Shown here piece after piece: positions 1 through 64,000 of a stretch of 64,000 bases of DNA (positions within the stretch are counted from its first letter, which is position 1; the number at the start of each line of letters is the position of its first letter). Origin of the DNA: Flavobacteriaceae bacterium (GTDB taxonomy: Bacteria; Bacteroidota; Bacteroidia; Flavobacteriales; Flavobacteriaceae); assembly GCA_013373635.1 (NCBI GenBank), contig JABXHN010000038.1:1-64000 (forward strand). The letters are read 5' to 3'. A program made the position numbers and the translations under genes. Below the pieces are notes generated by a model, which saw only the letters and a list, made by a program, of their open reading frames with translations, was not told where the DNA came from and did no database searches.

Positions 1-2
1 GA

Positions 3-15
3 GGTAGCTCGTCGG
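3..15 (+). repeat. 13-base copy of the tRNA D-arm/anticodon stem
   Basis: The 13 bases GGTAGCTCGTCGG at 3-15 recur exactly at 57-69 inside the initiator tRNA. After base 15 the similarity ends. This may be a fragment of a decayed upstream tRNA copy, but the window begins too close to tell. Confidence 0.5.
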
Positions 16-39
16 AATCCTTTCTCACAAACAACATAT

Positions 40-112
<73 letters not shown>

Positions 113-120
113 CACAGTTG

Positions 121-155
121 AACCCTCAACCTTTTTGGTTGGGGGTTTTGTTTTT
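121..155 (+). terminator. Intrinsic terminator of the tRNA
   Basis: A 10-bp stem (122-131 with 137-146, one T:G pair) with a TTTTT loop is followed by TTTTGTTTTT. It starts nine bases after the tRNA discriminator base. Confidence 0.85.
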
Positions 156-177
156 AATACCATTTAAATCTAAAATT

Positions 178-1134
178 CTAAAAGAATTGATATGTAGTTA
201 ATCGCTTTTCTCCAGATTTCTTTAGAATTTCATTTTCAACAGCCCATTTTAAATCCCTACTAGCTGTTGCAGTGCTTATTTCTCTGAAATTCTGCAAATA
301 TTCTTTGCGATAAAATTCTCGCTTACCAATTATCACCTTGAATAGTTCAATTCTATCTTTTACTGTTAAGTTTCTATTTTGCGTTTTAAGGAGCTCTTCT
401 AATGCTTGGAGTAGTATTTGGAGCATCCATTCAATGAACAGCGTAGATTCCCCTGAATTATCAGATTGTTCCAGCACTTTGTAATACTCCTCTTGGTTTA
501 TCTTAATAAGGTGTTCTACTGGTATAAACTCAAACACTGGATATTTTTGCATTAAAATTAAAGTCTGCCACAATCTTCCCATTCTCCCATTTCCATCTAT
601 AAAAGGGTGAATAAATTCAAATTCATAATGAAACACACAACTTTTGATAAGTATGAGTTCATTGTCATTTTTCAGATAACTGAATAAATCATTCATTAAC
701 CCTTTGACCATACTTCCATCTGGAGCCAAGTGTTTAATTTTTGAACCTTGAACAATACCAACATTTTTAACACGGAGCTTTCCTTCATTTTCAATTAAGC
801 CCTTCATTAAAATTCCTTGTGCTTTTTCTAAATCTTTAATATTATTTGGATTTAAAGTATGGAGTTGATCATAAATCTTAATCGCATTAAGTACTTCGAG
901 AATATCTTTTTCTGGAGCAATAATCCTCTTGTTCTCAATGATAGCTGTTATTTGATCTTCGGTTAATGTATTGCCCTCAATCTCTAAAGAAGATTGAATT
1001 GTTTTAATGCGGTTTTTTTTTCGAAGTTTTGTTGGCGGTTTGTTTAAGTGTATTGCATTAATTTCTCCCAATCTCTCTGAAATGGAAGCTACTAATCGAA
1101 TTATTTTATCTGTTATTTTATAGGGTGGTTTCAT
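178..1134 (-). CDS. Fic family protein with C-terminal winged helix
   Basis: Fic enzymes transfer AMP, or sometimes another nucleotide part, to hydroxyl side chains of target proteins. The catalytic loop HPFIDGNGRMGR is complete at residues 176-187 (catalytic H176, with D180 and R184 for the phosphates). An N-terminal inhibitory motif of the (S/T)xxxE(G/N) type is visible at residues 49-54 (S49, E53, G54), as in self-inhibited Fic proteins whose inhibitory helix precedes the catalytic core. Residues from about 255 to the end resemble a winged helix, so the protein may bind DNA. No partner antitoxin gene adjoins it. The gene is alone, flanked by the tRNA 3' end and a degraded copy of it, which suggests it was acquired. 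A palindrome and direct repeats lie 4-28 bases before its start and may be its own operator. The target is unknown. Confidence 0.9.
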   Translation of the reverse strand: MKPPYKITDKIIRLVASISERLGEINAIHLNKPPTKLRKKNRIKTIQSSLEIEGNTLTEDQITAIIENKRIIAPEKDILEVLNAIKIYDQLHTLNPNNIKDLEKAQGILMKGLIENEGKLRVKNVGIVQGSKIKHLAPDGSMVKGLMNDLFSYLKNDNELILIKSCVFHYEFEFIHPFIDGNGRMGRLWQTLILMQKYPVFEFIPVEHLIKINQEEYYKVLEQSDNSGESTLFIEWMLQILLQALEELLKTQNRNLTVKDRIELFKVIIGKREFYRKEYLQNFREISTATASRDLKWAVENEILKKSGEKRLTTYQFF

Positions 1135-1137
1135 TTA

Positions 1138-1162
1138 ATCATAGTATCATATGATAGTATCA
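1138..1162 (-). promoter_or_regulatory. Candidate operator in front of the Fic gene
   Basis: Immediately upstream of the Fic start codon lies the 12-base perfect palindrome TATCATATGATA (1145-1156). It is embedded in two direct copies of ATAGTATCA (1141-1149 and 1154-1162) spaced 13 bases apart. The position would overlap the transcription start or leader. Since the Fic protein ends in a winged-helix-like domain, self-repression is a reasonable inference but is not shown. Confidence 0.45.
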
Positions 1163-1200
1163 CGAAGATAATAAATTAAACTTAATTAATTCTTCTGTAA

Positions 1201-1232
1201 GGTTCGACATTTTTTTTGTTCCTGCTACACAG
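1201..1232 (+). repeat. Degraded tRNA 3' end, right copy of the att-like repeat
   Basis: It matches the tRNA in two blocks: GGTTCGA (1201-1207) and TGTTCCTGCTACACAG (1217-1232, one mismatch to 102-117). The spacer between the blocks is longer than in the tRNA and mostly T. It could be the old tRNA end displaced by insertion of the Fic gene, or the remnant of a decayed second tRNA copy. Confidence 0.5.
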
Positions 1233-1376
1233 CCGAAAAGCTTCCTCAATAGTATGAGTCGGTTATTTGTTTTATAATTAGACTTAACAAAATATCTCCT
1301 GTTCAAATAAATCAAACTCCAACTTTTTTAATTTTCTTTACTACTGAAAATAGATTCAGTTATTCTTCTATTTGAA

Positions 1377-1391
1377 GTCACAATTTGTGAC
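1377..1391. promoter_or_regulatory. 15-base palindrome upstream of the lipoprotein gene
   Basis: GTCACAA-T-TTGTGAC forms a perfect 7-bp inverted repeat 93 bases before the start of the gene at 1485. It has the size and symmetry of a dimeric repressor or activator site. No regulator is implicated. Confidence 0.3.
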
Positions 1392-1484
1392 CTCAACTAT
1401 GATACTCATTTTCAGTAATTTCAAACAACAAAAAGCCTTATATTAGTCATTCAAACTAATTAACAAACGAACACCTACCCACTC

Positions 1485-2465
1485 ATGAAAAATAGTTTCA
1501 AATCATTTCTTGTATTAGCAATAATTGCTCTTATAACTAGTTGTAACACTCAATCTGAACCAGAAATCGTAATTGGAGTGCAAACCTACTCCTTTAGAAC
1601 TATGGAAGACCAAAGCCCTTTGGCCATCTTAGAATACATCAAACAAACTGGAGTTAAAAATGTTGAACTCATGGGAAATCACGCAGAACCCTATGCTGGG
1701 GCGCCAGAGAGCCCTATGACAGATCCAGCTAAACGTTCGGTGATGATCAAACAGTGGAGAAAACAAGAACTCTCCGATGAGGAAAAAGAATTAGCTGCTG
1801 TTATTTCTGAAGAAATGAAAGCTTACAATCTCGAAGTTCAAGAGTGGCGTAAAAATGTCAATTTTGGAAAATTCGAGGAATTGAAAAACTTATACAATCA
1901 AGCTGGTATTTCCATCTTTGCATTCAAGCCTAGCGTGTTTGGAAAAGACAATACCGACGATGATATCCGTTATGGAATGAGAGCAGCCAAAGCTCTTGGA
2001 GCAACTCATATTACCCTCGAACACCCATCAGATGATGAGCACACTGCACGTTTAGGTAAGCTCGGAGAGGAAGAAGGAATGCTAGTTGCTTACCATGGTC
2101 ATATGCAACAAACCCCAACTCTTTGGGACACAGCACTAAGCCAATCTTCAGCAAACAGACTCAATCTTGATTTTGGACATTATATTGCAGCTGAAAACGA
2201 AAATCCATTACAAATCATCAAAGACAAGCACGATTTAATTGCTAGTATGCACTTAAAAGATCGCCAAAGAGAAAGCAATGGTGGTGCTAATTTAGTTTGG
2301 GGAACAGGAGACACTCCGATTGGCGATGTGATCAATTTAATTCGCGACAATGGCTATCAGTTTCCAATTACTATTGAATTGGAATATCAGGTTCCAGAAG
2401 GCTCTGATGCTGTTCAAGAAGTAAAACGTTGCTTGGACTATGTCAATGCTATCAAGGGCTCTTAA
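1485..2465 (+). CDS. Sugar phosphate isomerase/epimerase family lipoprotein
   Basis: This is a TIM-barrel protein of the xylose-isomerase-like superfamily, made as a lipoprotein. Residues 1-20 form a lipoprotein signal ending LITSC with lipidated C20. Likely metal ligands typical of the fold are E179, H204/H206, D229, H232, H256 and E298/E300. A charged helical insertion (about 80-125) precedes the central barrel strands. Export as a lipoprotein argues against a sugar-phosphate substrate. In Bacteroidota some proteins of this superfamily act with DUF1080 proteins on 3-keto-glycosides, which is only a suggestion here. A paralogue-like lipoprotein is encoded at 14555. The gene stands alone. The exact reaction is unknown. 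Confidence 0.85.
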   Translation: MKNSFKSFLVLAIIALITSCNTQSEPEIVIGVQTYSFRTMEDQSPLAILEYIKQTGVKNVELMGNHAEPYAGAPESPMTDPAKRSVMIKQWRKQELSDEEKELAAVISEEMKAYNLEVQEWRKNVNFGKFEELKNLYNQAGISIFAFKPSVFGKDNTDDDIRYGMRAAKALGATHITLEHPSDDEHTARLGKLGEEEGMLVAYHGHMQQTPTLWDTALSQSSANRLNLDFGHYIAAENENPLQIIKDKHDLIASMHLKDRQRESNGGANLVWGTGDTPIGDVINLIRDNGYQFPITIELEYQVPEGSDAVQEVKRCLDYVNAIKGS

Positions 2466-2588
2466 TTCTTTTAAATGATTTCCATCGATAGCACACACCT
2501 ACTATCTTAACCAAAGTCTTCAAATAGATCGAGCAATTTTTTATCAAATTGAGTCCCTTCTTCTTCAATTCAAACTGCATAAAAGCCT

Positions 2589-2727
2589 TAAAATAAAACG
2601 CCCCTTCGAAAAGGGGCGTTATAACAAACAAACAAACTAAACAAAAATCTTTTATAAAGATTTTTCCTATTAACTAACTAAACAAGGCTGTTTTGAAGTT
2701 GAAGAATTGTGTGACAGCCATTATTTA
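2589..2727 (-). ncRNA. Candidate minus-strand small RNA
   Basis: On the minus strand a -7 element TATATTTG (complement of 2733-2740) would start a transcript near 2727. Reading on, it would form a hairpin with a 6-bp stem (2714-2719 with 2686-2691), a 10-bp AT hairpin with a 3-base loop (2656-2665 with 2643-2652), and a GC-rich hairpin (2613-2620 with 2597-2604) followed by TTTATTTTAAG, which is a plausible terminator. No -33 element of the usual TTTG type is visible, and there is no open frame of note. The call rests on this arrangement alone. Confidence 0.25.
2590..2620 (-). terminator. GC-rich hairpin with a T tract on the minus strand
   Basis: The stem AACGCCCC (2597-2604) pairs with GGGGCGTT (2613-2620). 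Read on the minus strand it is followed by a T-rich run. It may end the candidate small RNA. It could also stop plus-strand transcripts from the lipoprotein gene ending at 2465, although the plus-strand T tract is poor. Confidence 0.5.
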
Positions 2728-2892
2728 TACTACAAATATAGTTGTGACTACCGAGGTCCTTACTGTGAATTTTTACCATTTATTATACATTTTGAGCAGC
2801 CGTACAAGAATTGTATAACTTCAGGCAAAAAAAGTATAATTACCTATAGTTTTAAAGATAAAAATTCATTGAAAACAGCTTCATCAATATCC

Positions 2893-2918
2893 AAAAAAAA
2901 ACGCCCCAAAAGGGGCGC
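2893..2918 (-). terminator. Intrinsic terminator of the small secreted protein gene
   Basis: The stem CGCCCC (2902-2907) pairs with GGGGCG (2912-2917) around an AAAA loop. On the minus strand it is followed by nine T residues. It lies about 50 bases beyond the stop codon of the gene at 2966-3391. Confidence 0.75.
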
Positions 2919-2965
2919 TTACAAACAAACAAACTAATATTACTTTAACGTAATTTCTTAAATCT

Positions 2966-3391
2966 TTACTGTACTTTATGAAGTACCCAAGCCTCGTTTG
3001 AATTCGGCTTCATAATCACTAAGGTTTTCATACTTGGAGAAAACACATATTGAGAACTATAAGTCTCTTCAACTGGATAAGTACGTTCAATCGATAAAGT
3101 AGATTGATCTCCAGAGATAAATCCTTTAGCTAATAAAGCTTTCGTTTTAGCCACTCTCATAAATGTAATCTTATAATCCATGTCTCTTGTAATTTGTACA
3201 AACTCATTGTCTAAGGTTTGCCAAATTCCAAAAATCTCCATACTGATCTCATCAGCTGAATTTGATGCTGTAACTTCTATAGGGTTGTTACAGCAATCTG
3301 TTGTAACTTTTGTTTCTTCTTTAGGTTGAACCGCTGCAATGCTAATTAAACTTGCTACTAAGGCTCCGGTTGTCAATAAAAACTTTCTCAT
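2966..3391 (-). CDS. Small secreted protein of unknown function
   Basis: The 141-residue product starts with a signal peptide of about 22 residues (MRKFLL...LISIAAVQ) without a lipobox cysteine. A CC pair near residue 33 is followed by about 90 residues of alternating polar and hydrophobic sequence, including FGIWQTLDNEFVQI, a pattern also seen in small lipocalin-like beta-barrel proteins. I do not recognise a family. It is divergent from the AraC-type regulator at 3552, has a -7 element at 3417-3424 and its own terminator, so it is a single-gene unit. The adjacent regulator is a candidate for controlling it, by position only. Confidence 0.65.
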   Translation of the reverse strand: MRKFLLTTGALVASLISIAAVQPKEETKVTTDCCNNPIEVTASNSADEISMEIFGIWQTLDNEFVQITRDMDYKITFMRVAKTKALLAKGFISGDQSTLSIERTYPVEETYSSQYVFSPSMKTLVIMKPNSNEAWVLHKVQ

Positions 3392-3416
3392 AACTTTTAA
3401 GTTTTAAATTATATGA

Positions 3417-3424
3417 CAAATTTA
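3417..3424 (-). promoter_or_regulatory. -7 element TAAATTTG for the small secreted protein gene
   Basis: On the minus strand TAAATTTG matches the Bacteroidota consensus TAnnTTTG and lies 26 bases before the start codon at 3391. No convincing -33 TTTG is seen. Confidence 0.5.
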
Positions 3425-3471
3425 CTGCGAGAATTAGCTGAAATATGTATGGATTTTTGCTGATTATTGTC

Positions 3472-3479
3472 TAATTTTG
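3472..3479 (+). promoter_or_regulatory. -7 element TAATTTTG for the AraC-type regulator
   Basis: TAATTTTG matches TAnnTTTG and would give a leader of about 65 bases before the start codon at 3552. The -33 region is not clear. Confidence 0.4.
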
Positions 3480-3551
3480 CTTCAAATTACGTTTTTGTAT
3501 ATGTTAATGACAAAAAAGTATACAATCAGGTTTTAAGCTCAAGAATTCATC

Positions 3552-4409
3552 ATGATCAATCATAAAATTCACAAAGAATTTACCCAATCAGATGCCTCGG
3601 TCAATGTGATGTATTTTGATCAGTACAACCGCGGATCTCAGGATGCTGGATGGCACTATCACGAGGAATTTGAAATTGTTTACATCAGTAATGGTGTCGG
3701 TCGACGTAAAATTGGATTACACCTCTCTAATTTTAGTGATGGAGAACTGGTATTGATAGGGAGCAATGTCCCTCATCATGGGTTCACCAATAATTTTGAA
3801 AATGATCGCTTCGAAGTAGTCGTTCATTTTAAGTCGACTATGTTGGGTACAGCCCTTGAAGAAACAAAAGAGTTTTCAAAAATTAAACAATTACTGGATC
3901 TTGCTGCTAACGGCATCGCTTTTGATCGAGAGTTTAAACATCGAATCGGAAAACGCCTACTTCTTTTAATGGATGAAAGCAATTTCAAAAAGATATTTTC
4001 GCTTATGGAAATCTTAAATGAAATGGCCTTGACAGATCAGAAGACCATTCTCAATGCCCAAGGAGATTCTTTTTTACTCAATCCACGAGAAAGTGATCGT
4101 TTCAATAAGGTGTTCAACTACATTGAAAAAAACTATTCTGATCCTATCAGTCTAGAAGATGTTGCTCAAATTGTTTTTATGAGCCCCAGTTCCTTTAGTA
4201 GATTCTTTAAAAAAACCACTTCTAAGACTTTTGTGAGTTACTTAAACGAGTACCGAATCAACAATGCCATCAAACTCTTATTACAAACTGACAAGGATGT
4301 ACAATCGATTGGATATGAATGCGGATTTAACAACATCCCTAATTTTTTTAGACAGTTTAAAAAGCAAACAACCTATAGTCCTAACGAATATCGAAAAATA
4401 CATCTATAA
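3552..4409 (+). CDS. AraC family transcriptional regulator with N-terminal cupin domain
   Basis: The first 100 or so residues look like a cupin sensor domain, with the signature WHYHEEFEIVYISNG near residues 34-48 and a second histidine-containing strand (VPHHGF) near 76-81. The last 100 residues (about 185-284) are an AraC double helix-turn-helix, including FMSPSSFSRFFKKTT and the closing GFNNIPNFFRQFKKQ...SPNEYR. Proteins of this layout bind a small molecule, often a sugar, in the cupin and switch on catabolic genes. The gene is divergent from the small secreted protein gene and is followed 46 bases later by the envelope trio at 4456, so either could be a target. The ligand cannot be read from sequence. 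Confidence 0.9.
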   Translation: MINHKIHKEFTQSDASVNVMYFDQYNRGSQDAGWHYHEEFEIVYISNGVGRRKIGLHLSNFSDGELVLIGSNVPHHGFTNNFENDRFEVVVHFKSTMLGTALEETKEFSKIKQLLDLAANGIAFDREFKHRIGKRLLLLMDESNFKKIFSLMEILNEMALTDQKTILNAQGDSFLLNPRESDRFNKVFNYIEKNYSDPISLEDVAQIVFMSPSSFSRFFKKTTSKTFVSYLNEYRINNAIKLLLQTDKDVQSIGYECGFNNIPNFFRQFKKQTTYSPNEYRKIHL

Positions 4410-4455
4410 CATTCTTTTAAGTAAATTCAATTCTTAGTTTTCGTAATTTAGCAAC

Positions 4456-5136
4456 ATGAAATTATCCCTAGCACTTTTTTCCTTCTTTATGAGTCTTGCG
4501 TTACAAGCACAAGAACTCAAAGGAAAATGGATCATCGCTAAAGACAGTGCAACTGTGAGTCTAAATGGAACTACCGTCCTTAATTTCAATGAGTTCGATC
4601 TGAGTATTTACGACTTTAAAAATTTTAAATCGATTCATAGTTATAAGCTAGAAAACGACAGCATTATTGTCGATGGAACCTCTTGGGGTCATTTAAAATT
4701 TGTAGATCAAAATCGCTTTAGAATTGAGTTAAAGGATGAACACCAAAGGATATTTGGCACTGATTACGTTCGTCTGGTTCCCACAAAAACTCCAAATACG
4801 CTCGAGGAGTTAAACGAGTTTACTTATTACTACAAAACAGAAAAAGAAACCGATACTATTTTTTTAGGCCTACAGCTCTTAGCAAGACCTCACAAATTAA
4901 AGCGTTATGAAATCGAGCAAATTGACTCGACCCTACTTTTAACCAGTTTTAAATTTGGAAAGCGATTTAAGTCGATGCCCATTCTTAACGCCTACGAAAA
5001 CTTTATTCGACTCGATGGACTTCCTGAAAAACCATATACCGTTCGAGCAGGAAGGATTTACGAACTTCCTGAAATTGATATGAGCTTTTTAGAAGAAGAT
5101 CAAGAGTCGAATGAAGATCACAACAACAACAACTAA
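4456..5136 (+). CDS. Secreted protein of unknown function
   Basis: A signal peptide of about 18 residues ends in LALQAQ. The mature part of roughly 205 residues is rich in beta-strand-like sequence and begins ELKGKWIIAKDS, the kind of GKW start seen in lipocalin-like proteins. The C terminus is acidic and ends in an asparagine run. I do not recognise a specific family. It is followed after five bases by the DUF4956 gene and then the DUF2490 gene, and the three probably form one operon for an envelope function. Confidence 0.7.
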   Translation: MKLSLALFSFFMSLALQAQELKGKWIIAKDSATVSLNGTTVLNFNEFDLSIYDFKNFKSIHSYKLENDSIIVDGTSWGHLKFVDQNRFRIELKDEHQRIFGTDYVRLVPTKTPNTLEELNEFTYYYKTEKETDTIFLGLQLLARPHKLKRYEIEQIDSTLLLTSFKFGKRFKSMPILNAYENFIRLDGLPEKPYTVRAGRIYELPEIDMSFLEEDQESNEDHNNNN

Positions 5137-5141
5137 CTACC

Positions 5142-5702
5142 ATGGATTTAGCAATACGACTTCTGATTAACCTCATTGTTGCGATTATAATTATTCGTTT
5201 TATCTATCATCGTTATTCGGAGACTTCCAAGTATATGTTCACCTACTTTATGATTAGTACGGTGGTATTTTTACTGTGTTATTCTCTCAAACAAAACGAA
5301 TTGGATATTGGACTAGCCATTGGACTTTTTGCCGTTTTTGGAATCATCAGGTACCGAACACACACCATTCAAATCAAAGAAATGACCTATCTTTTTGTGG
5401 TCATTGGAGTTGCCATTATCAATGCATTATCGAATGACAAGGTAAGTTCATTAGAAATGATTTTATCAAATGCATTTGTAATCTTGATGTTGTTTGTGAT
5501 CGAAAACACTTACAAGAAAAAAACCAAATTACTTCCCCAAGAGATCACTCTAGCCTATTCAGATCTCTTTCAACACGACAAAAAACAGCTACTCAAAGAA
5601 ACCCTAGAGAAGGAATTCAATTGTCACATTGAAAAAATTGAGATTCAAAAGATTGATTTGATCTCGAAAACTGTCAAATTAACCTATTACTTCAAAGTTT
5701 AA
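5142..5702 (+). CDS. DUF4956 family membrane protein
   Basis: The first 120 residues contain about four hydrophobic segments, including a highly conserved-looking loop GLFAVFGIIRYRTHTIQIKEM (approximately residues 60-80) between two of them. The remaining 65 residues form a soluble, presumably cytoplasmic domain. This layout fits DUF4956, a family of unknown function often found beside polyphosphate- or envelope-related genes. It sits between a secreted protein gene (gap 5 bases) and the DUF2490 gene (gap 2 bases). The function is unknown. Confidence 0.8.
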   Translation: MDLAIRLLINLIVAIIIIRFIYHRYSETSKYMFTYFMISTVVFLLCYSLKQNELDIGLAIGLFAVFGIIRYRTHTIQIKEMTYLFVVIGVAIINALSNDKVSSLEMILSNAFVILMLFVIENTYKKKTKLLPQEITLAYSDLFQHDKKQLLKETLEKEFNCHIEKIEIQKIDLISKTVKLTYYFKV

Positions 5703-5704
5703 TT

Positions 5705-6361
5705 GTGAAGCGAATTTTAAGTCTCTTATTCCTAGGGAGCAGCTCCCTATTGTTAGCTCAATCTGTATCTGAGGCCAGATCTTGGATCGGCATTAAAACC
5801 AAATTTCAAATTTCAGAAAAACTCCACAATACGATAGGATTGCAATATCGATCGAAGAGTGATTTCAAGGAATTAGATAAGTACTTTTTTGAAAATAATC
5901 TAGACTACGATCTCTCTAAAGATTTTTCCTTAGAAGTCGGTCTTAGAATTGGTAAGAATAACGACACCAATGGAGGTCAGCAAGGAATTGAAAATCAATA
6001 TCGAGTTCATACTGATCTGAACTACAAGAAGAGTTTTGGTGATATAAAGTTTAAATCTAGAGTGCGCTATCAAATATCCAATGAGTTTGAATCTACAGAT
6101 CCTGGCAGTAAATACTTGCGCTTTAAAAACGGAATTGAGTTCCATATTGACAATTGGAAATACGATCCTGAGTTTTTAATTGAACCTTTTATAACGATTG
6201 GTGATCCTAGTTTTTCAGGGATTAAAAAATGGCGTTATGGCGTACAAACCGATCTTCCGATTGGAGCGCACCAACTCAAATTCGTGTATTTTTACATGAC
6301 AGCTACCCAAACCATCGAACGCCATCACATCATCGGTTTGTTTTACAAGTTCAAACTCTAA
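5705..6361 (+). CDS. DUF2490 family protein, probable outer-membrane beta-barrel
   Basis: The start is a GTG two bases after the DUF4956 stop; no ATG lies nearby in frame and the GTG puts a good signal peptide (LFLGSSSLLLAQ) at the N terminus. The mature 200 residues alternate hydrophobic and polar residues in strand-length units and end in LFYKFKL, with a C-terminal aromatic-containing strand as in outer-membrane barrels. DUF2490 members are predicted barrels of unknown role. The stop codon overlaps that of the convergent PHP gene by four bases (CTAA). Confidence 0.8.
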   Translation: MKRILSLLFLGSSSLLLAQSVSEARSWIGIKTKFQISEKLHNTIGLQYRSKSDFKELDKYFFENNLDYDLSKDFSLEVGLRIGKNNDTNGGQQGIENQYRVHTDLNYKKSFGDIKFKSRVRYQISNEFESTDPGSKYLRFKNGIEFHIDNWKYDPEFLIEPFITIGDPSFSGIKKWRYGVQTDLPIGAHQLKFVYFYMTATQTIERHHIIGLFYKFKL

Positions 6362-7488
6362 TCGACTGTCACTTCCCAACTCACCACAGCTTGATCTTTA
6401 GGTGCTGTGTAAGCTTTAAGAGCTTTGAATTTCAATTCAATTCGCTCTAATTGTTCAAGTGTTTTAATCTGAAGAGTAATACTTCCCATTGCAGGAACCG
6501 TAAAAACTCTTGGATTGAAATAGAAGGAATAAGGCATTTGATTTTCGAGCAGTAAATCAGAGCTCGAATGATTGATTAAGGTCAATTCCAACACTTCTGA
6601 TTGATCGAGATAATGTGGATTTTCAACACTTAGAGAATTTTTGAGAAGCGGAATTACAAATTCCTCTTTACCCACCCAAAAGTTATTAAAAACCGCAACA
6701 GTTCTTCCTTCAAAAAGCGCTTCTTTGATGGATTTGAGCTCCTTGTCTTTTGAAAATATTAGGGTGATGGGTCTATGGGTTTGATGTTTGTCTAAATAAT
6801 CCCATCCGATTAAATCGTGTACATCGGAGTTTCCAAGTACAGTCAGTCCTTCTTCTAAAGCTAATGCAAAAGCTTCTTCGCTATAGGCTCCTTCATTGAT
6901 CACTTCAACTCCGTGAAGTTTTCCTTGCTGGATCATTTTCTGTTGAAAATCAGAAAAGATCGGAATTCCTTTGGAGCTTTGGCGGTACCAGGCCGGGTGA
7001 TTCCAAAACACAAAAGCTCCTTGTTTTTTAGCCTCGTTAAAAGATGTTTTTGGATCTTCTTTATCTAAAAGTGGATTAGCATCCGATATAAAAATGGCAT
7101 TATTGTGACCCACAGGTGCTGAACGAGTAATCTCTGATCCTGGAATGACAATGAGATTGTGACTCGCTGCTTCCTTTAAAGCAATTTCATAGGAACGATT
7201 TCGATCAGGGTGCGGAAGGTCCTTTTGATGCGGTTGGTATTCCAAATGCTCTGTCATTGCTATAACATCTAAATCTTCTAATAAGGCTTCTTGAACACGG
7301 ATTGTAGGCCACACATTCCCGTCGGAGAAAACGGTGTGAATATGCAAATCAGAACTCAGCGTTTGATAGCCATCTATATCGGGATATGAAATTTTCTTTT
7401 GAGCGCTGATATGACTATGAGACTGACTGTAAAGCGTAGTCGTCAAAATAAAACTAAAGATTAAGCTGAGGGATTTTAAGTTTTTCAT
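6358..7488 (-). CDS. Secreted PHP-domain phosphodiesterase/phosphoesterase
   Basis: After a signal peptide (residues 1-21, ending TLYSQ) the protein is a PHP-type metal-dependent hydrolase. The expected metal ligands are visible: HIH at 49-51 with D56, H81, E119, H128, H163, and DVH at 221-223. The sequence HTVFSDGNVWPTIRV is characteristic of the Bacteroidota group usually annotated as Sb-PDE-like phosphodiesterase. The last 100 residues form a beta-rich C-terminal domain. It probably removes phosphate esters from organic substrates in the periplasm; the natural substrate is not known. It is divergent from the Nramp-type gene, with 48 bases between start codons. Confidence 0.8.
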   Translation of the reverse strand: MKNLKSLSLIFSFILTTTLYSQSHSHISAQKKISYPDIDGYQTLSSDLHIHTVFSDGNVWPTIRVQEALLEDLDVIAMTEHLEYQPHQKDLPHPDRNRSYEIALKEAASHNLIVIPGSEITRSAPVGHNNAIFISDANPLLDKEDPKTSFNEAKKQGAFVFWNHPAWYRQSSKGIPIFSDFQQKMIQQGKLHGVEVINEGAYSEEAFALALEEGLTVLGNSDVHDLIGWDYLDKHQTHRPITLIFSKDKELKSIKEALFEGRTVAVFNNFWVGKEEFVIPLLKNSLSVENPHYLDQSEVLELTLINHSSSDLLLENQMPYSFYFNPRVFTVPAMGSITLQIKTLEQLERIELKFKALKAYTAPKDQAVVSWEVTVD

Positions 7489-7536
7489 AGGATATTGTAA
7501 TTTAACTTCCTAAAGATAAGCTAAAAGAGATTATTT

Positions 7537-8727
7537 ATGAAGAAAGGCTTTAAACTAGGCCCTGCTACCCTAATTACTGCAGCCTTTATCGGACCAGGGA
7601 CGGTTACCATTTGTGCAAAAGCTGGTATTGAATTCGGATTTAGCTTACTCTGGGCACTAGTCCTTTCGATTATTATCGCCATTTCATTTCAGGAAATGTC
7701 GGCTCGAATTGGTATTGTGACCAAAAAAGGATTGGCAGAACTCATCAGAACTGAAATTAAAAATCCGCTTTTAAAAAGTTTGGTAACCCTTTTAATTCTC
7801 TCAGCGATTGTGATTGGAAACACGGCTTATGAAGCTGGAAATCTCAATGGCGCCGTCTTGGGACTAGAAGCCTTATTTACTGAAAAATACGCAAGTTTCT
7901 ACCCTTGGGTTATTGGAATCACAACAGCACTCCTACTGCGTTTTGGATCGATGAAGTATATTAAGAATATTTTGATAGGTTTAGTGCTTTTTATGAGTAG
8001 TTCCTTTTTAATCACAGCCATCATTACTGGTCCAAATCTAGGCGAACTATTTAGTGGATTCATTTCATTTAATCTCGATAGCACTACTGTATTTACGGCC
8101 ATTGCCCTTGTTGGAACCACCGTGGTCCCTTATAATTTGTTCTTACACGCAGCCATGGCTAAAGAACACTGGTGTGATCCCACTGATATAAAATATGCCC
8201 GCTTAGACACCTTTATCGCTATTGGATTGGGAGGAATCATCTCCATATCGATTATGATAACGGCCTCAGCTATTGATGCCACTAGCCTAAAATCTGTAAT
8301 CGATATCGCTGCAGGCCTAGAACCACTCTATGGGAAATTTGCTAAGACGATGATAGGTTTAGGGCTCTTTGCAGCGGGAATTAGTTCTGCATTAACAGCT
8401 CCAATTGCAGCAGCATATGTAGCTAACTCGTGTTTTAACTGGAAGGTGGATCCTTCACATCCAAAGTTTAAAAACACCGCTTTAGTGATTCTGATATTGG
8501 GAATGCTTTCTTTGGGCTTTGGATTTAGTCCTCTGATCATCATTCAATTCGCTCAAATGACCAATGGTATCCTACTGCCAATTTTAGCGATCTATATCCT
8601 ATGGCTGGTCAACAACAATTCACTATTAAAGGAAAATAAAAACGGTATTGTTCAAAATATATTGGGAATTTTAATCGTTATCATAAGCTTACTCATGAGT
8701 TTTAAAACACTTTCCAGTATATTTTAA
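7537..8727 (+). CDS. Nramp-fold transporter with non-canonical substrate motifs
   Basis: The 396-residue protein has about 11 transmembrane segments and the overall plan of the Nramp/Mntp family. The two residues sets that bind divalent metals in true Nramp proteins are not conserved. The first-helix DPGN motif is GPGT (residues 19-22), and the sixth-helix MPH motif is VPYN (197-200). Its stop codon overlaps the start of pxpA (TAATG), followed by pxpB and pxpC. A similar association is known in Bacillus subtilis, where the Nramp-like ycsG lies beside ycsF and kipI/kipA. I infer that this branch may bring in 5-oxoproline or a related compound rather than manganese or iron. That inference is untested. 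Confidence 0.85.
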   Translation: MKKGFKLGPATLITAAFIGPGTVTICAKAGIEFGFSLLWALVLSIIIAISFQEMSARIGIVTKKGLAELIRTEIKNPLLKSLVTLLILSAIVIGNTAYEAGNLNGAVLGLEALFTEKYASFYPWVIGITTALLLRFGSMKYIKNILIGLVLFMSSSFLITAIITGPNLGELFSGFISFNLDSTTVFTAIALVGTTVVPYNLFLHAAMAKEHWCDPTDIKYARLDTFIAIGLGGIISISIMITASAIDATSLKSVIDIAAGLEPLYGKFAKTMIGLGLFAAGISSALTAPIAAAYVANSCFNWKVDPSHPKFKNTALVILILGMLSLGFGFSPLIIIQFAQMTNGILLPILAIYILWLVNNNSLLKENKNGIVQNILGILIVIISLLMSFKTLSSIF

Positions 8728-9446
8728 TGAATCGAAACGAACTACATATCAACTGCGACTTAGGAGAAGGCTCCAAAAATGAATCACAGATCATGAACTA
8801 CATACAGGCCTGTAATATTGCCTGTGGTGGACATTTTGGCGATTCAAATAGTGTTTATCAAACCCTTTCAAAAGCAGTTGATCTCGGAATTGAAGTAGGT
8901 GCTCACCCTTCATACCCAGACTTTGAGAATTTTGGTAGAGTATCCATCAATCTCGACAAAGAAGCGTTCTTTTCAAGTATGAGACAACAATTGGACCTCT
9001 ATTTTGATCAGCTTTCAAAACTAAAAGCTGAAAACAATCACATCAAAGCGCATGGAGCCCTATACAACGACTTATGTGTAAATGAGGAATTGTGTACATG
9101 GTTTTTAGAGATCATAAAGTCCTATCCTCATAAGACATTGTATACTCCTTTTAACGGGAGTTTAGCAGATTTAGCAAAGGAATCAAATCGTCCAGTTTCT
9201 TTTGAGGCCTTTATCGATCGCAATTACAATCGAGAAGGTCGATTGGTATCAAGAGCCCTAGCTAATGCTGAAAAAGATAGCTTGGTGGCTGTATACGATC
9301 AGCTAGAATCCATTCGATTAAAACAAGAAGTTCAATGTACTGATGGAACACTTATCTCTATGAAAGCAGATACATTTTGCATTCACGGAGATCACCCTCT
9401 TGCATTAGAGAGACTACAATTTATAGAAGAACGCTATTCCAAATGA
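8727..9446 (+). CDS. pxpA: 5-oxoprolinase subunit A (LamB/YcsF family)
   Basis: PxpA works with PxpB and PxpC to open 5-oxoproline to glutamate at the cost of ATP. The 239-residue length is close to the family norm of about 250. Family signatures include INCDLGEG at residues 8-15, the NIACGGHFGD segment (about 31-40), the GAHPSYPDFENFGR loop, and HGALYND (about 110-116). The start overlaps the transporter stop by one base, and its own stop overlaps the pxpB start (ATGA), so the four genes are translationally linked. Confidence 0.95.
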   Translation: MNRNELHINCDLGEGSKNESQIMNYIQACNIACGGHFGDSNSVYQTLSKAVDLGIEVGAHPSYPDFENFGRVSINLDKEAFFSSMRQQLDLYFDQLSKLKAENNHIKAHGALYNDLCVNEELCTWFLEIIKSYPHKTLYTPFNGSLADLAKESNRPVSFEAFIDRNYNREGRLVSRALANAEKDSLVAVYDQLESIRLKQEVQCTDGTLISMKADTFCIHGDHPLALERLQFIEERYSK

Positions 9447-10165
9447 GCTATCAATTAATCTATAGACAATACAACGAGCGATCTGTTCTCATTCAATGGC
9501 CTCATCTTATAGACCAGGCTATATTAAAAGATATAAATGAGTTCAAAAAAGCTATTGAATTACACGTTCCCAAAAGCTATTCAGTGATATCCTATAGCGA
9601 ACTCCTTCTGGAATTCCCATCTTATATTGAAGATTATTCAGAGCTTGTAAAAGAGTTGAAAAAACTATATCAAAATAAAGAAGAAGGGAACTACAAATCT
9701 TCTCTCATTCGAATTCCTGTTTGTTATGACCCTTTATTTGGAGTAGATCAAGAACAGCTCTGTGACGATCTAAAGCTTTCTCTTGAAGAATTAGTAGAAC
9801 TTCACACCAAAAACACTTATACTGTTTTTGCAATAGGATTCCTTCCAGGTTTCATGTATTTAGGTGGATTGGACAAGCGACTCTATCACCCTAGACTCAT
9901 CCATCCAAGAGAAAAAGTACCTAAGGGCTCTGTGGGGATTGCAGGGATGCAAACAGGTATTTATCCAGGTGAAAGTCCTGGTGGCTGGCAACTCATAGGA
10001 AGATCTCCATTAGATCTCTTTAAGGTTGAAAATCATCCTCCTTGTTTTGTAAGTGTAGGGGATAAAATTCAGTTTTATCCTATCAATATGGACGAGTACC
10101 AACTCATCAGTATTCAAATAGAAACAAAAATCTATCAACTCGATAAAACTCCCTATGTCTATTAA
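9443..10165 (+). CDS. pxpB: 5-oxoprolinase subunit B
   Basis: The start chosen is the ATG at 9443, which overlaps the pxpA stop as ATGA. A longer in-frame reading from 9377 would sit inside pxpA and adds 22 unconserved residues. The 240-residue protein carries the KipI/PxpB signatures GFLPGFMYLGGLDKRLYHPR and GSVGIAGMQTGIYPGESPGG. With PxpC it forms the carboxyltransferase-like part of 5-oxoprolinase. In B. subtilis the homologue KipI also inhibits a sporulation kinase, which is not relevant here. Confidence 0.95.
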   Translation: MSYQLIYRQYNERSVLIQWPHLIDQAILKDINEFKKAIELHVPKSYSVISYSELLLEFPSYIEDYSELVKELKKLYQNKEEGNYKSSLIRIPVCYDPLFGVDQEQLCDDLKLSLEELVELHTKNTYTVFAIGFLPGFMYLGGLDKRLYHPRLIHPREKVPKGSVGIAGMQTGIYPGESPGGWQLIGRSPLDLFKVENHPPCFVSVGDKIQFYPINMDEYQLISIQIETKIYQLDKTPYVY

Positions 10166-11012
10166 AGTTATCAAATCAGGTATGTATACCTCCGTTCAGG
10201 ATTTAGGTAGAATAGGCTATAGCGAATACGGAGTCCCTAAGGGAGGTGCTATGGATCAAATGGCATTAAAAACCGCTAACTCCCTTCTGGGAAATCAGCT
10301 CGATGATGCCTGCCTTGAAATCACCATGATGGGTCCTGTTCTCCAATTTCAAGCAGACACCTATATCGCTACAGCAGGAGCAGAATTTGAGTTATTTTTA
10401 GACGACGAGCCCATTCCCTTTCGAGAAGCTGTCTTTGTAAAATCCAATCAAGTTCTAAAATTTGGTAAACTCAAAAAGGGCATCCGAATTTATTTAGCAG
10501 TCTGTGGAGGAATTCAAACCCCAAAAGTATTGGAAAGTCGATCACTTCTAAAAAGAGTCACCTCTTATTATAAAATAGAAGACGGCATGGAGCTCCCCTT
10601 ACTTGACAAATGCATGAAGCCTCAGGTATTTGCAGTGCCAAAACCAAAAGACTTTAATGGATTTTTAGAGGCTTATCCTGGCCCTGAATTTGAATCTTTA
10701 AGCGATTCTCAAAAAGAACAACTTCACAAAAATGAATTCAAGGTAAGTCATCTCAACGATCGAATGGCCTATCAAATAGAACCCAATTTGGATCCACATC
10801 AGATAGATCAACTCACTTCAGTTGTCATGGCTGGTTCCGTTCAACTGACCCCAAAGGGAAGTCTGATTATTTTGATGAGAGATGGGCAAACAACTGGAGG
10901 TTATCCAAGAGTTTTGCAACTCAGCGAAGAAAGTATCGATTTAGTAGCTCAAATGGCTACTGCTTCTAAATTCAAGTTTAGATTTCTAACAAAATTTAAG
11001 GAAACCTTATAG
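10155..11012 (+). CDS. pxpC: 5-oxoprolinase subunit C
   Basis: This 285-residue protein matches the KipA/PxpC (biotin-dependent carboxyltransferase-like) family. It begins with KVIKSGMYTSVQDLGRIGYSEYGVPKGGAMDQMAL, in which the SVQDxGR-G and GVPxGGAMD motifs (about residues 12-33) are diagnostic, and contains DGQTTGGYPR near residue 250. Its start overlaps the pxpB end by 11 bases. It completes the pxpABC set and ends 55 bases before nadA. Confidence 0.95.
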   Translation: MSIKVIKSGMYTSVQDLGRIGYSEYGVPKGGAMDQMALKTANSLLGNQLDDACLEITMMGPVLQFQADTYIATAGAEFELFLDDEPIPFREAVFVKSNQVLKFGKLKKGIRIYLAVCGGIQTPKVLESRSLLKRVTSYYKIEDGMELPLLDKCMKPQVFAVPKPKDFNGFLEAYPGPEFESLSDSQKEQLHKNEFKVSHLNDRMAYQIEPNLDPHQIDQLTSVVMAGSVQLTPKGSLIILMRDGQTTGGYPRVLQLSEESIDLVAQMATASKFKFRFLTKFKETL

Positions 11013-11067
11013 ATTTGTTCTTAAAGAATTCACGAACTTTGCAGTCAAAATTTTTAAGACCGATTCC

Positions 11068-12045
11068 ATGAATCTTAATGTGCTGGAACAGAGAGGATAT
11101 TTAGATCGACCAATTCCTGATTCTATTGATTTAAAATCAGAGATCAAACAATTGCTCAAATCTAAGAATGCAGTACTTCTCGCACACTATTATCAGAACG
11201 AGGAAATTCAAGATCTTGCCGATTATCTCGGAGATAGTTTATTCTTAGCTCAAAAAGCTAAAGAAGTCACAGCTGACATCATTGTTTTTGCAGGAGTTCA
11301 CTTTATGGCCGAGACTGCAAAAATCATCAATCCAACAAAAAAAGTAGTACTTCCCGATTTAAAAGCAGGATGCTCTCTTGCGGATTCTTGTCCTCCTAAA
11401 GATTTTGCAGCTTTTAAGAAATTACACCCCAATGCAAAGGTGGTTACCTATATCAACTGTTCTGCAGAAATCAAAGCACTGAGTGATATTGTTTGTACCT
11501 CTAGCAATGCGGTCGATGTGATCAACTCTTTTGACAAGGATCAAGAATTGATCTTTGCTCCAGATAAAAACCTTGGAAAATACCTCATTAAAGAAACGGG
11601 AAGAGATCTAATTCTTTGGGATGGTTCTTGTATTGTACACGAAGCATTTTCCTTTGAAAAGATTACCCAACTAGCTATCGAATATCCTGAAGCAAAATTT
11701 ATTGCTCACCCTGAGAGCGAATCACAAATACTCGATATTGCACATTATATTGGCTCTACCTCAGGTCTATTAAACTTTGTTCAAAAGGACAGCGCACAAA
11801 CTTATATCGTAGCAACTGAAGCGGGAATCCTTCACGAGATGAGAAAAGCTGTTCCCCACAAGAATCTCATACCAGCTCCTGTAGACGACGACAGCTGTGC
11901 TTGTAGCGAATGTGCTTTTATGAAATTAAACACTCTGGAAAAACTCTATCTGTGTTTAAAGTACGAACAGCCAGAAATTCAATTAAACGACGAGCTGATA
12001 CGTGATGCCTATCTACCCATTCAACGAATGTTGGATCTAAAGTAA
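11068..12045 (+). CDS. nadA: Quinolinate synthase
   Basis: NadA condenses iminoaspartate with dihydroxyacetone phosphate to quinolinate using a 4Fe-4S cluster. Cluster cysteines are apparent at C102 (GCSLAD), C188 (DGSCIV) and within the C277/C279/C282 group (SCACSECAFMKLN). The LLAHYYQ motif (37-43) is present. At 325 residues it has the usual length of the shorter NadA type. A possible -7-like element GAACTTTG lies at 11034-11041, so nadABC may have its own promoter, or may be read through from pxpC. Confidence 0.96.
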   Translation: MNLNVLEQRGYLDRPIPDSIDLKSEIKQLLKSKNAVLLAHYYQNEEIQDLADYLGDSLFLAQKAKEVTADIIVFAGVHFMAETAKIINPTKKVVLPDLKAGCSLADSCPPKDFAAFKKLHPNAKVVTYINCSAEIKALSDIVCTSSNAVDVINSFDKDQELIFAPDKNLGKYLIKETGRDLILWDGSCIVHEAFSFEKITQLAIEYPEAKFIAHPESESQILDIAHYIGSTSGLLNFVQKDSAQTYIVATEAGILHEMRKAVPHKNLIPAPVDDDSCACSECAFMKLNTLEKLYLCLKYEQPEIQLNDELIRDAYLPIQRMLDLK

Positions 12046-12049
12046 ATCT

Positions 12050-13606
12050 ATGCTAACAGATGTTTTGGTTATCGGTTCAGGAATTGCAGGCATGTCCTAT
12101 GCCATTAAATTATCTGAGCTCAATCCAAAACTTCGTATCGTTGTACTTTCCAAAAGGAATCTTCTCGAAAGCAACACCAAATACGCCCAAGGAGGTATAG
12201 CAGTTGTTCAAAACTTTCAGAAAGATTCTTTCGACAAACACATTGCAGACACCCTAAAGGCTGGTGATGGACTTTGTAATAAAGAGGTGGTCTCCTTTGT
12301 GGTCAAGGAGGGCCCTGATCGATTAGAAGAACTACTCAATTGGGGAACTGAGTTCGATCAAGAAGGTGAAGGTTTTCATCTGGGTAAAGAAGGTGGTCAT
12401 ACCGCGAAGCGAATTGTTCATTACAAAGACAAATCAGGTCATCAGATTCAAGAGGCATTGATTAAAAAAATTAAATCCATCCCTCAAATCACCATCTTAG
12501 AAAATCACACCCTAGTCAATTTGATCACCGATCACCAATTGGAGCAAGGATCTAAGAGAAGGTGCTATGGAGCCTATGTAATTTCATCCAAGGATCAACG
12601 GATCGTTAAGATTGTTGCAGGATTAACGGTATTATCCACTGGTGGTGCAGGAGCCGTTTACAATAAAACCACCAACCCTGATTCAGCTACAGGAGATGGT
12701 ATTGCTGCAGCCTATAGAGCTAAAGTAACAATTGCCAATCTACAATACGTTCAATTCCATCCAACGGCCTTAGCTCCAGATTACAATGGCAAAACCTTTT
12801 TGATCTCTGAAGCCGTAAGAGGTGCAGGAGCTCACTTAAAAAATTCTAAGGGAGAACGATTTGTTTTTAAACACGACCCTAGAGGTGAAATGGCTTCGAG
12901 AGATATTGTAGCAAGAGCCATTGAAATTGAACTCAAAGAACCAGGTGAAAAAGTCTATTTGGATTGTAGCCCCATCGGAAAAGAAGTCTTTGAATTAGAA
13001 TTTCCAACGATTTATCAGGCATGTAAAAATCTAGAGATTGATCCCTTTACAGAAGGCATACCAGTGCTTCCTGCTGCACATTATTTCTGTGGAGGTATCG
13101 ATGTCGATCAAAACTCTCAAACCTCGCTCAGTCATCTTTATGCGATTGGCGAGTGCAGCCATACTGGCTTACACGGAGCCAATCGATTGGCTTCTAACTC
13201 ACTCCTGGAAGCTTTAGTTTTTGCTCATAGAGCAGCTGTTCATTCGAATGACTATTTTGAGAACAATTCACTAGATTTAGTAGAAGAACAAATTCCCAAT
13301 TGGAAAGACACAGACATCATCAAGGATCAAGAATCAAAAGTGATTGGTCGATTAAAATCTAGCCTACAAGAACTGATGAGTCAACAAGTGGGAATTTTCA
13401 AGTCAAATCAAAGTTTACAACAGGCAGAAAAAGAACTTGAAAAGGTCTATTTGGCTACCAAAGACATCTATGAAAATAAGAAGTTGACACACCAAATATG
13501 TGAACTTAGAAATTTAGTCAACGTCGCTTATTTAATCATCAAACAATCTCAAAACTGTAAAGAAAACAGAGGCGGATTTTACAATATTGATTATGAAAAC
13601 CTATAG
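12050..13606 (+). CDS. nadB: L-aspartate oxidase
   Basis: NadB oxidises L-aspartate to iminoaspartate, the substrate of NadA. The N terminus has the FAD-binding GSGIAGMSYAIKLSE (residues 8-22). Further flavoprotein signatures are YAQGGIAV, QFHPTAL, PAAHYFCGGI and HGANRLASNSLLEALVF. The 518-residue length fits the family. It begins four bases after nadA and overlaps the start of nadC. Confidence 0.96.
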   Translation: MLTDVLVIGSGIAGMSYAIKLSELNPKLRIVVLSKRNLLESNTKYAQGGIAVVQNFQKDSFDKHIADTLKAGDGLCNKEVVSFVVKEGPDRLEELLNWGTEFDQEGEGFHLGKEGGHTAKRIVHYKDKSGHQIQEALIKKIKSIPQITILENHTLVNLITDHQLEQGSKRRCYGAYVISSKDQRIVKIVAGLTVLSTGGAGAVYNKTTNPDSATGDGIAAAYRAKVTIANLQYVQFHPTALAPDYNGKTFLISEAVRGAGAHLKNSKGERFVFKHDPRGEMASRDIVARAIEIELKEPGEKVYLDCSPIGKEVFELEFPTIYQACKNLEIDPFTEGIPVLPAAHYFCGGIDVDQNSQTSLSHLYAIGECSHTGLHGANRLASNSLLEALVFAHRAAVHSNDYFENNSLDLVEEQIPNWKDTDIIKDQESKVIGRLKSSLQELMSQQVGIFKSNQSLQQAEKELEKVYLATKDIYENKKLTHQICELRNLVNVAYLIIKQSQNCKENRGGFYNIDYENL

Positions 13607-14453
13607 CAGTACCTATCAAAAAGAACTCCAACAATTTATCGAATCGGCTTTAAAAGAAGATATCGGACCTGGAGACTTTAGTGCCTTAGCAGCATTGGAC
13701 ACGGAGCAAGAAGGAGCTGCGCAACTCATCGTTAAAGAAGATTGTGTCCTAGCAGGTGTCGAATTGGCAAAACTCATCTTTACACAATACGATCCGAGTC
13801 TTGAAATTGAAACCTTTATTGAGGACGGAGAAAAAGTAAGCACTGGAGCCATTGCTTTTAAGGTCAGAGGAACTACTCAATCCATACTCGCTACAGAACG
13901 ATTGGTTCTCAATGTGATGCAACGCATGAGTGGTATTGCAACGCTCACAAATGAGAATCAAAATTTGATTAACCACACCAAGTGCAAGGTATTAGACACC
14001 AGAAAAACAACTCCTAATTTTAGAATTGCTGAAAAATGGGCTGTTGTCATTGGCGGAGGTGTTAATCACAGAATGGGTCTTTACGATATGATCATGCTCA
14101 AAGACAATCACATCGATTACTGTGGAGGGGTGAGCGCTGCTATTGAAAAGACGATTGACTTTTTAAAACTAAAACAATTGGACCTACCTATCATCGTTGA
14201 AACTAGAGATTTAAATGAGGTAAAAGCTTGTTTAGACTACCCTGAAATCCACCGTATTTTGCTCGACAATATGAGCACTGATCAGCTCCGTGAAGCAGTT
14301 AAATTGATCAATGGTAAAATTCCCACAGAAGCTTCTGGAAACATCACTAAGGACACAATTGTATCGATTGCTGAAACAGGTGTAGATTACGTTTCACTGG
14401 GATCGGTAACACACTCTGCTCCAAATATCGATTTGAGTTTAAAAGCCCTTTAA
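13593..14453 (+). CDS. nadC: Nicotinate-nucleotide pyrophosphorylase (carboxylating)
   Basis: NadC converts quinolinate and PRPP to nicotinate mononucleotide and completes the de novo route begun by nadA and nadB. The ATG at 13593 is preferred to a TTG two codons earlier; it overlaps the nadB end by 14 bases. Family signatures are ALKEDIGPGDFS near the N terminus, ERLVLNVMQRMSGIAT, DTRKTTPNFR, GGGVNHRMGLYD and MLKDNHI, which contain the basic residues that bind quinolinate. Length 286 residues is typical. Confidence 0.96.
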   Translation: MKTYSSTYQKELQQFIESALKEDIGPGDFSALAALDTEQEGAAQLIVKEDCVLAGVELAKLIFTQYDPSLEIETFIEDGEKVSTGAIAFKVRGTTQSILATERLVLNVMQRMSGIATLTNENQNLINHTKCKVLDTRKTTPNFRIAEKWAVVIGGGVNHRMGLYDMIMLKDNHIDYCGGVSAAIEKTIDFLKLKQLDLPIIVETRDLNEVKACLDYPEIHRILLDNMSTDQLREAVKLINGKIPTEASGNITKDTIVSIAETGVDYVSLGSVTHSAPNIDLSLKAL

Positions 14454-14554
14454 AAAAGAGTTTTTAATTTTTTCATTTTCTTATTGTGTACTTTTTACAG
14501 TATATATGAAAATAATTTATATCTTACGGCACCTTTTTAAACAAACTATCAGAT

Positions 14555-15490
14555 ATGAAAAGCACTAAACTAAACACCATTTTATCCTTTGCATTGGTCA
14601 TTGCATTGGGATTCTCCAATTGGAGTTGTAACAATACTCCAAAACAAGAGGCGCAAACTGAAATAGCTCACGCTCATGATGACAACCGTTTTGGTGGTCT
14701 ACAGCTCTATACGCTAAGAAATGACATCGGTCAAAATGGAGAAAATTTAGAATCTGTATTGAAAGCTGTAGCTGACGCAGGATACAAAAACATCGAAGCA
14801 GCAGGTTACAATCAAGGAAAATACTACGGACTGACTCCTGCAGAATTTAAATCACTTTTAGAAAAATACAACTTAAATCCAATCAGCTCACACCAAGGTT
14901 CGATCACCTTTGAAAATGCTGATCAAGAGTTAGCAGATGCTATCGCTGTTGGATTTAAGTACTTTGTGATTCCTGTTCCTCCTATGGGAATGTTTACTTT
15001 TAACAGAGAAACACAAACCATTGGAATGAAAGGCGGAGCCAAAAAGCTTACCGAAGTGATCAACCAGTTGGGTGAAAAAGCACATACTGCTGGTATTTCT
15101 CTAGTATACCACAATCACCAATTTGAATTCACAAAAGACGAAGAAGGAATTAAGGTGTTTGACTATTTAGTTGAAAATAGCAATCCTGATCACGTGAACT
15201 TTGAAATGGACCTCTACTGGGTAGAAGTAGCGAAAGAAAGTCATGTCGACTATTTCAAAAAATATCCAGGTCGATTTAAACTTTGGCATGTAAAAGACAT
15301 GGATGACCAGGGACGTTTTGCTCCAGTTGGAGAAGGTCATATCGACTTTAAAACCATCACTGAAAACGCAGCTATTTCAGGAATGGAATACTACTTTGTT
15401 GAGCAAGATCAAACCTTTAACCACACTCCTTTAGACGCGATTAAAATCTCCCACGAAGGATTGAAGAAATTTGGATTAGATAAAAAGTAA
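14555..15490 (+). CDS. Sugar phosphate isomerase/epimerase family lipoprotein (second copy)
   Basis: The signal sequence ends NWSC with lipidated C25. The mature protein is a xylose-isomerase-like TIM barrel starting FGGLQLYTLRNDIG. Likely metal-site segments are VYHNHQFEF, FEMDLYW, LWHVKDM and YFVEQDQTF. It is a distant relative of the lipoprotein at 1485 and lacks that protein's helical insertion. A terminator follows 25 bases after the stop, making it a single-gene unit. As a cell-surface or periplasmic protein it more likely acts on a sugar or keto-glycoside than on a sugar phosphate; this is inference. Confidence 0.85.
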   Translation: MKSTKLNTILSFALVIALGFSNWSCNNTPKQEAQTEIAHAHDDNRFGGLQLYTLRNDIGQNGENLESVLKAVADAGYKNIEAAGYNQGKYYGLTPAEFKSLLEKYNLNPISSHQGSITFENADQELADAIAVGFKYFVIPVPPMGMFTFNRETQTIGMKGGAKKLTEVINQLGEKAHTAGISLVYHNHQFEFTKDEEGIKVFDYLVENSNPDHVNFEMDLYWVEVAKESHVDYFKKYPGRFKLWHVKDMDDQGRFAPVGEGHIDFKTITENAAISGMEYYFVEQDQTFNHTPLDAIKISHEGLKKFGLDKK

Positions 15491-15510
15491 TTAATCCACA
15501 AAAACCTCTC

Positions 15511-15541
15511 AAAAAAGGCAGCCTCAAGCTGTCTTTTTTTA
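15511..15541 (+). terminator. Intrinsic terminator of the second isomerase-like gene
   Basis: The stem AGGCAGC (15516-15522) pairs with GCTGTCT (15528-15534) with one G:T pair and a CTCAA loop, followed by a run of T. Confidence 0.8.
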
Positions 15542-15554
15542 ATTAATTTTAAAC

Positions 15555-17711
15555 ATGAACAAAAACCTAACCCTCTCTATTTTAAGTTTTTGCTTAAGCC
15601 TTATAAGCTGGTCACAAAAAGTCAATCAAGACTACCAACTTCACATCGACAAGACCAATGAACCAATTGTTCTCGATGGAATTCTAGATGAAAAAGTTTG
15701 GAGCACAGTTGATGTTGCTGATAACTTTTTTATGATTCAACCCTCCGATGGAAAACCTGCTACGCAACACTCTGAAGCTCGTATGTGTTTTGATGACAAC
15801 AACATCTATATGTCCATTATCTTCTATAACAACGAAGTAAAAGGAGCCTATAATGTAGAATCCTATAAACGAGATTTCTCATTCAATAAGAACGATAACT
15901 TCATCATGGCTTTTGATCCCTTTAACAACCTAACTACTGGTTTTACTTTTGGACTTAACGCTTATGGAGCTCAATGGGATGGAACCCTATATGATGGCGC
16001 GAGAACCGACTTAAACTGGGATACGAAATGGGTATCTGAAGTTCGTTTTGACGAGGATAAGTGGGTATGTGAAATAGCAATTCCATTTAAGTCGATTCGC
16101 TACAATGAAAATGCAAAGAGCTGGGGAATTAACTTTTCAAGATTGGACTTAAAGGCGAATGAAAAATCAGCCTGGGCTCCTGTTCCAAGACAGTTTCCCT
16201 CCATTAGCTTAGCCTATTCTGGAAACCTAGTATGGGACACCCCTCCTCCATCTCAAAACAAAAACATCTCGTTGATTCCTTATTTAGCGACTTCTGTTGC
16301 TAATTCTGAAAACGATTTTCAAATGGGAACCGACGTGAAAATCGGTATCGGTGCAGCACTTAATTTAGATTTGACCATCAATCCTGATTTTTCCAATACT
16401 GAAGTTGATGCAGAAGTGACCAATTTGAACCGTTTTGAGCTGTTTTTTCCTGAAAAACGTCAATTTTTCTTAGAAAATGCCGATTTATTTGGAAATTTTG
16501 GAACTAGAATGGTAAAACCGTTCTTCTCGAGAAGAATTGGTTTAGGAGTTCCGATTACAGCGGGTATGAGACTCTCTGGAAACCTAGGAGAAGACCTTCG
16601 AATTGGACTCATGGACATTCAAACAGCTGAGGATATTACTCAAGGATTAGCTGCAGAAAATTTTGGAGTATTGTCACTTCAACAAAAAGTCCTAGACCGC
16701 TCCAATATTGGAATGATTTTCGTCAATAAACAGGCGATGAATTTCATCGAAGAACAGCATACAGAGAGTGATGCCTTCAACAGAACTCTAGGGTTAGAAT
16801 TCAACTATGCCTCTAACAACAATCAGTGGGATGGTAAATTGTTCTATCTCAAAACCTTTAGCGATGAAAAATTAGATGACTCTAATGTGTTGATGGGAAG
16901 CTTTGGACACCAGTCCAAGAAATGGCGTTTTAGAGTTTCTACTGAGTATTCTGGTGAAAATGTCAACGCTGCAGTTGGATTCATTCCTCGTACGGATTAT
17001 CAGATGTATAACGCCTTTGTAGGTCACACTTTTTGGAACGAAAACTCCGATAGTCAATTAGTATCTCATGGACCTAGAGTCTTTAGTATGTTCTATTACA
17101 ATAAGGCAGGGATTAAAACCGATCACTTCGTTCGTTCTGCTTATGGATTTAACTTTTTGAATCGCTCTCAATTAGAATTTAATTTCGACACTCAGTACGT
17201 CATGCTACTCGATCCTTTTGATCCTACTCAATTAGGAGTAAAAGAATTAGCAGCAGGCACCCAACACCAATGGAATACAGTTGGTGTTCAATTTACCTCA
17301 AGACCACAAAGCTTAATGACCTATCAATTTGCTGCTGAAACAGGGGGCTATTACAATGATGGAAGCAAAACCGAATTCAGTTCTGAACTAGGGTATCGTT
17401 TTCAACCCTATGTGAGTATCAACGCTATTGCGAACTATACGAAAATTGAACTAGAAGCGCCTTGGAATGACTCCTCATTTTGGCTCTTAGGTGCTAAAGC
17501 TGATATTACCTTTAACTCTAAACTATTCTTCTCAAATATCTATCAGTACAACCAGCAATTTGATCGCTGGGGAATTAACTCAAGATTACAGTGGCGTTAT
17601 AAGCCAGCCTCTGATATCTTTTTGGTGTTTAATTCTATGGAAGATAACGGGATCAATGGCACCAAAGACTGGAGACTTAGTCTAAAAATAAACTATTGGT
17701 TTAACAATTAG
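15555..17711 (+). CDS. DUF5916 protein with N-terminal CBM9-like domain
   Basis: The 718-residue protein has a signal peptide (about residues 1-20, ending SWSQ). A carbohydrate-binding family 9-like domain covers roughly residues 30-230 (starting PIVLDGILDEKVWSTVDVADNF), followed by a long beta-rich part containing RFELFFPEKRQFFLENADLF near 290-310, a hallmark of DUF5916. The C terminus ends in a strand with aromatic residues (LKINYWFNN), consistent with an outer-membrane barrel. The role of DUF5916 proteins is unknown. The stop codon overlaps that of glpF on the other strand. Confidence 0.85.
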   Translation: MNKNLTLSILSFCLSLISWSQKVNQDYQLHIDKTNEPIVLDGILDEKVWSTVDVADNFFMIQPSDGKPATQHSEARMCFDDNNIYMSIIFYNNEVKGAYNVESYKRDFSFNKNDNFIMAFDPFNNLTTGFTFGLNAYGAQWDGTLYDGARTDLNWDTKWVSEVRFDEDKWVCEIAIPFKSIRYNENAKSWGINFSRLDLKANEKSAWAPVPRQFPSISLAYSGNLVWDTPPPSQNKNISLIPYLATSVANSENDFQMGTDVKIGIGAALNLDLTINPDFSNTEVDAEVTNLNRFELFFPEKRQFFLENADLFGNFGTRMVKPFFSRRIGLGVPITAGMRLSGNLGEDLRIGLMDIQTAEDITQGLAAENFGVLSLQQKVLDRSNIGMIFVNKQAMNFIEEQHTESDAFNRTLGLEFNYASNNNQWDGKLFYLKTFSDEKLDDSNVLMGSFGHQSKKWRFRVSTEYSGENVNAAVGFIPRTDYQMYNAFVGHTFWNENSDSQLVSHGPRVFSMFYYNKAGIKTDHFVRSAYGFNFLNRSQLEFNFDTQYVMLLDPFDPTQLGVKELAAGTQHQWNTVGVQFTSRPQSLMTYQFAAETGGYYNDGSKTEFSSELGYRFQPYVSINAIANYTKIELEAPWNDSSFWLLGAKADITFNSKLFFSNIYQYNQQFDRWGINSRLQWRYKPASDIFLVFNSMEDNGINGTKDWRLSLKINYWFNN

Positions 17712-18475
17712 TTGAGTAGATTAAAGACGACTCCTGCTGCAATAGCTCCACAGATGGGTGCAACAATAGGAATCCAAGAATAAGCCCAGTCGGCATTTTT
17801 ATTCTTTCTTGGAAGTAGTGAATAAACAATTCTAGGACCTAAATCACGAGCTGGGTTAATCGCATAGCCCGTGGTTCCTCCAACAGTCATCCCCAGTACC
17901 CACACTAATATTCCAACTGGAAGTGCCTCTAGTGAACCAATTCCAAATTGTTTGATATAGACTCCTTCAACCTCAATATTAGGAGAAGCGATATAGAAGA
18001 TGATAAACACTAATAAAAAGGTTCCGAAGAATTCACTAAAGAAATTATTTTTGTAGTTTCTAATGGCTGGGCCAGTACAAAAACATCCTCTGACAGCTCC
18101 TTCATCTTCTGTCGCTCTAAAATGATCGATATAGATGATATAAGCCACAAAACTTCCTGCCATAGCTCCTAATAATTGAGCAACTACATAAAGAGGCACT
18201 AAACTCCATGAAAACTTACCCGCCATTGCCAGACCAACGCTTACGGCTGGATTTAAATGAGCACCACTGAATTGTCCTGCAACAATTACTCCACAAAAGA
18301 CCGCAAAACCCCAAGCAGCAGTTATTAATATCCAGGCATCTCCTCCTCCATTTGCTAAGGTGTTTTTAAGTGAGACATTAGCTACCACAGTAGCTCCGAA
18401 GAAAAGAAGCACAAAGGTTCCGATAAATTCTGCTAGATATGCACTCATAAGATTAGGTTTTTGGTTATACGACAA
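17708..18475 (-). CDS. glpF: Glycerol uptake facilitator (aquaporin family)
   Basis: GlpF lets glycerol diffuse through the inner membrane. Six hydrophobic segments and both half-helix motifs are visible: HLNPAVSV and AINPARDLGPR. The aspartate after the second NPA (NPARD) marks the glycerol-conducting branch rather than pure water channels. Length 255 residues. The start overlaps the end of glpR by 11 bases, so glpR and glpF are one transcription unit. It faces glpD-glpK across the shared regulatory region. Confidence 0.93.
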   Translation of the reverse strand: MSYNQKPNLMSAYLAEFIGTFVLLFFGATVVANVSLKNTLANGGGDAWILITAAWGFAVFCGVIVAGQFSGAHLNPAVSVGLAMAGKFSWSLVPLYVVAQLLGAMAGSFVAYIIYIDHFRATEDEGAVRGCFCTGPAIRNYKNNFFSEFFGTFLLVFIIFYIASPNIEVEGVYIKQFGIGSLEALPVGILVWVLGMTVGGTTGYAINPARDLGPRIVYSLLPRKNKNADWAYSWIPIVAPICGAIAAGVVFNLLN

Positions 18476-19223
18476 TCAGCTCAATTGCCAATTCCTCGGT
18501 TAATTGTTTATAATTGTTTGGTATATTTTTATCAGTAATGATCACATCGATCTTTTTGAGATCGCATATTTTTCCAAAGCCTTTTTTATCAAACTTACTG
18601 CTATCGACAAGCAATATGGTTTTTTGAACGTGCTCCATCATTTTAGAGTTCAAATGAGCCTCCATCATATTAGAGGTCGTACAACCGTGATCAAAACTCA
18701 CTCCATCTGCTCCAATAAAAAGTGTTTTACAATTGAAATAATCCAACATAGCTTCGGTATGTGGCCCTACAACAGAACCACTCGATTTACGAACCACTCC
18801 CCCTAATTGCACGAGTTCAATTTGAGGGTGATTCAAAAGACTCATCGAAATATTCATCGCAGCTGTAAGCACTGTTAAATTCATATGTGGAAGCAAGGAA
18901 GAAAAAGCCTCAACTGTCGTTCCAGAACCAATAATAATTGAATCATTCTCACTGATAAGATCAATAGCTCTTTGTGCGATGGCCTCTTTTTCAGAGGTAC
19001 GTTCTAACTTTTTTACACTCACCGATCGATCCGAAACATAAGGAGATTCGATACTTGCCCCTCCATGGGACTTAAAAACCAATCCATTTTGCTCTAAGAT
19101 TACCAAATCTTTTCGAATAGTAACCACACTAACATCGCAGTGCTTTGCTAAATCTACTACGGACGCAAAACGCTTTTTCTTTAACAATTCGACAATTAGT
19201 TGATGTCTTTGAGCTTGAGTCAT
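18465..19223 (-). CDS. glpR: DeoR-family repressor of the glycerol genes
   Basis: This 252-residue protein has an N-terminal DeoR helix-turn-helix (about residues 5-58, including RFASVVDLAKHCDVSVVTIRKDL) and a C-terminal sugar-phosphate-sensing domain with GSGTTVEAF near 98-106 and VGPHTEAMLDYF. Homologues release DNA when glycerol 3-phosphate binds. It is divergent from glpD-glpK and co-transcribed with glpF, so the glycerol assignment rests largely on its neighbours. Phased TTTCTTTT repeats in the 125-base divergent gap are its probable binding sites. Confidence 0.88.
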   Translation of the reverse strand: MTQAQRHQLIVELLKKKRFASVVDLAKHCDVSVVTIRKDLVILEQNGLVFKSHGGASIESPYVSDRSVSVKKLERTSEKEAIAQRAIDLISENDSIIIGSGTTVEAFSSLLPHMNLTVLTAAMNISMSLLNHPQIELVQLGGVVRKSSGSVVGPHTEAMLDYFNCKTLFIGADGVSFDHGCTTSNMMEAHLNSKMMEHVQKTILLVDSSKFDKKGFGKICDLKKIDVIITDKNIPNNYKQLTEELAIELIVV

Positions 19224-19239
19224 TTACTTGATTTTGCTT

Positions 19240-19247
19240 CAAATTTA
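19240..19247 (-). promoter_or_regulatory. -7 element TAAATTTG for glpR-glpF
   Basis: On the minus strand TAAATTTG lies 16 bases before the glpR start. A TTAG 17 bases further upstream is a weak -33 candidate. Confidence 0.5.
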
Positions 19248-19271
19248 GAATTATTTTTTATTTTCTAAAAC

Positions 19272-19320
19272 TTTCTTTTTAATTTTTTTATATTTCTTTT
19301 TGTTTCTTTTTATTTCTTTT
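19272..19320. promoter_or_regulatory. Phased direct repeats, candidate GlpR operator
   Basis: TTTCTTTT occurs at 19272-19279, 19293-19300, 19303-19310 and 19313-19320. The start-to-start spacings are 21, 10 and 10 bases, close to two turns, one turn and one turn of DNA. Several DeoR-family regulators are known to bind direct repeats with GAAA/TTTC cores. The last three repeats overlap the glpD promoter, so binding would block it. Confidence 0.55.
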
Positions 19321-19329
19321 ATAGCTTTG
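19299..19329 (+). promoter_or_regulatory. Promoter of glpD-glpK
   Basis: The -33 element TTTG (19299-19302) and -7 element TAGCTTTG (19322-19329) are 19 bases apart, matching the Bacteroidota promoter consensus. Transcription would begin near 19336, about 13 bases before the glpD start codon. Confidence 0.7.
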
Positions 19330-19348
19330 TGTCATCAAATTGCTATAG

Positions 19349-20914
19349 ATGAATCGAGCTGAAGAACTTAATTATTTACAATCCAATACCAACTGGGATG
19401 TATTGGTAATTGGTGGAGGAGCATCAGGATTAGGCGTCGCATTAGACGGGGTCTCTAGAGGGTTAAAAGTAGCGCTATTAGAAAAATCTGATTTTGCAAA
19501 GGGAACCTCTTCGAGAAGCACCAAACTTTTACACGGTGGTGTTCGCTATTTAGCTCAGGGACAGATTGGATTGGTATTTGAAGCACTTTATGAAAGAGGC
19601 CTATTAATTAAAAATGCCAACCACCTATCGAAATCACAAGCCTTTGTGATTCCAATTTACAGTTTTATCGATCATCTAAAATACGGTGTTGGGCTCAAAA
19701 TCTACGATTGGATGTCCAAGCGATTGAGTCTAGGTAAATCAGAAATGATCTCCAAAAAACGTATGCTTCGACTTATGCCTCATATCAAGACCGAAGGACT
19801 TCGCGGAGGAGTGATGTATTACGACGGTCAATTTGACGATTCAAGACTCGCTGTTAATGTTGCTCAAACGATTGTCGAACAAGGGGGGCATATAGCGAAC
19901 TACTGCTCGGTAAACGAGTTGCTCAAAGATGAAAAAGGAATGCTAATTGGCGTAGAAGCAATTGATGAACTCAGTGGTAAAACTTTTGAAATCAAAGCAA
20001 AAATGGTAGTCAATGCTACTGGAGTTTTTGGTGACAAAATCCTAAAAATGGACAATCCTAATGCCAAGAAAACCATACAACCTTCTCAGGGTGTTCACAT
20101 CGTATTAGACAAGAAATTTACAGCTTCTGAAACAGCACTTATGATTCCTGAAACTTCCGATGGAAGAGTTCTTTTTGCAGTACCATGGAAAGAAAATCTT
20201 GTAGTTGGAACCACAGATACCTTGGTTAAAAAGCCAAAATTAGAACCTCAAGCATTAGAGAGTGAAGTGAATTTTATTTTGGAAACAGCTCAGACATACT
20301 TAAGTCCTACTCCTCAAAAAGAAGACATCAAAGCGGTATTTGCAGGACTTCGTCCATTGGCTAAGGCCTCAGATGAAAATGAAAAAACCAAAGAGATTTC
20401 AAGATCTCATAAGGTGATTGTATCCGAGAGTGGATTGGTGTCTCTTGTGGGAGGTAAATGGACCACCTTTAGAAGAATGGGGCAGGATACCATTGATGTG
20501 TTCTACAAACTAAACTTCATAAAAAAAGTAGACAGCTGCTCAAAAAATCTTCTTATACACGGAGCTTTCAAGGATATTGATGCTTTTAAGAACACTATTG
20601 ATGTATATGGAACTGACGCGCCGCTATTGAATGATCTCGCTAAAGCTAATCCTGAGTGGAATCAACAGCTTCACCCTAATTTTCCAAATAAAGCAGTGGA
20701 GGTTATTTGGGCTGTTAGAGAAGAAATGGCTCAAACAGTAGACGATGTGCTCTCGAGAAGAATGCGTATCCTTTTTCAAGACGTCAATGCTGCAATAGAA
20801 CTGGCGCCTCAGGTAGCAGCTTTGATGAAAGTTGAATTAAACAAAGACACTAGTTGGGAACAAGAACAAATTAGTACTTTTAACAAAATAGCAAACAAAT
20901 ACAAACCGATATAA
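19349..20914 (+). CDS. glpD: Glycerol-3-phosphate dehydrogenase (FAD, aerobic type)
   Basis: GlpD oxidises glycerol 3-phosphate to dihydroxyacetone phosphate at the membrane and passes electrons to quinone. The FAD-binding Rossmann motif VIGGGASGLGVALDGVSRG is near residues 20-38. Other family landmarks are SSRSTKLLHGGVRYL and SLVGGKWTTFRRMG. The length of 521 residues is usual. The glpK start follows its stop by one base. In E. coli the reaction is repressed by GlpR, and the repeats upstream suggest the same logic here. Confidence 0.95.
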   Translation: MNRAEELNYLQSNTNWDVLVIGGGASGLGVALDGVSRGLKVALLEKSDFAKGTSSRSTKLLHGGVRYLAQGQIGLVFEALYERGLLIKNANHLSKSQAFVIPIYSFIDHLKYGVGLKIYDWMSKRLSLGKSEMISKKRMLRLMPHIKTEGLRGGVMYYDGQFDDSRLAVNVAQTIVEQGGHIANYCSVNELLKDEKGMLIGVEAIDELSGKTFEIKAKMVVNATGVFGDKILKMDNPNAKKTIQPSQGVHIVLDKKFTASETALMIPETSDGRVLFAVPWKENLVVGTTDTLVKKPKLEPQALESEVNFILETAQTYLSPTPQKEDIKAVFAGLRPLAKASDENEKTKEISRSHKVIVSESGLVSLVGGKWTTFRRMGQDTIDVFYKLNFIKKVDSCSKNLLIHGAFKDIDAFKNTIDVYGTDAPLLNDLAKANPEWNQQLHPNFPNKAVEVIWAVREEMAQTVDDVLSRRMRILFQDVNAAIELAPQVAALMKVELNKDTSWEQEQISTFNKIANKYKPI

Positions 20915-20915
20915 G

Positions 20916-22406
20916 ATGGAAAAAAAATACGTCATTGCAGTTGATCAAGGAACGACGAGTTCAAGAGCTATCGTATACAACAATCAAGCGAAAGCCTTAG
21001 GAAGTGCACAAACAGCGACCACTTCACTCTTTCCTCATCCAGGATGGGTAGAACAAGACCCTATGGAAATTTGGAACACTCAAAAAGACGTATTGCTAAA
21101 AGCAGCAAAAGACACTGAAATCAATCCATCTGAGATCGCAGGTTTGGGAATTACCAACCAAAGAGAAACGACTATTGTTTGGGATCGACAAACAGGGAAG
21201 CCCATTTACAATGCCATCGTATGGCAGGATAGAAGAACAGCCGATTTTTGTCAATCCATTTCAAATCCAGAGAACGAAGCCTTGATTCGTTCCAAGACAG
21301 GACTTTTAATAGACGCTTATTTTTCAGCGACTAAAATTGCGTGGATTTTAGATCATGTAGAAGGTGCAAGAGCAAAAGCTGCGACAGGTCAGCTTGCATT
21401 TGGCACCATTGACACTTGGATTATTTGGAATCTATCCGGCGGAGCGCTTCACATAACTGATGTGACCAATGCTTCGAGAACTATGTTATTTAATATTCAC
21501 ACTTTAAGTTGGGATGAAGAATTACTAGCTTTATTTAATATCCCATCCTCTGTACTTCCGAAGGTGAAGAGCTCTTCAGAAATCTATGGGACGACTCGTG
21601 CAGACCTCTTTGGCGAAGCAGTTGCCATCGCTGGGATTGCTGGAGATCAACAATCAGCTCTGTTCGGACAGCAATGTACTCAGTCAGGAATGGCTAAAAC
21701 TACTTATGGAACAGGATGTTTTTTGGTGATGAATACAGGAGAAACAGCTGTAGAGTCTTCTAATAAATTACTGACGACTATCGCTTGGAAAATTGGAGAT
21801 CAATTACACTATGCTCTTGAAGGCTCTGTCTTTGTAGGGGGTGCTGCTATTCAATTTTTAAGAGATGGACTTGAGCTGATTTCAGAAGCCAAAGAATCAG
21901 AGGCTTTAGCGCTTTCTGTCGAAGATACTGCTGGAGTTTGTTTTGTACCTGCACTTACAGGCCTAGGAGCTCCGCATTGGGATTCTTCTGCAAGAGGAGC
22001 CATCTTTGGTCTTACTAGAGGAACAACAAAGGCTCATATCGTCAGAGCTGCATTAGAAGCTATTGGACTTCAAGTTCACGATTTGATTCAAGCGATGTGT
22101 CAAGACATTGATAATGAATCGATCAAAATGAGAGTAGATGGTGGAGCAACTGCTAATAATTTCTTGATGCAGTTTCAATCAGACATCTTGAAAGCGAGTA
22201 TCGAACGTCCTGTAGATATTGAAACAACAGCATTGGGCGCTGCTTTTCTGGCAGGATTGGCGACTGGACTTTGGAAAGATCAAGAGGAGTTAAAATCCCT
22301 ATGGACAGCTGATAGAGAATTCAGCCCTCAACTTACAGATGAGAAGAGAGCTGAATTACTCCAAAATTGGAACACTGCTGTAAAGCGCTCCAAAAACTGG
22401 GTTTAA
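20916..22406 (+). CDS. glpK: Glycerol kinase
   Basis: GlpK phosphorylates glycerol with ATP in the cytoplasm. The FGGY-kinase opening VIAVDQGTTSSRAIVYN is at residues 5-21. The ATP-site motifs YGTGCFLVMNTG and the FGGY signature region containing ALEAIGLQVHDLIQAM and DGGATANNFLMQFQSDIL are present. Length 496 residues matches the family. It forms a two-gene operon with glpD and closes a complete import-phosphorylation-oxidation route with glpF. Confidence 0.96.
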   Translation: MEKKYVIAVDQGTTSSRAIVYNNQAKALGSAQTATTSLFPHPGWVEQDPMEIWNTQKDVLLKAAKDTEINPSEIAGLGITNQRETTIVWDRQTGKPIYNAIVWQDRRTADFCQSISNPENEALIRSKTGLLIDAYFSATKIAWILDHVEGARAKAATGQLAFGTIDTWIIWNLSGGALHITDVTNASRTMLFNIHTLSWDEELLALFNIPSSVLPKVKSSSEIYGTTRADLFGEAVAIAGIAGDQQSALFGQQCTQSGMAKTTYGTGCFLVMNTGETAVESSNKLLTTIAWKIGDQLHYALEGSVFVGGAAIQFLRDGLELISEAKESEALALSVEDTAGVCFVPALTGLGAPHWDSSARGAIFGLTRGTTKAHIVRAALEAIGLQVHDLIQAMCQDIDNESIKMRVDGGATANNFLMQFQSDILKASIERPVDIETTALGAAFLAGLATGLWKDQEELKSLWTADREFSPQLTDEKRAELLQNWNTAVKRSKNWV

Positions 22407-23513
22407 TTATACTTTTAGAAAAACCTTCTTTTTGTACATAAAATAGAGGAACAACCATTGTACCCCTACAAATCCAATAACGGACATGACGGCGTTAAAT
22501 GGTTCCCCAATGAGTTGCTGCAACCATCCAGTCAGCGCATCAGATGAATAGCTCCAACTGATAAATCGTCCAGACATATAAATCAGTATGGAATTCATTC
22601 CAATGACCTTAAAGAAAAAGGCCCACTTTTGGTATCCTTTAACATCGATGACGTAATAAAAAAGTGCCATAAGCAGTAAGCTGATTCCTGCACAAAGCAT
22701 CGTAAAAGAACTGGTCCAAAGATTTTTATTAAAAGGGAATATCAAATCCCATAGAAAGGCTATTATTAAAGCAGCAACTCCATACATCAAAAGTTTCTTA
22801 ACGGTGTCTAACTGCATTTCCTTTGTAGTTTTAAGCAGTAAGTTTCCAGTAAATATTCCCATTAATGCGGTCCCAATTGCAGGAATTGTTGCAATCAGTC
22901 CTTCAGGGTCGTGAATTCCTAAATAGAGTTTTCCAGGAATGAGTATGCTATCGATATAAGAAACGATATTACCTTGCATCGTTAAGTCTCCTGCTGCAAA
23001 ACCTGGAGCAGCAAAGAAGGTCAATAGGAGCCAATATCCTAGCAGTAAACCTACGAGCCAAATCTTTTGAGCCATTGGTTTTGCGTAGAGGTAAATGATA
23101 TTGGCAAACATATAAGCCAGACCTATTCTTCCCAAAACTGATGGAATTCTAACTTCAGATAGTGGCCAAAGTGTCAATCCATTGTTATAGACAACTCCTA
23201 ATAAGACAAGGACTAATCCTCTTTTAACTACTTTTTTGAGCAAGGCTGATTTATCCATCCCTTCTCTGAGGTGTTTTCCAATGGAATAAGGAGTTGAAAT
23301 ACCCGCTATAAATAAAAACAGTGGAAAAATTAAGTCATAGGCTGCAAAACCATGCCAGTCTGGATGGTTAAACTGATGCCCAATAGCATCTAAAAAAGAG
23401 CCTGGATAGATTTCTCCAAGTCTGTGAAAAATAGCTTCTGCACCCATAATCCAGAACATATCGAATCCACGCAGTGCGTCTAGTGAAAAAAGTCGGGTTG
23501 GTTTTTGATTCAT
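22407..23513 (-). CDS. DUF5009 / HGSNAT-like membrane acyltransferase family
   Basis: The 368-residue protein has about 10-11 transmembrane segments and begins LFSLDALRGFDMFWIMG, the signature of the DUF5009 and heparan-alpha-glucosaminide N-acetyltransferase related family. A DLIFPLFLFIAG segment follows near residue 60. Members are thought to move acyl groups across a membrane to sugars; the substrate here is unknown. A terminator lies just upstream of its start, so it is transcribed separately from the DUF1080 gene. Its stop codon touches that of glpK. Confidence 0.85.
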   Translation of the reverse strand: MNQKPTRLFSLDALRGFDMFWIMGAEAIFHRLGEIYPGSFLDAIGHQFNHPDWHGFAAYDLIFPLFLFIAGISTPYSIGKHLREGMDKSALLKKVVKRGLVLVLLGVVYNNGLTLWPLSEVRIPSVLGRIGLAYMFANIIYLYAKPMAQKIWLVGLLLGYWLLLTFFAAPGFAAGDLTMQGNIVSYIDSILIPGKLYLGIHDPEGLIATIPAIGTALMGIFTGNLLLKTTKEMQLDTVKKLLMYGVAALIIAFLWDLIFPFNKNLWTSSFTMLCAGISLLLMALFYYVIDVKGYQKWAFFFKVIGMNSILIYMSGRFISWSYSSDALTGWLQQLIGEPFNAVMSVIGFVGVQWLFLYFMYKKKVFLKV

Positions 23514-23527
23514 AATAGAGGGGTATT

Positions 23528-23560
23528 AAAAAAGAAAAAGCAACATTATACTGTTGCTTT
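23528..23560 (-). terminator. Intrinsic terminator of the DUF1080 gene
   Basis: On the minus strand AAAGCAACA (23552-23560) pairs with TGTTGCTTT (23537-23545) around a 6-base loop, followed by TTCTTTTTT. It lies 10 bases beyond the DUF1080 stop codon. Confidence 0.85.
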
Positions 23561-23569
23561 TATCTTGTA

Positions 23570-24508
23570 TTATTCTTTAGGTACTGATATCGTAATATTT
23601 CTGTATTGAATTGGTCCGTGATCTCCTTGAAGTAGTATTGGTCCTGGCGCAGCTTCATCACTGTCGAGAGCCCCACCGGTAATTCCTGCTATCAAGGCAT
23701 TTGAGATTACTTCTTTACCATTGAGTACAACACTAACGGTACGCCCCACTAAAGTAATATCATAAGTCTGCCATTCACCTGCTGGTTTTCCAGCGTTCTG
23801 ATTGGGTTCTAACAATCCGTATACTCCACCTATATAGTGAGAGTTGGTGTGTTTTCCATAATCGTCTTCCACTTGAACTTCATATCTACCTCTTAGGAAA
23901 ATTCCTGAATTGGAATGCTCAGGATATTTGAATTCAATGTGAAGTTTAAAGTCGTCATAGGTTTTTTCAGTCATTAAATTAACTCCAGATCGAGGGCTAC
24001 TCAAAACTCCGTCGACAGCCTCCCATTGATTTTTTGATGGGTTATTTTGAGCTTTCCATCCGGATAAATCTTTACCGTTAAAGAGCGCAACAGGCTTGGT
24101 CCATTTCTTGGGTGCTTCTCTAAAAAGCACTGGAGCACGAACACCTGTAAAACTCATAGCGTCTCCTGTAGGAGTTAATAAATGTCCGCTTAAGCGATCT
24201 CCATCTCTAGTACCTTTAACTACTAAATCTTGAGTTCCAATCCACTGAGCAGGAATACTAAAGCTAAATAAGTTTTCGTCTTCAATTACCTCTGCAATCG
24301 GTCTTGCAGATCCGACTACATTCATAAATCTACCTACAAGAGTAGAATTACCAGAGAATTCTACTTCCATCCACCCTGGAAGTTCTTGATCTCCACTTGA
24401 AATAGTAAGATCCCATCGTCCAATGAGTTCTGATTGTGATTGAGCCATCAATTGCATTGAACTTATGACAGCGAGTAATAAGGTTATTTTTTGAATACTT
24501 TTCATCAT
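23570..24508 (-). CDS. DUF1080 (3-keto-disaccharide hydrolase family) secreted protein
   Basis: A signal peptide covers about residues 1-23 (ending QLMAQ). The N-terminal 110 residues form a beta-rich domain. The C-terminal 180 residues are a DUF1080 laminin-G/LamG-like sandwich beginning FNGKDLSGWKAQNNPS and containing SNSGIFLRGRYEVQVEDDYGK, which are characteristic. Characterised DUF1080 members hydrolyse glycosides whose sugar has been oxidised at C3. If that holds here, the isomerase-like lipoproteins at 1485 and 14555 could act in the same type of pathway, but they are not adjacent. The second codon is also ATG. Confidence 0.87.
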   Translation of the reverse strand: MMKSIQKITLLLAVISSMQLMAQSQSELIGRWDLTISSGDQELPGWMEVEFSGNSTLVGRFMNVVGSARPIAEVIEDENLFSFSIPAQWIGTQDLVVKGTRDGDRLSGHLLTPTGDAMSFTGVRAPVLFREAPKKWTKPVALFNGKDLSGWKAQNNPSKNQWEAVDGVLSSPRSGVNLMTEKTYDDFKLHIEFKYPEHSNSGIFLRGRYEVQVEDDYGKHTNSHYIGGVYGLLEPNQNAGKPAGEWQTYDITLVGRTVSVVLNGKEVISNALIAGITGGALDSDEAAPGPILLQGDHGPIQYRNITISVPKE

Positions 24509-24562
24509 TTTTTTGAGATTTTAATAGAGGGTTAATACTATAGCAATATAATTAAAAGGGGC

Positions 24563-25828
24563 TTAAGGTACAATATGATTTTGAGCCTTAACATTTTTAT
24601 ACATTTTAGTTACAACAATAGTTTTTAAGAAAGTTACAGTTTGAATCAGGTCTTCATAGGACACATATAGTGAAGCAACTCCTAAACGAATTAAATTTGG
24701 AGGCCTAAAATCTGGTAATACTGAAGGATGGTTATTCGCTCCAGATTTGAGTACTTCCACGATGGCCTTAGCATGTGGATGAGAAATAGATACGTGACCT
24801 CCAATGCGTTCCATTGAATTTGGACAAACTAATTCATAGTCTATAGCTAAGAGCTCTTTTTTTACCGCCTCGATTAAAAATTGAATTTGTCTCTTGTTCT
24901 TATTCGCAATAGATGAAATTCCAGCCTCTAACGAAATCTTCAATCCGATCTCTAAAGCCGCCATACTTATTATAGAAGGGGTTCCATTTGCAAAACGATC
25001 AATGCTCGAATCTTCAACGTATTCCAAATCAAATTCAAATGGTTTTTGATGACCAAACCAACCTTGAATAGGGTTTCCAACTCCATCTTGAAATTCGCTA
25101 TCTAACATCAAAAAGGCAGGAGCTCCTGGACCTCCATTGAGATATTTATAGGTACAGCCCACAGCTGCCTTAATTTCCATTTTTTGACAATCTACATCAC
25201 AGATTCCAACCGCATGACTCATATCCCATACAATGATGCTCTGATGGTCTTTTGCCCAGTCATTGAGTTCTTTGACAGGATAGTAATAGGCACTTTTAAA
25301 ACTCACCATACTCAGACAAACAATACCTGGATTCGATGCTATATGAGCCTTGAGAAGTTGTAGATCTGCTTCTAAAAAAGTAGGATAATGTAGTAAGTGA
25401 AAAGTAGCACCCTGCTGCTGAGCAATACCTTCTATGATATAATTGTCTGATGGAAAATTGAGTAGATCCGTAGTGAGGTTTTTGTCATAGCGATTCGACA
25501 ACAATAATCCCAACACTAGCTTGTAGAGATTTAATGAAGTTGATTCTCCTACATAAACAGTTCCCTGCTGAGCTCTAATGAGTTGCTCCATATCGGAGGC
25601 CAGTCGCTTGGGCAATTCCAACCAATGGGCATTCCACGAATTGATCAGTTGAGCTCCCCACTGTTGTTCCACAGTAGTCTTAATTCGATCAATGGTCTTT
25701 TTAGGCAGTTTACCCAAAGAGTTTCCGTCCAAATAAATATCGTAATTACCTGGAACAAATTGCTTTGAAAAGGATGCTAATTCATCCTCTTGATCTAAGA
25801 GTCGAGCTTGATCTAAAAGTGCTTTCAT
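24563..25828 (-). CDS. kynU: Kynureninase
   Basis: KynU splits kynurenine (or 3-hydroxykynurenine) to anthranilate (or 3-hydroxyanthranilate) and alanine. Family landmarks are YLDGNSLGKLPK (about residues 32-43), the PLP-binding loop with D202 and H205 (WDMSHAVG), and the Schiff-base lysine K228 in CTYKYLNGGPGAPAF. The 421-residue length is typical. Its start overlaps the stop of the SGNH hydrolase gene by one base. No other kynurenine-pathway gene is in the window. Confidence 0.93.
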   Translation of the reverse strand: MKALLDQARLLDQEDELASFSKQFVPGNYDIYLDGNSLGKLPKKTIDRIKTTVEQQWGAQLINSWNAHWLELPKRLASDMEQLIRAQQGTVYVGESTSLNLYKLVLGLLLSNRYDKNLTTDLLNFPSDNYIIEGIAQQQGATFHLLHYPTFLEADLQLLKAHIASNPGIVCLSMVSFKSAYYYPVKELNDWAKDHQSIIVWDMSHAVGICDVDCQKMEIKAAVGCTYKYLNGGPGAPAFLMLDSEFQDGVGNPIQGWFGHQKPFEFDLEYVEDSSIDRFANGTPSIISMAALEIGLKISLEAGISSIANKNKRQIQFLIEAVKKELLAIDYELVCPNSMERIGGHVSISHPHAKAIVEVLKSGANNHPSVLPDFRPPNLIRLGVASLYVSYEDLIQTVTFLKTIVVTKMYKNVKAQNHIVP

Positions 25829-26481
25829 TAGGGAGTTTTAAGGAGTTCTTTTTTAATCTTTTGTACCCAAAAGTTATACATTTTTCCAGAGGGGTGCAAT
25901 TCATCCGGAGCTAGCAAACTAAGATCCGTTTTTGCTTCTTTGGATATAGAGGTAATATCGATAAAAGGCAACTTAAATTCGTTGGCTTGTTTTTGAATCA
26001 CCTTGTTGAAGGCCTGTATTTCCAAAGCGATTTTTTTCACATCTCTGTCTTTTGCAAAAGGGGTGACTCCCCAATCGGGAATGGACACCAAGAACACTCC
26101 TTGAGCCCCATTTTTAGAATATTTTAAAGCTGTTTTGATCAGTTGAATCAATTCAGTTTCAAATCGCTCCAAGGATTGACCTCGGTATTGATTGTTGACT
26201 CCTATAAGAAGTGATACCAAATCATACTGATTGGTATTTTTTTTGGATTCAATTCCATTTATCAATTCTGCAGTAGTCCAACCTGTTTTAGCGATAATCG
26301 TAACCGTTTCGACTTCTAAGGAAGTTCCTTTTAGGACTTCGGCTAATTGATTGGGCCATCGCTCAGACTCCTGAACGCTTTCTCCAATGGTATAACTATC
26401 CCCCAATGCCAAATAGTCCTGAGCTGATAGTCCTAAGCTTGACCCCATTAACAAGATTAATAAAAGGTATTTGAAGTTCAT
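25828..26481 (-). CDS. Secreted SGNH/GDSL-family hydrolase
   Basis: A signal peptide (about residues 1-20, ending LSAQ) precedes a small SGNH hydrolase. The nucleophile motif is ALGDSYTIGE with S29. The third block reads GVNNQYRG, with the catalytic-type asparagine, and the last block DELHPSGKMY supplies the Asp/His pair. Such enzymes remove acyl groups from lipids, sugars or glycans. It is the first gene of a two-gene unit with kynU, which is an odd pairing. The substrate is unknown. Confidence 0.88.
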   Translation of the reverse strand: MNFKYLLLILLMGSSLGLSAQDYLALGDSYTIGESVQESERWPNQLAEVLKGTSLEVETVTIIAKTGWTTAELINGIESKKNTNQYDLVSLLIGVNNQYRGQSLERFETELIQLIKTALKYSKNGAQGVFLVSIPDWGVTPFAKDRDVKKIALEIQAFNKVIQKQANEFKLPFIDITSISKEAKTDLSLLAPDELHPSGKMYNFWVQKIKKELLKTP

Positions 26482-26567
26482 ATTTTAGTTGATTTTTTTT
26501 GAAATTTTAAGCATGAAGATAAGGCTTTTTATAACAATTCCTTAAGTTTTTAAGACCTCAGAATAAG

Positions 26568-26575
26568 TATCTTTG
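26568..26575 (+). promoter_or_regulatory. -7 element TATCTTTG for cysE-cysM
   Basis: A perfect TAnnTTTG lies 17 bases before the cysE start codon and would give a leader of about 11 bases. The -33 region is T-rich (GTTTTT) rather than a clear TTTG. Confidence 0.55.
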
Positions 26576-26592
26576 TAGGAGAATACTGACAC

Positions 26593-27378
26593 ATGGATTA
26601 CACAAATATCATATCAGAAATCAAAGCCCATAAAAAGACTCCCAATCTGAGAATCAAAATTAAAAAGGAAGTGGAGCGATTTACAGAGCTTTTATACAAT
26701 ACGTTATTCGATACTGAGACGCTTGCTGAAGAACATATCGAAGATTTAGCACAAACCTTTGAAGAGTTAGTAAAATTATCCTGCTGGCATAAAGAAAAGC
26801 CCTGTGCTGAGATATGGGAAGATTACCTCAACTGTCTCCCAAATATACTCGACAAACTTAATAAGGACGCTGAGGCTATCCTAGCAGGAGATCCTGCTTC
26901 TAAATCCATACAGGAAATTTACTTAGCCTATCCTGGATTTTACGCCATTGCCATCTATCGATTAGCTCATCCCCTCTACAAGATGAACTTTCCGCTAGTG
27001 CCGCGATTGATGACTGAGTTTGCCCATTCTAAAACAGGAGTGGATATCAATCCTGGAGCTCAAATTGGAGAATACTTTTTTATCGATCACGCAACTGGTG
27101 TGGTTATCGGTGAAACAACCGTCATCAAAGATCAGGTAAAAATCTATCAAGGCGTGACTCTCGGTGCTTTGTCTGTTGAAAAAGAAATGGCCAACAGCAA
27201 GAGACATCCAACCATTGAAAGCGGTGTCACCATCTATGCCAACGCTACTATTTTAGGAGGCAATACCACTATCGGAGCAAACACAATTATTGGAGGTAAC
27301 GCTTGGATTACCTCTTCAATAGAGCCTAATTCCATGGTGTTTCACAAACCAGAAATTCAAATTAAAAACAATGCCTAG
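26593..27378 (+). CDS. cysE: Serine O-acetyltransferase
   Basis: CysE acetylates serine to O-acetylserine, the first step of cysteine synthesis. The N-terminal 125 residues are helical. The rest is a left-handed beta-helix of hexapeptide repeats, with the active-site region GVDINPGAQIGEYFFIDHATGVVIGET and catalytic histidine in FIDHATG. The C terminus ends about 10 residues after the helix. The stop lies inside the start of cysM (8-base overlap), so the two enzymes of the pathway are coupled. Confidence 0.93.
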   Translation: MDYTNIISEIKAHKKTPNLRIKIKKEVERFTELLYNTLFDTETLAEEHIEDLAQTFEELVKLSCWHKEKPCAEIWEDYLNCLPNILDKLNKDAEAILAGDPASKSIQEIYLAYPGFYAIAIYRLAHPLYKMNFPLVPRLMTEFAHSKTGVDINPGAQIGEYFFIDHATGVVIGETTVIKDQVKIYQGVTLGALSVEKEMANSKRHPTIESGVTIYANATILGGNTTIGANTIIGGNAWITSSIEPNSMVFHKPEIQIKNNA

Positions 27379-28255
27379 TACCTTAGAAAATTTTATTGGC
27401 AATACACCTCTTGTCGAATCTAAAAACTTAAACGCCAATCCAAATGTCAAGCTACTATTTAAGCTAGAAGGTCATAATCCGGGTGGTAGTGTTAAAGATC
27501 GAGCTGCGTATTTTATGATTAGTGAAGCCATGAAAAGAGGTGATATCACTAAAGACACGAAGCTTATTGAAGCTACCAGTGGAAATACCGGTATTGCACT
27601 CGCTATGATTGCTTCAATCTACGGTTTAGACATCGAACTCGTTATGCCTGAAAACAGCACAATAGAACGCGTTAAAACCATGAAAGCATATGGCGCCAAG
27701 GTGACTCTTACTCCAGAATCTGTTGGAATTGAAGGAGCTAGAGACTACGCTATAGACAAAGTAGCGAATCACGGCTACTATTCGTTTAACCAGTTTGCCA
27801 ATGATGACAACTGGAGAGCACATTACTATACCACAGGTCCTGAGATTTGGAATGATACTGATGGAAAAATCACTCATTTTGTTTCATCGATGGGAACTAC
27901 CGGAACCATCATGGGAACAAGCACTTATCTTAAAGAACAAAGCCAAGAAGTTCAAATTGTCGGAGTCCAACCCTGTGATGGAGCTAAAATACCAGGAATC
28001 AGAAAATGGCCGGTGGAATACCTTCCAAAAATATTCAATGCAGATAAAGTCGATCAGATTATTGAAGTATCCGACATAGAAGCAAAGGCAACTGCTCGAT
28101 TACTAGCTCAAGAAGAAGGGATATTTGGGGGTATGAGTAGTGGAGGTGCTGTCTGTGCAGCATTAAAACTCATCGACACTTTAGATTCGGGAATTGTCGT
28201 TGTCATTATTTGTGATCGAGGTGATCGTTATTTGTCTTCCGATCTATTCGAATAA
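27371..28255 (+). CDS. cysM: O-acetylserine sulfhydrylase (cysteine synthase B type)
   Basis: This PLP enzyme makes cysteine from O-acetylserine and sulfide (CysM forms can also use thiosulfate). The PLP lysine is K42 in NPGGSVKDRAA; the substrate loop TSGNTGIALA and phosphate-binding GTTGTIMG loop are present. The 294-residue length and sequence GIFGGMSSGGAV fit the CysM branch. It directly follows cysE. Confidence 0.94.
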   Translation: MPSTLENFIGNTPLVESKNLNANPNVKLLFKLEGHNPGGSVKDRAAYFMISEAMKRGDITKDTKLIEATSGNTGIALAMIASIYGLDIELVMPENSTIERVKTMKAYGAKVTLTPESVGIEGARDYAIDKVANHGYYSFNQFANDDNWRAHYYTTGPEIWNDTDGKITHFVSSMGTTGTIMGTSTYLKEQSQEVQIVGVQPCDGAKIPGIRKWPVEYLPKIFNADKVDQIIEVSDIEAKATARLLAQEEGIFGGMSSGGAVCAALKLIDTLDSGIVVVIICDRGDRYLSSDLFE

Positions 28256-28270
28256 GCTACAAATTGACAT

Positions 28271-28296
28271 AAAAAAACCACCCCGAAGGGTGGTTT
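28271..28296. terminator. Shared terminator between cysM and the CBM48 gene
   Basis: The stem AAACCACCC (28275-28283) pairs with GGGTGGTTT (28288-28296). On the minus strand it is followed by a T run, so it terminates the glycogen cluster well; for the plus strand the T tract is short. Confidence 0.75.
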
Positions 28297-28317
28297 CTAA
28301 TCAGATTACCTCTATGC

Positions 28318-28614
28318 TTACAGGTTTAATACTCCGTTCTCAGAACCTGCGTATTCGTTAAATTGGTACGAATCAGCTTGCTCGTCATTGAAGTAATTTT
28401 CACCGTCAGCAACGTATTTAAACTCATAAGACTGCCCCTGTTCTAAATTAAGGGTTCCTTTGAAGTTTCCATTCTTTAATTTCTTTAATGGGTTTGCAGA
28501 TAAATCCCAGTTATTGAAATCTCCAACCACAGATAATTCCTCAGCTTCAGCTGGAATATTAAAAGTGATTTTACATACTGGTTTTGATTTTAAAAATTGT
28601 TTTGAAATTGCCAT
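28318..28614 (-). CDS. Free-standing CBM48/AMPK-type glycogen-binding module
   Basis: The 98-residue protein consists of essentially one early-set/CBM48 domain, with the signature VVGDFNNWDLSANPLKKLKNG (residues 30-50) and YEFKYVADGENYFNDEQAD. No catalytic domain is attached. In enzymes such modules hold the catalyst on alpha-glucan. As the last gene of the glgE-mak-glgB-GH31 run, it probably binds the glycogen product, perhaps as a targeting or particle-organising protein. That role is inferred. Confidence 0.88.
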   Translation of the reverse strand: MAISKQFLKSKPVCKITFNIPAEAEELSVVGDFNNWDLSANPLKKLKNGNFKGTLNLEQGQSYEFKYVADGENYFNDEQADSYQFNEYAGSENGVLNL

Positions 28615-28625
28615 AATTCTATTTT

Positions 28626-31022
28626 TTATTTAATAATGATCGAATGGAAATTCGCATCCACTACAATCGATTGTTTTTCTTTATTGTAATTTAAGTCTGA
28701 TAAAGACACCTTTTCCGTGTCTACTGTTACACTCTTTACCTCAAAAGGTAATCCGATTAGATTAATTTGAACCTTGTTATAGGTTGTCTCATAGCGACCA
28801 TCTCTGAATTGATCGATTAATACTTCTTTAGCTTTTCCATAGAATTTAATTTTCTTTAAGAGGTATTTTCCTCTTTTATAATCATATCCATCGTGTGCAT
28901 CTTCATAGATGGTAGAACGTTCTCTTCCCTCTTTGTAATACACGTCTAATTCAAGAGTTTCAATCTTTTGCTCATCTACATATTGCTGAACAGGATATTT
29001 TGGAATGACTGATCCCGCCTTCACAAATACTGGCATCGAATCCAAAGGAGCGTCTACCCAAAGTTCTTTTCCTCCTTCGACTGCATTATTGGTCCATAAA
29101 TGATACCACTTCCCCCTTGGAATGTACATACGTCTACCCTGTGCATTAGGTTCTTGAACAGGACATACGAGGATCTGATCTCCGAATATAAATTCGTCCG
29201 AACGGTAATGGGTGTGATGATCCTCTTGATCAAAATACACCAGTGGTTTGATCATTGGGTCCCCTTCTGTCGTGTATTTATGATACATCGTATAGATATA
29301 TGGAAGCAATTGATAACGCAATTCCACAAACTTTTTGGTAATATCTAAGACCTCCTGATCAAATGACCAAGGCTCTTGATCTCCGTGATGACCTGAAGAG
29401 TGAACTCTAGTGAATGGATGGAAGACTCCTAATTGAACCCATCTAGTAAAGAGTTCTCCACTAGGTTGTTCTGCAAATCCTCCGATATCAGTTCCAACAA
29501 ATCCCATTCCAGAGAGTGACATTCTCTGAACTTGAATATTGGCAAGCCATAAGTGTTCCCAAGTTGCGACATTATCACCAGTCCAAGAAGAAGTATAACG
29601 CTGTCCTCCTGAATAGGTCGCTCGTGTAATTACAAAGGGACGTTTTGGAGCAGCATGTCTTTTAACACCGTGATAGGTAGCTCTTGCCATTTGCATTCCA
29701 TAAACATTGTGAGCCTTACGGTGACTGCAATAGTTTCCGTCATAATTGTGTCTCACATCATTTGGAAACGTCTTTCCTGGAACTTCCATTACAGCAGGTT
29801 CGTTCATATCGTTCCAAACTCCGTGGATACCATCCTCTTCGATAAGCCCTTTGTAGAGACCAGCCCACCACTCACGAACTTCTGGATTGGTAAAATCAGG
29901 AAAATAACACTCTCCTGGCCAAACCTTTCCTTTCATATAAGAACCATCCGCTCGCTTACAGAAATAATCTTTTTCTAGAGCTTCTTGAAAGACCTCATTG
30001 TCTCTGTCTATTTTAATCCCAGGATCAATGATGGCAACTGTTTTAAAACCTTGCTCATTGAAATCATCAATCATCTGTTTTGGATTTGGAAAGTAGTCCT
30101 TATTCCAAGTAAAACATCTAAATCCATCCATATAATCGATATCCAAATAAATAGCATCACAGGGGAACGACAACTCTCTAAATTTAGAGGTGATTTCTCT
30201 AACACGACTCTCTGGATAATAACTCCATTTGCATTGGTGGTATCCCATTGCCCACATCGGTGGAAGCTCTGGTTTTCCTGTAAGATCTGAATAGGCTTTA
30301 ACCACTTTAGACATTTCAGGACCGTAGAAGAAGTAGTAATTCATTTCTCCTCCATCAGCCCAAAAGCTCATCACATTTCTGCGCTCGTGGCAGAAATCAA
30401 AATGAGTTTTGAAAGTATTGTCAAAGAAAATACCATAGGCTAAGGTATCGTGTAAACCGATATAGAAAGGAACATCTTTGTATAGTTCTTCAGTGTCTTT
30501 ACCATAGGCGTATTGATCCGTATTCCAATTCGAAGTGCGTTTTCCTTTGAGATTAAAGTTGGTCGGCTTATCTCCTAATCCGTAGAAGTTTTCACCATCT
30601 TTCGATGACTTACTCATCTTAACAAAGTTTCCTCCGTATTCAAAACTCTCCTCCCAATGAAATCCTAATTCATCTTCAAGAATCACTTTTCCTTCCAAAT
30701 CATAGAGCCCCACTCGTAGGTCTGCTTTTGAAACTTTACATACAACACGATCCGTTTTTATAACAACGTCATTATTGTCTTCCTCAATAGTTAATTCTCC
30801 ATAACCGTGTTCGTGTTTCTGATCGATGGCATAAGAAAAATCCTTTGTGAAGAATCCTTCTGGGGCATATCTAAAACGCAAGAGTGAGTCTCTTAAAACA
30901 TGTACTTGCATCAGTACTCCATTTTGAGATTCAAACTCTATTACATTCGATTTTTTGGTATGGGATTTATATGCAGTGGGAAATAGATTTCCCTTATACT
31001 CTAATTCAGTATTTGTAATCAT
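28626..31022 (-). CDS. GH31 alpha-glucosidase
   Basis: The 798-residue protein is a glycoside hydrolase family 31 enzyme without a signal peptide, hence cytoplasmic. The nucleophile is D405 in WNDMNEP, and the acid/base is D483 in WTGDN. The N-terminal beta-sandwich runs to about residue 240, the barrel to about 580, and C-terminal sandwiches follow. GH31 enzymes release glucose from maltose and related ends, and some transfer glucosyl groups. Placed 11 bases before the CBM48 gene and downstream of glgB, it may trim glycogen or provide maltose-related sugars. A weak hairpin (31056-31072) lies between glgB and this gene. Confidence 0.92.
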   Translation of the reverse strand: MITNTELEYKGNLFPTAYKSHTKKSNVIEFESQNGVLMQVHVLRDSLLRFRYAPEGFFTKDFSYAIDQKHEHGYGELTIEEDNNDVVIKTDRVVCKVSKADLRVGLYDLEGKVILEDELGFHWEESFEYGGNFVKMSKSSKDGENFYGLGDKPTNFNLKGKRTSNWNTDQYAYGKDTEELYKDVPFYIGLHDTLAYGIFFDNTFKTHFDFCHERRNVMSFWADGGEMNYYFFYGPEMSKVVKAYSDLTGKPELPPMWAMGYHQCKWSYYPESRVREITSKFRELSFPCDAIYLDIDYMDGFRCFTWNKDYFPNPKQMIDDFNEQGFKTVAIIDPGIKIDRDNEVFQEALEKDYFCKRADGSYMKGKVWPGECYFPDFTNPEVREWWAGLYKGLIEEDGIHGVWNDMNEPAVMEVPGKTFPNDVRHNYDGNYCSHRKAHNVYGMQMARATYHGVKRHAAPKRPFVITRATYSGGQRYTSSWTGDNVATWEHLWLANIQVQRMSLSGMGFVGTDIGGFAEQPSGELFTRWVQLGVFHPFTRVHSSGHHGDQEPWSFDQEVLDITKKFVELRYQLLPYIYTMYHKYTTEGDPMIKPLVYFDQEDHHTHYRSDEFIFGDQILVCPVQEPNAQGRRMYIPRGKWYHLWTNNAVEGGKELWVDAPLDSMPVFVKAGSVIPKYPVQQYVDEQKIETLELDVYYKEGRERSTIYEDAHDGYDYKRGKYLLKKIKFYGKAKEVLIDQFRDGRYETTYNKVQINLIGLPFEVKSVTVDTEKVSLSDLNYNKEKQSIVVDANFHSIIIK

Positions 31023-31085
31023 TTATTTAAGTTTAGTTCTGGGACGGCAAATAAAACCAAGTTTAAGTTGGTGAGCAAGAAATGG

Positions 31086-32993
31086 TTATAAAACTTGATA
31101 CACCTGTGTGCTCAGCGGTGGAATTCTCAAAATAACCGACTGATTTTTGCCATGTGAACAAATTTCTTCGATTAAATATTCCTGATCTATCTTAAAATCA
31201 GACCCTCCGTACTTCGATTCATCCGAATTAAAGACCAGTGATAATTTTTTACCCTCTGGAACTCCAATTTGATAATTGGAATGTGTTGTCGGTGTAAAAT
31301 TATTGATGACAACAAAGCGATCTTTCTTAGTTTTTCCTTTTCTGACATAGGCCAAAATCGAATTTTCAGAATCGTCATAAGACAACCACTCAAACCCCTG
31401 GGCTGAAAACTGCAACTGATGTAATGCCTTTGAAGACTTATAGAGTTTGTTTAAATCTTTAATAGTTTCTTGTACTCCTCTGTGGTAATGATACTGAGTG
31501 AGATGCCAATCGAGACTTTGTTCAAAGTTCCATTCCTCGTATTGGGCAAATTCTCCTCCCATAAAGTTGAGTTTAGCCCCGGGATGAGTATACATATAAG
31601 CGTACAGCGCTCTTAAATTAGCAAAACGTTGCCATTCATCACCTGGCATTCTTCCCAAAATTGAATTTTTACCGTAAACCACCTCATCGTGAGAGAGTGG
31701 CAACATAAAATTCTCTGTAAAGGTATAAGTCAATGAAAAAGAAATGTCGTTTTGATGGTATTTTCTATAAACCGAATCCTTTTTCATATACTCCAAGGTA
31801 TCGTGCATCCATCCCATCATCCATTTCATCCCAAAACCGAGTCCTCCTATATCCGTTGGTCTACTGACCATAGGGAAGGCAGTCGATTCTTCTGCAATGG
31901 TTTGTATTCCTTCAAAGCGACTGTAGAGTTCTAAATTGAGGTCTTTTAAAAAGCCAACTGCTGCGAGGTTTTCACGACCACCGAATTCGTTTGGTTCCCA
32001 TTCACCGTCTTCTCTAGAATAGTCCAAATAAAGCATTGAAGCTACTGCATCGACTCTCAGTCCATCAATATGATATTCTTGCATCCAAAATACAGCGTTG
32101 GAGATTAGAAAAGAACGTACCTCAGGGCGTTCGTAATTGAAAATTAAACTCTTCCAATCCTTGTGATAACCTTTTCTCGGATCAGGGTGCTCGTAAAGAT
32201 GAGAACCATCGAAGAATCCCAATCCGTGATCATCACTTGGAAAATGAGAAGGAACCCAGTCTAAAATGACCGCAATACCAGCTTTGTGGAAAGCATCGAT
32301 AAGCACCTTAAATTCCTCTGGACTTCCAAAACGAGAAGTTGGTGCGTAATAACCAGTAAGTTGATACCCCCATGAAGGATCATATGGGTATTCCATCACT
32401 GGCATAAACTCCACATGAGTGTAGTTCATTTCTTGCACATATGAAACCAACTCCTGAGCCATATCGATATATGAAAGCGATCTTCCATCGGCTTTTTTTC
32501 TCCAAGAGCTCAGATGAACCTCGTAAACAGAAATCGCCTGATCGAGTTGATTTAATTTCTTACGCTTTGTAAACCATGTCTTATCCTTCCATGCATAATC
32601 ATCATTCCAAACTACAGAAGCAGTTAAAGGAGGATGTTCACAAGATCTAGCATAGGGATCTGCTTTTTCACAAACCACATCATTGTGATGTGATTGAATT
32701 TTATATTTATAGAGATTACCGTGGCCCACTCCAGGAATAAAACCTTCCCAAATACCAGAACCATCCCAGCGCACAAAAAGCTTGTGATCTCCTTCTAACC
32801 AAAAATTAAAGTCTCCAATGACAGAAACTGATTTAGCAGATGGTGCCCATACTGCAAAGTATGTTCCTTCCACTCCATCAACCGTCATGGGATGAGACCC
32901 CATTTTATCAAATAAATTAAAGTGCTTTCCCGCTCTTAATAAATTAATATCAAAGTCGGTAAAGAGCGAATGTGCTATAGTGTTGTTTTTCAT
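31086..32993 (-). CDS. glgB: 1,4-alpha-glucan branching enzyme
   Basis: GlgB (GH13) cuts alpha-1,4 chains and reattaches them in alpha-1,6 linkage. A CBM48 lies near the N terminus (about residues 30-130). The catalytic residues are D315 in GLRVDAV, E368/E369 in IAEEST, and the Asp of LPLSHDEVVYGK. The 635-residue length matches the shorter branching enzymes lacking the extra N-terminal module. It follows the maltokinase gene by three bases. Confidence 0.95.
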   Translation of the reverse strand: MKNNTIAHSLFTDFDINLLRAGKHFNLFDKMGSHPMTVDGVEGTYFAVWAPSAKSVSVIGDFNFWLEGDHKLFVRWDGSGIWEGFIPGVGHGNLYKYKIQSHHNDVVCEKADPYARSCEHPPLTASVVWNDDYAWKDKTWFTKRKKLNQLDQAISVYEVHLSSWRKKADGRSLSYIDMAQELVSYVQEMNYTHVEFMPVMEYPYDPSWGYQLTGYYAPTSRFGSPEEFKVLIDAFHKAGIAVILDWVPSHFPSDDHGLGFFDGSHLYEHPDPRKGYHKDWKSLIFNYERPEVRSFLISNAVFWMQEYHIDGLRVDAVASMLYLDYSREDGEWEPNEFGGRENLAAVGFLKDLNLELYSRFEGIQTIAEESTAFPMVSRPTDIGGLGFGMKWMMGWMHDTLEYMKKDSVYRKYHQNDISFSLTYTFTENFMLPLSHDEVVYGKNSILGRMPGDEWQRFANLRALYAYMYTHPGAKLNFMGGEFAQYEEWNFEQSLDWHLTQYHYHRGVQETIKDLNKLYKSSKALHQLQFSAQGFEWLSYDDSENSILAYVRKGKTKKDRFVVINNFTPTTHSNYQIGVPEGKKLSLVFNSDESKYGGSDFKIDQEYLIEEICSHGKNQSVILRIPPLSTQVYQVL

Positions 32994-32996
32994 ATT

Positions 32997-34628
32997 TTAA
33001 GCTTCATTGATGATGCTAATAATTCCTCTGAGAGGAATAATAGCCCATCTTGGTCTTGAGTTTAATTCGTATCCTAATTCGTATACGGCCTTTTCTAGCA
33101 TGGTGTATTTTAAAAGAAATTCTACTTCTTTTATATAGCCGATATTTAAATTGTTTTGTTGAACGTAATTGATGTAATCACTTAAGAATACTCCAGTGAT
33201 GTATTTATACAAGCGTTCTCCATAGTCCATGGCCTCCTGTTTTTCTAATCCGTATTTGTCTGGATTATTGAGAATCACAGAATAAATCGCATAGTGAAAG
33301 GATCGAAGCATTCCTGCCACATCCTTGATGGGAGGTTGTTTTACCTTTCGATCTCGAATCGTACTCTCTGGTTCTCCCTCAAAGTCCAACATATAAAAAT
33401 CATCATCTCGTACCAATACCTGCCCCAAGTGATAGTCTCCGTGAATGCGAATTCGCTCGCTCTTGAGCTTGGTCCAGTTAAAATCCAGGAATCTTCTTCT
33501 TATTTCTTGTTTTCTAGACAAAAATTCTTGAGCCATTTCCAAGGACTCTCCAGACAATTTATGGAGGTTGTTTTCAATAGTATTCAATCGGTTTTGAAAT
33601 TGATAAATCAATCTGTTTTTTAACCAAACTTCATAATCACCATTAAAACTTGCAGGAACAAAGGCAGTATCTCTACTATCTGAACCAAGAGCTACATGCA
33701 TTTCAGCGGTACGCTTTGCTAATTGTTCAATTTGAGAAAAGAATTGAGGTCCTACCCAATCCAACAGAGCTTGAGAAAGATTGGCTCTTTTAATTTTTTT
33801 GTAGAGCGTTACATCATCTATTTGATTTAAATCGACAGATTTTTGTTGAATGGCTGAAAAAATTTGATCGATCGCTTCAAGGAAGTATTTCCATGCATCA
33901 CCATCGTTTGGAATAAAGTCTTGCATCAGTCCTAAGGTGATGGTATCGTTTTCCTCTCCTACATCTAAATTGATACTTCCAGCGTATTTTGGAGTATTTG
34001 GAAAATCAGCAACCTCAGTTAAAAAGCGACTGATTTCATAGTCAGGATTGGTACTGATATAGATTCTCCTAAAGATCTTAAGAATATATTTTTTGTTGTA
34101 TACTATTGATGTATTGCTCTGTTCTGCACCTAAAAACTTCGAAGTTTCATAGGGTTCTGCATTGATTTTAGACGATTTGTGAAATTGCACTGCTCGATAC
34201 CCTCCGGATTGCTCCATCATATTTTCAAAAAGAAGTCTTCGAAACTCTTCAATGTGGAGCGCATCAACTAAATATCCGTCCACTCCGTTAAAACTCGCTG
34301 AAGAAATTAAGGTCTTCGTATCGAGTTCTTCACCCGCCATAAATGCTATTGGAAGAAAATAGTTTTGAAAGAACGATTCTTTAAAATGAACCTCAATCAA
34401 GATTCCAAAATAGTGATTCCTTTCAGAATGCATTTCAAAATAATCATTGATTTCAATGTATTTTAAACTGCTAGACTTACCTGCATACCATCTTTTTTCT
34501 GGGATATAGCGTTCTAGAATTTCATTGGCAAAAGCATTTAAAAATTCTTCATTTTCAAAAGCATCTTTCCACTGACATGAAAACTCAAAAGGTCTTTTTT
34601 GAAGGTCTTTATTATGCTTATCTTCCAT
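32997..34628 (-). CDS. Maltokinase
   Basis: Maltokinase (Mak/Pep2) makes maltose 1-phosphate, the substrate of GlgE. The C-terminal kinase lobe has HGDYHLGQVL (396-405) and the metal-binding D415 in LDFEGEP, the aminoglycoside-phosphotransferase-like signature of the family. The N-terminal opening YIPEKRWYAGKS (41-52 region) is also typical. At 543 residues it is a separate kinase: no GH13 trehalose synthase domain is fused. Its start overlaps the glgE stop by one base. Confidence 0.9.
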   Translation of the reverse strand: MEDKHNKDLQKRPFEFSCQWKDAFENEEFLNAFANEILERYIPEKRWYAGKSSSLKYIEINDYFEMHSERNHYFGILIEVHFKESFFQNYFLPIAFMAGEELDTKTLISSASFNGVDGYLVDALHIEEFRRLLFENMMEQSGGYRAVQFHKSSKINAEPYETSKFLGAEQSNTSIVYNKKYILKIFRRIYISTNPDYEISRFLTEVADFPNTPKYAGSINLDVGEENDTITLGLMQDFIPNDGDAWKYFLEAIDQIFSAIQQKSVDLNQIDDVTLYKKIKRANLSQALLDWVGPQFFSQIEQLAKRTAEMHVALGSDSRDTAFVPASFNGDYEVWLKNRLIYQFQNRLNTIENNLHKLSGESLEMAQEFLSRKQEIRRRFLDFNWTKLKSERIRIHGDYHLGQVLVRDDDFYMLDFEGEPESTIRDRKVKQPPIKDVAGMLRSFHYAIYSVILNNPDKYGLEKQEAMDYGERLYKYITGVFLSDYINYVQQNNLNIGYIKEVEFLLKYTMLEKAVYELGYELNSRPRWAIIPLRGIISIINEA

Positions 34629-36568
34629 TAGTACGAAATTTTAAAAAGATGGAACGGCAAGGTTGGATGTAAAGCCACATAATTCCAATCGGCGTTCCAA
34701 TCGTATTGATTTCCTGTAATCACATCGGTTACTGAAAACTGGTTGATATGACCTAGTCCTAGTTGATGTAATGGCAATTTCACTGAACCTTCTTGAGTAT
34801 AATACGAATCCAGGGATGCGATCATTAAACTCAAACAGCGCTTAGCATCATCAAACTTCACATAAGCGATGATATTGTCGTTTTGAGACTCACAGAATTC
34901 AATATTGTTGGTTTGTTGAAGGGATGGGAGTGCTCTACGAGCCTCATTGATCTTCTTCATTATAACCATAATCTTGTTTTCAGCTTTCCAATCCCAATTT
35001 CTACATTCGTATTTCTCACTGTTGTGATATTCCTCTCTTCCAGGTACTGCTGCAGAATCCATAAATTCATAAACAGGTCCGTAAACTCCAACATTGGAAC
35101 TCATAGTCGCAGCCATAAAGTACCTTGACAAATGCATTGCTTCATTAGCTCCTTGAAGATGGAATGGATTGATATCAGGTGTATTTGGCCAGAAATTTGG
35201 TCTGTAAAACTCCTTTTGAGGTCCTTTTGTTAGTTGCTCTAGATACTCGGTAAGTTCTGATTTATTAAACCTCCAAGTATAATAAGAGTAACCCTGAGTA
35301 AAGCCTTCTTTTGCTAACTGATCCATAATCTTTGGACGGGTAAAGGCTTCTGCTAAAAAGAGTACATCTGGATGTTTTTTCTTAACCTGAGCGATCAACC
35401 AATTCCAAAACCTAAAAGGTTTGGTGTGGGGATTGTCTACTCTAAAAACCTTAATGCCAACTTCCTCAACCCAATAAAGAGCACAAGAAAGTAGTTCTTC
35501 CCATAAATTTTTCCAATCTGGAGTTTCAAAATAAATTGGAAGAATGTCTTGATATTTTTTAGGTGGATTTTCAGCGTATTGAATACTTCCATCGGGTCTC
35601 CATTTAAACCAATCTGGATGCTCTTTAACCCAGGGATGATCTGGAGCAGCTTGAAGGGCAAAATCCATCGCAACTTCAATTCCCAATTCTTCGGCTTTAG
35701 ACACAAGTGATTTAAAATCTTCAAGCGTCCCTAATTCAGGATGTAAATCCTTATGTCCTCCGTATTGTGAACCGATTCCCCAAGGTGAACCTACATCTCC
35801 ATCTGCAGCATCAGTTGCATTGTTTTTTCCCTTGCGATTGACTTCTCCAATTGGGTGCACTGGAGGAAAATAGAGAGTGTCAAATCCCATATTCGCAACC
35901 CTTGGCAAGAGTGCTTCGCAATCTTTAAAAGTTCCGTGTTTTCCAACTTCTGGACTTGCAGAACGAGGGAAAAATTCATACCAAGTACTAAACAGTGCTT
36001 TTTTTCGATCAACGTATAAAGGATACTCTACGGAAGTCGCTTTTAAAAACTTGGTTGGATAAGCAACAAATAATTCTTTTAGCTGTGGATTTAAGACTCC
36101 TTCAATGGCCTGCTGATAAGAATCGACAGATTCCATTAATTGAACCAATTCCATCCACTTCGATGCATCAGCAACTTTGTTAGAATCCAAGAGTCTTTTA
36201 ATGTACAATGCTCCTTCTAAGAGTTCTGAAGTTACGGTAATATTAGCCTCAATCTTCTTTTCAATTCCGTGTAACCAGTTTAGGGATTCATCCACCCAGG
36301 CTTCTACTTTATAAGCATAAGCACCTTGTTGATCTACTGTGAACGAGGCTTGCATTTCATCGTTTGGCAAGCTGATCATTCGAATCTCAGACCACTTTTT
36401 TGACGATTGGTGTTTGTACAATAAGGCCGCTTGAATCACATCGTGGCCATCACATAATACATCGGCTGATACCGATACTTCTTGTCCTACAATGCGTTTT
36501 ACAGCATAAGTTCCACCCTCAATTTGTGGTTGAATATTTGAAAGGACAACGCGCTCTTGATTAAGCAT
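34628..36568 (-). CDS. glgE: Alpha-1,4-glucan:maltose-1-phosphate maltosyltransferase
   Basis: GlgE extends alpha-glucans by two glucose units from maltose 1-phosphate. The GH13 barrel carries the nucleophile D378 in FRVDNPHTKPF and the acid/base E407 in LAEAFTRP. The LYFPPVHPIGEVNRKGKNN segment (223-241) is the GlgE hallmark. An N-terminal beta domain and helical bundle occupy about residues 1-190. Length 646 residues is usual. It is the first gene of a five-gene minus-strand cluster, with a -7 element 28 bases upstream. Confidence 0.95.
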   Translation of the reverse strand: MLNQERVVLSNIQPQIEGGTYAVKRIVGQEVSVSADVLCDGHDVIQAALLYKHQSSKKWSEIRMISLPNDEMQASFTVDQQGAYAYKVEAWVDESLNWLHGIEKKIEANITVTSELLEGALYIKRLLDSNKVADASKWMELVQLMESVDSYQQAIEGVLNPQLKELFVAYPTKFLKATSVEYPLYVDRKKALFSTWYEFFPRSASPEVGKHGTFKDCEALLPRVANMGFDTLYFPPVHPIGEVNRKGKNNATDAADGDVGSPWGIGSQYGGHKDLHPELGTLEDFKSLVSKAEELGIEVAMDFALQAAPDHPWVKEHPDWFKWRPDGSIQYAENPPKKYQDILPIYFETPDWKNLWEELLSCALYWVEEVGIKVFRVDNPHTKPFRFWNWLIAQVKKKHPDVLFLAEAFTRPKIMDQLAKEGFTQGYSYYTWRFNKSELTEYLEQLTKGPQKEFYRPNFWPNTPDINPFHLQGANEAMHLSRYFMAATMSSNVGVYGPVYEFMDSAAVPGREEYHNSEKYECRNWDWKAENKIMVIMKKINEARRALPSLQQTNNIEFCESQNDNIIAYVKFDDAKRCLSLMIASLDSYYTQEGSVKLPLHQLGLGHINQFSVTDVITGNQYDWNADWNYVALHPTLPFHLFKISY

Positions 36569-36595
36569 ATATTAAATTAGTTTAGTTTGGTGACA

Positions 36596-36603
36596 CAAAA
36601 ATA
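36596..36603 (-). promoter_or_regulatory. -7 element TATTTTTG for the glgE cluster
   Basis: On the minus strand TATTTTTG fits TAnnTTTG and would start transcription about 20 bases before the glgE start codon. No -33 TTTG is obvious. Confidence 0.45.
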
Positions 36604-36670
36604 ACAGATACTATTATTTTTATACCTATAATGTTAAAATGTTATATCTATTCGATAAAATAGTACACTA

Positions 36671-39600
36671 TTAATGGACAGCTCCTAGACCTACTTTATA
36701 CAATTCTGCATTCAAAGAAGGAATTTTATCCTCTAAAAGGGTAACAGCTGTCTTTTTGTGTTGTTCCCATTTTGCATTGAGTTCAGCAATTTTAGTACGT
36801 GCTCCCGTATTGATTTTAGGCATGGCACTATCCGATTGATTGATCGCTGTCGCATAATAGGCTGTAAATCCATTGACAAAATTCTCTACATCGTCATAGG
36901 CTTTTGAAAGACGTTGTACCATCTTCTTGTCAAAAGCATCCAATTCATTAAGTAATTGATCCGCTTTCTTATAGACATCTGAATTAGAGTCCATTGTTTT
37001 CATAACCGATTCAAGCGATTGCTTTTTACGATATAATTCATTGGTCATCGAGGTCATTTCATTAAAAGTAGCCTCACCAGCTGTCATAAAGGCATCGTAT
37101 TCTCTATAATCCTCCATAGTGGTTGAATACATAGGATTCGGGATGATTTTTGAATAGGTCTGATACGTTTGATTTCCAAAACTCAAATTAAGAGTATAGG
37201 TTCCTGGGATGGCTTGATGCCCTCTATAACTCATTTCAATATACACCTTTGGTGTTGCCATTAACGGCTCGTGACGCAGATCCCAAACAAATCTATTGAG
37301 TCCTTTATTAGTACTCAAGGTCGCCTCAGGTGAAGGAGCTCCTTCGTAGGATACGTAGGAGTCATCTCTTTTAGAACTAAACGATCGAACAAGTGTTCCC
37401 TTTTCATCTCTAATTTCAAGAGTGAGTTCTTCACTGTTGTCTAATTCAGGTAAATCGTAATAAATGACCATCCCTGAAGCTGGATTTACCCCTTGAAAAT
37501 GATTGGTCCCTGTTGGATTCGATCCATTCATTGAAGAATACCAATTTGCAATCATTGCATGTTCTGGCTTGTAAAGTTTTCCTGTTTCTGAAGTTCCTTC
37601 AAACTGTCGCAGCAGTGTTAAATCATCCAAGATCCAAAAAGATCTTCCCTGGGTTCCTATGATGATATCATCGTGTTTTAATTGCAAGTCTGTAATAGGA
37701 ACTATAGGTAAATTTGATTGGAACGATTCCCAATTTTTACCACCATCATAAGAGAGGTATAAGCCTAATTCTGTTCCAGCGACTAAGAAATCTTTTAAAA
37801 CTGGGTCTTCACGAACCACTCTAGTATAGGCCCCCATTGGAATTCCATTGGATATATTTTTCCAAGTCTTCCCGTAATTGGTACTCTTGTAAAGGGCTGG
37901 AGTATGATCGTTAAATTTATATCGAGTCGTAGCAATATAGACAGTTGCTGGATCGTGGGGAGACACATCAATGGCATTGATTAGGGTTTCAGGCAATCCT
38001 TTTGGAGTGATGTTTTCCCAACTCTTCCCATTGTCTTTGGTGATGTGCACCAAACCATCGTCAGAGCCGGTATAGATGACTCCTGCTTCATGTGGAGATT
38101 CCATTACATAAGAAAGTGTTCCGTAATTTTCTGCACCGACCGCTTCATTGGTATAAGGTCCCCCTCCGTTTCCTTGCTTACTGTCGTCATTCATGGTTAA
38201 ATCTGGAGAAATCACCTCCCAATTAACTCCTTCATCTCTAGTTCTAAGAAGGTATTGAGCTCCGTGATAGTAGGTATTTTCTTCGTGAACCGATCTGATG
38301 ATCGGAGCATTCCAATTGTAGAGGTATTTCATATCCCTTGCTGGAAGCCCTAAGTATAAATTGGGCTCAATCATAACTTGAGTTCCAACTTGAGCCTGCA
38401 TATCCAAAAGCTCAATGGTTCCTAAATAAGAGCCTCCCATTGTTTTTACTGGATTGTCTGGATCAAAAGCTAGAAACGCGGATTCTCCACCTGCAGCATA
38501 AGTCCAATGCTCTCTTCCGATTCCACCAGAACCGATTCCAATACTCGCTATTTTGACCGAAGTATTATCTTGTTGACCTCCGTAGACATTGTATGGGAAC
38601 TGATTGTCAACAGCTACTCGATACATCTGTGCCGTTGGCATATTGTCTTGAGTCGACCAAGTTTCACCTCCGTTAAAGCTAATTTCAGCTCCTCCGTCAT
38701 CGGTAATTAATAAATTTTTTGAATTGTTTGGATTGATCCACAGATCGTGATAATCCCCGTGATTGGTTCGAATACGCTCCCAACTTTTACCTCCATCGAT
38801 AGAACGATAGGTACTCGCACTCATCACATAGACGGTGTTTTCATCATTGGGATCTGTTTCTACCTCTATATAATACCAAGCGCGTTGTAAGAGTCTGTGA
38901 TCTGCACTTACTCGAGACCAAGAATCTCCAGCATTTCTGGAAACAAATAAGCCTCCTTTTTCAGCTTCACTATCACTTTCGATGAGGGAGTAAACTAAAT
39001 TGGGGTTTGCTCTAGATACTGAAATTGCCATCTTTCCCTTTTCCTCTGGAAGTCCCTTGTGAATTTTATTCCAAGTTTCACCTCCATCAGTAGATTTGTA
39101 AAGACCTGATCCTTCTCCTCCACTGATCACTTTCCAAGGAGTTCTCATATGTTCCCACATCGAGGCATAAAGAACCTCTGGATTTGAATAATCAATAGAC
39201 AGATCATTACAACCCGTAAGATTATTCACATAAAGTACTTTTTTCCAGTGCTTTCCTCCATCGGTAGATTTGTAAATTCCTCGATCAGAAGTAGGGCCGT
39301 GCAATGCTCCTTGAGCTGCTACCCATACGATATCTGGATTCTCTGGATGAATGATAATTCTAGCAATATGCATTGTTTCTTTTAAACCCATATGTTGCCA
39401 GGTTTTTCCTGCATCAGTGGATTTGTAAACGCCATCGCCATAAGAAGTCATCACCCCTCTCGGTGCGTGCTCTCCCATTCCCACATAAACGATATTTGGA
39501 TTGGATTCAGAAACAGAAACTGCCCCGACAGATCCGGTCTTAAAAAACCCATCAGAGATATTTTCCCAACGCTGTCCAGCATCAGTAGTTTTCCAGACCC

Positions 39601-39784
39601 CACCTCCAGTGGTTCCCATATAATAAGTTAATGGATCGGATACAACACCCGAAGAACCATTGGCTCTACCTCCTCTAAAAGGTCCAATATTTCTAAATTT
39701 TACGGCTTTTAAAACTTCGTTTAAATCTTGTGCAAAACTGTTGGTTGCTAGCAGGCACAAAAGAGCTAAAAATATTTTTTTCAT
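36671..39784 (-). CDS. Large secreted sortilin-type BNR/Asp-box protein
   Basis: The 1037-residue protein has a signal peptide (about 1-19, ending NSFAQ). It contains many BNR/Asp-box repeats of the form [40 protein letters not shown] and [13 protein letters not shown], spread over residues 60-720 as beta-propeller blades. A linker and an alpha-helical C-terminal region of about 150 residues follow. Similar proteins are annotated as VPS10/sortilin or WD40-like glycosyl hydrolases, without proof of glycosidase activity. No sorting-domain (Por type) tail is seen. It lies 100 bases upstream of glgE but has its own start region. Confidence 0.88.
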
Positions 39785-39893
39785 CAGTACAGGTTTAAAT
39801 TACTAAAGATATAAAAAATACACTCAATAGGATGAGAGAATTTGTTGGATTCCACTACAAATCAAATTCTTATATTTATACAAACCCTCAGTT

Positions 39894-41153
39894 ATGGATA
39901 AAAGAACATTTTTAAAATCTGCAGCTGGATTTGCTATAGTTCCCTTTTTTAGCAATCCAATTGAGCTTATTGAGAGTGAAGCTATCAAACTTAGAACAAT
40001 TGAAGATCCTGACGAATTCTGGAAAGAAGTACGTTCACATTACATACTCAAAGAAGAGTATATCAACTTTGAGAGTGGCTATTACAATATTATCCCTCAA
40101 CCTACCCTTCAACATTTTAAAGATCATATTGATCATGTGAATCTTCACGGTTCTTACTATATGAGAACCCACCGCTTTAAAGACAATAGGGAATTAGCAA
40201 AAAAACTCGCTGATTTTGTAGGATGTAGCTCAGAAGAATTAGCTATAACTAGAAACACTACCGAATCACTTGACACCATCATTAGTGGATTCCCATGGAA
40301 AGAAGGTGACGAGGCCATCTATGCCATACAAGATTATGGAGCTATGCGCGTGATGTTCGATCAAATCGGAAAGCGTTATGGGGTAACCATAAAAACGGTA
40401 TCAGTCCCTAATCATCCTGAATCTGATGAACAGCTGGTAAAATTATACGAGGATCAAATTACTCCTAACACTAGAATGATTCACCTCTCACATATGATCA
40501 ACATAACCGGTCATATATTACCTGTTCAAAAAATATGTGATATGGCTCACAGCCATGGAGTAGATGTATTGGTAGATGGAGCTCATTGCGTCGGTCATTT
40601 TGAGTTTAAGTTGGAAGACCTTCACTGTGATTATTACGGCTCTAGTCTTCACAAATGGCTTGCTACCCCTTTAGGGCTTGGCCTATTGTATGTCAATAAA
40701 GAAAAAATGCCTAAAATATGGCCGCTCCTTGGAGCTCATGAAAAGGGACTTGACAATATCAAACGACTCAATCACTTAGGCACGGTACCAGTTCATACGG
40801 ATCTTGCCATTCAGGACGCATTGGATTATATCAACTGGATAGGACTCACAAAAAAAGAAAACAGATTGAGATCCCTTCAACAAGCATTGACAAAACCCCT
40901 TAGAAATTACCCCAAAATAATTATCAACACACCGATTGAAGACGATAGAAGTTGTGCGATTTCAAATATTGGAATTCGAGGGATGAAACCCGCTGACCTA
41001 GCGAAAAAGCTTTTAGAAGAACATCGCATTTTTACCGTTCCCATCGATGAAAACAATGTGCAAGGATGTAGAATTACTCCTAATGTATTTACCACTTTCA
41101 AAGAAATCGAGCAGCTTAAAAAAGCATTGGTTGCGATTAGCGAATCTGTCTAA
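39894..41153 (+). CDS. Class V aminotransferase-like PLP enzyme with Tat-like signal
   Basis: The 419-residue protein starts MDKRTFLKSAAGFAIVPFF, a twin-arginine-type signal with KR in place of RR. The rest is a class V aminotransferase fold (isopenicillin-N-epimerase/cysteine-desulfurase-like). It has the PLP lysine in SSLHKWLATPLGLG and the aspartate/histidine pair in VDGAHCVGHFEF. The substrate is unknown. Export of a PLP enzyme folded with its cofactor fits the Tat route. It is divergent from the BNR gene and followed by the cytochrome c lipoprotein after 105 bases. Confidence 0.85.
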   Translation: MDKRTFLKSAAGFAIVPFFSNPIELIESEAIKLRTIEDPDEFWKEVRSHYILKEEYINFESGYYNIIPQPTLQHFKDHIDHVNLHGSYYMRTHRFKDNRELAKKLADFVGCSSEELAITRNTTESLDTIISGFPWKEGDEAIYAIQDYGAMRVMFDQIGKRYGVTIKTVSVPNHPESDEQLVKLYEDQITPNTRMIHLSHMINITGHILPVQKICDMAHSHGVDVLVDGAHCVGHFEFKLEDLHCDYYGSSLHKWLATPLGLGLLYVNKEKMPKIWPLLGAHEKGLDNIKRLNHLGTVPVHTDLAIQDALDYINWIGLTKKENRLRSLQQALTKPLRNYPKIIINTPIEDDRSCAISNIGIRGMKPADLAKKLLEEHRIFTVPIDENNVQGCRITPNVFTTFKEIEQLKKALVAISESV

Positions 41154-41258
41154 TGTGTTATAAAAAAAACAAATTGGTAGAGCGTCACTCAAGATCTTTA
41201 TGGAATTTTTAATTACTTTAGCATTAGAATAATTTAAGCTGTTAACAATACATTACTT

Positions 41259-41753
41259 ATGAAAAAAATAACCTATTTAGTATCAATCGCATTTTCCGTT
41301 TTGATGATAAGCTGCGGAGGAAAAGAAGAGAAGAAAGATGGTTTTAGCATGAACAGGCAGAAGGCTGAAACTTCTACCAAAAAAGAGTCTTCAACGGATA
41401 AAGCCTCAACTCGAATCGATTTAAAATCTACAGGAGTTGGACCAATAACTTCAGTCGATCTAGAACCGTTAGACCAATCGCTTGCCGACAAGGGTAAAGC
41501 TGTTTTTGACGCCAACTGTGTTGCTTGCCATATGATTGGGAGAAAATTTGTTGGACCAGATTTAACAGGTGTGACTGCTCGTAGAAACCCTGCATGGATT
41601 ATGAACATGATTCTCAATCCTGAGAAGATGATCAAAGAAGATCAATTGGCAAAAGACCTCTTTATGGAATTTAATGGAGCACCGATGTCCAATCAAAATA
41701 TCTCTCAAGAAGACGCTAGAGCTATTCTTGAATACTTGAGAACTACAAACTAA
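41259..41753 (+). CDS. Monohaem c-type cytochrome lipoprotein
   Basis: The signal ends LMISC with lipidated C19. A charged, flexible linker of about 45 residues leads to a class I cytochrome c domain. The haem motif CVACH is at residues 87-91, and the sixth ligand is probably M143 in GAPMSN. It would carry electrons in the periplasm, tethered to a membrane. Related cytochromes accompany nitrous oxide reductase genes in some flavobacteria, but none of those genes is here. A strong terminator follows. Confidence 0.9.
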   Translation: MKKITYLVSIAFSVLMISCGGKEEKKDGFSMNRQKAETSTKKESSTDKASTRIDLKSTGVGPITSVDLEPLDQSLADKGKAVFDANCVACHMIGRKFVGPDLTGVTARRNPAWIMNMILNPEKMIKEDQLAKDLFMEFNGAPMSNQNISQEDARAILEYLRTTN

Positions 41754-41775
41754 GTTCTAAAAGATTTTTGTAATA

Positions 41776-41808
41776 AAAAACTGCGGCTAATGCTGCAGTT
41801 TTTTTTTG
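41776..41808. terminator. Terminator shared by cytochrome c and gntP
   Basis: The stem AACTGCGGC (41779-41787) pairs with GCTGCAGTT (41792-41800) with one G:T pair and a TAAT loop. A T run follows on the plus strand and an A run precedes it, so it can work in both directions between the convergent genes. Confidence 0.85.
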
Positions 41809-41855
41809 CAAAGCTTCCAGAAACTACAATAACCTGAACTAAAGAACCTGTTCCC

Positions 41856-43193
41856 TCAAATAAAAAGGGCAAATAAGAGCACCACTACAATTCCAACTAA
41901 TGAGAGTACGGTAGTCATCATCGTCCAGGATCGATAGGTTTGTTTTTCATTGATCCCTAAATACTGACTTACGAGCCAGAAACCTGAATCGTTTACATGA
42001 GAAAAGGTAGAGGCCCCAGAGGCTATTGCAACCACTAAAAGCGCCAAAGCAAATCCTGAATACTGTCCCGATTCTAATAATGGAGCCACCAAACCTGCAG
42101 CAGTAATCATGGCCACTGTAGATGATCCTTGAAGCACTCGAATCAATACAGCAATGATAAATGCAATCAGGTAGATGGAGCTTTGTAGATGAACAAAACT
42201 CTCTGCGATTAGTGTTCCTATATTGGTATCGACTAACATCTGTTTGAGTACACCCCCTGCCCCCGTTAACAAGATAATGGTTCCAGCTGGTTCCATGGAT
42301 TTTGAAGCGACTTTAAAAAGCTCTTCCTTGGAATAATTCCAACGTAGACCTAGTAAACACCAAGCGAGAAGATTACCAATGATCAAGGCTGCAAAAGGAT
42401 GTCCTATATAAGTGATCACTAAACCAATTCCAAAATTCTTATCTAAAATGACACCCGAATCTATAAGTGCTCTTAAGACGATTAACACAATTGGAACTAA
42501 TACCACTCCAAAAATAACGCTTATTGATGGCAAGGGTTTTTCTCTTGAATCTTCTTGTATATGAGAAGGAGCTTCCACAAATATTTTATTTGAAATATAC
42601 CTTCCAAAGAAAATCCCCGAAACTACAGCTGCCGGTAATCCAACAAGGAATCCCATTAATATGACCAATCCGAGATCAGCTCCTAAAATATCCGCAACTG
42701 CAACTGGTCCTGGTGTAGGCGGTATAAAGGCGTGGGTCACTGCCAAGCCAGCAAGTAGGGGAATAGCATAGAGCAAAAGTGATTTCTTAGTCCTGTGTTG
42801 CAGAGCGTAAATCACAGGGATCAACAGTATAAATGCCACGTCAAAAAAGACAGGAATGGCTATAAAGAAACCACTAAAAAGCAGTGTCCACGGAGCCTTG
42901 TCTACTCCAAATCGCTTTAACATATAATCAGCGATCGCTTGGGCAGAACCGGTGAGTTCTAAGATCGAACCAAACATAGCTCCCAGTCCAACAATTGTTG
43001 CGACATAACCGAGTGTTCCTCCCATTCCTCTTTGAATGGTATCAAAAATACTTGAAGCATCTAAACCTGCTACAATCCCGATAATTATGGTTGATATAAG
43101 CAGTGAAATAAAGGCTGGTATTTTCAGTTTTAATATCAAAAAAAGTAATACTGTAATCCCCAGGACTAATGCTAAAAGTAGAGTTGTAACCAT
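41856..43193 (-). CDS. gntP: Gluconate:H+ symporter (GntP family)
   Basis: The 445-residue protein has about 12-14 hydrophobic segments in the GntP pattern. Landmarks include TLGYVATIVGLGAMFGSILELTGSA, HAFIPPTPGPVAVADILGA and QGSSTVAMITAAGLVAP. It imports gluconate or a related sugar acid. It is the last gene of a unit with gntK and gnd, which supports the substrate assignment. The gnd stop precedes its start by one base. Confidence 0.92.
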   Translation of the reverse strand: MVTTLLLALVLGITVLLFLILKLKIPAFISLLISTIIIGIVAGLDASSIFDTIQRGMGGTLGYVATIVGLGAMFGSILELTGSAQAIADYMLKRFGVDKAPWTLLFSGFFIAIPVFFDVAFILLIPVIYALQHRTKKSLLLYAIPLLAGLAVTHAFIPPTPGPVAVADILGADLGLVILMGFLVGLPAAVVSGIFFGRYISNKIFVEAPSHIQEDSREKPLPSISVIFGVVLVPIVLIVLRALIDSGVILDKNFGIGLVITYIGHPFAALIIGNLLAWCLLGLRWNYSKEELFKVASKSMEPAGTIILLTGAGGVLKQMLVDTNIGTLIAESFVHLQSSIYLIAFIIAVLIRVLQGSSTVAMITAAGLVAPLLESGQYSGFALALLVVAIASGASTFSHVNDSGFWLVSQYLGINEKQTYRSWTMMTTVLSLVGIVVVLLFALFI

Positions 43194-43194
43194 C

Positions 43195-44598
43195 TTAATT
43201 ATTCCAATTATAGTGATGTGAATCTCCTGTTAAATCTCCTTTGAGTTCAAATCCATGAGCCCCAAAATAATCGCGTTGGGCCTGTATCATATGAGCCGAT
43301 GATTGCTCTTGTAGCATCTGTTTAAAAAACTCAAAGGAATTAGAGATACAAAGACTTGGAACATTCGTTGGAATCAAACTTGACAACAGTTTTTCCACAT
43401 GTGGTCGATCCATTTGAATCAGTTCCACTATAGAGACATCTGACAATGGCAATTGATGACTTTTTAGAATCGGTTGTAATTGGTATAACAAATCCGATTT
43501 AATGATGCATCCTTCGGTCCAAAGCCCACATACTACCGCTAAATCGATATCCCAGTTGTTCTTTTTAGAGGCCACGTGAATCAGTGAAAATCCTTGATGG
43601 TGATTGATTATACGAGCAAATCGATAAGTTGCCCTTAAATCCTCAATAGATAGTTCTATTAATTGGTTCTTTGAGTTATAAAGCTCTGATAGTTTCGTTC
43701 GATATCGCTTTTTAGATGAAGTATATCGACTAAAAAGAGCTGAAGAAATCATCGTAGCAGCCTGCCCTAATTCTGCAGCAGCGATTAAAGACCAAGAGCC
43801 TGTTCCTTTGTGTGCCCCCTTGTCTAAGATGCGATCGATGATAGATCCTTGATCGTCCTTGGTCCTCAATATGGCAGCGGAAATTTCAAGTAAATAACTC
43901 TTTTGATCGCTTTGATTCCACTGTTCAAAAACAGTAGCAATTTGATCGTAATCCATCCCCATTGCCTGATGCATGATTTGAAAAAACTCTGCAATAAGTT
44001 GCATTTCAGCATATTCAATACCATTGTGAACCATCTTTACAAAATGTCCTGCACCTCCATTGCCAACATAAGCAGAGGTCGGCTGTTGATCCGATGTTTT
44101 AGCAGCTATAGAATCGAGTAGGTCTTTTACTAGTTCATAGGCCTTAGGAGATCCTCCAGGCATTAGAGACGGGCCATTTAGAGCCCCTTCTTCACCACCA
44201 GAAACTCCAAGTCCCATATAGAGTAGATTCTTATGAGCGAGAAGTTCATTTCTTCGCTCTGTATCACTATAGTGAGAATTTCCTGCATCGATAATCAAAT
44301 CACCCGAATCGAGAAGCGGTTCCAATTGACTGATCAGTTGATCAACAGCATCACCAGCAGTTAGCATGAGAACAATCTTTCTAGGCTGCTGGATTGAATC
44401 TACAAAGGCTGACAGCTCTTCAAATCCCTTTGCTGAACTCAATTCATCGTATTGATCTATTTTTTTTTGAGCAACCCCCTCTTCACTTCCTTTTAAATAA
44501 CGATTGTACAATGAAATGGAATAGTTATTTCGCGCGATATTTCGAGCAAGTGAAGTCCCCATAACTCCAAGTCCAATAAGACCTATTTCTGATTTCAT
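43195..44598 (-). CDS. gnd: 6-phosphogluconate dehydrogenase (decarboxylating)
   Basis: Gnd oxidises 6-phosphogluconate to ribulose 5-phosphate with loss of CO2. The N-terminal dinucleotide-binding motif GLGVMGTSLARNIA is near residues 6-19. The substrate loop GVSGGEEGALNGPSLMPGG and the catalytic helix GGAGHFVKMVHNGIEYAEMQ are intact. Length 467 residues is typical. The four-base overlap with gntK and tight link to gntP show that it serves gluconate breakdown here. Confidence 0.95.
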   Translation of the reverse strand: MKSEIGLIGLGVMGTSLARNIARNNYSISLYNRYLKGSEEGVAQKKIDQYDELSSAKGFEELSAFVDSIQQPRKIVLMLTAGDAVDQLISQLEPLLDSGDLIIDAGNSHYSDTERRNELLAHKNLLYMGLGVSGGEEGALNGPSLMPGGSPKAYELVKDLLDSIAAKTSDQQPTSAYVGNGGAGHFVKMVHNGIEYAEMQLIAEFFQIMHQAMGMDYDQIATVFEQWNQSDQKSYLLEISAAILRTKDDQGSIIDRILDKGAHKGTGSWSLIAAAELGQAATMISSALFSRYTSSKKRYRTKLSELYNSKNQLIELSIEDLRATYRFARIINHHQGFSLIHVASKKNNWDIDLAVVCGLWTEGCIIKSDLLYQLQPILKSHQLPLSDVSIVELIQMDRPHVEKLLSSLIPTNVPSLCISNSFEFFKQMLQEQSSAHMIQAQRDYFGAHGFELKGDLTGDSHHYNWNN

Positions 44599-45071
44599 AG
44601 TTGTTCTTTTATTTGAAGAATAATGGATTCGATTGATTGATCAATAGATACTTCTATCGCCCCCTTTGGTTCCTCTAAGGTGTCAAATTGTGATTGCAAT
44701 AAACTAGATGGCATGTATTGATGATGACGCGCTTCTAATCTTTGAAAGATCAACTCAAAACTCCCCTTTAAATATACCCATTCTATTTGAATATCCTTTG
44801 ATAGGAGGTCTCTGTAGGATTGTTTAAGCGCAGAACAAGCCAAGACCAATCCTGATTCCAAATGTGATTGACACAAACTGTTCAATCGTTCCAACCAAGG
44901 AATGCGATCACTGTCTTCCAAGGGAATACCCGCCTGCATCTTTTTTTTATTGGCAGTTGGATGGTAATCATCTGCATCAAAAAAAGGAAGGGAGAGCACA
45001 TCAGCTAAAGCTGTACCAACTGAAGTTTTACCACAGCCACTAACCCCCATGACAACGATGAGTTTAGCCAT
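44595..45071 (-). CDS. gntK: Gluconokinase
   Basis: The 158-residue protein is a small P-loop kinase of the GntK family. Walker A is GVSGCGKTSVG (residues 9-19), followed by FFDADDYHPTANKKKMQAGIPLEDSDRIPWL, the gluconate-binding signature. It phosphorylates gluconate for the Gnd enzyme encoded next to it. The PfkB gene lies two bases upstream, so the four genes are probably one transcript. Confidence 0.95.
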   Translation of the reverse strand: MAKLIVVMGVSGCGKTSVGTALADVLSLPFFDADDYHPTANKKKMQAGIPLEDSDRIPWLERLNSLCQSHLESGLVLACSALKQSYRDLLSKDIQIEWVYLKGSFELIFQRLEARHHQYMPSSLLQSQFDTLEEPKGAIEVSIDQSIESIILQIKEQL

Positions 45072-45073
45072 GC

Positions 45074-46027
45074 TTAGTTATTGTAATAATCAGCGATCAT
45101 CTGATCGGTATCAGATTTTGATTTAAAAACCTCAAAGGTTTTACCCTGAGTTCTCATAGCTCCTAAAATATTGGCGTATTGACCTGCGATCACTGCATCT
45201 GAAGTTGCAGCAAAACCGAAAGCTAAACCTCCAGCAAATGAATCTCCACATCCTGTGGTATCGATCACATCTTGTACTTCATAGGATGGAATAAAGGTCG
45301 TTTGAATACTACCGTCTTCCTTTTTACAGTAAAGATTACAACCATCACTATCCAAGGTTACATAGAGGTATTCAACCCCTGCATCCAAAACTTTCTTTGC
45401 AAAATCGTCTAAATGAGATCGGTCTTCTGAATCGTAATCGATCTGAGCTGATGAATCAAAATGACAATAGAGCGATTCTTCTAAATTCATTTTAAGTACA
45501 TCGATATAGGGAAGCCACTGATCCATATCTTCCCAATGACAACGAAGTCGATTTCCCTGATCATCTACATAGGAAGTAGGACCATGGGCATCGAATATCA
45601 CTTGACTTCCTTTAGCTTTAATGGCCTTTAGAGTCTGTTTTGGAACCTCGTAATCAGTGATTGGAACACATACAAAAACATCTGCTTCTATCGAATCGAT
45701 ATCCTCAGGCTCTATGGGATGCATATTGCTCTGTTGTTTTTCTAATCGATTGTTTTGATCGATAAAATTCAACTCTACAACAGTTCCTTGATCATAAGTG
45801 TCAGAAATATATTCTGTATTGATATTTGAATAAGGAGCAAAGACTTCTAAAATAGCATCGTAATCCGATTGGTGTACATGTGCAACCGGAATGACTTCCC
45901 CTTGAGTCTCGATTAATTTACTAACAGCAATCGTTGGATGACTTACACACCCGTATTTATAAATCGTTTCATCTCTGTGAGTAATAATCGTGTCTCTTGG
46001 AATAGGACCAACAACAGCTATTTTCAT
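45074..46027 (-). CDS. PfkB-family carbohydrate kinase
   Basis: The 317-residue protein is a ribokinase-fold kinase. The C-terminal signature is DTTGCGDSFAGGLAFG (about residues 255-270), in which the Asp of GCGD is the catalytic base. The N terminus KIAVVGPIPRDTI is typical. It does not look like a standard ribokinase or KDG kinase and the substrate is not evident. It is packed against gntK (2-base gap), so a sugar acid or related compound is a reasonable guess. It follows the DUF4296 gene by 32 bases. Confidence 0.85.
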   Translation of the reverse strand: MKIAVVGPIPRDTIITHRDETIYKYGCVSHPTIAVSKLIETQGEVIPVAHVHQSDYDAILEVFAPYSNINTEYISDTYDQGTVVELNFIDQNNRLEKQQSNMHPIEPEDIDSIEADVFVCVPITDYEVPKQTLKAIKAKGSQVIFDAHGPTSYVDDQGNRLRCHWEDMDQWLPYIDVLKMNLEESLYCHFDSSAQIDYDSEDRSHLDDFAKKVLDAGVEYLYVTLDSDGCNLYCKKEDGSIQTTFIPSYEVQDVIDTTGCGDSFAGGLAFGFAATSDAVIAGQYANILGAMRTQGKTFEVFKSKSDTDQMIADYYNN

Positions 46028-46059
46028 ATATAAAAGTTTAATTTAGTAAATATACACTT

Positions 46060-46509
46060 TTATTGATTCGAACGCATTGGAGGTCTTTTAGGTGGAGCTT
46101 TTAACACAGGAGTCAACGAATCTATTTTTCTAGAATTATCCACAGAGTCCTTTCGTTTTAAAAGTTCTTGACGCACCAATTCATCATAAACCTCTTTAGT
46201 CGCTTCAAGACTATCGTTCACCTTTTTGTAGATTTCAAGATATTCTTTTGGCTTCGAAGCGTAATACAAATCGTTCTGAGCAAAAATAAGGCTATCGATT
46301 CCATACCAATTATAAATCGTTTTGACGGGAACAATATTTCGTTGTTTAAGATAATCTTTTTTAGAGTCAGAAACAGCATTTAAAATTGAAAGATCGTAAA
46401 GAATTGCCACCATTTGTTCTTTCTCTAATAAAGGATCCGGTTTTTCAACTGCTGGAGTTGAACATGCAAACACTGATACGCATAACCCTATGACAACGAA
46501 TTTTTTCAT
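46060..46509 (-). CDS. DUF4296 lipoprotein
   Basis: The 149-residue product has a lipoprotein signal ending VFAC (C16). A conserved-looking helical core LLEKEQMVAILYDLSILNA (28-46) and IYNWYGIDSLIFAQNDLYYASKP follow, and the C terminus is rich in proline and basic residues. These match DUF4296, a Bacteroidota family of unknown role. Its start overlaps the pyrC stop by four bases. Confidence 0.88.
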   Translation of the reverse strand: MKKFVVIGLCVSVFACSTPAVEKPDPLLEKEQMVAILYDLSILNAVSDSKKDYLKQRNIVPVKTIYNWYGIDSLIFAQNDLYYASKPKEYLEIYKKVNDSLEATKEVYDELVRQELLKRKDSVDNSRKIDSLTPVLKAPPKRPPMRSNQ

Positions 46510-47840
46510 CTGTTAAACTTAAGTCTTTTGGCGTTTCTTTGTTTAGAGAATTCTCCGTTTTGATATCCCAAATGTCCATTGACAAAGGTATGAGTAACGC
46601 GATTTGAAAATTCGACTCCCTCAAAAGGAGACCAACCACATTTATAGGCAATATTTTCTTTGGACACCATCCACTTTGAATTTGGAGCTACCACAGTTAT
46701 ATCCGCATAATAACCTTCTCTGAGGTATCCCCTATCCGTTATATCGAATAATATTGCTGGGTTATGACACATTTTTTGAACGATTTGCTCTAGTGAAATA
46801 AGACCTTGCTCATATTTTTGCATCATCCCAACTAGAGAGTGTTGAACGAGTGGACCTCCCGATGGAGCCGTCAAATAGGTATTGTTCTTTTCTTCAATGG
46901 TATGAGGAGCGTGATCGGTAGCAACAATATCGATTCGATCGTCCAATAAAGCGTTCCATAGACCTTCTCGATCTTGGGCTGATTTTACGGCAGGGTTCCA
47001 CTTAATGAGACTCCCTTTTTCTTTGTAATCTTCTTGACTAAACCACAGGTGATGTAAACAAACCTCAGCGGTTATTTTCTTTTCACTCAAAGGTATGTCG
47101 TTAGTAAAAAGAGCTGTTTCAATAGCTGTCGATAAATGAAACACATGTAATCGAGCTCCAGTTTGCTTTGCGAGTTCAATCGCTCTTGAAGACGATAAAT
47201 AGCAAGCTTCAGCTGATCTTATTTCAGAATGCATACCCATTGGAATTGCATCACCGTACTGTTCTTTTGCCGCTTCTAAATTTCTTCTGATGGTTCCCTC
47301 ATCTTCACAATGTGCTGAGATAACAAGTGGTGTTGCCTTAAAAATACCTTCGATGACCTTTTCGTCATCGACTAGCATATTTCCAGTGGAAGATCCCAAA
47401 AACAGTTTAACACCTGAAGTTGCTTTTGGATCCAATCGCTTCAATTCTTCCAAATTATCATTAGTTCCTCCAAACAAAAAAGAGTAGTTAGCAAAAGAAC
47501 TCGCTGCTCCCATTGCCATCTTTTCTTCCAAACGTTCAATGGTAACTGTCTGAGGATTGGTGTTGGGTTGTTCCATAAAGGAGGTAACACCTCCAGCTAG
47601 AGCTGCTCTACTCTCCGAAGCAATATCTCCCTTATGAGTAAGTCCGGGTTCTCTAAAGTGAACCTGATCGTCGATCACTCCAGGAAATACATAGGATCCG
47701 TTCAAGTCGATCACCTCAGCCACTTCAGAACTCAAATTAGCTCCAATTTTATCAATTCGCTCTCCTTTAATTAACAGATCTGCCTCGTAAATACGACCTT
47801 CATTAACTAGTTTTCCATTCTTGAGTAAAAACGTTCCCAT
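46506..47840 (-). CDS. pyrC: Dihydroorotase
   Basis: Dihydroorotase closes carbamoyl-aspartate to dihydroorotate in pyrimidine synthesis. The 444-residue enzyme is of the longer, multifunctional-complex type. It has the metal motif DDQVHFREPG (about residues 57-66, the family normally shows DxHxHxR; here it is DQVHFR), ISAHCEDE, HVFHLST, and the catalytic ATDHAPH near residue 304. Its start overlaps the stop of the glycosyltransferase gene by one base. The first His of the usual HxH reads Q in this protein and in my reading of related Bacteroidota sequences. Confidence 0.92.
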   Translation of the reverse strand: MGTFLLKNGKLVNEGRIYEADLLIKGERIDKIGANLSSEVAEVIDLNGSYVFPGVIDDQVHFREPGLTHKGDIASESRAALAGGVTSFMEQPNTNPQTVTIERLEEKMAMGAASSFANYSFLFGGTNDNLEELKRLDPKATSGVKLFLGSSTGNMLVDDEKVIEGIFKATPLVISAHCEDEGTIRRNLEAAKEQYGDAIPMGMHSEIRSAEACYLSSSRAIELAKQTGARLHVFHLSTAIETALFTNDIPLSEKKITAEVCLHHLWFSQEDYKEKGSLIKWNPAVKSAQDREGLWNALLDDRIDIVATDHAPHTIEEKNNTYLTAPSGGPLVQHSLVGMMQKYEQGLISLEQIVQKMCHNPAILFDITDRGYLREGYYADITVVAPNSKWMVSKENIAYKCGWSPFEGVEFSNRVTHTFVNGHLGYQNGEFSKQRNAKRLKFNR

Positions 47841-48568
47841 TAAAAATTCTTTTTGTTAAATATACTGTTGAATTTTAATTGAATTACCCCCAAAATTCCC
47901 TCTTTGATAATCGATGAGGACATTTTAGAATAACCCTTTTCTCTATCCTTAAAAACAATAGAGACTTCTTTGATCTTAAATTTCTTTTTATAAGCTTTAA
48001 ATTTCATTTCAATTTGAAATGCATAGCCTACAAATTTAACCTGATCCAAATCTATTGCCTCTAAAACACTTCTGTGGTAACACACAAAACCAGCTGTAGG
48101 ATCTTGAACTCTCATCCCTGTAATCAATTTTACATAGATGGAAGCTCCCACTGACAATAAAACCCTCTTAAGTGGCCAATTGACCACGTTAATTCCTCTG
48201 ATATACCTTGAGCCAACAGACACATCAGCTCCCAACTCACATGCTTTATTTAACCGAATTAAATCTTCAGGATTGTGAGAAAAATCGGCATCCATTTCAA
48301 AAACATAGTCAAAATTTCTAGCTAGAGCCCATTTAAATCCATGAATATAGGCTTTTCCCAATCCTTCTTTTTCTTTCCTGATCTCCAAATAAAGTCGATC
48401 TGTAAATTCCTGTTGAAGTGCTTTGACTATTTCAAAAGTGCCATCTGGAGAATTATCATCCACAATCAACACTGAAAATGGAATCTTTAATGAAAAAACC
48501 GCTCTAATGATGGCTTCAACATTTTCCTTTTCATTGTAAGTAGGTATGATTACCAGACGTTTGGACAT
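47840..48568 (-). CDS. Polyprenol monophosphomannose synthase-type glycosyltransferase (GT2)
   Basis: The 242-residue protein is a GT2 enzyme of the dolichyl-phosphate mannosyltransferase kind. It shows IIPTYNEKENVEAIIRAV near the N terminus, VDDNSPDGT (36-44), and the catalytic MDADFSHNPED. It has no clear C-terminal membrane helices. It charges a polyprenol phosphate with a hexose, probably mannose, for envelope glycosylation. It is the first gene of the long minus-strand run, with a -7 element only about 15 bases before its start. Confidence 0.9.
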   Translation of the reverse strand: MSKRLVIIPTYNEKENVEAIIRAVFSLKIPFSVLIVDDNSPDGTFEIVKALQQEFTDRLYLEIRKEKEGLGKAYIHGFKWALARNFDYVFEMDADFSHNPEDLIRLNKACELGADVSVGSRYIRGINVVNWPLKRVLLSVGASIYVKLITGMRVQDPTAGFVCYHRSVLEAIDLDQVKFVGYAFQIEMKFKAYKKKFKIKEVSIVFKDREKGYSKMSSSIIKEGILGVIQLKFNSIFNKKNF

Positions 48569-48582
48569 AGGTGAAATTTCTA

Positions 48583-48590
48583 CAAAAATA
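48583..48590 (-). promoter_or_regulatory. -7 element TATTTTTG for the glycosyltransferase-pyrC run
   Basis: On the minus strand TATTTTTG lies 14 bases before the start codon, giving a predicted leader of about eight bases. Confidence 0.5.
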
Positions 48591-48633
48591 ACAATTAGGG
48601 AGCAGAAGAAGCCCTCTAGAGCGGATTAATTTG

Positions 48634-48641
48634 TAATTTTG
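48634..48641 (+). promoter_or_regulatory. -7 element TAATTTTG for DUF4271-hemD
   Basis: TAATTTTG fits TAnnTTTG and lies 39 bases before the GTG start at 48681. Confidence 0.45.
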
Positions 48642-48680
48642 AATTCAATTATTACAAACCAATAGACCGAGCAATTAAAG

Positions 48681-49337
48681 GTGGATACAACTCTTAGAAC
48701 CGTATTTCAGGAAGACTGGATGGCACTACTTCTGGTGAGTTCACTAATGCTATTGAGTTGGTCTAAATTTTTATATCCTCAACGCTACAGTCAATTTAAA
48801 TATGTTTTGATCAATCAAAAGTATCTGTTGAGTTTTCACAAAGGAAAAATGCTCACACATCCCTTCGCTCTTATAATGAGTTTTACAGCTTGGATCAATC
48901 TGAGTTTATTTGTTTACCTACTTATTCCGGATTTAGTTCCTCATTTGAATTTGTATTTTGAACTGTCCTTTTTACACATAGCAATGTATACCGCTGCCTT
49001 CCTCATGATCAAGGCTTGGGTTCAAATACTCCTATCAGAAGTGTTTGAAAATCAAATCATAAGAAGACTACAATTTTCCAAAATAAGCATTTTGAGCTTC
49101 AATTCCTGGATCTTAACACTGAGTTCCCTTTTATTGATTTACCTCTCAAACCACAACCTAATTATCATATATTCAACTATTTCACTCTTTTTACTACTAT
49201 ATACGATTGGTTATATTAATGTGCTACGAATTCACAAAAACCAGCTTTTTAAACAGATATTATATTTTATTCTGTATCTTTGCGCCTTGGAAATTGCACC
49301 AATATTGATCATTATTAATTATCTCAAGATTGCATAA
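48681..49337 (+). CDS. DUF4271 membrane protein
   Basis: The start is GTG at 48681; the next in-frame Met comes at residue 13 (DWMALL) and would cut a plausible N terminus. The 218-residue protein has about five to six hydrophobic segments separated by short basic loops, including LSWSKFLYPQRYSQF near residue 30, typical of DUF4271. The function is unknown. It is followed by hemD after six bases; the pair is a common flavobacterial arrangement. Confidence 0.82.
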   Translation: MDTTLRTVFQEDWMALLLVSSLMLLSWSKFLYPQRYSQFKYVLINQKYLLSFHKGKMLTHPFALIMSFTAWINLSLFVYLLIPDLVPHLNLYFELSFLHIAMYTAAFLMIKAWVQILLSEVFENQIIRRLQFSKISILSFNSWILTLSSLLLIYLSNHNLIIIYSTISLFLLLYTIGYINVLRIHKNQLFKQILYFILYLCALEIAPILIIINYLKIA

Positions 49338-49343
49338 TTATTT

Positions 49344-50084
49344 ATGAAAGTAAAAACAATCCTAGTTTCACAACCGGAACCAAAAGTTGAAAACTCACCA
49401 TATACTAGACTTATAGAAAAGGAAAAGGTAAAAGTTGATTTTAGACCTTTTATTCATGTCGAAGGAGTAGATGCGAAAGAAGTAAGACAGCAGAAAATTG
49501 ACCTAAAAGAATTTTCAGCTATTATTTTGACTAGTAGAAAATCCGTTGATCATTTCTTTAGATTAGCTGAGGAGATGCGTTTTAAGGTGCCTGACACACT
49601 TAAGTACTTTTGTATGTCAGAAGCTGTTGCTTATTACTTACAAAAATACGTAGTCTACAGAAAACGTAAAATCTATGTGGGGAATCATACCTTTAAAGAT
49701 TTAGCGCCGTTGATTAAGAAATACAAAGACGAAAAATTCTTACTTCCAAGTTCTGATGTATTAAAGCCGATAATTCCTGAAACTTTAAACGAATTAGGAG
49801 TTAATTGGAAAAGAGGAATCTTTTACAAAACAGTGATCAGCGATCTTTCTGATCTTAGCGATGTTACTTATGATGTTTTAGTATTCTTTTCTCCATCTGG
49901 AATCGAGTCCTTATTTAAGAACTTCCCAGATTTCAAACAAAACAATACGAGAATAGCCGTTTATGGAAACTCGACTATTGAAGCTGCTAAAAAGGCAAAA
50001 TTAAGAGTAGATATTGCTGCTCCAACTCCTGAAGCTCCTTCGATGACGATGGCGATTCAAAACTATATTAAATCGAACAAATAA
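49344..50084 (+). CDS. hemD: Uroporphyrinogen-III synthase
   Basis: HemD closes hydroxymethylbilane to uroporphyrinogen III in haem synthesis. Sequence conservation in the family is low. The 246-residue length, the N-terminal ILVSQPEP, the AIILTSRKSVDHFF segment, the VLVFFSPSGIESLF segment and the IAVYGNSTIEAAKKAKL segment match the two-domain HemD fold. A terminator follows. It lies downstream of DUF4271. Confidence 0.88.
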   Translation: MKVKTILVSQPEPKVENSPYTRLIEKEKVKVDFRPFIHVEGVDAKEVRQQKIDLKEFSAIILTSRKSVDHFFRLAEEMRFKVPDTLKYFCMSEAVAYYLQKYVVYRKRKIYVGNHTFKDLAPLIKKYKDEKFLLPSSDVLKPIIPETLNELGVNWKRGIFYKTVISDLSDLSDVTYDVLVFFSPSGIESLFKNFPDFKQNNTRIAVYGNSTIEAAKKAKLRVDIAAPTPEAPSMTMAIQNYIKSNK

Positions 50085-50107
50085 CACTCGATTGATCATC
50101 CCATATC

Positions 50108-50131
50108 AAAGGCCTTTTTAGGCCTTTTTTT
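50108..50131 (+). terminator. Intrinsic terminator of hemD
   Basis: AAAGGCC (50108-50114) pairs with GGCCTTT (50121-50127), followed by more T. Confidence 0.85.
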
Positions 50132-50135
50132 AATT

Positions 50136-50167
50136 CAAAAAACAAGGCCAGCTCCCCAGCTGGCCTT
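50136..50167 (-). terminator. Intrinsic terminator of pckA
   Basis: AAGGCCAGCT (50144-50153) pairs with AGCTGGCCTT (50158-50167) around CCCC. On the minus strand a GTTTTTTG tract follows. It is about 40 bases beyond the pckA stop. Confidence 0.85.
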
Positions 50168-50204
50168 AATCATTAAACATGAACCATCACATGACAACGT
50201 CACA

Positions 50205-51839
50205 CTACAACATCGTAGTTTTTCTTGAATATCGCACAGGTCCTCCTCTTCTGATTTCCTCAGAAGTGTCAGCCTCGAATTTCTTAAAGTTATCTTTAAA
50301 GGCATGCGCCAATTTAAATGCAGCATCGTAATAAGATCCAGCATCTCCTAACCAAGATTGTCTTGGGCTTAAAATTTCATCGGGTACTCCTGGGCATTTT
50401 CTTGGTTGAGCAGTACCAAACACAGAATGGATGTGATAGTGATCGTAATCGTAAGGACCTAAATCACCACGCATCGCTGCATTGATCATCGCTCTTGTAT
50501 ATTTGAGTTTCATACGAGAACCTACTCCGTAAGGACCTCCAGTCCATCCAGTGTTGACCAACCATACATCAACACCTGCAGCAGTCATTTTTTCAGAAAG
50601 CATTTCTGCGTATTTTGCAGGGTGAAGCGGCATAAATGGCGCTCCAAAACAAGCTGAGAATGAAGGCTGAGGTTCTTTTACACCTGCCTCGGTTCCAGCA
50701 ACTTTAGCAGTATATCCAGAAATAAAGTGATAGGCTGCTTGAGCGGCGTTTAATTTAGATATTGGAGGCAATACACCAAAAGCATCTGCTGTTAAGAAGA
50801 AGATGTTTTTTGGATTTGAAGCGATGGAAGGAACTTGAATATTTGGAATAAAATCAATTGGATAACTCACACGTGTATTTTGTGTAATACTGCTATCTGT
50901 ATAATCTACTACTCCATTTTCATCTGCGATGACATTTTCTAGAATGGCTCCTTTTTTAATAGCTCCAAATATTTCTGGTTCTTTTTCAGCAGATAGATCG
51001 ATCACTTTTGCATAACAACCACCTTCGAAGTTGAAGACCTTGTTTTCTTTGGTCCAACCGTGTTCATCATCACCGATGAGCTTTCTAGAGGCATCGGCAG
51101 AAAGGGTTGTTTTTCCCGTACCAGATAATCCGAAGAAAATAGAAGTATCTCCATCTTCTCCAACATTAGCTGAACAGTGCATTGGAAGCACCTCTTGATA
51201 TACTGGAAGCACAAAGTTCAACACAGAGAAAATACCTTTTTTGATCTCACCTGTATAAGCAGTTCCACCAACGATAATTTTCTTCTTGGTAAAGTTGATG
51301 ATCGCAAAGTTTTCTTGTCTTGTTCCGTCAATTGCGGGATCTGCCAAAAATCCAGGAGCGTTTAATACAGTCCATTCTGGATTTAAATGCTCTAATTCTT
51401 CCTCTGTTGGACGAATAAACATATTGTAGGCAAACATATTTGACCATGGATATTCAGTTACCACTCTTAGAGGCATATGATACTTTTCATCTGCACAGGC
51501 ATAAGCATCTCTAACATAGATTTCACAATCAGATAAATAGTGAGCTACTTTGTCGTAAAGAGCATCAAATTTAGCGGCACTAAATGGAATATTGATATCA
51601 CCCCACCAAACTTTATCTTTAGTCGTGTGATCTTTTACGATAAATCGATCTAATGGAGAACGACCTGTAAACTTACCTGTATTAATCGCAAGGGCTCCTG
51701 TACTTGAAATAAAACCCATATCCTTTTTTATCGCATCCTCAGTTAATTGATCTGGGGTATCTTGGTAGTGAATAATATCACTAGTGATACCTATTGACCT
51801 TAAAGAAACTGTAAGTTTTGGTTCTCTTGTAATACTCAT
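50205..51839 (-). CDS. pckA: Phosphoenolpyruvate carboxykinase (ATP)
   Basis: PckA makes phosphoenolpyruvate from oxaloacetate and ATP, the entry to gluconeogenesis. The P-loop GLSGTGKT is at residues 237-244, followed by the metal-binding DDEHGW. The substrate-site segments TGRSPLDRFIV and VLNFVLPVYQEVLPMHCSAN are present. The 544-residue length is typical of the ATP-dependent type. It is a single-gene unit with a -7 element and its own terminator. Confidence 0.97.
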   Translation of the reverse strand: MSITREPKLTVSLRSIGITSDIIHYQDTPDQLTEDAIKKDMGFISSTGALAINTGKFTGRSPLDRFIVKDHTTKDKVWWGDINIPFSAAKFDALYDKVAHYLSDCEIYVRDAYACADEKYHMPLRVVTEYPWSNMFAYNMFIRPTEEELEHLNPEWTVLNAPGFLADPAIDGTRQENFAIINFTKKKIIVGGTAYTGEIKKGIFSVLNFVLPVYQEVLPMHCSANVGEDGDTSIFFGLSGTGKTTLSADASRKLIGDDEHGWTKENKVFNFEGGCYAKVIDLSAEKEPEIFGAIKKGAILENVIADENGVVDYTDSSITQNTRVSYPIDFIPNIQVPSIASNPKNIFFLTADAFGVLPPISKLNAAQAAYHFISGYTAKVAGTEAGVKEPQPSFSACFGAPFMPLHPAKYAEMLSEKMTAAGVDVWLVNTGWTGGPYGVGSRMKLKYTRAMINAAMRGDLGPYDYDHYHIHSVFGTAQPRKCPGVPDEILSPRQSWLGDAGSYYDAAFKLAHAFKDNFKKFEADTSEEIRRGGPVRYSRKTTML

Positions 51840-51884
51840 AATGATTTATTTAATGTTATAAAATGATCTAACTAAATTCTTTGA

Positions 51885-51892
51885 CAAAGATA
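51885..51892 (-). promoter_or_regulatory. -7 element TATCTTTG for pckA
   Basis: On the minus strand TATCTTTG is a perfect TAnnTTTG, 45 bases before the start codon. The -33 region is T-rich but lacks TTTG. Confidence 0.55.
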
Positions 51893-51937
51893 CAGCCAGA
51901 AAAAATGAAGCGTTATGACTTATATCATATTGAATTA

Positions 51938-52321
51938 TTAGGACTTTTTAAATGTGTAAATGGCTGCCAAAATCCACCCGATTAAAAACAGTATTCCTCC
52001 TATTGGAGTCAGGTATACCACAAAGTTTAAATCGATTCCCAAAAGTGGAAATAAGTAGTATACATAAATGGATCCAGAGAACAAGAAAATGCCCCCTAAA
52101 AACAAATAAAACAAGCGCTTTTGCTCTTTGAAATCAAAGCGATTGAAGCTGCTAATGATTAGAAGTACTACACTGTGAATCATCTGATAATAGACTGCTG
52201 TTTTAAATGACTCTAAAGCCTTAGATTCAAGTACTTCACTTAGAGCGTGAGCCCCAAAAGCACCCAAGGCAACAGCTGTAAATCCCAATAGAAAAGCAGT
52301 TGTTAAAATTGTTTTATTCAT
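51938..52321 (-). CDS. DUF423 small membrane protein
   Basis: The 127-residue protein has four hydrophobic segments and the family opening FTAVALGAFGAHAL (residues 14-27) near the N terminus. DUF423 proteins are widespread inner-membrane proteins of unknown function. It is divergent from the saccharopine dehydrogenase-like gene and has a -7 element at 52378-52385. Confidence 0.9.
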   Translation of the reverse strand: MNKTILTTAFLLGFTAVALGAFGAHALSEVLESKALESFKTAVYYQMIHSVVLLIISSFNRFDFKEQKRLFYLFLGGIFLFSGSIYVYYLFPLLGIDLNFVVYLTPIGGILFLIGWILAAIYTFKKS

Positions 52322-52377
52322 AACTTTTTATATATTTATAGTTATATATGTAAAAATACATATCTTAATCAATACAT

Positions 52378-52385
52378 CAAATTTA
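52378..52385 (-). promoter_or_regulatory. -7 element TAAATTTG for the DUF423 gene
   Basis: On the minus strand TAAATTTG lies 56 bases before the start codon. Confidence 0.4.
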
Positions 52386-52402
52386 CAATATAAAAAAAGC
52401 AG

Positions 52403-53776
52403 ATGCGTCGAAAAATCGGTTTAATTGGAGCAGGAAAATCAACGAGTTATCTCATCGCCTATCTTTTGGATAAAAGCGATAAAGAAGGGATTCTGCTACA
52501 TATTGCAGACCAGTCTTTTGATCAACTCGATCCAAAGTACATAAACCATCCAAATTTAGTGCTTCACAAAGCCAATATGTTGGATGATCAGCAGCGGTCT
52601 AAATGGATCGCATCCATGAACCTTGTCATCTCAATGCTGCCAGCACGTTTCCATCATTTAGTCGCAAGAGATTGTATCGACTCTAGGGTTCAAATGCTTA
52701 CCGCATCTTATGTCAGCGATGAGATCAAAGCAATGGAAGCTGAAATTTCAGCAAAAGGGCTGCTCTTTATATTTGAAATGGGAGTCGATCCAGGAATTGA
52801 CCATATGAGTGCCAAACAAGTCATCGATCGCATTAAGAGTCAGGGAGGCAAGATGCTGCTCTTTGAATCCTTTACAGGAGGGCTGGTCGCGCCCCAGAGC
52901 GATGACAATCTTTGGAATTACAAATTTACTTGGAACCCCAGAAATGTGGTGGTTGCTGGTCAAGGTGGTGCCGCTAAATTTCTTCAAGAAGGGACCTATA
53001 AATACATCCCTTATCAAAAACTTTTTAGAAGAACTGAATTTTTAGATATCGAAGGTTTTGGAAAATTTGAGGCCTATGCCAATAGAGATTCTCTAAAATA
53101 TCAATCTGCTTATGAATTAGACGATATTAGAACCCTTTACAGAGGTACCATTCGAAAGGTTGGCTTTTCAAGAGCTTGGAATTTGCTTGTAGAATTAGGA
53201 ATTACCGATGACAGCTATCGTATATCAAATTCAAAAGGAATGAGCTATAGAGCATTTACCAATATGTTTCTTCCCTATTCTCCTACCAATACAGTAGAAC
53301 TTAAACTCAGACATTATCTCAAGATTGATCAGGACGATATTGTATGGGACAAACTCATCGATCTCAATTTATTTAAGGACGACTGTTATATTGAAATAGA
53401 CAATGGAACACCAGCTGAAATACTACAAGAAATTCTCAGCAAAAAATGGAGTCTCAAAGAAAGCGATAAGGACATGATCGTGATGTATCATCAGTTTGGA
53501 TATGAGCTCAATGGAGAATTCAAACAAATCGATGCTTCTATGGGAGTTATTGGATCTGATCATCGCTATACTGCGATGGCCAAAACAGTTGGACTCCCAC
53601 TTGGAATTACCGCCATTCAAATGCTCAACAACAAATTCAATCTCAAAGGAATTCAAATACCCATTCACAAAGACATCTACGAAATTGTTTTAAAAGAATT
53701 GAACGAATATGGAATTCACTTTAAAGAGCGCGAATGCGAATACTTAGGCTACAATCCAGAAGTTATAGGACTGTAA
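52403..53776 (+). CDS. Saccharopine dehydrogenase-like protein
   Basis: The 457-residue protein has an N-terminal NAD(P)-binding fold (IGLIGAGKSTSYLIAYLLDK, residues 4-23) and the saccharopine dehydrogenase C-terminal domain, including FEMGVDPGIDHMSAKQVIDRI and FESFTGGLVAPQSDDNLWNYKFTW. It matches the glutamate-forming, lysine-branch enzyme type. It may take part in lysine breakdown through saccharopine, but a lysine-ketoglutarate reductase partner is not in the window. An Lrp-type regulator follows 38 bases later, which fits amino-acid control. Confidence 0.88.
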   Translation: MRRKIGLIGAGKSTSYLIAYLLDKSDKEGILLHIADQSFDQLDPKYINHPNLVLHKANMLDDQQRSKWIASMNLVISMLPARFHHLVARDCIDSRVQMLTASYVSDEIKAMEAEISAKGLLFIFEMGVDPGIDHMSAKQVIDRIKSQGGKMLLFESFTGGLVAPQSDDNLWNYKFTWNPRNVVVAGQGGAAKFLQEGTYKYIPYQKLFRRTEFLDIEGFGKFEAYANRDSLKYQSAYELDDIRTLYRGTIRKVGFSRAWNLLVELGITDDSYRISNSKGMSYRAFTNMFLPYSPTNTVELKLRHYLKIDQDDIVWDKLIDLNLFKDDCYIEIDNGTPAEILQEILSKKWSLKESDKDMIVMYHQFGYELNGEFKQIDASMGVIGSDHRYTAMAKTVGLPLGITAIQMLNNKFNLKGIQIPIHKDIYEIVLKELNEYGIHFKERECEYLGYNPEVIGL

Positions 53777-53786
53777 TCTTATTTTG

Positions 53787-53802
53787 TATATTTGTTACAA
53801 AT
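53787..53802 (+). promoter_or_regulatory. Promoter and palindrome in front of the Lrp-type gene
   Basis: The -7 element TATATTTG (53787-53794) overlaps a 13-base perfect palindrome ATTTGT-T-ACAAAT (53790-53802). Transcription would start close to the palindrome's end, about 14 bases before the start codon. This is a natural site for self-repression by the Lrp-type product. Confidence 0.5.
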
Positions 53803-53814
53803 TGAAATCAAATA

Positions 53815-54285
53815 ATGAACTTCACAAACAATACGTTAACTCTAGATGGTATTGACAAGGAAATCCTAAGATTTTTAATGGAAGATGCCAGAAAACCGAT
53901 CTTAGAAATCGCAAGGCATATTGGAATCTCTGGAGCTGCTATTCACCAGCGACTTAGAAAATTAGAATCCTCTGGAATTATCAAGGGCTCTAAATTTATC
54001 GTAGACCCCAAGGTAGTTGGTTACAACACTATGGCCTATGTGGGTATTTTCCTTGACAAAGCCATGAGTAATCCCAAAGCGATCAAAGCGCTAAAGGATA
54101 TTCCAGAAGTCTTGGAATGTCACTATACCACAGGAAACTGGTCTATTTTAATCAAAGTACTATGTAGAGATAACGCCCATTTAATGGATTTACTCAATAA
54201 AAAAATTCAGCAAATCGAAGGGGTATCTAGAACTGAGACCTTTATCTCTCTAGATCAACAAATCGATCGACAAATTCAATTGTAG
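53815..54285 (+). CDS. Lrp/AsnC family transcriptional regulator
   Basis: The 156-residue protein has the N-terminal AsnC helix-turn-helix (about residues 10-60; GIDKEILRFLMEDARKPILEIARHIGISGAAIHQRLRKLE) and a C-terminal RAM ligand-binding domain ending in QLEGVSRTETFISL-like sequence. Such proteins sense amino acids. Its position after the saccharopine dehydrogenase-like gene suggests control of that gene, possibly by lysine. Its stop is one base from that of the convergent protease gene. Confidence 0.93.
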   Translation: MNFTNNTLTLDGIDKEILRFLMEDARKPILEIARHIGISGAAIHQRLRKLESSGIIKGSKFIVDPKVVGYNTMAYVGIFLDKAMSNPKAIKALKDIPEVLECHYTTGNWSILIKVLCRDNAHLMDLLNKKIQQIEGVSRTETFISLDQQIDRQIQL

Positions 54286-54286
54286 A

Positions 54287-54976
54287 TTAGTCTCTAGATC
54301 CTAAGAATCGAAGCACGAAATAGGCCAAGGTTGCCAAGGCTCCAATCGCTGCAACTAAATAGGTTCTCGCAGCCCATTTTAAAGAATCTTTAGCTCCAGC
54401 TAATTCTTGTTGGTTTACAATGTGCTTTGCTTCCATCCATTTGATGGCGCGATTACTCGCATCGTATTCAACTGGTAGGGTCACGAGTGTAAAAGCAGTG
54501 ACAATTCCATAGAGAATAATCCCCATAAGCATAAGACTCGATCCAAGTGCAGAAGTAGCCGATAAAATCAATCCTCCCATAATCACCCACTGTGATAAAC
54601 CTGAAGCTACCTGTACGATGGGAACCATTTGAGAACGCATTTGTAGCCATGAATAAGCCTGAGCATGTTGAACCGCATGTCCACATTCGTGAGCAGCAAC
54701 AGCTGCAGCAGCGGCATTTCTTTGAGCGTATACCGCTTCAGATAAATTAACCGTCTTGTCTTTTGGATTGTAGTGATCTGTTAACCGACCCGGTGTAGAA
54801 ATCACGCGAACATCGTAGATACCGTGGTCGTGAAGCATTTTTTCAGCAACTTCTGCACCACTCATACCATTAGAGAGATGCAATTGAGAGTACTCTTTAA
54901 ATTTTCGTTTTAATTTACTGCTTACCGACATCGATACAAGCGCTATCAGTCCAATGAGAATATAATAAGTCATCAT
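54287..54976 (-). CDS. Membrane zinc metallopeptidase (YugP-like)
   Basis: The 229-residue protein carries the zinc motif HECGH at 96-100, preceded by AAAAAVAA, within a helix. There are hydrophobic segments at the N terminus, at about 115-150, 150-170 and at the C terminus. This matches the YugP/DUF2227-like neutral zinc metallopeptidases. The cleaved substrates are unknown. It is a single-gene unit. Confidence 0.9.
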   Translation of the reverse strand: MMTYYILIGLIALVSMSVSSKLKRKFKEYSQLHLSNGMSGAEVAEKMLHDHGIYDVRVISTPGRLTDHYNPKDKTVNLSEAVYAQRNAAAAAVAAHECGHAVQHAQAYSWLQMRSQMVPIVQVASGLSQWVIMGGLILSATSALGSSLMLMGIILYGIVTAFTLVTLPVEYDASNRAIKWMEAKHIVNQQELAGAKDSLKWAARTYLVAAIGALATLAYFVLRFLGSRD

Positions 54977-55076
54977 AGTTTTAAGATTTTAGATAGAAAC
55001 TTTAAAACAAAAATAGAACCAAATCGAATTCAATCTAAAAAATTAACAGACTTTAGCAGCTAACTGACAAGCTGTC

Positions 55077-55331
55077 TTATTTGTGTTTGATCTTCAGTAT
55101 GATGATTGAAAGTGCCAAGAGCGCAGTAATCGTATTAGCAATAATCATCGGCATCGATTCTAAATGAATTCCATAGATGAGCCAAAGAACCACTCCTGTA
55201 AAGAACACTAAATACATCACAAGTGAAATATCCTTGGTCGATTTATCTCTATAGGATTTAACCACCTGTGGCACAAAAGCCAGAGTGGCTAGAGTAGCTG
55301 CAGCATAACCTATGAGTTCAAATGGATCCAT
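55077..55331 (-). CDS. SemiSWEET sugar transporter
   Basis: The 84-residue protein has three transmembrane helices and the PQ-loop motif FVPQVVKSYRDKSTKDIS (about residues 19-36). This is the half-transporter that pairs with itself to move sugars such as glucose or sucrose. Its start codon shares one base with the leuS stop (TAATG on the minus strand), so translation is probably coupled to leuS. The hairpin after its stop is too weak to call. Confidence 0.9.
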   Translation of the reverse strand: MDPFELIGYAAATLATLAFVPQVVKSYRDKSTKDISLVMYLVFFTGVVLWLIYGIHLESMPMIIANTITALLALSIIILKIKHK

Positions 55332-58159
55332 TAACCGACGATATTTACAATTTTACCTGGAACAACGATCACTTTCTTAGGAGTACGACCTGCTAATTGT
55401 TCTTGAGTTTTTGGGTGTTCTAACACTTTCTTTTCGATCTCCTCTTTCGACAAGTCCAGTGGTAATGAATAGGTGAAACGCATTTTTCCGTTAAAGGAAA
55501 TCGGATAGACTTTTTCATCTTCAACGACATACTTCGATTCAAATTTTGGAAACGATGCAAATGCAATAGACTCCGCGTGTCCCATTTGCTCCCATAATTC
55601 TTCTGCAATATGAGGTGCATAGGGAGAAATCAATACAGCCAATGGCTCTAAAATCGATCTCGAAGTACACTTTTGACTACTGAGCTCATTGACACAGATC
55701 ATAAAGGTAGATACCGAAGTGTTAAACGAGAAGTTATCGATATCTTCAGTTACTTTTCCAATGGTCTTGTGCAAACTCTTCAAAGCCTCTTTAGAAGGTT
55801 CCTCATCAGTTACTTTTAATCCACTTTGATCAAAGTAGAGCTTCCAAAGTTTTTTTAAGAATCCATGAGTTCCTGTAATACCTGCAGTATTCCAAGGTTT
55901 TGATTGCTCTAAAGGCCCAAGAAACATTTCGTAAAGTCGAAGTGAATCTGCTCCATAAGTTTCGCAAATTTCATCTGGACTTACGACATTGTATTTGGAC
56001 TTAGACATTTTTTCAACCTCTCTAGTACAAACCATCAATCCATCTTCTAATTCAAAAGAAGCGTTTTCAAATTCAGGCCTCCAAGCTTTAAATGCTTCAA
56101 TATTTAACTCATCTGAAGCATTCACCATCGATACATCGACGTGAATCGGTTGTAATTCTCTAGAACCGATGAGTCCTTTTGAAACAAAGGTATTGGTGTT
56201 TGGGATTCTATGTACAAATGCTGAAGTCCCAGTAATCATACCTTGGTTGATGAGTTTCTTAGCAAATTCATCTTTAGTCACAATTCCTCTATCGTAGAGG
56301 AACTTTTGCCAAAAACGAGCATAGAGTAAATGTCCTGTAGCATGCTCTGAACCACCGATGTACAAATCGACATCCTGCCAGTAGTCCATCGCCTCTTTAG
56401 AGAAGATTTCATCAGCGTTATGAGCATCCATATAACGGTTAAAGTAGAAGGAACTTCCAGCCCAGCCTGGCATGGTATTGAGTTCTAAAGGAAAAACAGT
56501 CTTGTGATCAATCAGCTCGTTTGAAACAACCTCATTAGCCTTGGTATCCCAAGCCCAAACCAAAGCATTCCCAAGTGGTGGTTCTCCGGTTTCCGTAGGA
56601 AGGTATTTTTCAACTTCTGGAAGCTGAAGTGGAAGGTGTGAAGCATCGATGAGTTGAGGCATTCCATCTTTGTAATAAATTGGAAAAGGCTCTCCCCAGT
56701 AACGTTGTCTACTAAAGACGGCATCTCTGAGTTTAAAGTTCACCTTCGCTTTACCACAGCCTTTTTCTTCAATAGCAGCTATTATTTTTTTCATCGCTTC
56801 TTTATGGGTTAAACCCGTCAAGAAATCAGAATGATCTATTTTGGTATTCGCCTTGTCCTCAAAAGCTTCTTCGCTGATATCCACATCCATAAAGATGTTG
56901 GGAATCTCTATTCCAAAGTGCTTTGCAAAATCGTAATCGCGTTGATCACCACAGGGAACTGCCATTACGGCTCCAGTTCCATAACCAGCTAATACGTAAT
57001 CTCCAATCCAAATAGGCACTTGTTCCCCAGTAAATGGATGAGCTACATAAGAACCCGTAAAGACACCACTGATGGTTTTTACATCAGCCATACGATCGCG
57101 CTCTGAACGCTTTGATGTTGCCTCAATATAGGCTTCAACCGCTTCCTTCTGAGCTTTAGTTGTCAATTTTTCAACCAATTCGTGTTCTGGCGCTAAAGTC
57201 ATAAAGCTCACTCCAAAGATGGTATCAGGTCTTGTAGTAAAGACTTCGATATCAAATTCCTGAGATTGATCTTCATTTGGAATCGTTTTAAAAACAACCT
57301 GTGCTCCTGTAGAACGTCCAATCCAATTAGTCTGTGTATCTTTTAAGGGCTGTGGCCAATCGATCTTTTGTAAATCGTCTAAAAGTCTTTGTGCATAGGC
57401 AGAGATTCTCATACTCCACTGCAACATCTTCTTTCGAACTACAGGATGTCCTCCTCGTTCCGATACTCCACCTACAATTTCATCATTAGCAAGTACCGTT
57501 CCCAGTTCTGGACACCAATTCACCTCGGTCTCTGCCAAATAGGTCAATCGGTATTGAAGCAAGATCTCTTCTTTTTGCTTTTGATCAAATCCCTTCCAAT
57601 CTTCTGCTGAAAAATCAATCACATCTGGATCACAAACGGCATTCACCTCTTGATTTCCACTGGTTTCAAAAAGCTGAATCAGCTCCTGAACAGATTCGGC
57701 CTTGTCAGAAGTTCGATTGTACCAAGAGTTGAACAATTGAGAAAAAATCCACTGAGTCCATTTGTAATAATCTTCATTCGAAGTTCTCACCTCTCTACTC
57801 CAATCAAAAGAAAACCCAATTTTGTCCAACTGTGAACGATAGCGTTTGATATTCTGAGCAGTAGTTAAAGCAGGGTGTGTCCCCGTCATAATAGCGTATT
57901 GCTCAGCTGGAAGTCCAAAGGAATCATAACCCATTGGGTGTAAGACATTATAACCTTGATGTCTCTTAAATCGAGCGTAAATATCAGAGGCAATATAGCC
58001 TAGTGGGTGTCCAACGTGTAATCCAGCTCCAGAGGGATAAGGAAACATATCTAAGACGTAATACTTGGGCTTATCTGAATTGTTGACCGCTTTAAAGGTT
58101 TGGTTCTTTGACCAATAAGCCTGCCATTTGGCTTCTATTTGATTGAAATTGTAATCCAT
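55331..58159 (-). CDS. leuS: Leucyl-tRNA synthetase
   Basis: The start is set at 58159, giving MDYNFNQIEAKWQAYW, the usual beginning. A reading extended to 58264 adds 35 unconserved residues and crosses the promoter. The 942-residue enzyme has the HVGH motif (48-51 in GLHVGHPLGY) and KMSKS (717-721). The editing domain is present, including TTRPDTIFGVSFM. A -7 element TATTTTTG (minus strand, 58189-58196) lies about 30 bases upstream. It is followed directly by semiSWEET. Confidence 0.96.
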   Translation of the reverse strand: MDYNFNQIEAKWQAYWSKNQTFKAVNNSDKPKYYVLDMFPYPSGAGLHVGHPLGYIASDIYARFKRHQGYNVLHPMGYDSFGLPAEQYAIMTGTHPALTTAQNIKRYRSQLDKIGFSFDWSREVRTSNEDYYKWTQWIFSQLFNSWYNRTSDKAESVQELIQLFETSGNQEVNAVCDPDVIDFSAEDWKGFDQKQKEEILLQYRLTYLAETEVNWCPELGTVLANDEIVGGVSERGGHPVVRKKMLQWSMRISAYAQRLLDDLQKIDWPQPLKDTQTNWIGRSTGAQVVFKTIPNEDQSQEFDIEVFTTRPDTIFGVSFMTLAPEHELVEKLTTKAQKEAVEAYIEATSKRSERDRMADVKTISGVFTGSYVAHPFTGEQVPIWIGDYVLAGYGTGAVMAVPCGDQRDYDFAKHFGIEIPNIFMDVDISEEAFEDKANTKIDHSDFLTGLTHKEAMKKIIAAIEEKGCGKAKVNFKLRDAVFSRQRYWGEPFPIYYKDGMPQLIDASHLPLQLPEVEKYLPTETGEPPLGNALVWAWDTKANEVVSNELIDHKTVFPLELNTMPGWAGSSFYFNRYMDAHNADEIFSKEAMDYWQDVDLYIGGSEHATGHLLYARFWQKFLYDRGIVTKDEFAKKLINQGMITGTSAFVHRIPNTNTFVSKGLIGSRELQPIHVDVSMVNASDELNIEAFKAWRPEFENASFELEDGLMVCTREVEKMSKSKYNVVSPDEICETYGADSLRLYEMFLGPLEQSKPWNTAGITGTHGFLKKLWKLYFDQSGLKVTDEEPSKEALKSLHKTIGKVTEDIDNFSFNTSVSTFMICVNELSSQKCTSRSILEPLAVLISPYAPHIAEELWEQMGHAESIAFASFPKFESKYVVEDEKVYPISFNGKMRFTYSLPLDLSKEEIEKKVLEHPKTQEQLAGRTPKKVIVVPGKIVNIVG

Positions 58160-58188
58160 AACTGTTTTTTTCTCTAATGAAGAGGCCA

Positions 58189-58196
58189 CAAAAATA
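58189..58196 (-). promoter_or_regulatory. -7 element TATTTTTG for leuS
   Basis: On the minus strand TATTTTTG lies 29 bases before the chosen leuS start and supports it over the longer reading. Confidence 0.45.
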
Positions 58197-58299
58197 ACAA
58201 AAATGAAGCAGTCCCCTAGCCTTAGAACAGCTAATTTCCTATCATCCAATTGAATTTGATTCAATTAAATACACACTGTTACTTCTGCCGCTTTTTATT

Positions 58300-58307
58300 T
58301 ACCTTTG
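58300..58307 (+). promoter_or_regulatory. -7 element TACCTTTG for the ftsX operon
   Basis: TACCTTTG fits TAnnTTTG and lies only eight bases before the ftsX ATG. Transcription would begin within a few bases of the start codon, giving an almost leaderless message. It also excludes the longer frame starting at 58250. Confidence 0.5.
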
Positions 58308-58315
58308 AGAACTAT

Positions 58316-59194
58316 ATGAGTAAGGCATTTGACAAATACCAAAAACGCAGGTTAATCTCCTCCTACTTTTCAGTCAGTCTGAGCATTAGCCTCGTCCTGT
58401 TTCTGATGGGAATTCTGGGCATATTGGTGTTGAATACACAACGACTAGGAGATCATTTTAAAGAACAAATCAATATCAATATCTTTCTTTCAGACGCTGC
58501 CACTGAGGTCGGCATTAAGCAATTAGAGCAGCAGCTCACCATGGCGGAATATACCAAGTCGAGTCGCTTTATTTCAAAAGAAGAGGCCGCAAAGGAATTT
58601 TCGGAAGATATTGGTGAGGACTTTATGGACTTTATTGGATACAATCCCCTTCAAGACGCCTTTGAACTCAGTTTAAAAGCAGATTTTGTCAATCCTGCGA
58701 TGATACAACTAATCGCAGATGAACTATCCTCAATCACTGAGGTTTCAGAAGTCTCCTATGACAAACCCCTCGTAGAATTGTTAAATGAAAATGTCAAAAG
58801 AATCAGTTTTTGGATCTTAGTGATTAGTTCTGTAATGAGCTTTGTAGCTTTTTTACTGATCAACAGTTCCATAAGACTTTCGATATATTCCAAACGCTTT
58901 ATCATTAAAACCATGCAACTTGTTGGAGCTACAAAAGGATTTATCAGAAAACCTTTTATCCTTCAAAATATCAAATTGGGAATCATCGGAGCTTTTATTG
59001 CCAGTGTTGCTCTATTAATTTGTCTGTATTACATACAGATGAATTTGCCCGAACTCCATTTACTAGAAGATTTCAAAACCTTGGCTATCGTCATTAGTGG
59101 GGTTTTTGTATTGGGAATTCTAATCGCTTGGATTAGCACTTTTTTTGCAGCCCAACGATTCTTAAATTTGAGAACCGCTGCGCTCTATTACTAA
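58316..59194 (+). CDS. ftsX: Cell division protein FtsX-like (permease)
   Basis: The ATG at 58316 gives MSKAFDKYQKRRLISSYF, matching the usual FtsX start; the 22 residues before it are not conserved. The 292-residue protein has one membrane segment near 18-40, a periplasmic domain, then three segments in the last 125 residues, the FtsX/MacB-like permease plan. It works with an ATPase FtsE, not encoded here, to activate wall hydrolases during division. It heads the conserved run ftsX-DUF3098-uppP-truB. Confidence 0.93.
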   Translation: MSKAFDKYQKRRLISSYFSVSLSISLVLFLMGILGILVLNTQRLGDHFKEQININIFLSDAATEVGIKQLEQQLTMAEYTKSSRFISKEEAAKEFSEDIGEDFMDFIGYNPLQDAFELSLKADFVNPAMIQLIADELSSITEVSEVSYDKPLVELLNENVKRISFWILVISSVMSFVAFLLINSSIRLSIYSKRFIIKTMQLVGATKGFIRKPFILQNIKLGIIGAFIASVALLICLYYIQMNLPELHLLEDFKTLAIVISGVFVLGILIAWISTFFAAQRFLNLRTAALYY

Positions 59195-59204
59195 GAATAC
59201 GACT

Positions 59205-59450
59205 ATGAAAAACAGAAAAGAGGAATCAAAAAAAGAGTTTTTATTCCAAAAGAAAAACTACAAATTTTTATTCATCGGCTTGGGTTGTATGGCCTTGGGA
59301 TTCATACTCATGTCTGGAGGTCATTCAGACGACCCCAATGTTTTTAATCCCGAGATTTACAATTTTAGAAGAATTAGATTGGCACCAACACTTGTGTTAA
59401 TAGGACTGGGAATTCAAGTGTACGCAATCTTAACAACCTCTAAAAAATAA
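59205..59450 (+). CDS. DUF3098 small membrane protein
   Basis: The 81-residue protein has a basic N terminus (about 20 residues) and two hydrophobic segments (about 22-38 and 62-77) with FLFIGLGCMALGFILMSGG between, the DUF3098 pattern. It is found between ftsX and uppP in many Bacteroidota and its role is unknown. It begins 10 bases after ftsX and ends two bases before uppP. Confidence 0.85.
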   Translation: MKNRKEESKKEFLFQKKNYKFLFIGLGCMALGFILMSGGHSDDPNVFNPEIYNFRRIRLAPTLVLIGLGIQVYAILTTSKK

Positions 59451-59452
59451 CT

Positions 59453-60247
59453 ATGGAAACAATTGACGCAATCATCCTTGGAATCATTCAAGGACTTACT
59501 GAGTTTTTACCTGTATCTTCTAGTGGTCATATCGAACTTACCAAGGCCATACTAGGCGATGGTCTAATGGCAGAGCAAAGCCTTTTGTTTACCATTGTAC
59601 TTCATTTTGCGACAGCACTTTCTACCGTAGTTGTATTTTACAAAGACATCATAGATTTGTTTAAAGGTCTCTTTGCCTTTAAGAAAAACGAGCAAAGCCT
59701 CTATGTATTGAAGATTGTGGTATCCATGATTCCTGCAGTTATTGTAGGACTTCTCTTTGAAGAACAGCTCAGCGCCTTATTCACTTCCAATGTATTACTG
59801 GTTGGATTGATGCTTGTGATTACAGCAATTCTACTCATCTTAACAGATAGAGCTGCAAAAAGCGATCGATCCATTTCAATAAAATCATCAGGAATCATCG
59901 GGATTGCACAAGCAATTGCCATGCTTCCAGGTATCTCGAGATCCGGTGCTACGATAGCTACTGCAGTACTCTTAAAAACAGACCGTACAAAGGCCGCTCG
60001 ATTCTCATTCCTAATGGTCATCCCACTCATCTTTGGAAAAATTGCCAAAGACGCCCTTTCTGGTGACATTGTTTTTAACCCAGCGGATACTACTGCAGTG
60101 ATGGCTGGTTTTATCGCAGCTTTCATCTTTGGACTCATCGCTTGTAAATGGATGATTTCACTGGTTAGAAAAAGTAAATTACACTATTTTGGATACTATT
60201 GCGCAGCCATAGGAATCCTATCTATTGCCTATTCTTTGTTCGCTTAA
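59453..60247 (+). CDS. uppP: Undecaprenyl-diphosphatase
   Basis: UppP (BacA) recycles the lipid carrier undecaprenyl pyrophosphate for wall synthesis. The 264-residue protein has about eight membrane segments. Its two active-site motifs are GLTEFLPVSSSGH (about residues 15-27) and PGISRSGATI (about 160-169). It is an integral membrane enzyme, placed between DUF3098 and truB. Confidence 0.95.
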   Translation: METIDAIILGIIQGLTEFLPVSSSGHIELTKAILGDGLMAEQSLLFTIVLHFATALSTVVVFYKDIIDLFKGLFAFKKNEQSLYVLKIVVSMIPAVIVGLLFEEQLSALFTSNVLLVGLMLVITAILLILTDRAAKSDRSISIKSSGIIGIAQAIAMLPGISRSGATIATAVLLKTDRTKAARFSFLMVIPLIFGKIAKDALSGDIVFNPADTTAVMAGFIAAFIFGLIACKWMISLVRKSKLHYFGYYCAAIGILSIAYSLFA

Positions 60248-60248
60248 T

Positions 60249-60956
60249 ATGAAGACACTTACTGCTGAAGACTTTACAAAAGGACAAACACTTTTGATTG
60301 ACAAAGAGCTCCACTGGACCTCCTTTCAAGCAGTGAATGCAATCAAGTGGGCCATTCGAAAACGCTTCGATATAAAAAAAATAAAGGTGGGGCATGCTGG
60401 AACACTTGACCCTCTCGCATCTGGCCTATTAATTATATGCACCGGAAAACACACCAAAACTATCCAAGAAATTCAAGGTCAAACCAAAATCTATACAGGA
60501 GCAATCACCCTTGGAAGCACCACTCCTTCCTACGATCTTGAAACTGCAATTGACAAGACCTACCCGACTGATCATATTACCGATGAACTCATTCATAACA
60601 CTACCCAACAATTCATTGGAAGTGTTGAGCAATACCCTCCTGTGTTTTCGGCTTTAAAAAAAGATGGCAAACGACTTTATGAGTTTGCAAGAGCTGGAGA
60701 GGCCGTTGATATTAAACCCAGAACCATTCAAATCGATCAGTTTGAAATCACCGCTATTGAATTTCCAATAGTGAAATTCAAAGTAGTTTGTAGCAAGGGA
60801 ACCTACATACGATCCCTGGCTCATGATTTTGGACAAGCACTCAACTCTGGAGCCCATTTATCGGCACTTCGAAGAGAAGGAATTGGAGCCTATGATGTTA
60901 AAAATGCTCTTAGTATTGAGGAATTCAAAACCCAAATAGGTTTCAAAGATCAATAA
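60249..60956 (+). CDS. truB: tRNA pseudouridine-55 synthase
   Basis: TruB makes pseudouridine 55 in the T loop of tRNAs. The start is the ATG at 60249, one base after the uppP stop; an earlier in-frame start at 60225 lies inside uppP. The 235-residue protein has the catalytic D54 in KVGHAGTLDPLASGLLIICTGK (45-66), with the opening LIDKELHWTSFQAVN. Length is shorter than E. coli TruB, as it lacks an added PUA domain. Confidence 0.94.
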   Translation: MKTLTAEDFTKGQTLLIDKELHWTSFQAVNAIKWAIRKRFDIKKIKVGHAGTLDPLASGLLIICTGKHTKTIQEIQGQTKIYTGAITLGSTTPSYDLETAIDKTYPTDHITDELIHNTTQQFIGSVEQYPPVFSALKKDGKRLYEFARAGEAVDIKPRTIQIDQFEITAIEFPIVKFKVVCSKGTYIRSLAHDFGQALNSGAHLSALRREGIGAYDVKNALSIEEFKTQIGFKDQ

Positions 60957-60957
60957 G

Positions 60958-61704
60958 ATGAATGGGTTCGACAACTTCTTAAGCGTCTTTGTAAAGTGGT
61001 CTACTTACCTCAACAGAAAACAATGGGCACTTGTTCTTAGCAGCGTTATTCTCGGTGTTTTTCTCATCCTTTCTTATCAGCTTAAGCTACGAAGCATTGC
61101 CAATGAAATTCTGATTGAACTCAATTTAGAAGAGCCTGAAGAAAAAGAACCGGAAATAGTCGAAGAAAAAAAGGAAGAAAAACCAATTGAAGAATCAACT
61201 CCAAAGACTAATAAAGCCTATAACAGCTCTCTAAAAGAAACATATGCAACCCCTCCACAGGAAAAGAATACTCCCAACGCTCTTGAAAAGACAGAGAAAC
61301 TCAATGAGGAAGGAGCATTAGAAGGAATTGCCTCTGATTTTGAACTCAAACTCAGAGCACTGCAGGCTAACAATATTCAAGACCGTATTGATTCCATAGG
61401 GATTCCCGATGAGGTCAATAACTTTAAAAAGGATACTAGAATTTGGTATAGTCTAGCCAATAGAACCCATCGAAAAATAGCAGTTCCTATCTACATATGT
61501 GATATGGGCGGTAAAGTTGCAGTAAATATCTTAGTAAGTGCCTCGGGTAATGTCCTAGAAACCAATATCAATCAAAAGAGTTCAACTACTAACAATGGAT
61601 GTCTTTTAGAAACGGCGCAAGAATACGCTCAAAAGACCACCTTTATGCCTGGAAAAGACGGCAACCAATGGGGTGTTATCTACTATTTGTTTTCAAAGCG
61701 TTAA
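60958..61704 (+). CDS. TonB-like protein
   Basis: The 248-residue protein has a cytoplasmic N terminus of about 22 residues, one membrane helix (about 23-43), a very acidic then basic Glu/Lys/Pro linker (about 58-120), and a C-terminal domain of about 90 residues ending GKVAVNILVSASGNVLETNI...AQKTTFMPGKDGNQWGVIYYLF, similar to TonB C-terminal domains. It may pass energy to outer-membrane transporters or be a TonB-like scaffold. No ExbB or ExbD gene is near. It follows truB by one base, and its stop overlaps that of tag. Confidence 0.75.
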   Translation: MNGFDNFLSVFVKWSTYLNRKQWALVLSSVILGVFLILSYQLKLRSIANEILIELNLEEPEEKEPEIVEEKKEEKPIEESTPKTNKAYNSSLKETYATPPQEKNTPNALEKTEKLNEEGALEGIASDFELKLRALQANNIQDRIDSIGIPDEVNNFKKDTRIWYSLANRTHRKIAVPIYICDMGGKVAVNILVSASGNVLETNINQKSSTTNNGCLLETAQEYAQKTTFMPGKDGNQWGVIYYLFSKR

Positions 61705-62270
61705 TCCTTATTCAAAGGATGACAAGGACAGCTTGTCAAATGATCATTGACCATTCCAGTCGCCTGCATATGAGCATAGATAATGGTAGACCCCACAAAT
61801 TTAAAATCCCGCTTTTTTAGATCCTTACTCAAAGCATCTGAAAGCTCTGTAGTTGCAGGAACCTCTTCTTTGGATTTGAAGTGATTGACGATGGGTTTTC
61901 CATCAGTCCACTGCCAAAAATAATTTGAAAAGCTTCCAAATTCTTTTTGAATTTTCATGAAAGCTTGCGCATTGCTAATCGCCGCTTTTATCTTGAGTTT
62001 ATTTCTGATAATTCCTGCTTCTTCTTGAAGCTTCAATTGTTTCTCTTCAGTATAAGCCGCGATCTTTTGATAATTAAAATCATCAAAAGCCTTTCTAAAA
62101 TTCTCTCGCTTGCGAAGGATGGTAATCCAACTAAGTCCTGCTTGAAAGGTCTCAAGGAGAAGATATTCAAACAAGAGTTCATCACTGTATACTGGAACTC
62201 CCCACTGATGGTCGTGATACGCTTCATAGAGATCGTCTCCCCTGGACCACCAACAACGATTAAGTTCCAT
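61701..62270 (-). CDS. tag: DNA-3-methyladenine glycosylase I
   Basis: Tag removes 3-methyladenine from alkylated DNA. The ATG at 62270 is taken as the start; a TTG two codons upstream is less likely. The 189-residue protein begins LNRCWWSRGDDLYEAYHDHQWGVP (zinc-binding Cys near the N terminus) and ends with HLTSCPCHPLN, which supplies the remaining zinc ligands. Length fits the family (about 190). The stop codons of this and the TonB-like gene overlap by four bases. Confidence 0.94.
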   Translation of the reverse strand: MELNRCWWSRGDDLYEAYHDHQWGVPVYSDELLFEYLLLETFQAGLSWITILRKRENFRKAFDDFNYQKIAAYTEEKQLKLQEEAGIIRNKLKIKAAISNAQAFMKIQKEFGSFSNYFWQWTDGKPIVNHFKSKEEVPATTELSDALSKDLKKRDFKFVGSTIIYAHMQATGMVNDHLTSCPCHPLNKD

Positions 62271-62282
62271 CGTCAAACTAAA

Positions 62283-62660
62283 TTAAAATGGCAAATCGTC
62301 TGAATCCTCTTCAAGGATATCATCTGCAGGAGTAAAGGCTTCTGCTGGAGGCATCGGTGGCATCCCACTGGAAGGTGAATCAGCAGTCAATGCTTCAATT
62401 CTCCATCCTTGAATCGAGTTAAAATAACGAACTTCGCCTTGAGGACTCGTCCATTCTCTTCCTCTGAGATTAATGCTGATTTTTACATCTTGACCTACTT
62501 GAAAAGAATCTAAAATATCACATTTATCTTGCACAAATTCAACTAATATAGGTTGAGGATACTGCTCTTGAGTATTGATAACGATCTCTCTTTTTCTAAA
62601 ACCTTTATTTCCAAAAACCTGTGTGTCTTTTAAAACTGTAATCTTTCCTTGAATTTCCAT
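62283..62660 (-). CDS. DUF3127 protein, probable OB-fold
   Basis: The 125-residue protein begins MEIQGKITVLKDTQVFGNKGFRKREIVI and continues with VGQDVKISINLRGREWTSPQGEVRYFNSIQGWRIE, the DUF3127 pattern. The beta-rich core suggests an OB-fold, as in single-strand nucleic-acid binding proteins, and the acidic C-terminal tail (DDILEEDSDDLPF) resembles that of SSB. Its binding is not established. It ends 13 bases before the tag start, so it probably shares a message with tag. Confidence 0.82.
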   Translation of the reverse strand: MEIQGKITVLKDTQVFGNKGFRKREIVINTQEQYPQPILVEFVQDKCDILDSFQVGQDVKISINLRGREWTSPQGEVRYFNSIQGWRIEALTADSPSSGMPPMPPAEAFTPADDILEEDSDDLPF

Positions 62661-62773
62661 TGTGAATTTGTGTTTGTAAAATTGGGTTATAAAAATAAGA
62701 AATCAACATTAGAACAAGAGATTTCTGTGGACTTTTTACAATAAAAAGTATCTTTAGGTTAAAATCAACACTT

Positions 62774-63925
62774 TTGAAATTCACTTATAACGAAATACGA
62801 TGGGTTATCATCCTCAGTGCACTGGGAATTGTCAGTCTTATTTTGTGGAACACCAATGTGTTTTTTGAGAAATTCAAAACCCTCGAGAGAGAAAAGATGG
62901 AAATTTGGGCAACTGCCCAGACTGAATTTATGGCTTCTACCGATCAAATGAATCAAGGGCCTTTAATTCTTCAAATTTTTCAATCCAATAAGGATACCCC
63001 AATGATTTTGGTCAATAAAGACGGATCGACCTGGGTCAATAATATGGATCAATCCATCTTAAAACAGGCTGATCTATTAAAAGAGAAGCTCGAAGAATTC
63101 AGATCTCAAAACAAGCCCATTTTACTAAAACACGAAGACAGTTTAATCGCAACGCTTTATTATGGCGATGCTCCTATCTTAAACAAGCTCAAGTATTACC
63201 CTCTAGGGCTTTTATTTATTCTAGTATTGTTCTCTGCGATTCTGTATTTCTATATGAAATCCGTTAAAGTATCAGAACAAAACAAACTTTGGGCAGGTAT
63301 GGCCAAAGAAACAGCTCATCAAATTGCTACTCCTCTATCGGCTTTGATGGGATGGAACAATTTGCTTAAATCCAAAGGCGCCGAACAAGAAATTACCGAT
63401 GAGATGGATAAGGATATCGATCGACTTAATTTGATTACCGATCGATTTTCAAAGATAGGTGCGAGTCCAAAACTGACGCTGTATCCTCTTGTAAAAACCA
63501 CAAAAGAAGGAGTCATCTATCTCAAGAGAAGGTTCCCCGAGCACATCGAACTCACTGTGGATGAATCCTTTTTAGAGCAGCAAATAGCCCTTAACAAACC
63601 ACTCTATTTTTGGTGCTTAGAAAACATCATCAAAAATGGCATCGATGCCATGAATGGAAGTGGTAAGATTGAAATCAGTTTTAAAACTGAAAATTTATCC
63701 TGCTCTGTTTACATAAAAGATCAGGGACCTGGAATCCCTCAAAACAAACTCAAGACGATATTCAAACCTGGGTACAGCACTAAAACTAGAGGTTGGGGTC
63801 TAGGCCTTTCTCTCGCTAAAAGGATTATTGAAGAATATCACAAAGGCAAAATATCTGTTGTTGAGAGTTCATCCAAAGGAACCACCTTTGAACTAAAATT
63901 TAGAAAGGGAATAGCTGAATCTTAA
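62774..63925 (+). CDS. Sensor histidine kinase
   Basis: Start is a TTG at 62774, the only start that includes the first membrane helix. The 383-residue protein has helices at about 8-28 and 142-162 flanking a periplasmic sensor region. The phospho-accepting histidine is H182 in AHQIATPL. The ATP-binding lobe has NIIKNGIDAM, DQGPGIP and GWGLGLSLAKRI. It carries no receiver domain, and no response regulator lies beside it within the window, so the partner may be elsewhere. The signal is unknown. The stop overlaps that of the gene at the window end. Confidence 0.9.
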   Translation: MKFTYNEIRWVIILSALGIVSLILWNTNVFFEKFKTLEREKMEIWATAQTEFMASTDQMNQGPLILQIFQSNKDTPMILVNKDGSTWVNNMDQSILKQADLLKEKLEEFRSQNKPILLKHEDSLIATLYYGDAPILNKLKYYPLGLLFILVLFSAILYFYMKSVKVSEQNKLWAGMAKETAHQIATPLSALMGWNNLLKSKGAEQEITDEMDKDIDRLNLITDRFSKIGASPKLTLYPLVKTTKEGVIYLKRRFPEHIELTVDESFLEQQIALNKPLYFWCLENIIKNGIDAMNGSGKIEISFKTENLSCSVYIKDQGPGIPQNKLKTIFKPGYSTKTRGWGLGLSLAKRIIEEYHKGKISVVESSSKGTTFELKFRKGIAES

Positions 63926-64000
63926 AGCGCCGCCTTAATTGAATCACAAACAGATTCAAAATCTTCTTTGGAAAGAGATTCTTTCTTGCCAAAGGTAGCA
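63922..64000 (-). CDS. C-terminal end of an unidentified gene (runs off the window)
   Basis: The last 79 bases encode on the minus strand a C terminus reading ATFGKKESLSKEDFESVCDSIKAAL and stop TAA. The gene continues beyond base 64000, so start and family cannot be judged. Its stop overlaps the histidine kinase stop by three bases (63922-63925). Confidence 0.6.
   Translation of the reverse strand, partial: ATFGKKESLSKEDFESVCDSIKAAL

Follow-up and report, generated by a model that had tools for sequence, protein, structure and literature searches.

An Nramp-fold transporter without the canonical metal motifs, encoded beside pxpABC, as a putative importer of 5-oxoproline

The locus described here raises the question of what is carried by a protein with the Nramp fold when its gene stands in one array with the genes of a 5-oxoprolinase. 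The window analysed, a whole stretch of 64,000 nucleotides from a Flavobacteriaceae bacterium (contig JABXHN010000038.1), contains on its forward strand an open reading frame of 396 amino acids (positions 7537 to 8727), matching the Nramp family (PF01566, E 3.8e-81) and proposed below to encode a lactam importer of what we call the GPGT lineage. Downstream, on the same strand, lie pxpA (LamB/YcsF family, 5-oxoprolinase subunit A; 8727 to 9446; PF03746, 1.9e-61), pxpB (subunit B; 9443 to 10165, with its ATG at 9443; PF02682, 1.7e-59) and pxpC (subunit C; 10155 to 11012; PF02626, 3.2e-66). The LamB/YcsF, CT_C_D and CT_A_B domains are thus all present in a single array with the transporter, confirming the neighbourhood described in an earlier note on this DNA. 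When compared with the NCBIfam models, pxpB scored 163.1 bits against TIGR00370, above the cut-off of 145.55; pxpA matched the PxpA models, the best of them under the cut-offs, and pxpC matched NF045499 and TIGR00724, both under their cut-offs. A single base, the A at position 8727 (TAATG), is common to the stop codon of the transporter gene and the start codon of pxpA; the pxpA stop overlaps the pxpB ATG by 4 bases (ATGA), and pxpB and pxpC overlap by 11 bases. Therefore, the description of the transporter as "fused by overlap" to these genes holds for the overlap, but is too strong for the fusion, as one base is shared and the proteins are separate. Scans for promoters and terminators returned a number of sites not above that of shuffled sequences. 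As a separate observation, the fold predicted for DUF2891 is all-helical.

The AlphaFold2 model of the window transporter (pLDDT 84.8) shows TM1 and TM6 broken where the motifs lie, and its best fold matches are Nramp structures, DraNramp giving a Z score of 48.9 over 370 residues; in VIA-align, the best 50 rows among the matches listed were Nramps and other LeuT-fold carriers only. The protein shares the fold, the PF01566 domain and Q378 with canonical Nramp/MntH proteins (E. coli MntH and DraNramp, 23–24% identity), but the metal residues of TM1 and TM6 are replaced. Specifically, GPGT (residues 19–22, codons at 7591 to 7602) is found in place of DPGN (D56 to N59 of DraNramp, Dra in the following), and VPYN (residues 197–200, codons at 8125 to 8136, aligned with M230 to V233) in place of MPH (M230 to H232), which on DraNramp numbering corresponds to the swaps D56 to G, N59 to T, M230 to V and H232 to Y (window residues Gly19, Thr22, Val197 and Tyr199). 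The open reading frame, the domain match and the DraNramp alignment all bear out the two substitutions named in the earlier note, and support its claim that the TM1 and TM6 metal motifs are lost. EleNRMT, an NRAMP-related Mg2+ transporter, resembles the window protein in its fold (Z 45.4, 25% identity) and in being without DPGN, but it keeps D56, carries W at 232 and lies with the metal carriers in the tree. In a GPGT-lineage alignment of 143 rows, position 56 is G in all 142 rows with a residue there, position 59 is T in 142/142, and V230 and Y232 are present in 143/143 each; D, N, M and H are retained in 12/12 DPGN rows. The invariance is partly built in for the 80 named loci, which were found with patterns containing GPGT or GTT[VI]VPY, while the profile searches of 60 relatives and of a phylum sample are free of that bias. 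A carboxylate-binding TM1 motif was sought in PMC5809530, and none was found there.

In a 43-row tree, which left out the FLG rows, the GPGT proteins formed one clade at 97/96, and at 97/94 after removal of the motif columns. The window protein falls outside the DPGN clade (100/100) and outside the GPGF clade (100/100), to which it shows 19–22% identity; the three NRMT rows (100/100) stand apart from it as well, and it has no DAGG-type TM1. In a 59-row tree, which left out the GTGS and GVSH rows, a branch supported at 95/96 put the NRMT and DPGN rows on one side and all the GPGT and GPGF rows on the other. The Nramp phylogeny called for in the earlier note hence shows no clustering of the window protein with metal transporters, and the substitutions expected to be shared by its pxp-adjacent relatives (G56, T59, V230 and Y232) were found throughout the GPGT lineage. 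Because the GPGT rows lay on one side of a branch in only 28% of the bootstrap trees of the 59-row tree, with a Pseudoalteromonas protein (L032) unplaced, the GPGT group may be paraphyletic. In AU tests, GPGT and GPGF as one clade was not rejected (p 0.216), a union not shown by the trees either; the union of GPGT with DPGN was not rejected (p 0.319), and that of GPGT, DPGN and NRMT gave p 0.24. Matches at 31–34% from Collinsella, Paraburkholderia, Azospirillum and Calothrix, the only four examined, were all DPGN, and eleven PF01566 matches at 29–58 bits from the search of 60 relatives were left out of the sequence comparison.

Among the 60 relatives, the transporter is found in 23 of the 28 genomes with pxpA and in none of the 32 without it (Fisher p 4e-12, genomes counted as independent of kinship). 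A sample of 148 Bacteroidota genomes gave a comparable result, relatives scoring above 460 bits being present in 24/34 genomes with pxpA and in 0/114 without it (Fisher p 5e-20, not corrected for kinship). Of the 80 named loci, 73 have pxpA directly beside the transporter gene and one more has it at 4 kb, the other six carrying it elsewhere; for non-GPGT Nramp-fold genes of the same group, pxpA was present in the stretch read for 0/29. All together, these counts support the linkage of the transporter to 5-oxoprolinase genes that had been claimed. The observation is more than chance, as other genomes show the same substitutions and the same neighbourhood.

The GPGT motif in itself was considered as a mark of pxp linkage, and this proved wrong: lower-scoring GPGT genes adjoin HyuA or neither enzyme. 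The phylum search yielded 11 such genes, scoring between 262 and 321 bits. Ten have FLG instead of FLH, and the eleventh (G094, L197) has FLH but groups with the ten; of the 15 lower-scoring matches in all, the bottom four are NRMT-like (2) or DPGN (2). Two of the 11 genomes carry pxpA, not adjacent, and at the ten determinable loci HyuA is beside the transporter in seven and neither enzyme in three. When all GPGT genes of the phylum sample are counted, they are present in 9/114 genomes without pxpA, seven of these beside HyuA, and absent from 8/34 with pxpA; of the 35 genomes in which a GPGT gene occurs, 33 also carry pxpA or have HyuA next to that gene. On haloarchaeal plasmids, HyuA/HyuB, which are of the hydantoinase/oxoprolinase type and non-homologous to PxpABC, adjoin the GPGT gene at 6 of 8 loci, and we infer a seventh case across the start of a record.

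The solved enzyme nearest to haloarchaeal HyuA is N-methylhydantoinase (E 1e-135), followed by 5-oxoprolinase (3e-118), which leaves room for a hydantoin-like compound as the shared substrate. This fits the idea that the protein imports another related small compound, such as D-5-oxoproline, hydantoin or another cyclic imide or lactam, on which PxpABC or HyuAB act. The same idea is favoured by genes annotated as aspartate/glutamate racemase at three of the eight haloarchaeal loci and as maleate isomerase at one, and by a D-glutamate cyclase family gene at 5/8 GPGF loci (two by Pfam and three by BLAST to those, one of them a partial frame). On the other hand, published work on B. subtilis and C. 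glutamicum describes PxpABC as a 5-oxoprolinase (PMC13274462, PMC10448178), and the genes in the window belong to the same families; we consider a different compound unlikely.

Because the residues that hold metal are mostly lost, and because the gene travels with enzymes of the 5-oxoproline/hydantoin type in both bacteria and archaea, we propose 5-oxoproline rather than manganese import: the window gene probably encodes an importer with the LeuT fold, the cargo of which would be 5-oxoproline or a five-membered lactam very close to it. The substrate, the direction of transport and the binding role of the residues are those that we infer. In the proposed mechanism, the inner-membrane carrier would take up 5-oxoproline (pyroglutamate) or the related lactam, binding it at the place of the Mn2+ site of canonical Nramps, between the broken TM1 and TM6 helices, and PxpABC would then open 5-oxoproline to glutamate with ATP inside the cell. 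As sequence does not reveal direction, and 5-oxoproline forms inside cells too (PMC13274462), the protein might instead export the compound or swap it for another solute. This appears very improbable: C. glutamicum no longer grows on external 5-oxoproline once pxpT is deleted, although PxpT would be of another lineage.

The pxp-linked transporters with published phenotypes are assigned here to the GPGF lineage. Like the window protein, the GPGF relatives examined are without DPGN and MPH and have G56 and Y232 (8/8 rows) and the TM3 GN pair in common with it, but they carry GPGF and VGGY motifs and form a separate lineage. PxpT of C. glutamicum and YcsG/MntG of B. subtilis share with the window protein the Nramp family and one operon with pxpABC. 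The parallel drawn earlier with ycsG is right as regards the pairing with ycsF, but YcsG is not a close counterpart, being about 20% identical and probably of another lineage. Specifically, a structural alignment of the YcsG model (PDB 9a52) with the window model gave 20% identity, 9a52 being the only form in which YcsG was compared, as the YcsG and PxpT sequences themselves are absent from the trees; the YcsG chain of 9a52 was not among the phmmer matches listed. The B. badius homologue (order pxpA, NRAMP, hydro-lyase, that is ycsF-ycsG-ycsI; 19% identity to the window protein) falls in the GPGF clade with MumT of A. baumannii and, given this locus order and the ycsFGI order of B. subtilis (PMC3412718), YcsG probably belongs to the GPGF lineage; PxpT would likewise belong there, apart from the window protein. 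MumT is an Nramp family protein adjoining a pxpA homologue, as in the window, but of the GPGF lineage and 21% identical. GPGF loci L115, L116, L118 and L120 were found via pxpA, and pxpA is present at 4/4 of those found via the transporter (L127–L130). MntG has been assigned to the 'G-motif 3' group (PMC12873925).

An Nramp protein serving 5-oxoproline is already in print for the YcsG branch, and is disputed by manganese claims. PxpT is reported to be needed for 5-oxoproline use in C. glutamicum (PMC13274462), and the same is reported for YcsG in B. subtilis (Niehaus et al. 2017, as cited in PMC13274462); together with the shared G56 and Y232, this counts in favour of 5-oxoproline import by the window protein. 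According to PMC10448178, YcsG is a Mn importer: Pspac-ycsG increases cell Mn, and a strain lacking mntH, mntA and ycsG could be made only when a second copy of ycsG was present. MumT is published as a Mn importer as well, its deletion decreasing cell Mn (PMC5050338). These effects would favour a carrier of Mn2+ or another divalent metal that sits with the 5-oxoprolinase genes and perhaps supplies them with metal. However, they belong to the GPGF lineage, and a search of PMC10448178 for the terms 'proteoliposome' and 'uptake assay' gave no occurrence of either.

A further point for metal transport is the third helix, where the stretch E99-A-G-N102 is encoded at 7831 to 7842. The MAFFT, phmmer and DPGN profile alignments pair N102 with Dra E134 and E99 with D131; the NRMT profile alignment, made from three sequences, pairs E99 with E134, as the residue numbering of PMC10606218 would also do, its h3 alignment being three residues off the present one. 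Of the 143 GPGT rows, 133 have E at position 99 and the other 10 have Q, and the equivalent TM3 glutamate touches Mn2+ in BfraNramp; the conserved Glu99 may lie at or near E134. Of the canonical proton route, D56 and H232 are absent, but Glu99 may stand in for D131 or E134. Owing to this three-residue difference, the view that E134 is replaced by N throughout, marking both oxoprolinase-linked lineages, was dropped; N102 as a mark of these lineages also fails, two GPGS rows carrying it too. Nramp matches above 400 bits occur in just 3 of the 60 relatives, all DPGN, which implies a different source of Mn entry for most of the group, and this too can be read in favour of a metal role. Against it, D56, N59, M230 and H232 are all replaced, 21 of the 60 relatives are without any Nramp-fold match at E 0.001, and the linkage follows enzymes of two unrelated families acting on five-membered lactams. 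We therefore regard metal import as improbable, and 5-oxoproline import as the preferred reading.

The window lineage appears to match the 'orphan' outgroup of Slc11 in PF01566 (Cellier, PMC10606218), as judged by the substituents named in the part of that paper available to us, not by its sequences. These are Y and N four residues apart in h3, V and Y in h6, T at A228 and six h3 changes (GYGNGG), and all find their equivalents in the window protein (Y98/N102, V197/Y199, T194, and G94-Y98-G101-N102-G105-G109). Our literature search found no function in print for this outgroup and no assay of any member of the lineage, and the accessible part of PMC10606218 gives neither function nor gene context.

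In conclusion, our analysis suggests what a lineage consistent with the groups termed 'orphan' or 'uncharacterized' in the literature may do; public records list its members as metal transporters. It also bears on the live conflict over YcsG/MntG and MumT, manganese versus 5-oxoproline, and singles out Dra positions 56 and 232, together with the EAGN stretch of TM3, as residues where a metal and an organic-acid carrier may differ on one fold. It is conceivable, though less likely than not, that the GPGT and GPGF groups (about 20% identical, with G56, Y232 and the TM3 Gly-Asn in common) both serve 5-oxoproline-type lactams as the older state, that the metal branch (NRMT and canonical Slc11) would be derived, having gained Asp56 and the TM6 ligands, and that MntG and MumT would be 5-oxoproline carriers with indirect effects on Mn. 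The ancestral substrate of the SLC11 family thereby becomes a testable question.

The Nramp-fold gene at 7537-8727 (+) encodes a protein of 396 aa (PF01566, E 3.8e-81) and is followed, on its own strand, by pxpA, pxpB and pxpC in that order. The stop codon of the transporter gene has one base in common with the start codon of pxpA (TAATG), and pxpA and pxpB overlap by ATGA. This operon-like overlap, which the earlier note had called a fusion, stands, but the genes remain separate. Among NCBIfam models, PxpB scores above its cut-off and PxpA and PxpC below theirs; the best-scoring model for the pxpA product is nevertheless PxpA, while that for PxpC is a 5-oxoprolinase/urea amidolyase family model, followed by the PxpC model.

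Downstream of pxpC, nadA, nadB and nadC lie on the same strand (11068-14453). This layout recurs in one of eight wider stretches from relatives (L219, a near copy); two others (L215, L217) have nadCBA adjoining pxpC on the opposite strand, and no nad gene was seen in the remaining five or in any of 80 named loci. Upstream, a PHP/DUF5001 protein gene (6358-7488) diverges from the transporter gene, with 48 bases between them; certain congeneric species (L021, L024-L026) carry it on the transporter's strand. The genome of the window has two PF01566 matches, neither of DPGN type, and the second (contig 90, L002 1372-2616) carries GTSH as its TM1 motif and clusters with the GVSH genes.

The altered metal-site motifs described earlier are present, GPGT at residues 19-22 of the first helix and VPYN at 197-200 of the sixth, and the TM1 and TM6 metal residues are lost. 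We aligned 193 distinct Nramp-fold sequences (210 with duplicates), of which 143 belong to the GPGT lineage; the TM6 motif is followed by FLH in 132 of them (FLY in two of these) and by FLG in 11. At the canonical positions of DraNramp (Dra), GPGT rows show G for D56 and T for N59 (142/142 rows with a residue there), V for M230 and Y for H232 (143/143 each), an invariance that is partly by construction in the 80 named loci, where the search patterns held GPGT or GTT[VI]VPY. The DPGN rows carry D, N, M and H in 12/12, the NRMT rows (n=3) D56 and W232, and the GPGF rows (n=8) G56, F59, G230 and Y232. Tyr232 is found in none of the GTGS (13), GVSH (10), GPGS (2), GSGS (1), GTSH (1), DPGN (12) and NRMT (3) rows; being confined to GPGT and GPGF among the sampled groups, it makes G56 with Y232 common to both 5-oxoprolinase-linked lineages. 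The Gly-x-Gly in TM1 may resemble the motif with which APC amino-acid carriers bind carboxylates, although a search of PMC5809530 returned no such TM1 motif. One Bacteroidota genome has two Nramp-fold genes, of GPGS and GTGS type, in tandem (L151 4549-7119).

The TM3 acid is less clear-cut. The window protein reads Y98-E-A-G-N102, with N at the N102 position in 143/143 GPGT, 8/8 GPGF and 2/2 GPGS rows, and E (133/143) or Q (10/143) at the E99 position of GPGT rows. N102 falls on Dra E134 by MAFFT, phmmer and profile alignment to DPGN rows, whereas E99 does so by profile alignment to the NRMT rows (three rows only); the residue numbers A131Y and G135N in PMC10606218, as we read them, would also put E99 there. 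This disagreement over the E134 equivalent counts against a simple loss of all metal residues. The substituents of the 'orphan' outgroup of that paper fit those of the window protein.

In the AlphaFold2 model of the window protein (pLDDT 84.8), the helices break where the LeuT fold has its TM1 site (residues 18-19) and its TM6 site (196-197); pocket contacts are deduced from alignment. The best fold matches are Nramps, specifically DraNramp (Z 48.9, 21% identity), EleNRMT (Z 45.4, 25%) and YcsG (9a52, a PDB integrative model; Z 41.5, 20%), followed by other LeuT-fold carriers (Z about 27-32), many of them amino-acid carriers. 5-Oxoproline would enter through an alternating-access carrier, and inside the cell PxpABC, an established ATP-dependent 5-oxoprolinase (PMC13274462), would open it to glutamate with ATP.

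Among 60 relatives, the window's genome counted, pxpA occurs in 28, and a GPGT gene in 23/28 genomes with pxpA and 0/32 without; it adjoins pxpA in 22 of the 23 (exception, G029). Within the window's own family the figures are 23/28 and 0/9. In 148 genomes drawn across the Bacteroidota, GPGT genes above 460 bits occur in 24 of the 34 whose pxpA passes the cut-off and in 0/114 of the rest; the two genes adjoin in 20 of these 24, are separated by 1.2 kb in G170 and stand apart in G117, G140 and G174. Eleven more GPGT genes have scores of 262 to 321 bits, two of them in pxpA genomes but not adjacent, so that all GPGT genes together occur in 26/34 genomes with pxpA and 9/114 without. All of these counts, those of the 60 relatives included, ignore kinship. 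At 73 of the 80 named loci pxpA is no more than 600 bases away and at one (L055) it is 4 kb away; in the remaining six it is outside the stretch but elsewhere in the genome. All 74 copies found share the transporter's strand. For comparison, 29 Nramp-fold genes of other types from the group (DPGN, GTGS, GPGS, GVSH/GTSH) served as a control: with flanks of about 1.4 kb for 9 genes and at least 2.6 kb for 20, pxpA was in the stretch read in 0/29.

At 47/80 named loci (including L036 6881-7987) the gene directly upstream of the transporter encodes a DUF2891 protein, and the model of this protein matches, at 39% identity, the all-helical DUF2891 protein CJ0554 of C. jejuni. Two Kordia loci (L073 9237-10685, L077 9213-10664) have a single frame of ~483 aa, best matching pxpA, with no separate pxpB frame before pxpC, probably a pxpA-pxpB fusion.

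Haloarchaeal GPGT members are 40-44% identical to the window protein, and at 6/8 plasmid loci (L033, L123, L124, L163, L164, L166) HyuA comes straight after the gene with no gap, and HyuB next. At L165 the coordinates imply HyuB just past the record start; at L131 neither is adjacent, and the same record has pxpA and two HyuB genes elsewhere. HyuA or a 1279-aa HyuAB fusion also adjoins 7 of the 11 lower-scoring Bacteroidota genes; for three (G094, G128, G113) the stretch holds no HyuA, and for the last (G182) its place lies beyond the contig. Overall, pxpA or an adjacent HyuA is found in 33/35 GPGT-carrying genomes of the phylum sample; the two others are G094, with neither seen, and G182, at a contig end. 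HyuA matches solved structures of N-methylhydantoinase (E 1e-135) and 5-oxoprolinase (E 3e-118). Since the Pxp and Hyu enzymes are unrelated, what the linked GPGT members share is five-membered-lactam chemistry, not a protein family; nothing else speaks as strongly against a metal role, and the exact ring is not fixed by it. Beside HyuAB-linked GPGT genes we also observed TRAP transporter genes DctM, DctQ and DctP by Pfam (L202 7270-11794) and a TRAP-like frame, judged by its sequence start (L204); PMC13274462 mentions Bordetella TRAP receptors binding 5-oxoproline.

An IQ-TREE phylogeny of 43 rows, without FLG rows, recovered GPGT (97/96, two support values), DPGN (100/100) and GPGF (100/100) as clades, GPGT still at 97/94 with the motif columns taken out. 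With FLG rows in and GTGS and GVSH rows out (59 rows), a branch at 95/96 separates NRMT and DPGN from every GPGT and GPGF row. The HyuAB-linked side (haloarchaea and FLG bacteria) has 85/88, the pxp-linked Bacteroidota side 95/94, and a Pseudoalteromonas row falls on neither; GPGT is monophyletic in only 28% of these bootstrap trees. Clustering with proven metal transporters, named in the earlier note as evidence against its proposal, is absent from the best trees, but a GPGT+DPGN union is not rejected (p 0.319), nor is a single GPGT+GPGF clade (p 0.216). According to the preprint PMC12873925, Nramp-related groups are paraphyletic with respect to canonical Nramps; it assigns MntG to 'G-motif 3' and EleNRMT to 'NRMT-like', the remaining groups being uncharacterized.

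The pairing with B. subtilis ycsG is not a close counterpart: the syntenic B. badius NRAMP, in the order pxpA, NRAMP, hydro-lyase (that of ycsF-ycsG-ycsI, PMC3412718), is of GPGF type and 19% identical to the window protein, compared with 21% for MumT and 22% for the L. plantarum protein. PMC10448178 renames YcsG MntG, a Mn importer, on cell Mn content and genetics, and notes polar effects not excluded in the 2017 work (Niehaus et al.); PMC5050338 describes MumT as a Mn importer. C. glutamicum PxpT, reportedly 50% identical to YcsG and hence probably on its side, is required for growth on 5-oxoproline, with a metal role left possible (PMC13274462). The mum locus of A. baumannii (L115 4701-10902) has been published as one for manganese and urea metabolism. 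Beside MumT it carries a homologue of pxpA, a gene of the D-glutamate cyclase family, a fusion resembling pxpB/pxpC and, by sequence start and published description, a biotin carboxylase gene; this content agrees with a 5-oxoproline-type pathway no less than with urea.

In conclusion, the observation made in the window is real. Titles and abstract starts, with most subscription journals outside the scope, returned no published function for the GPGT lineage. The use of an Nramp-family protein for 5-oxoproline is already in print; what differs here is the lineage, GPGT, which as far as our searches show has no published function and whose substrate, on well-supporting genomic context, is quite probably 5-oxoproline or a very close lactam.
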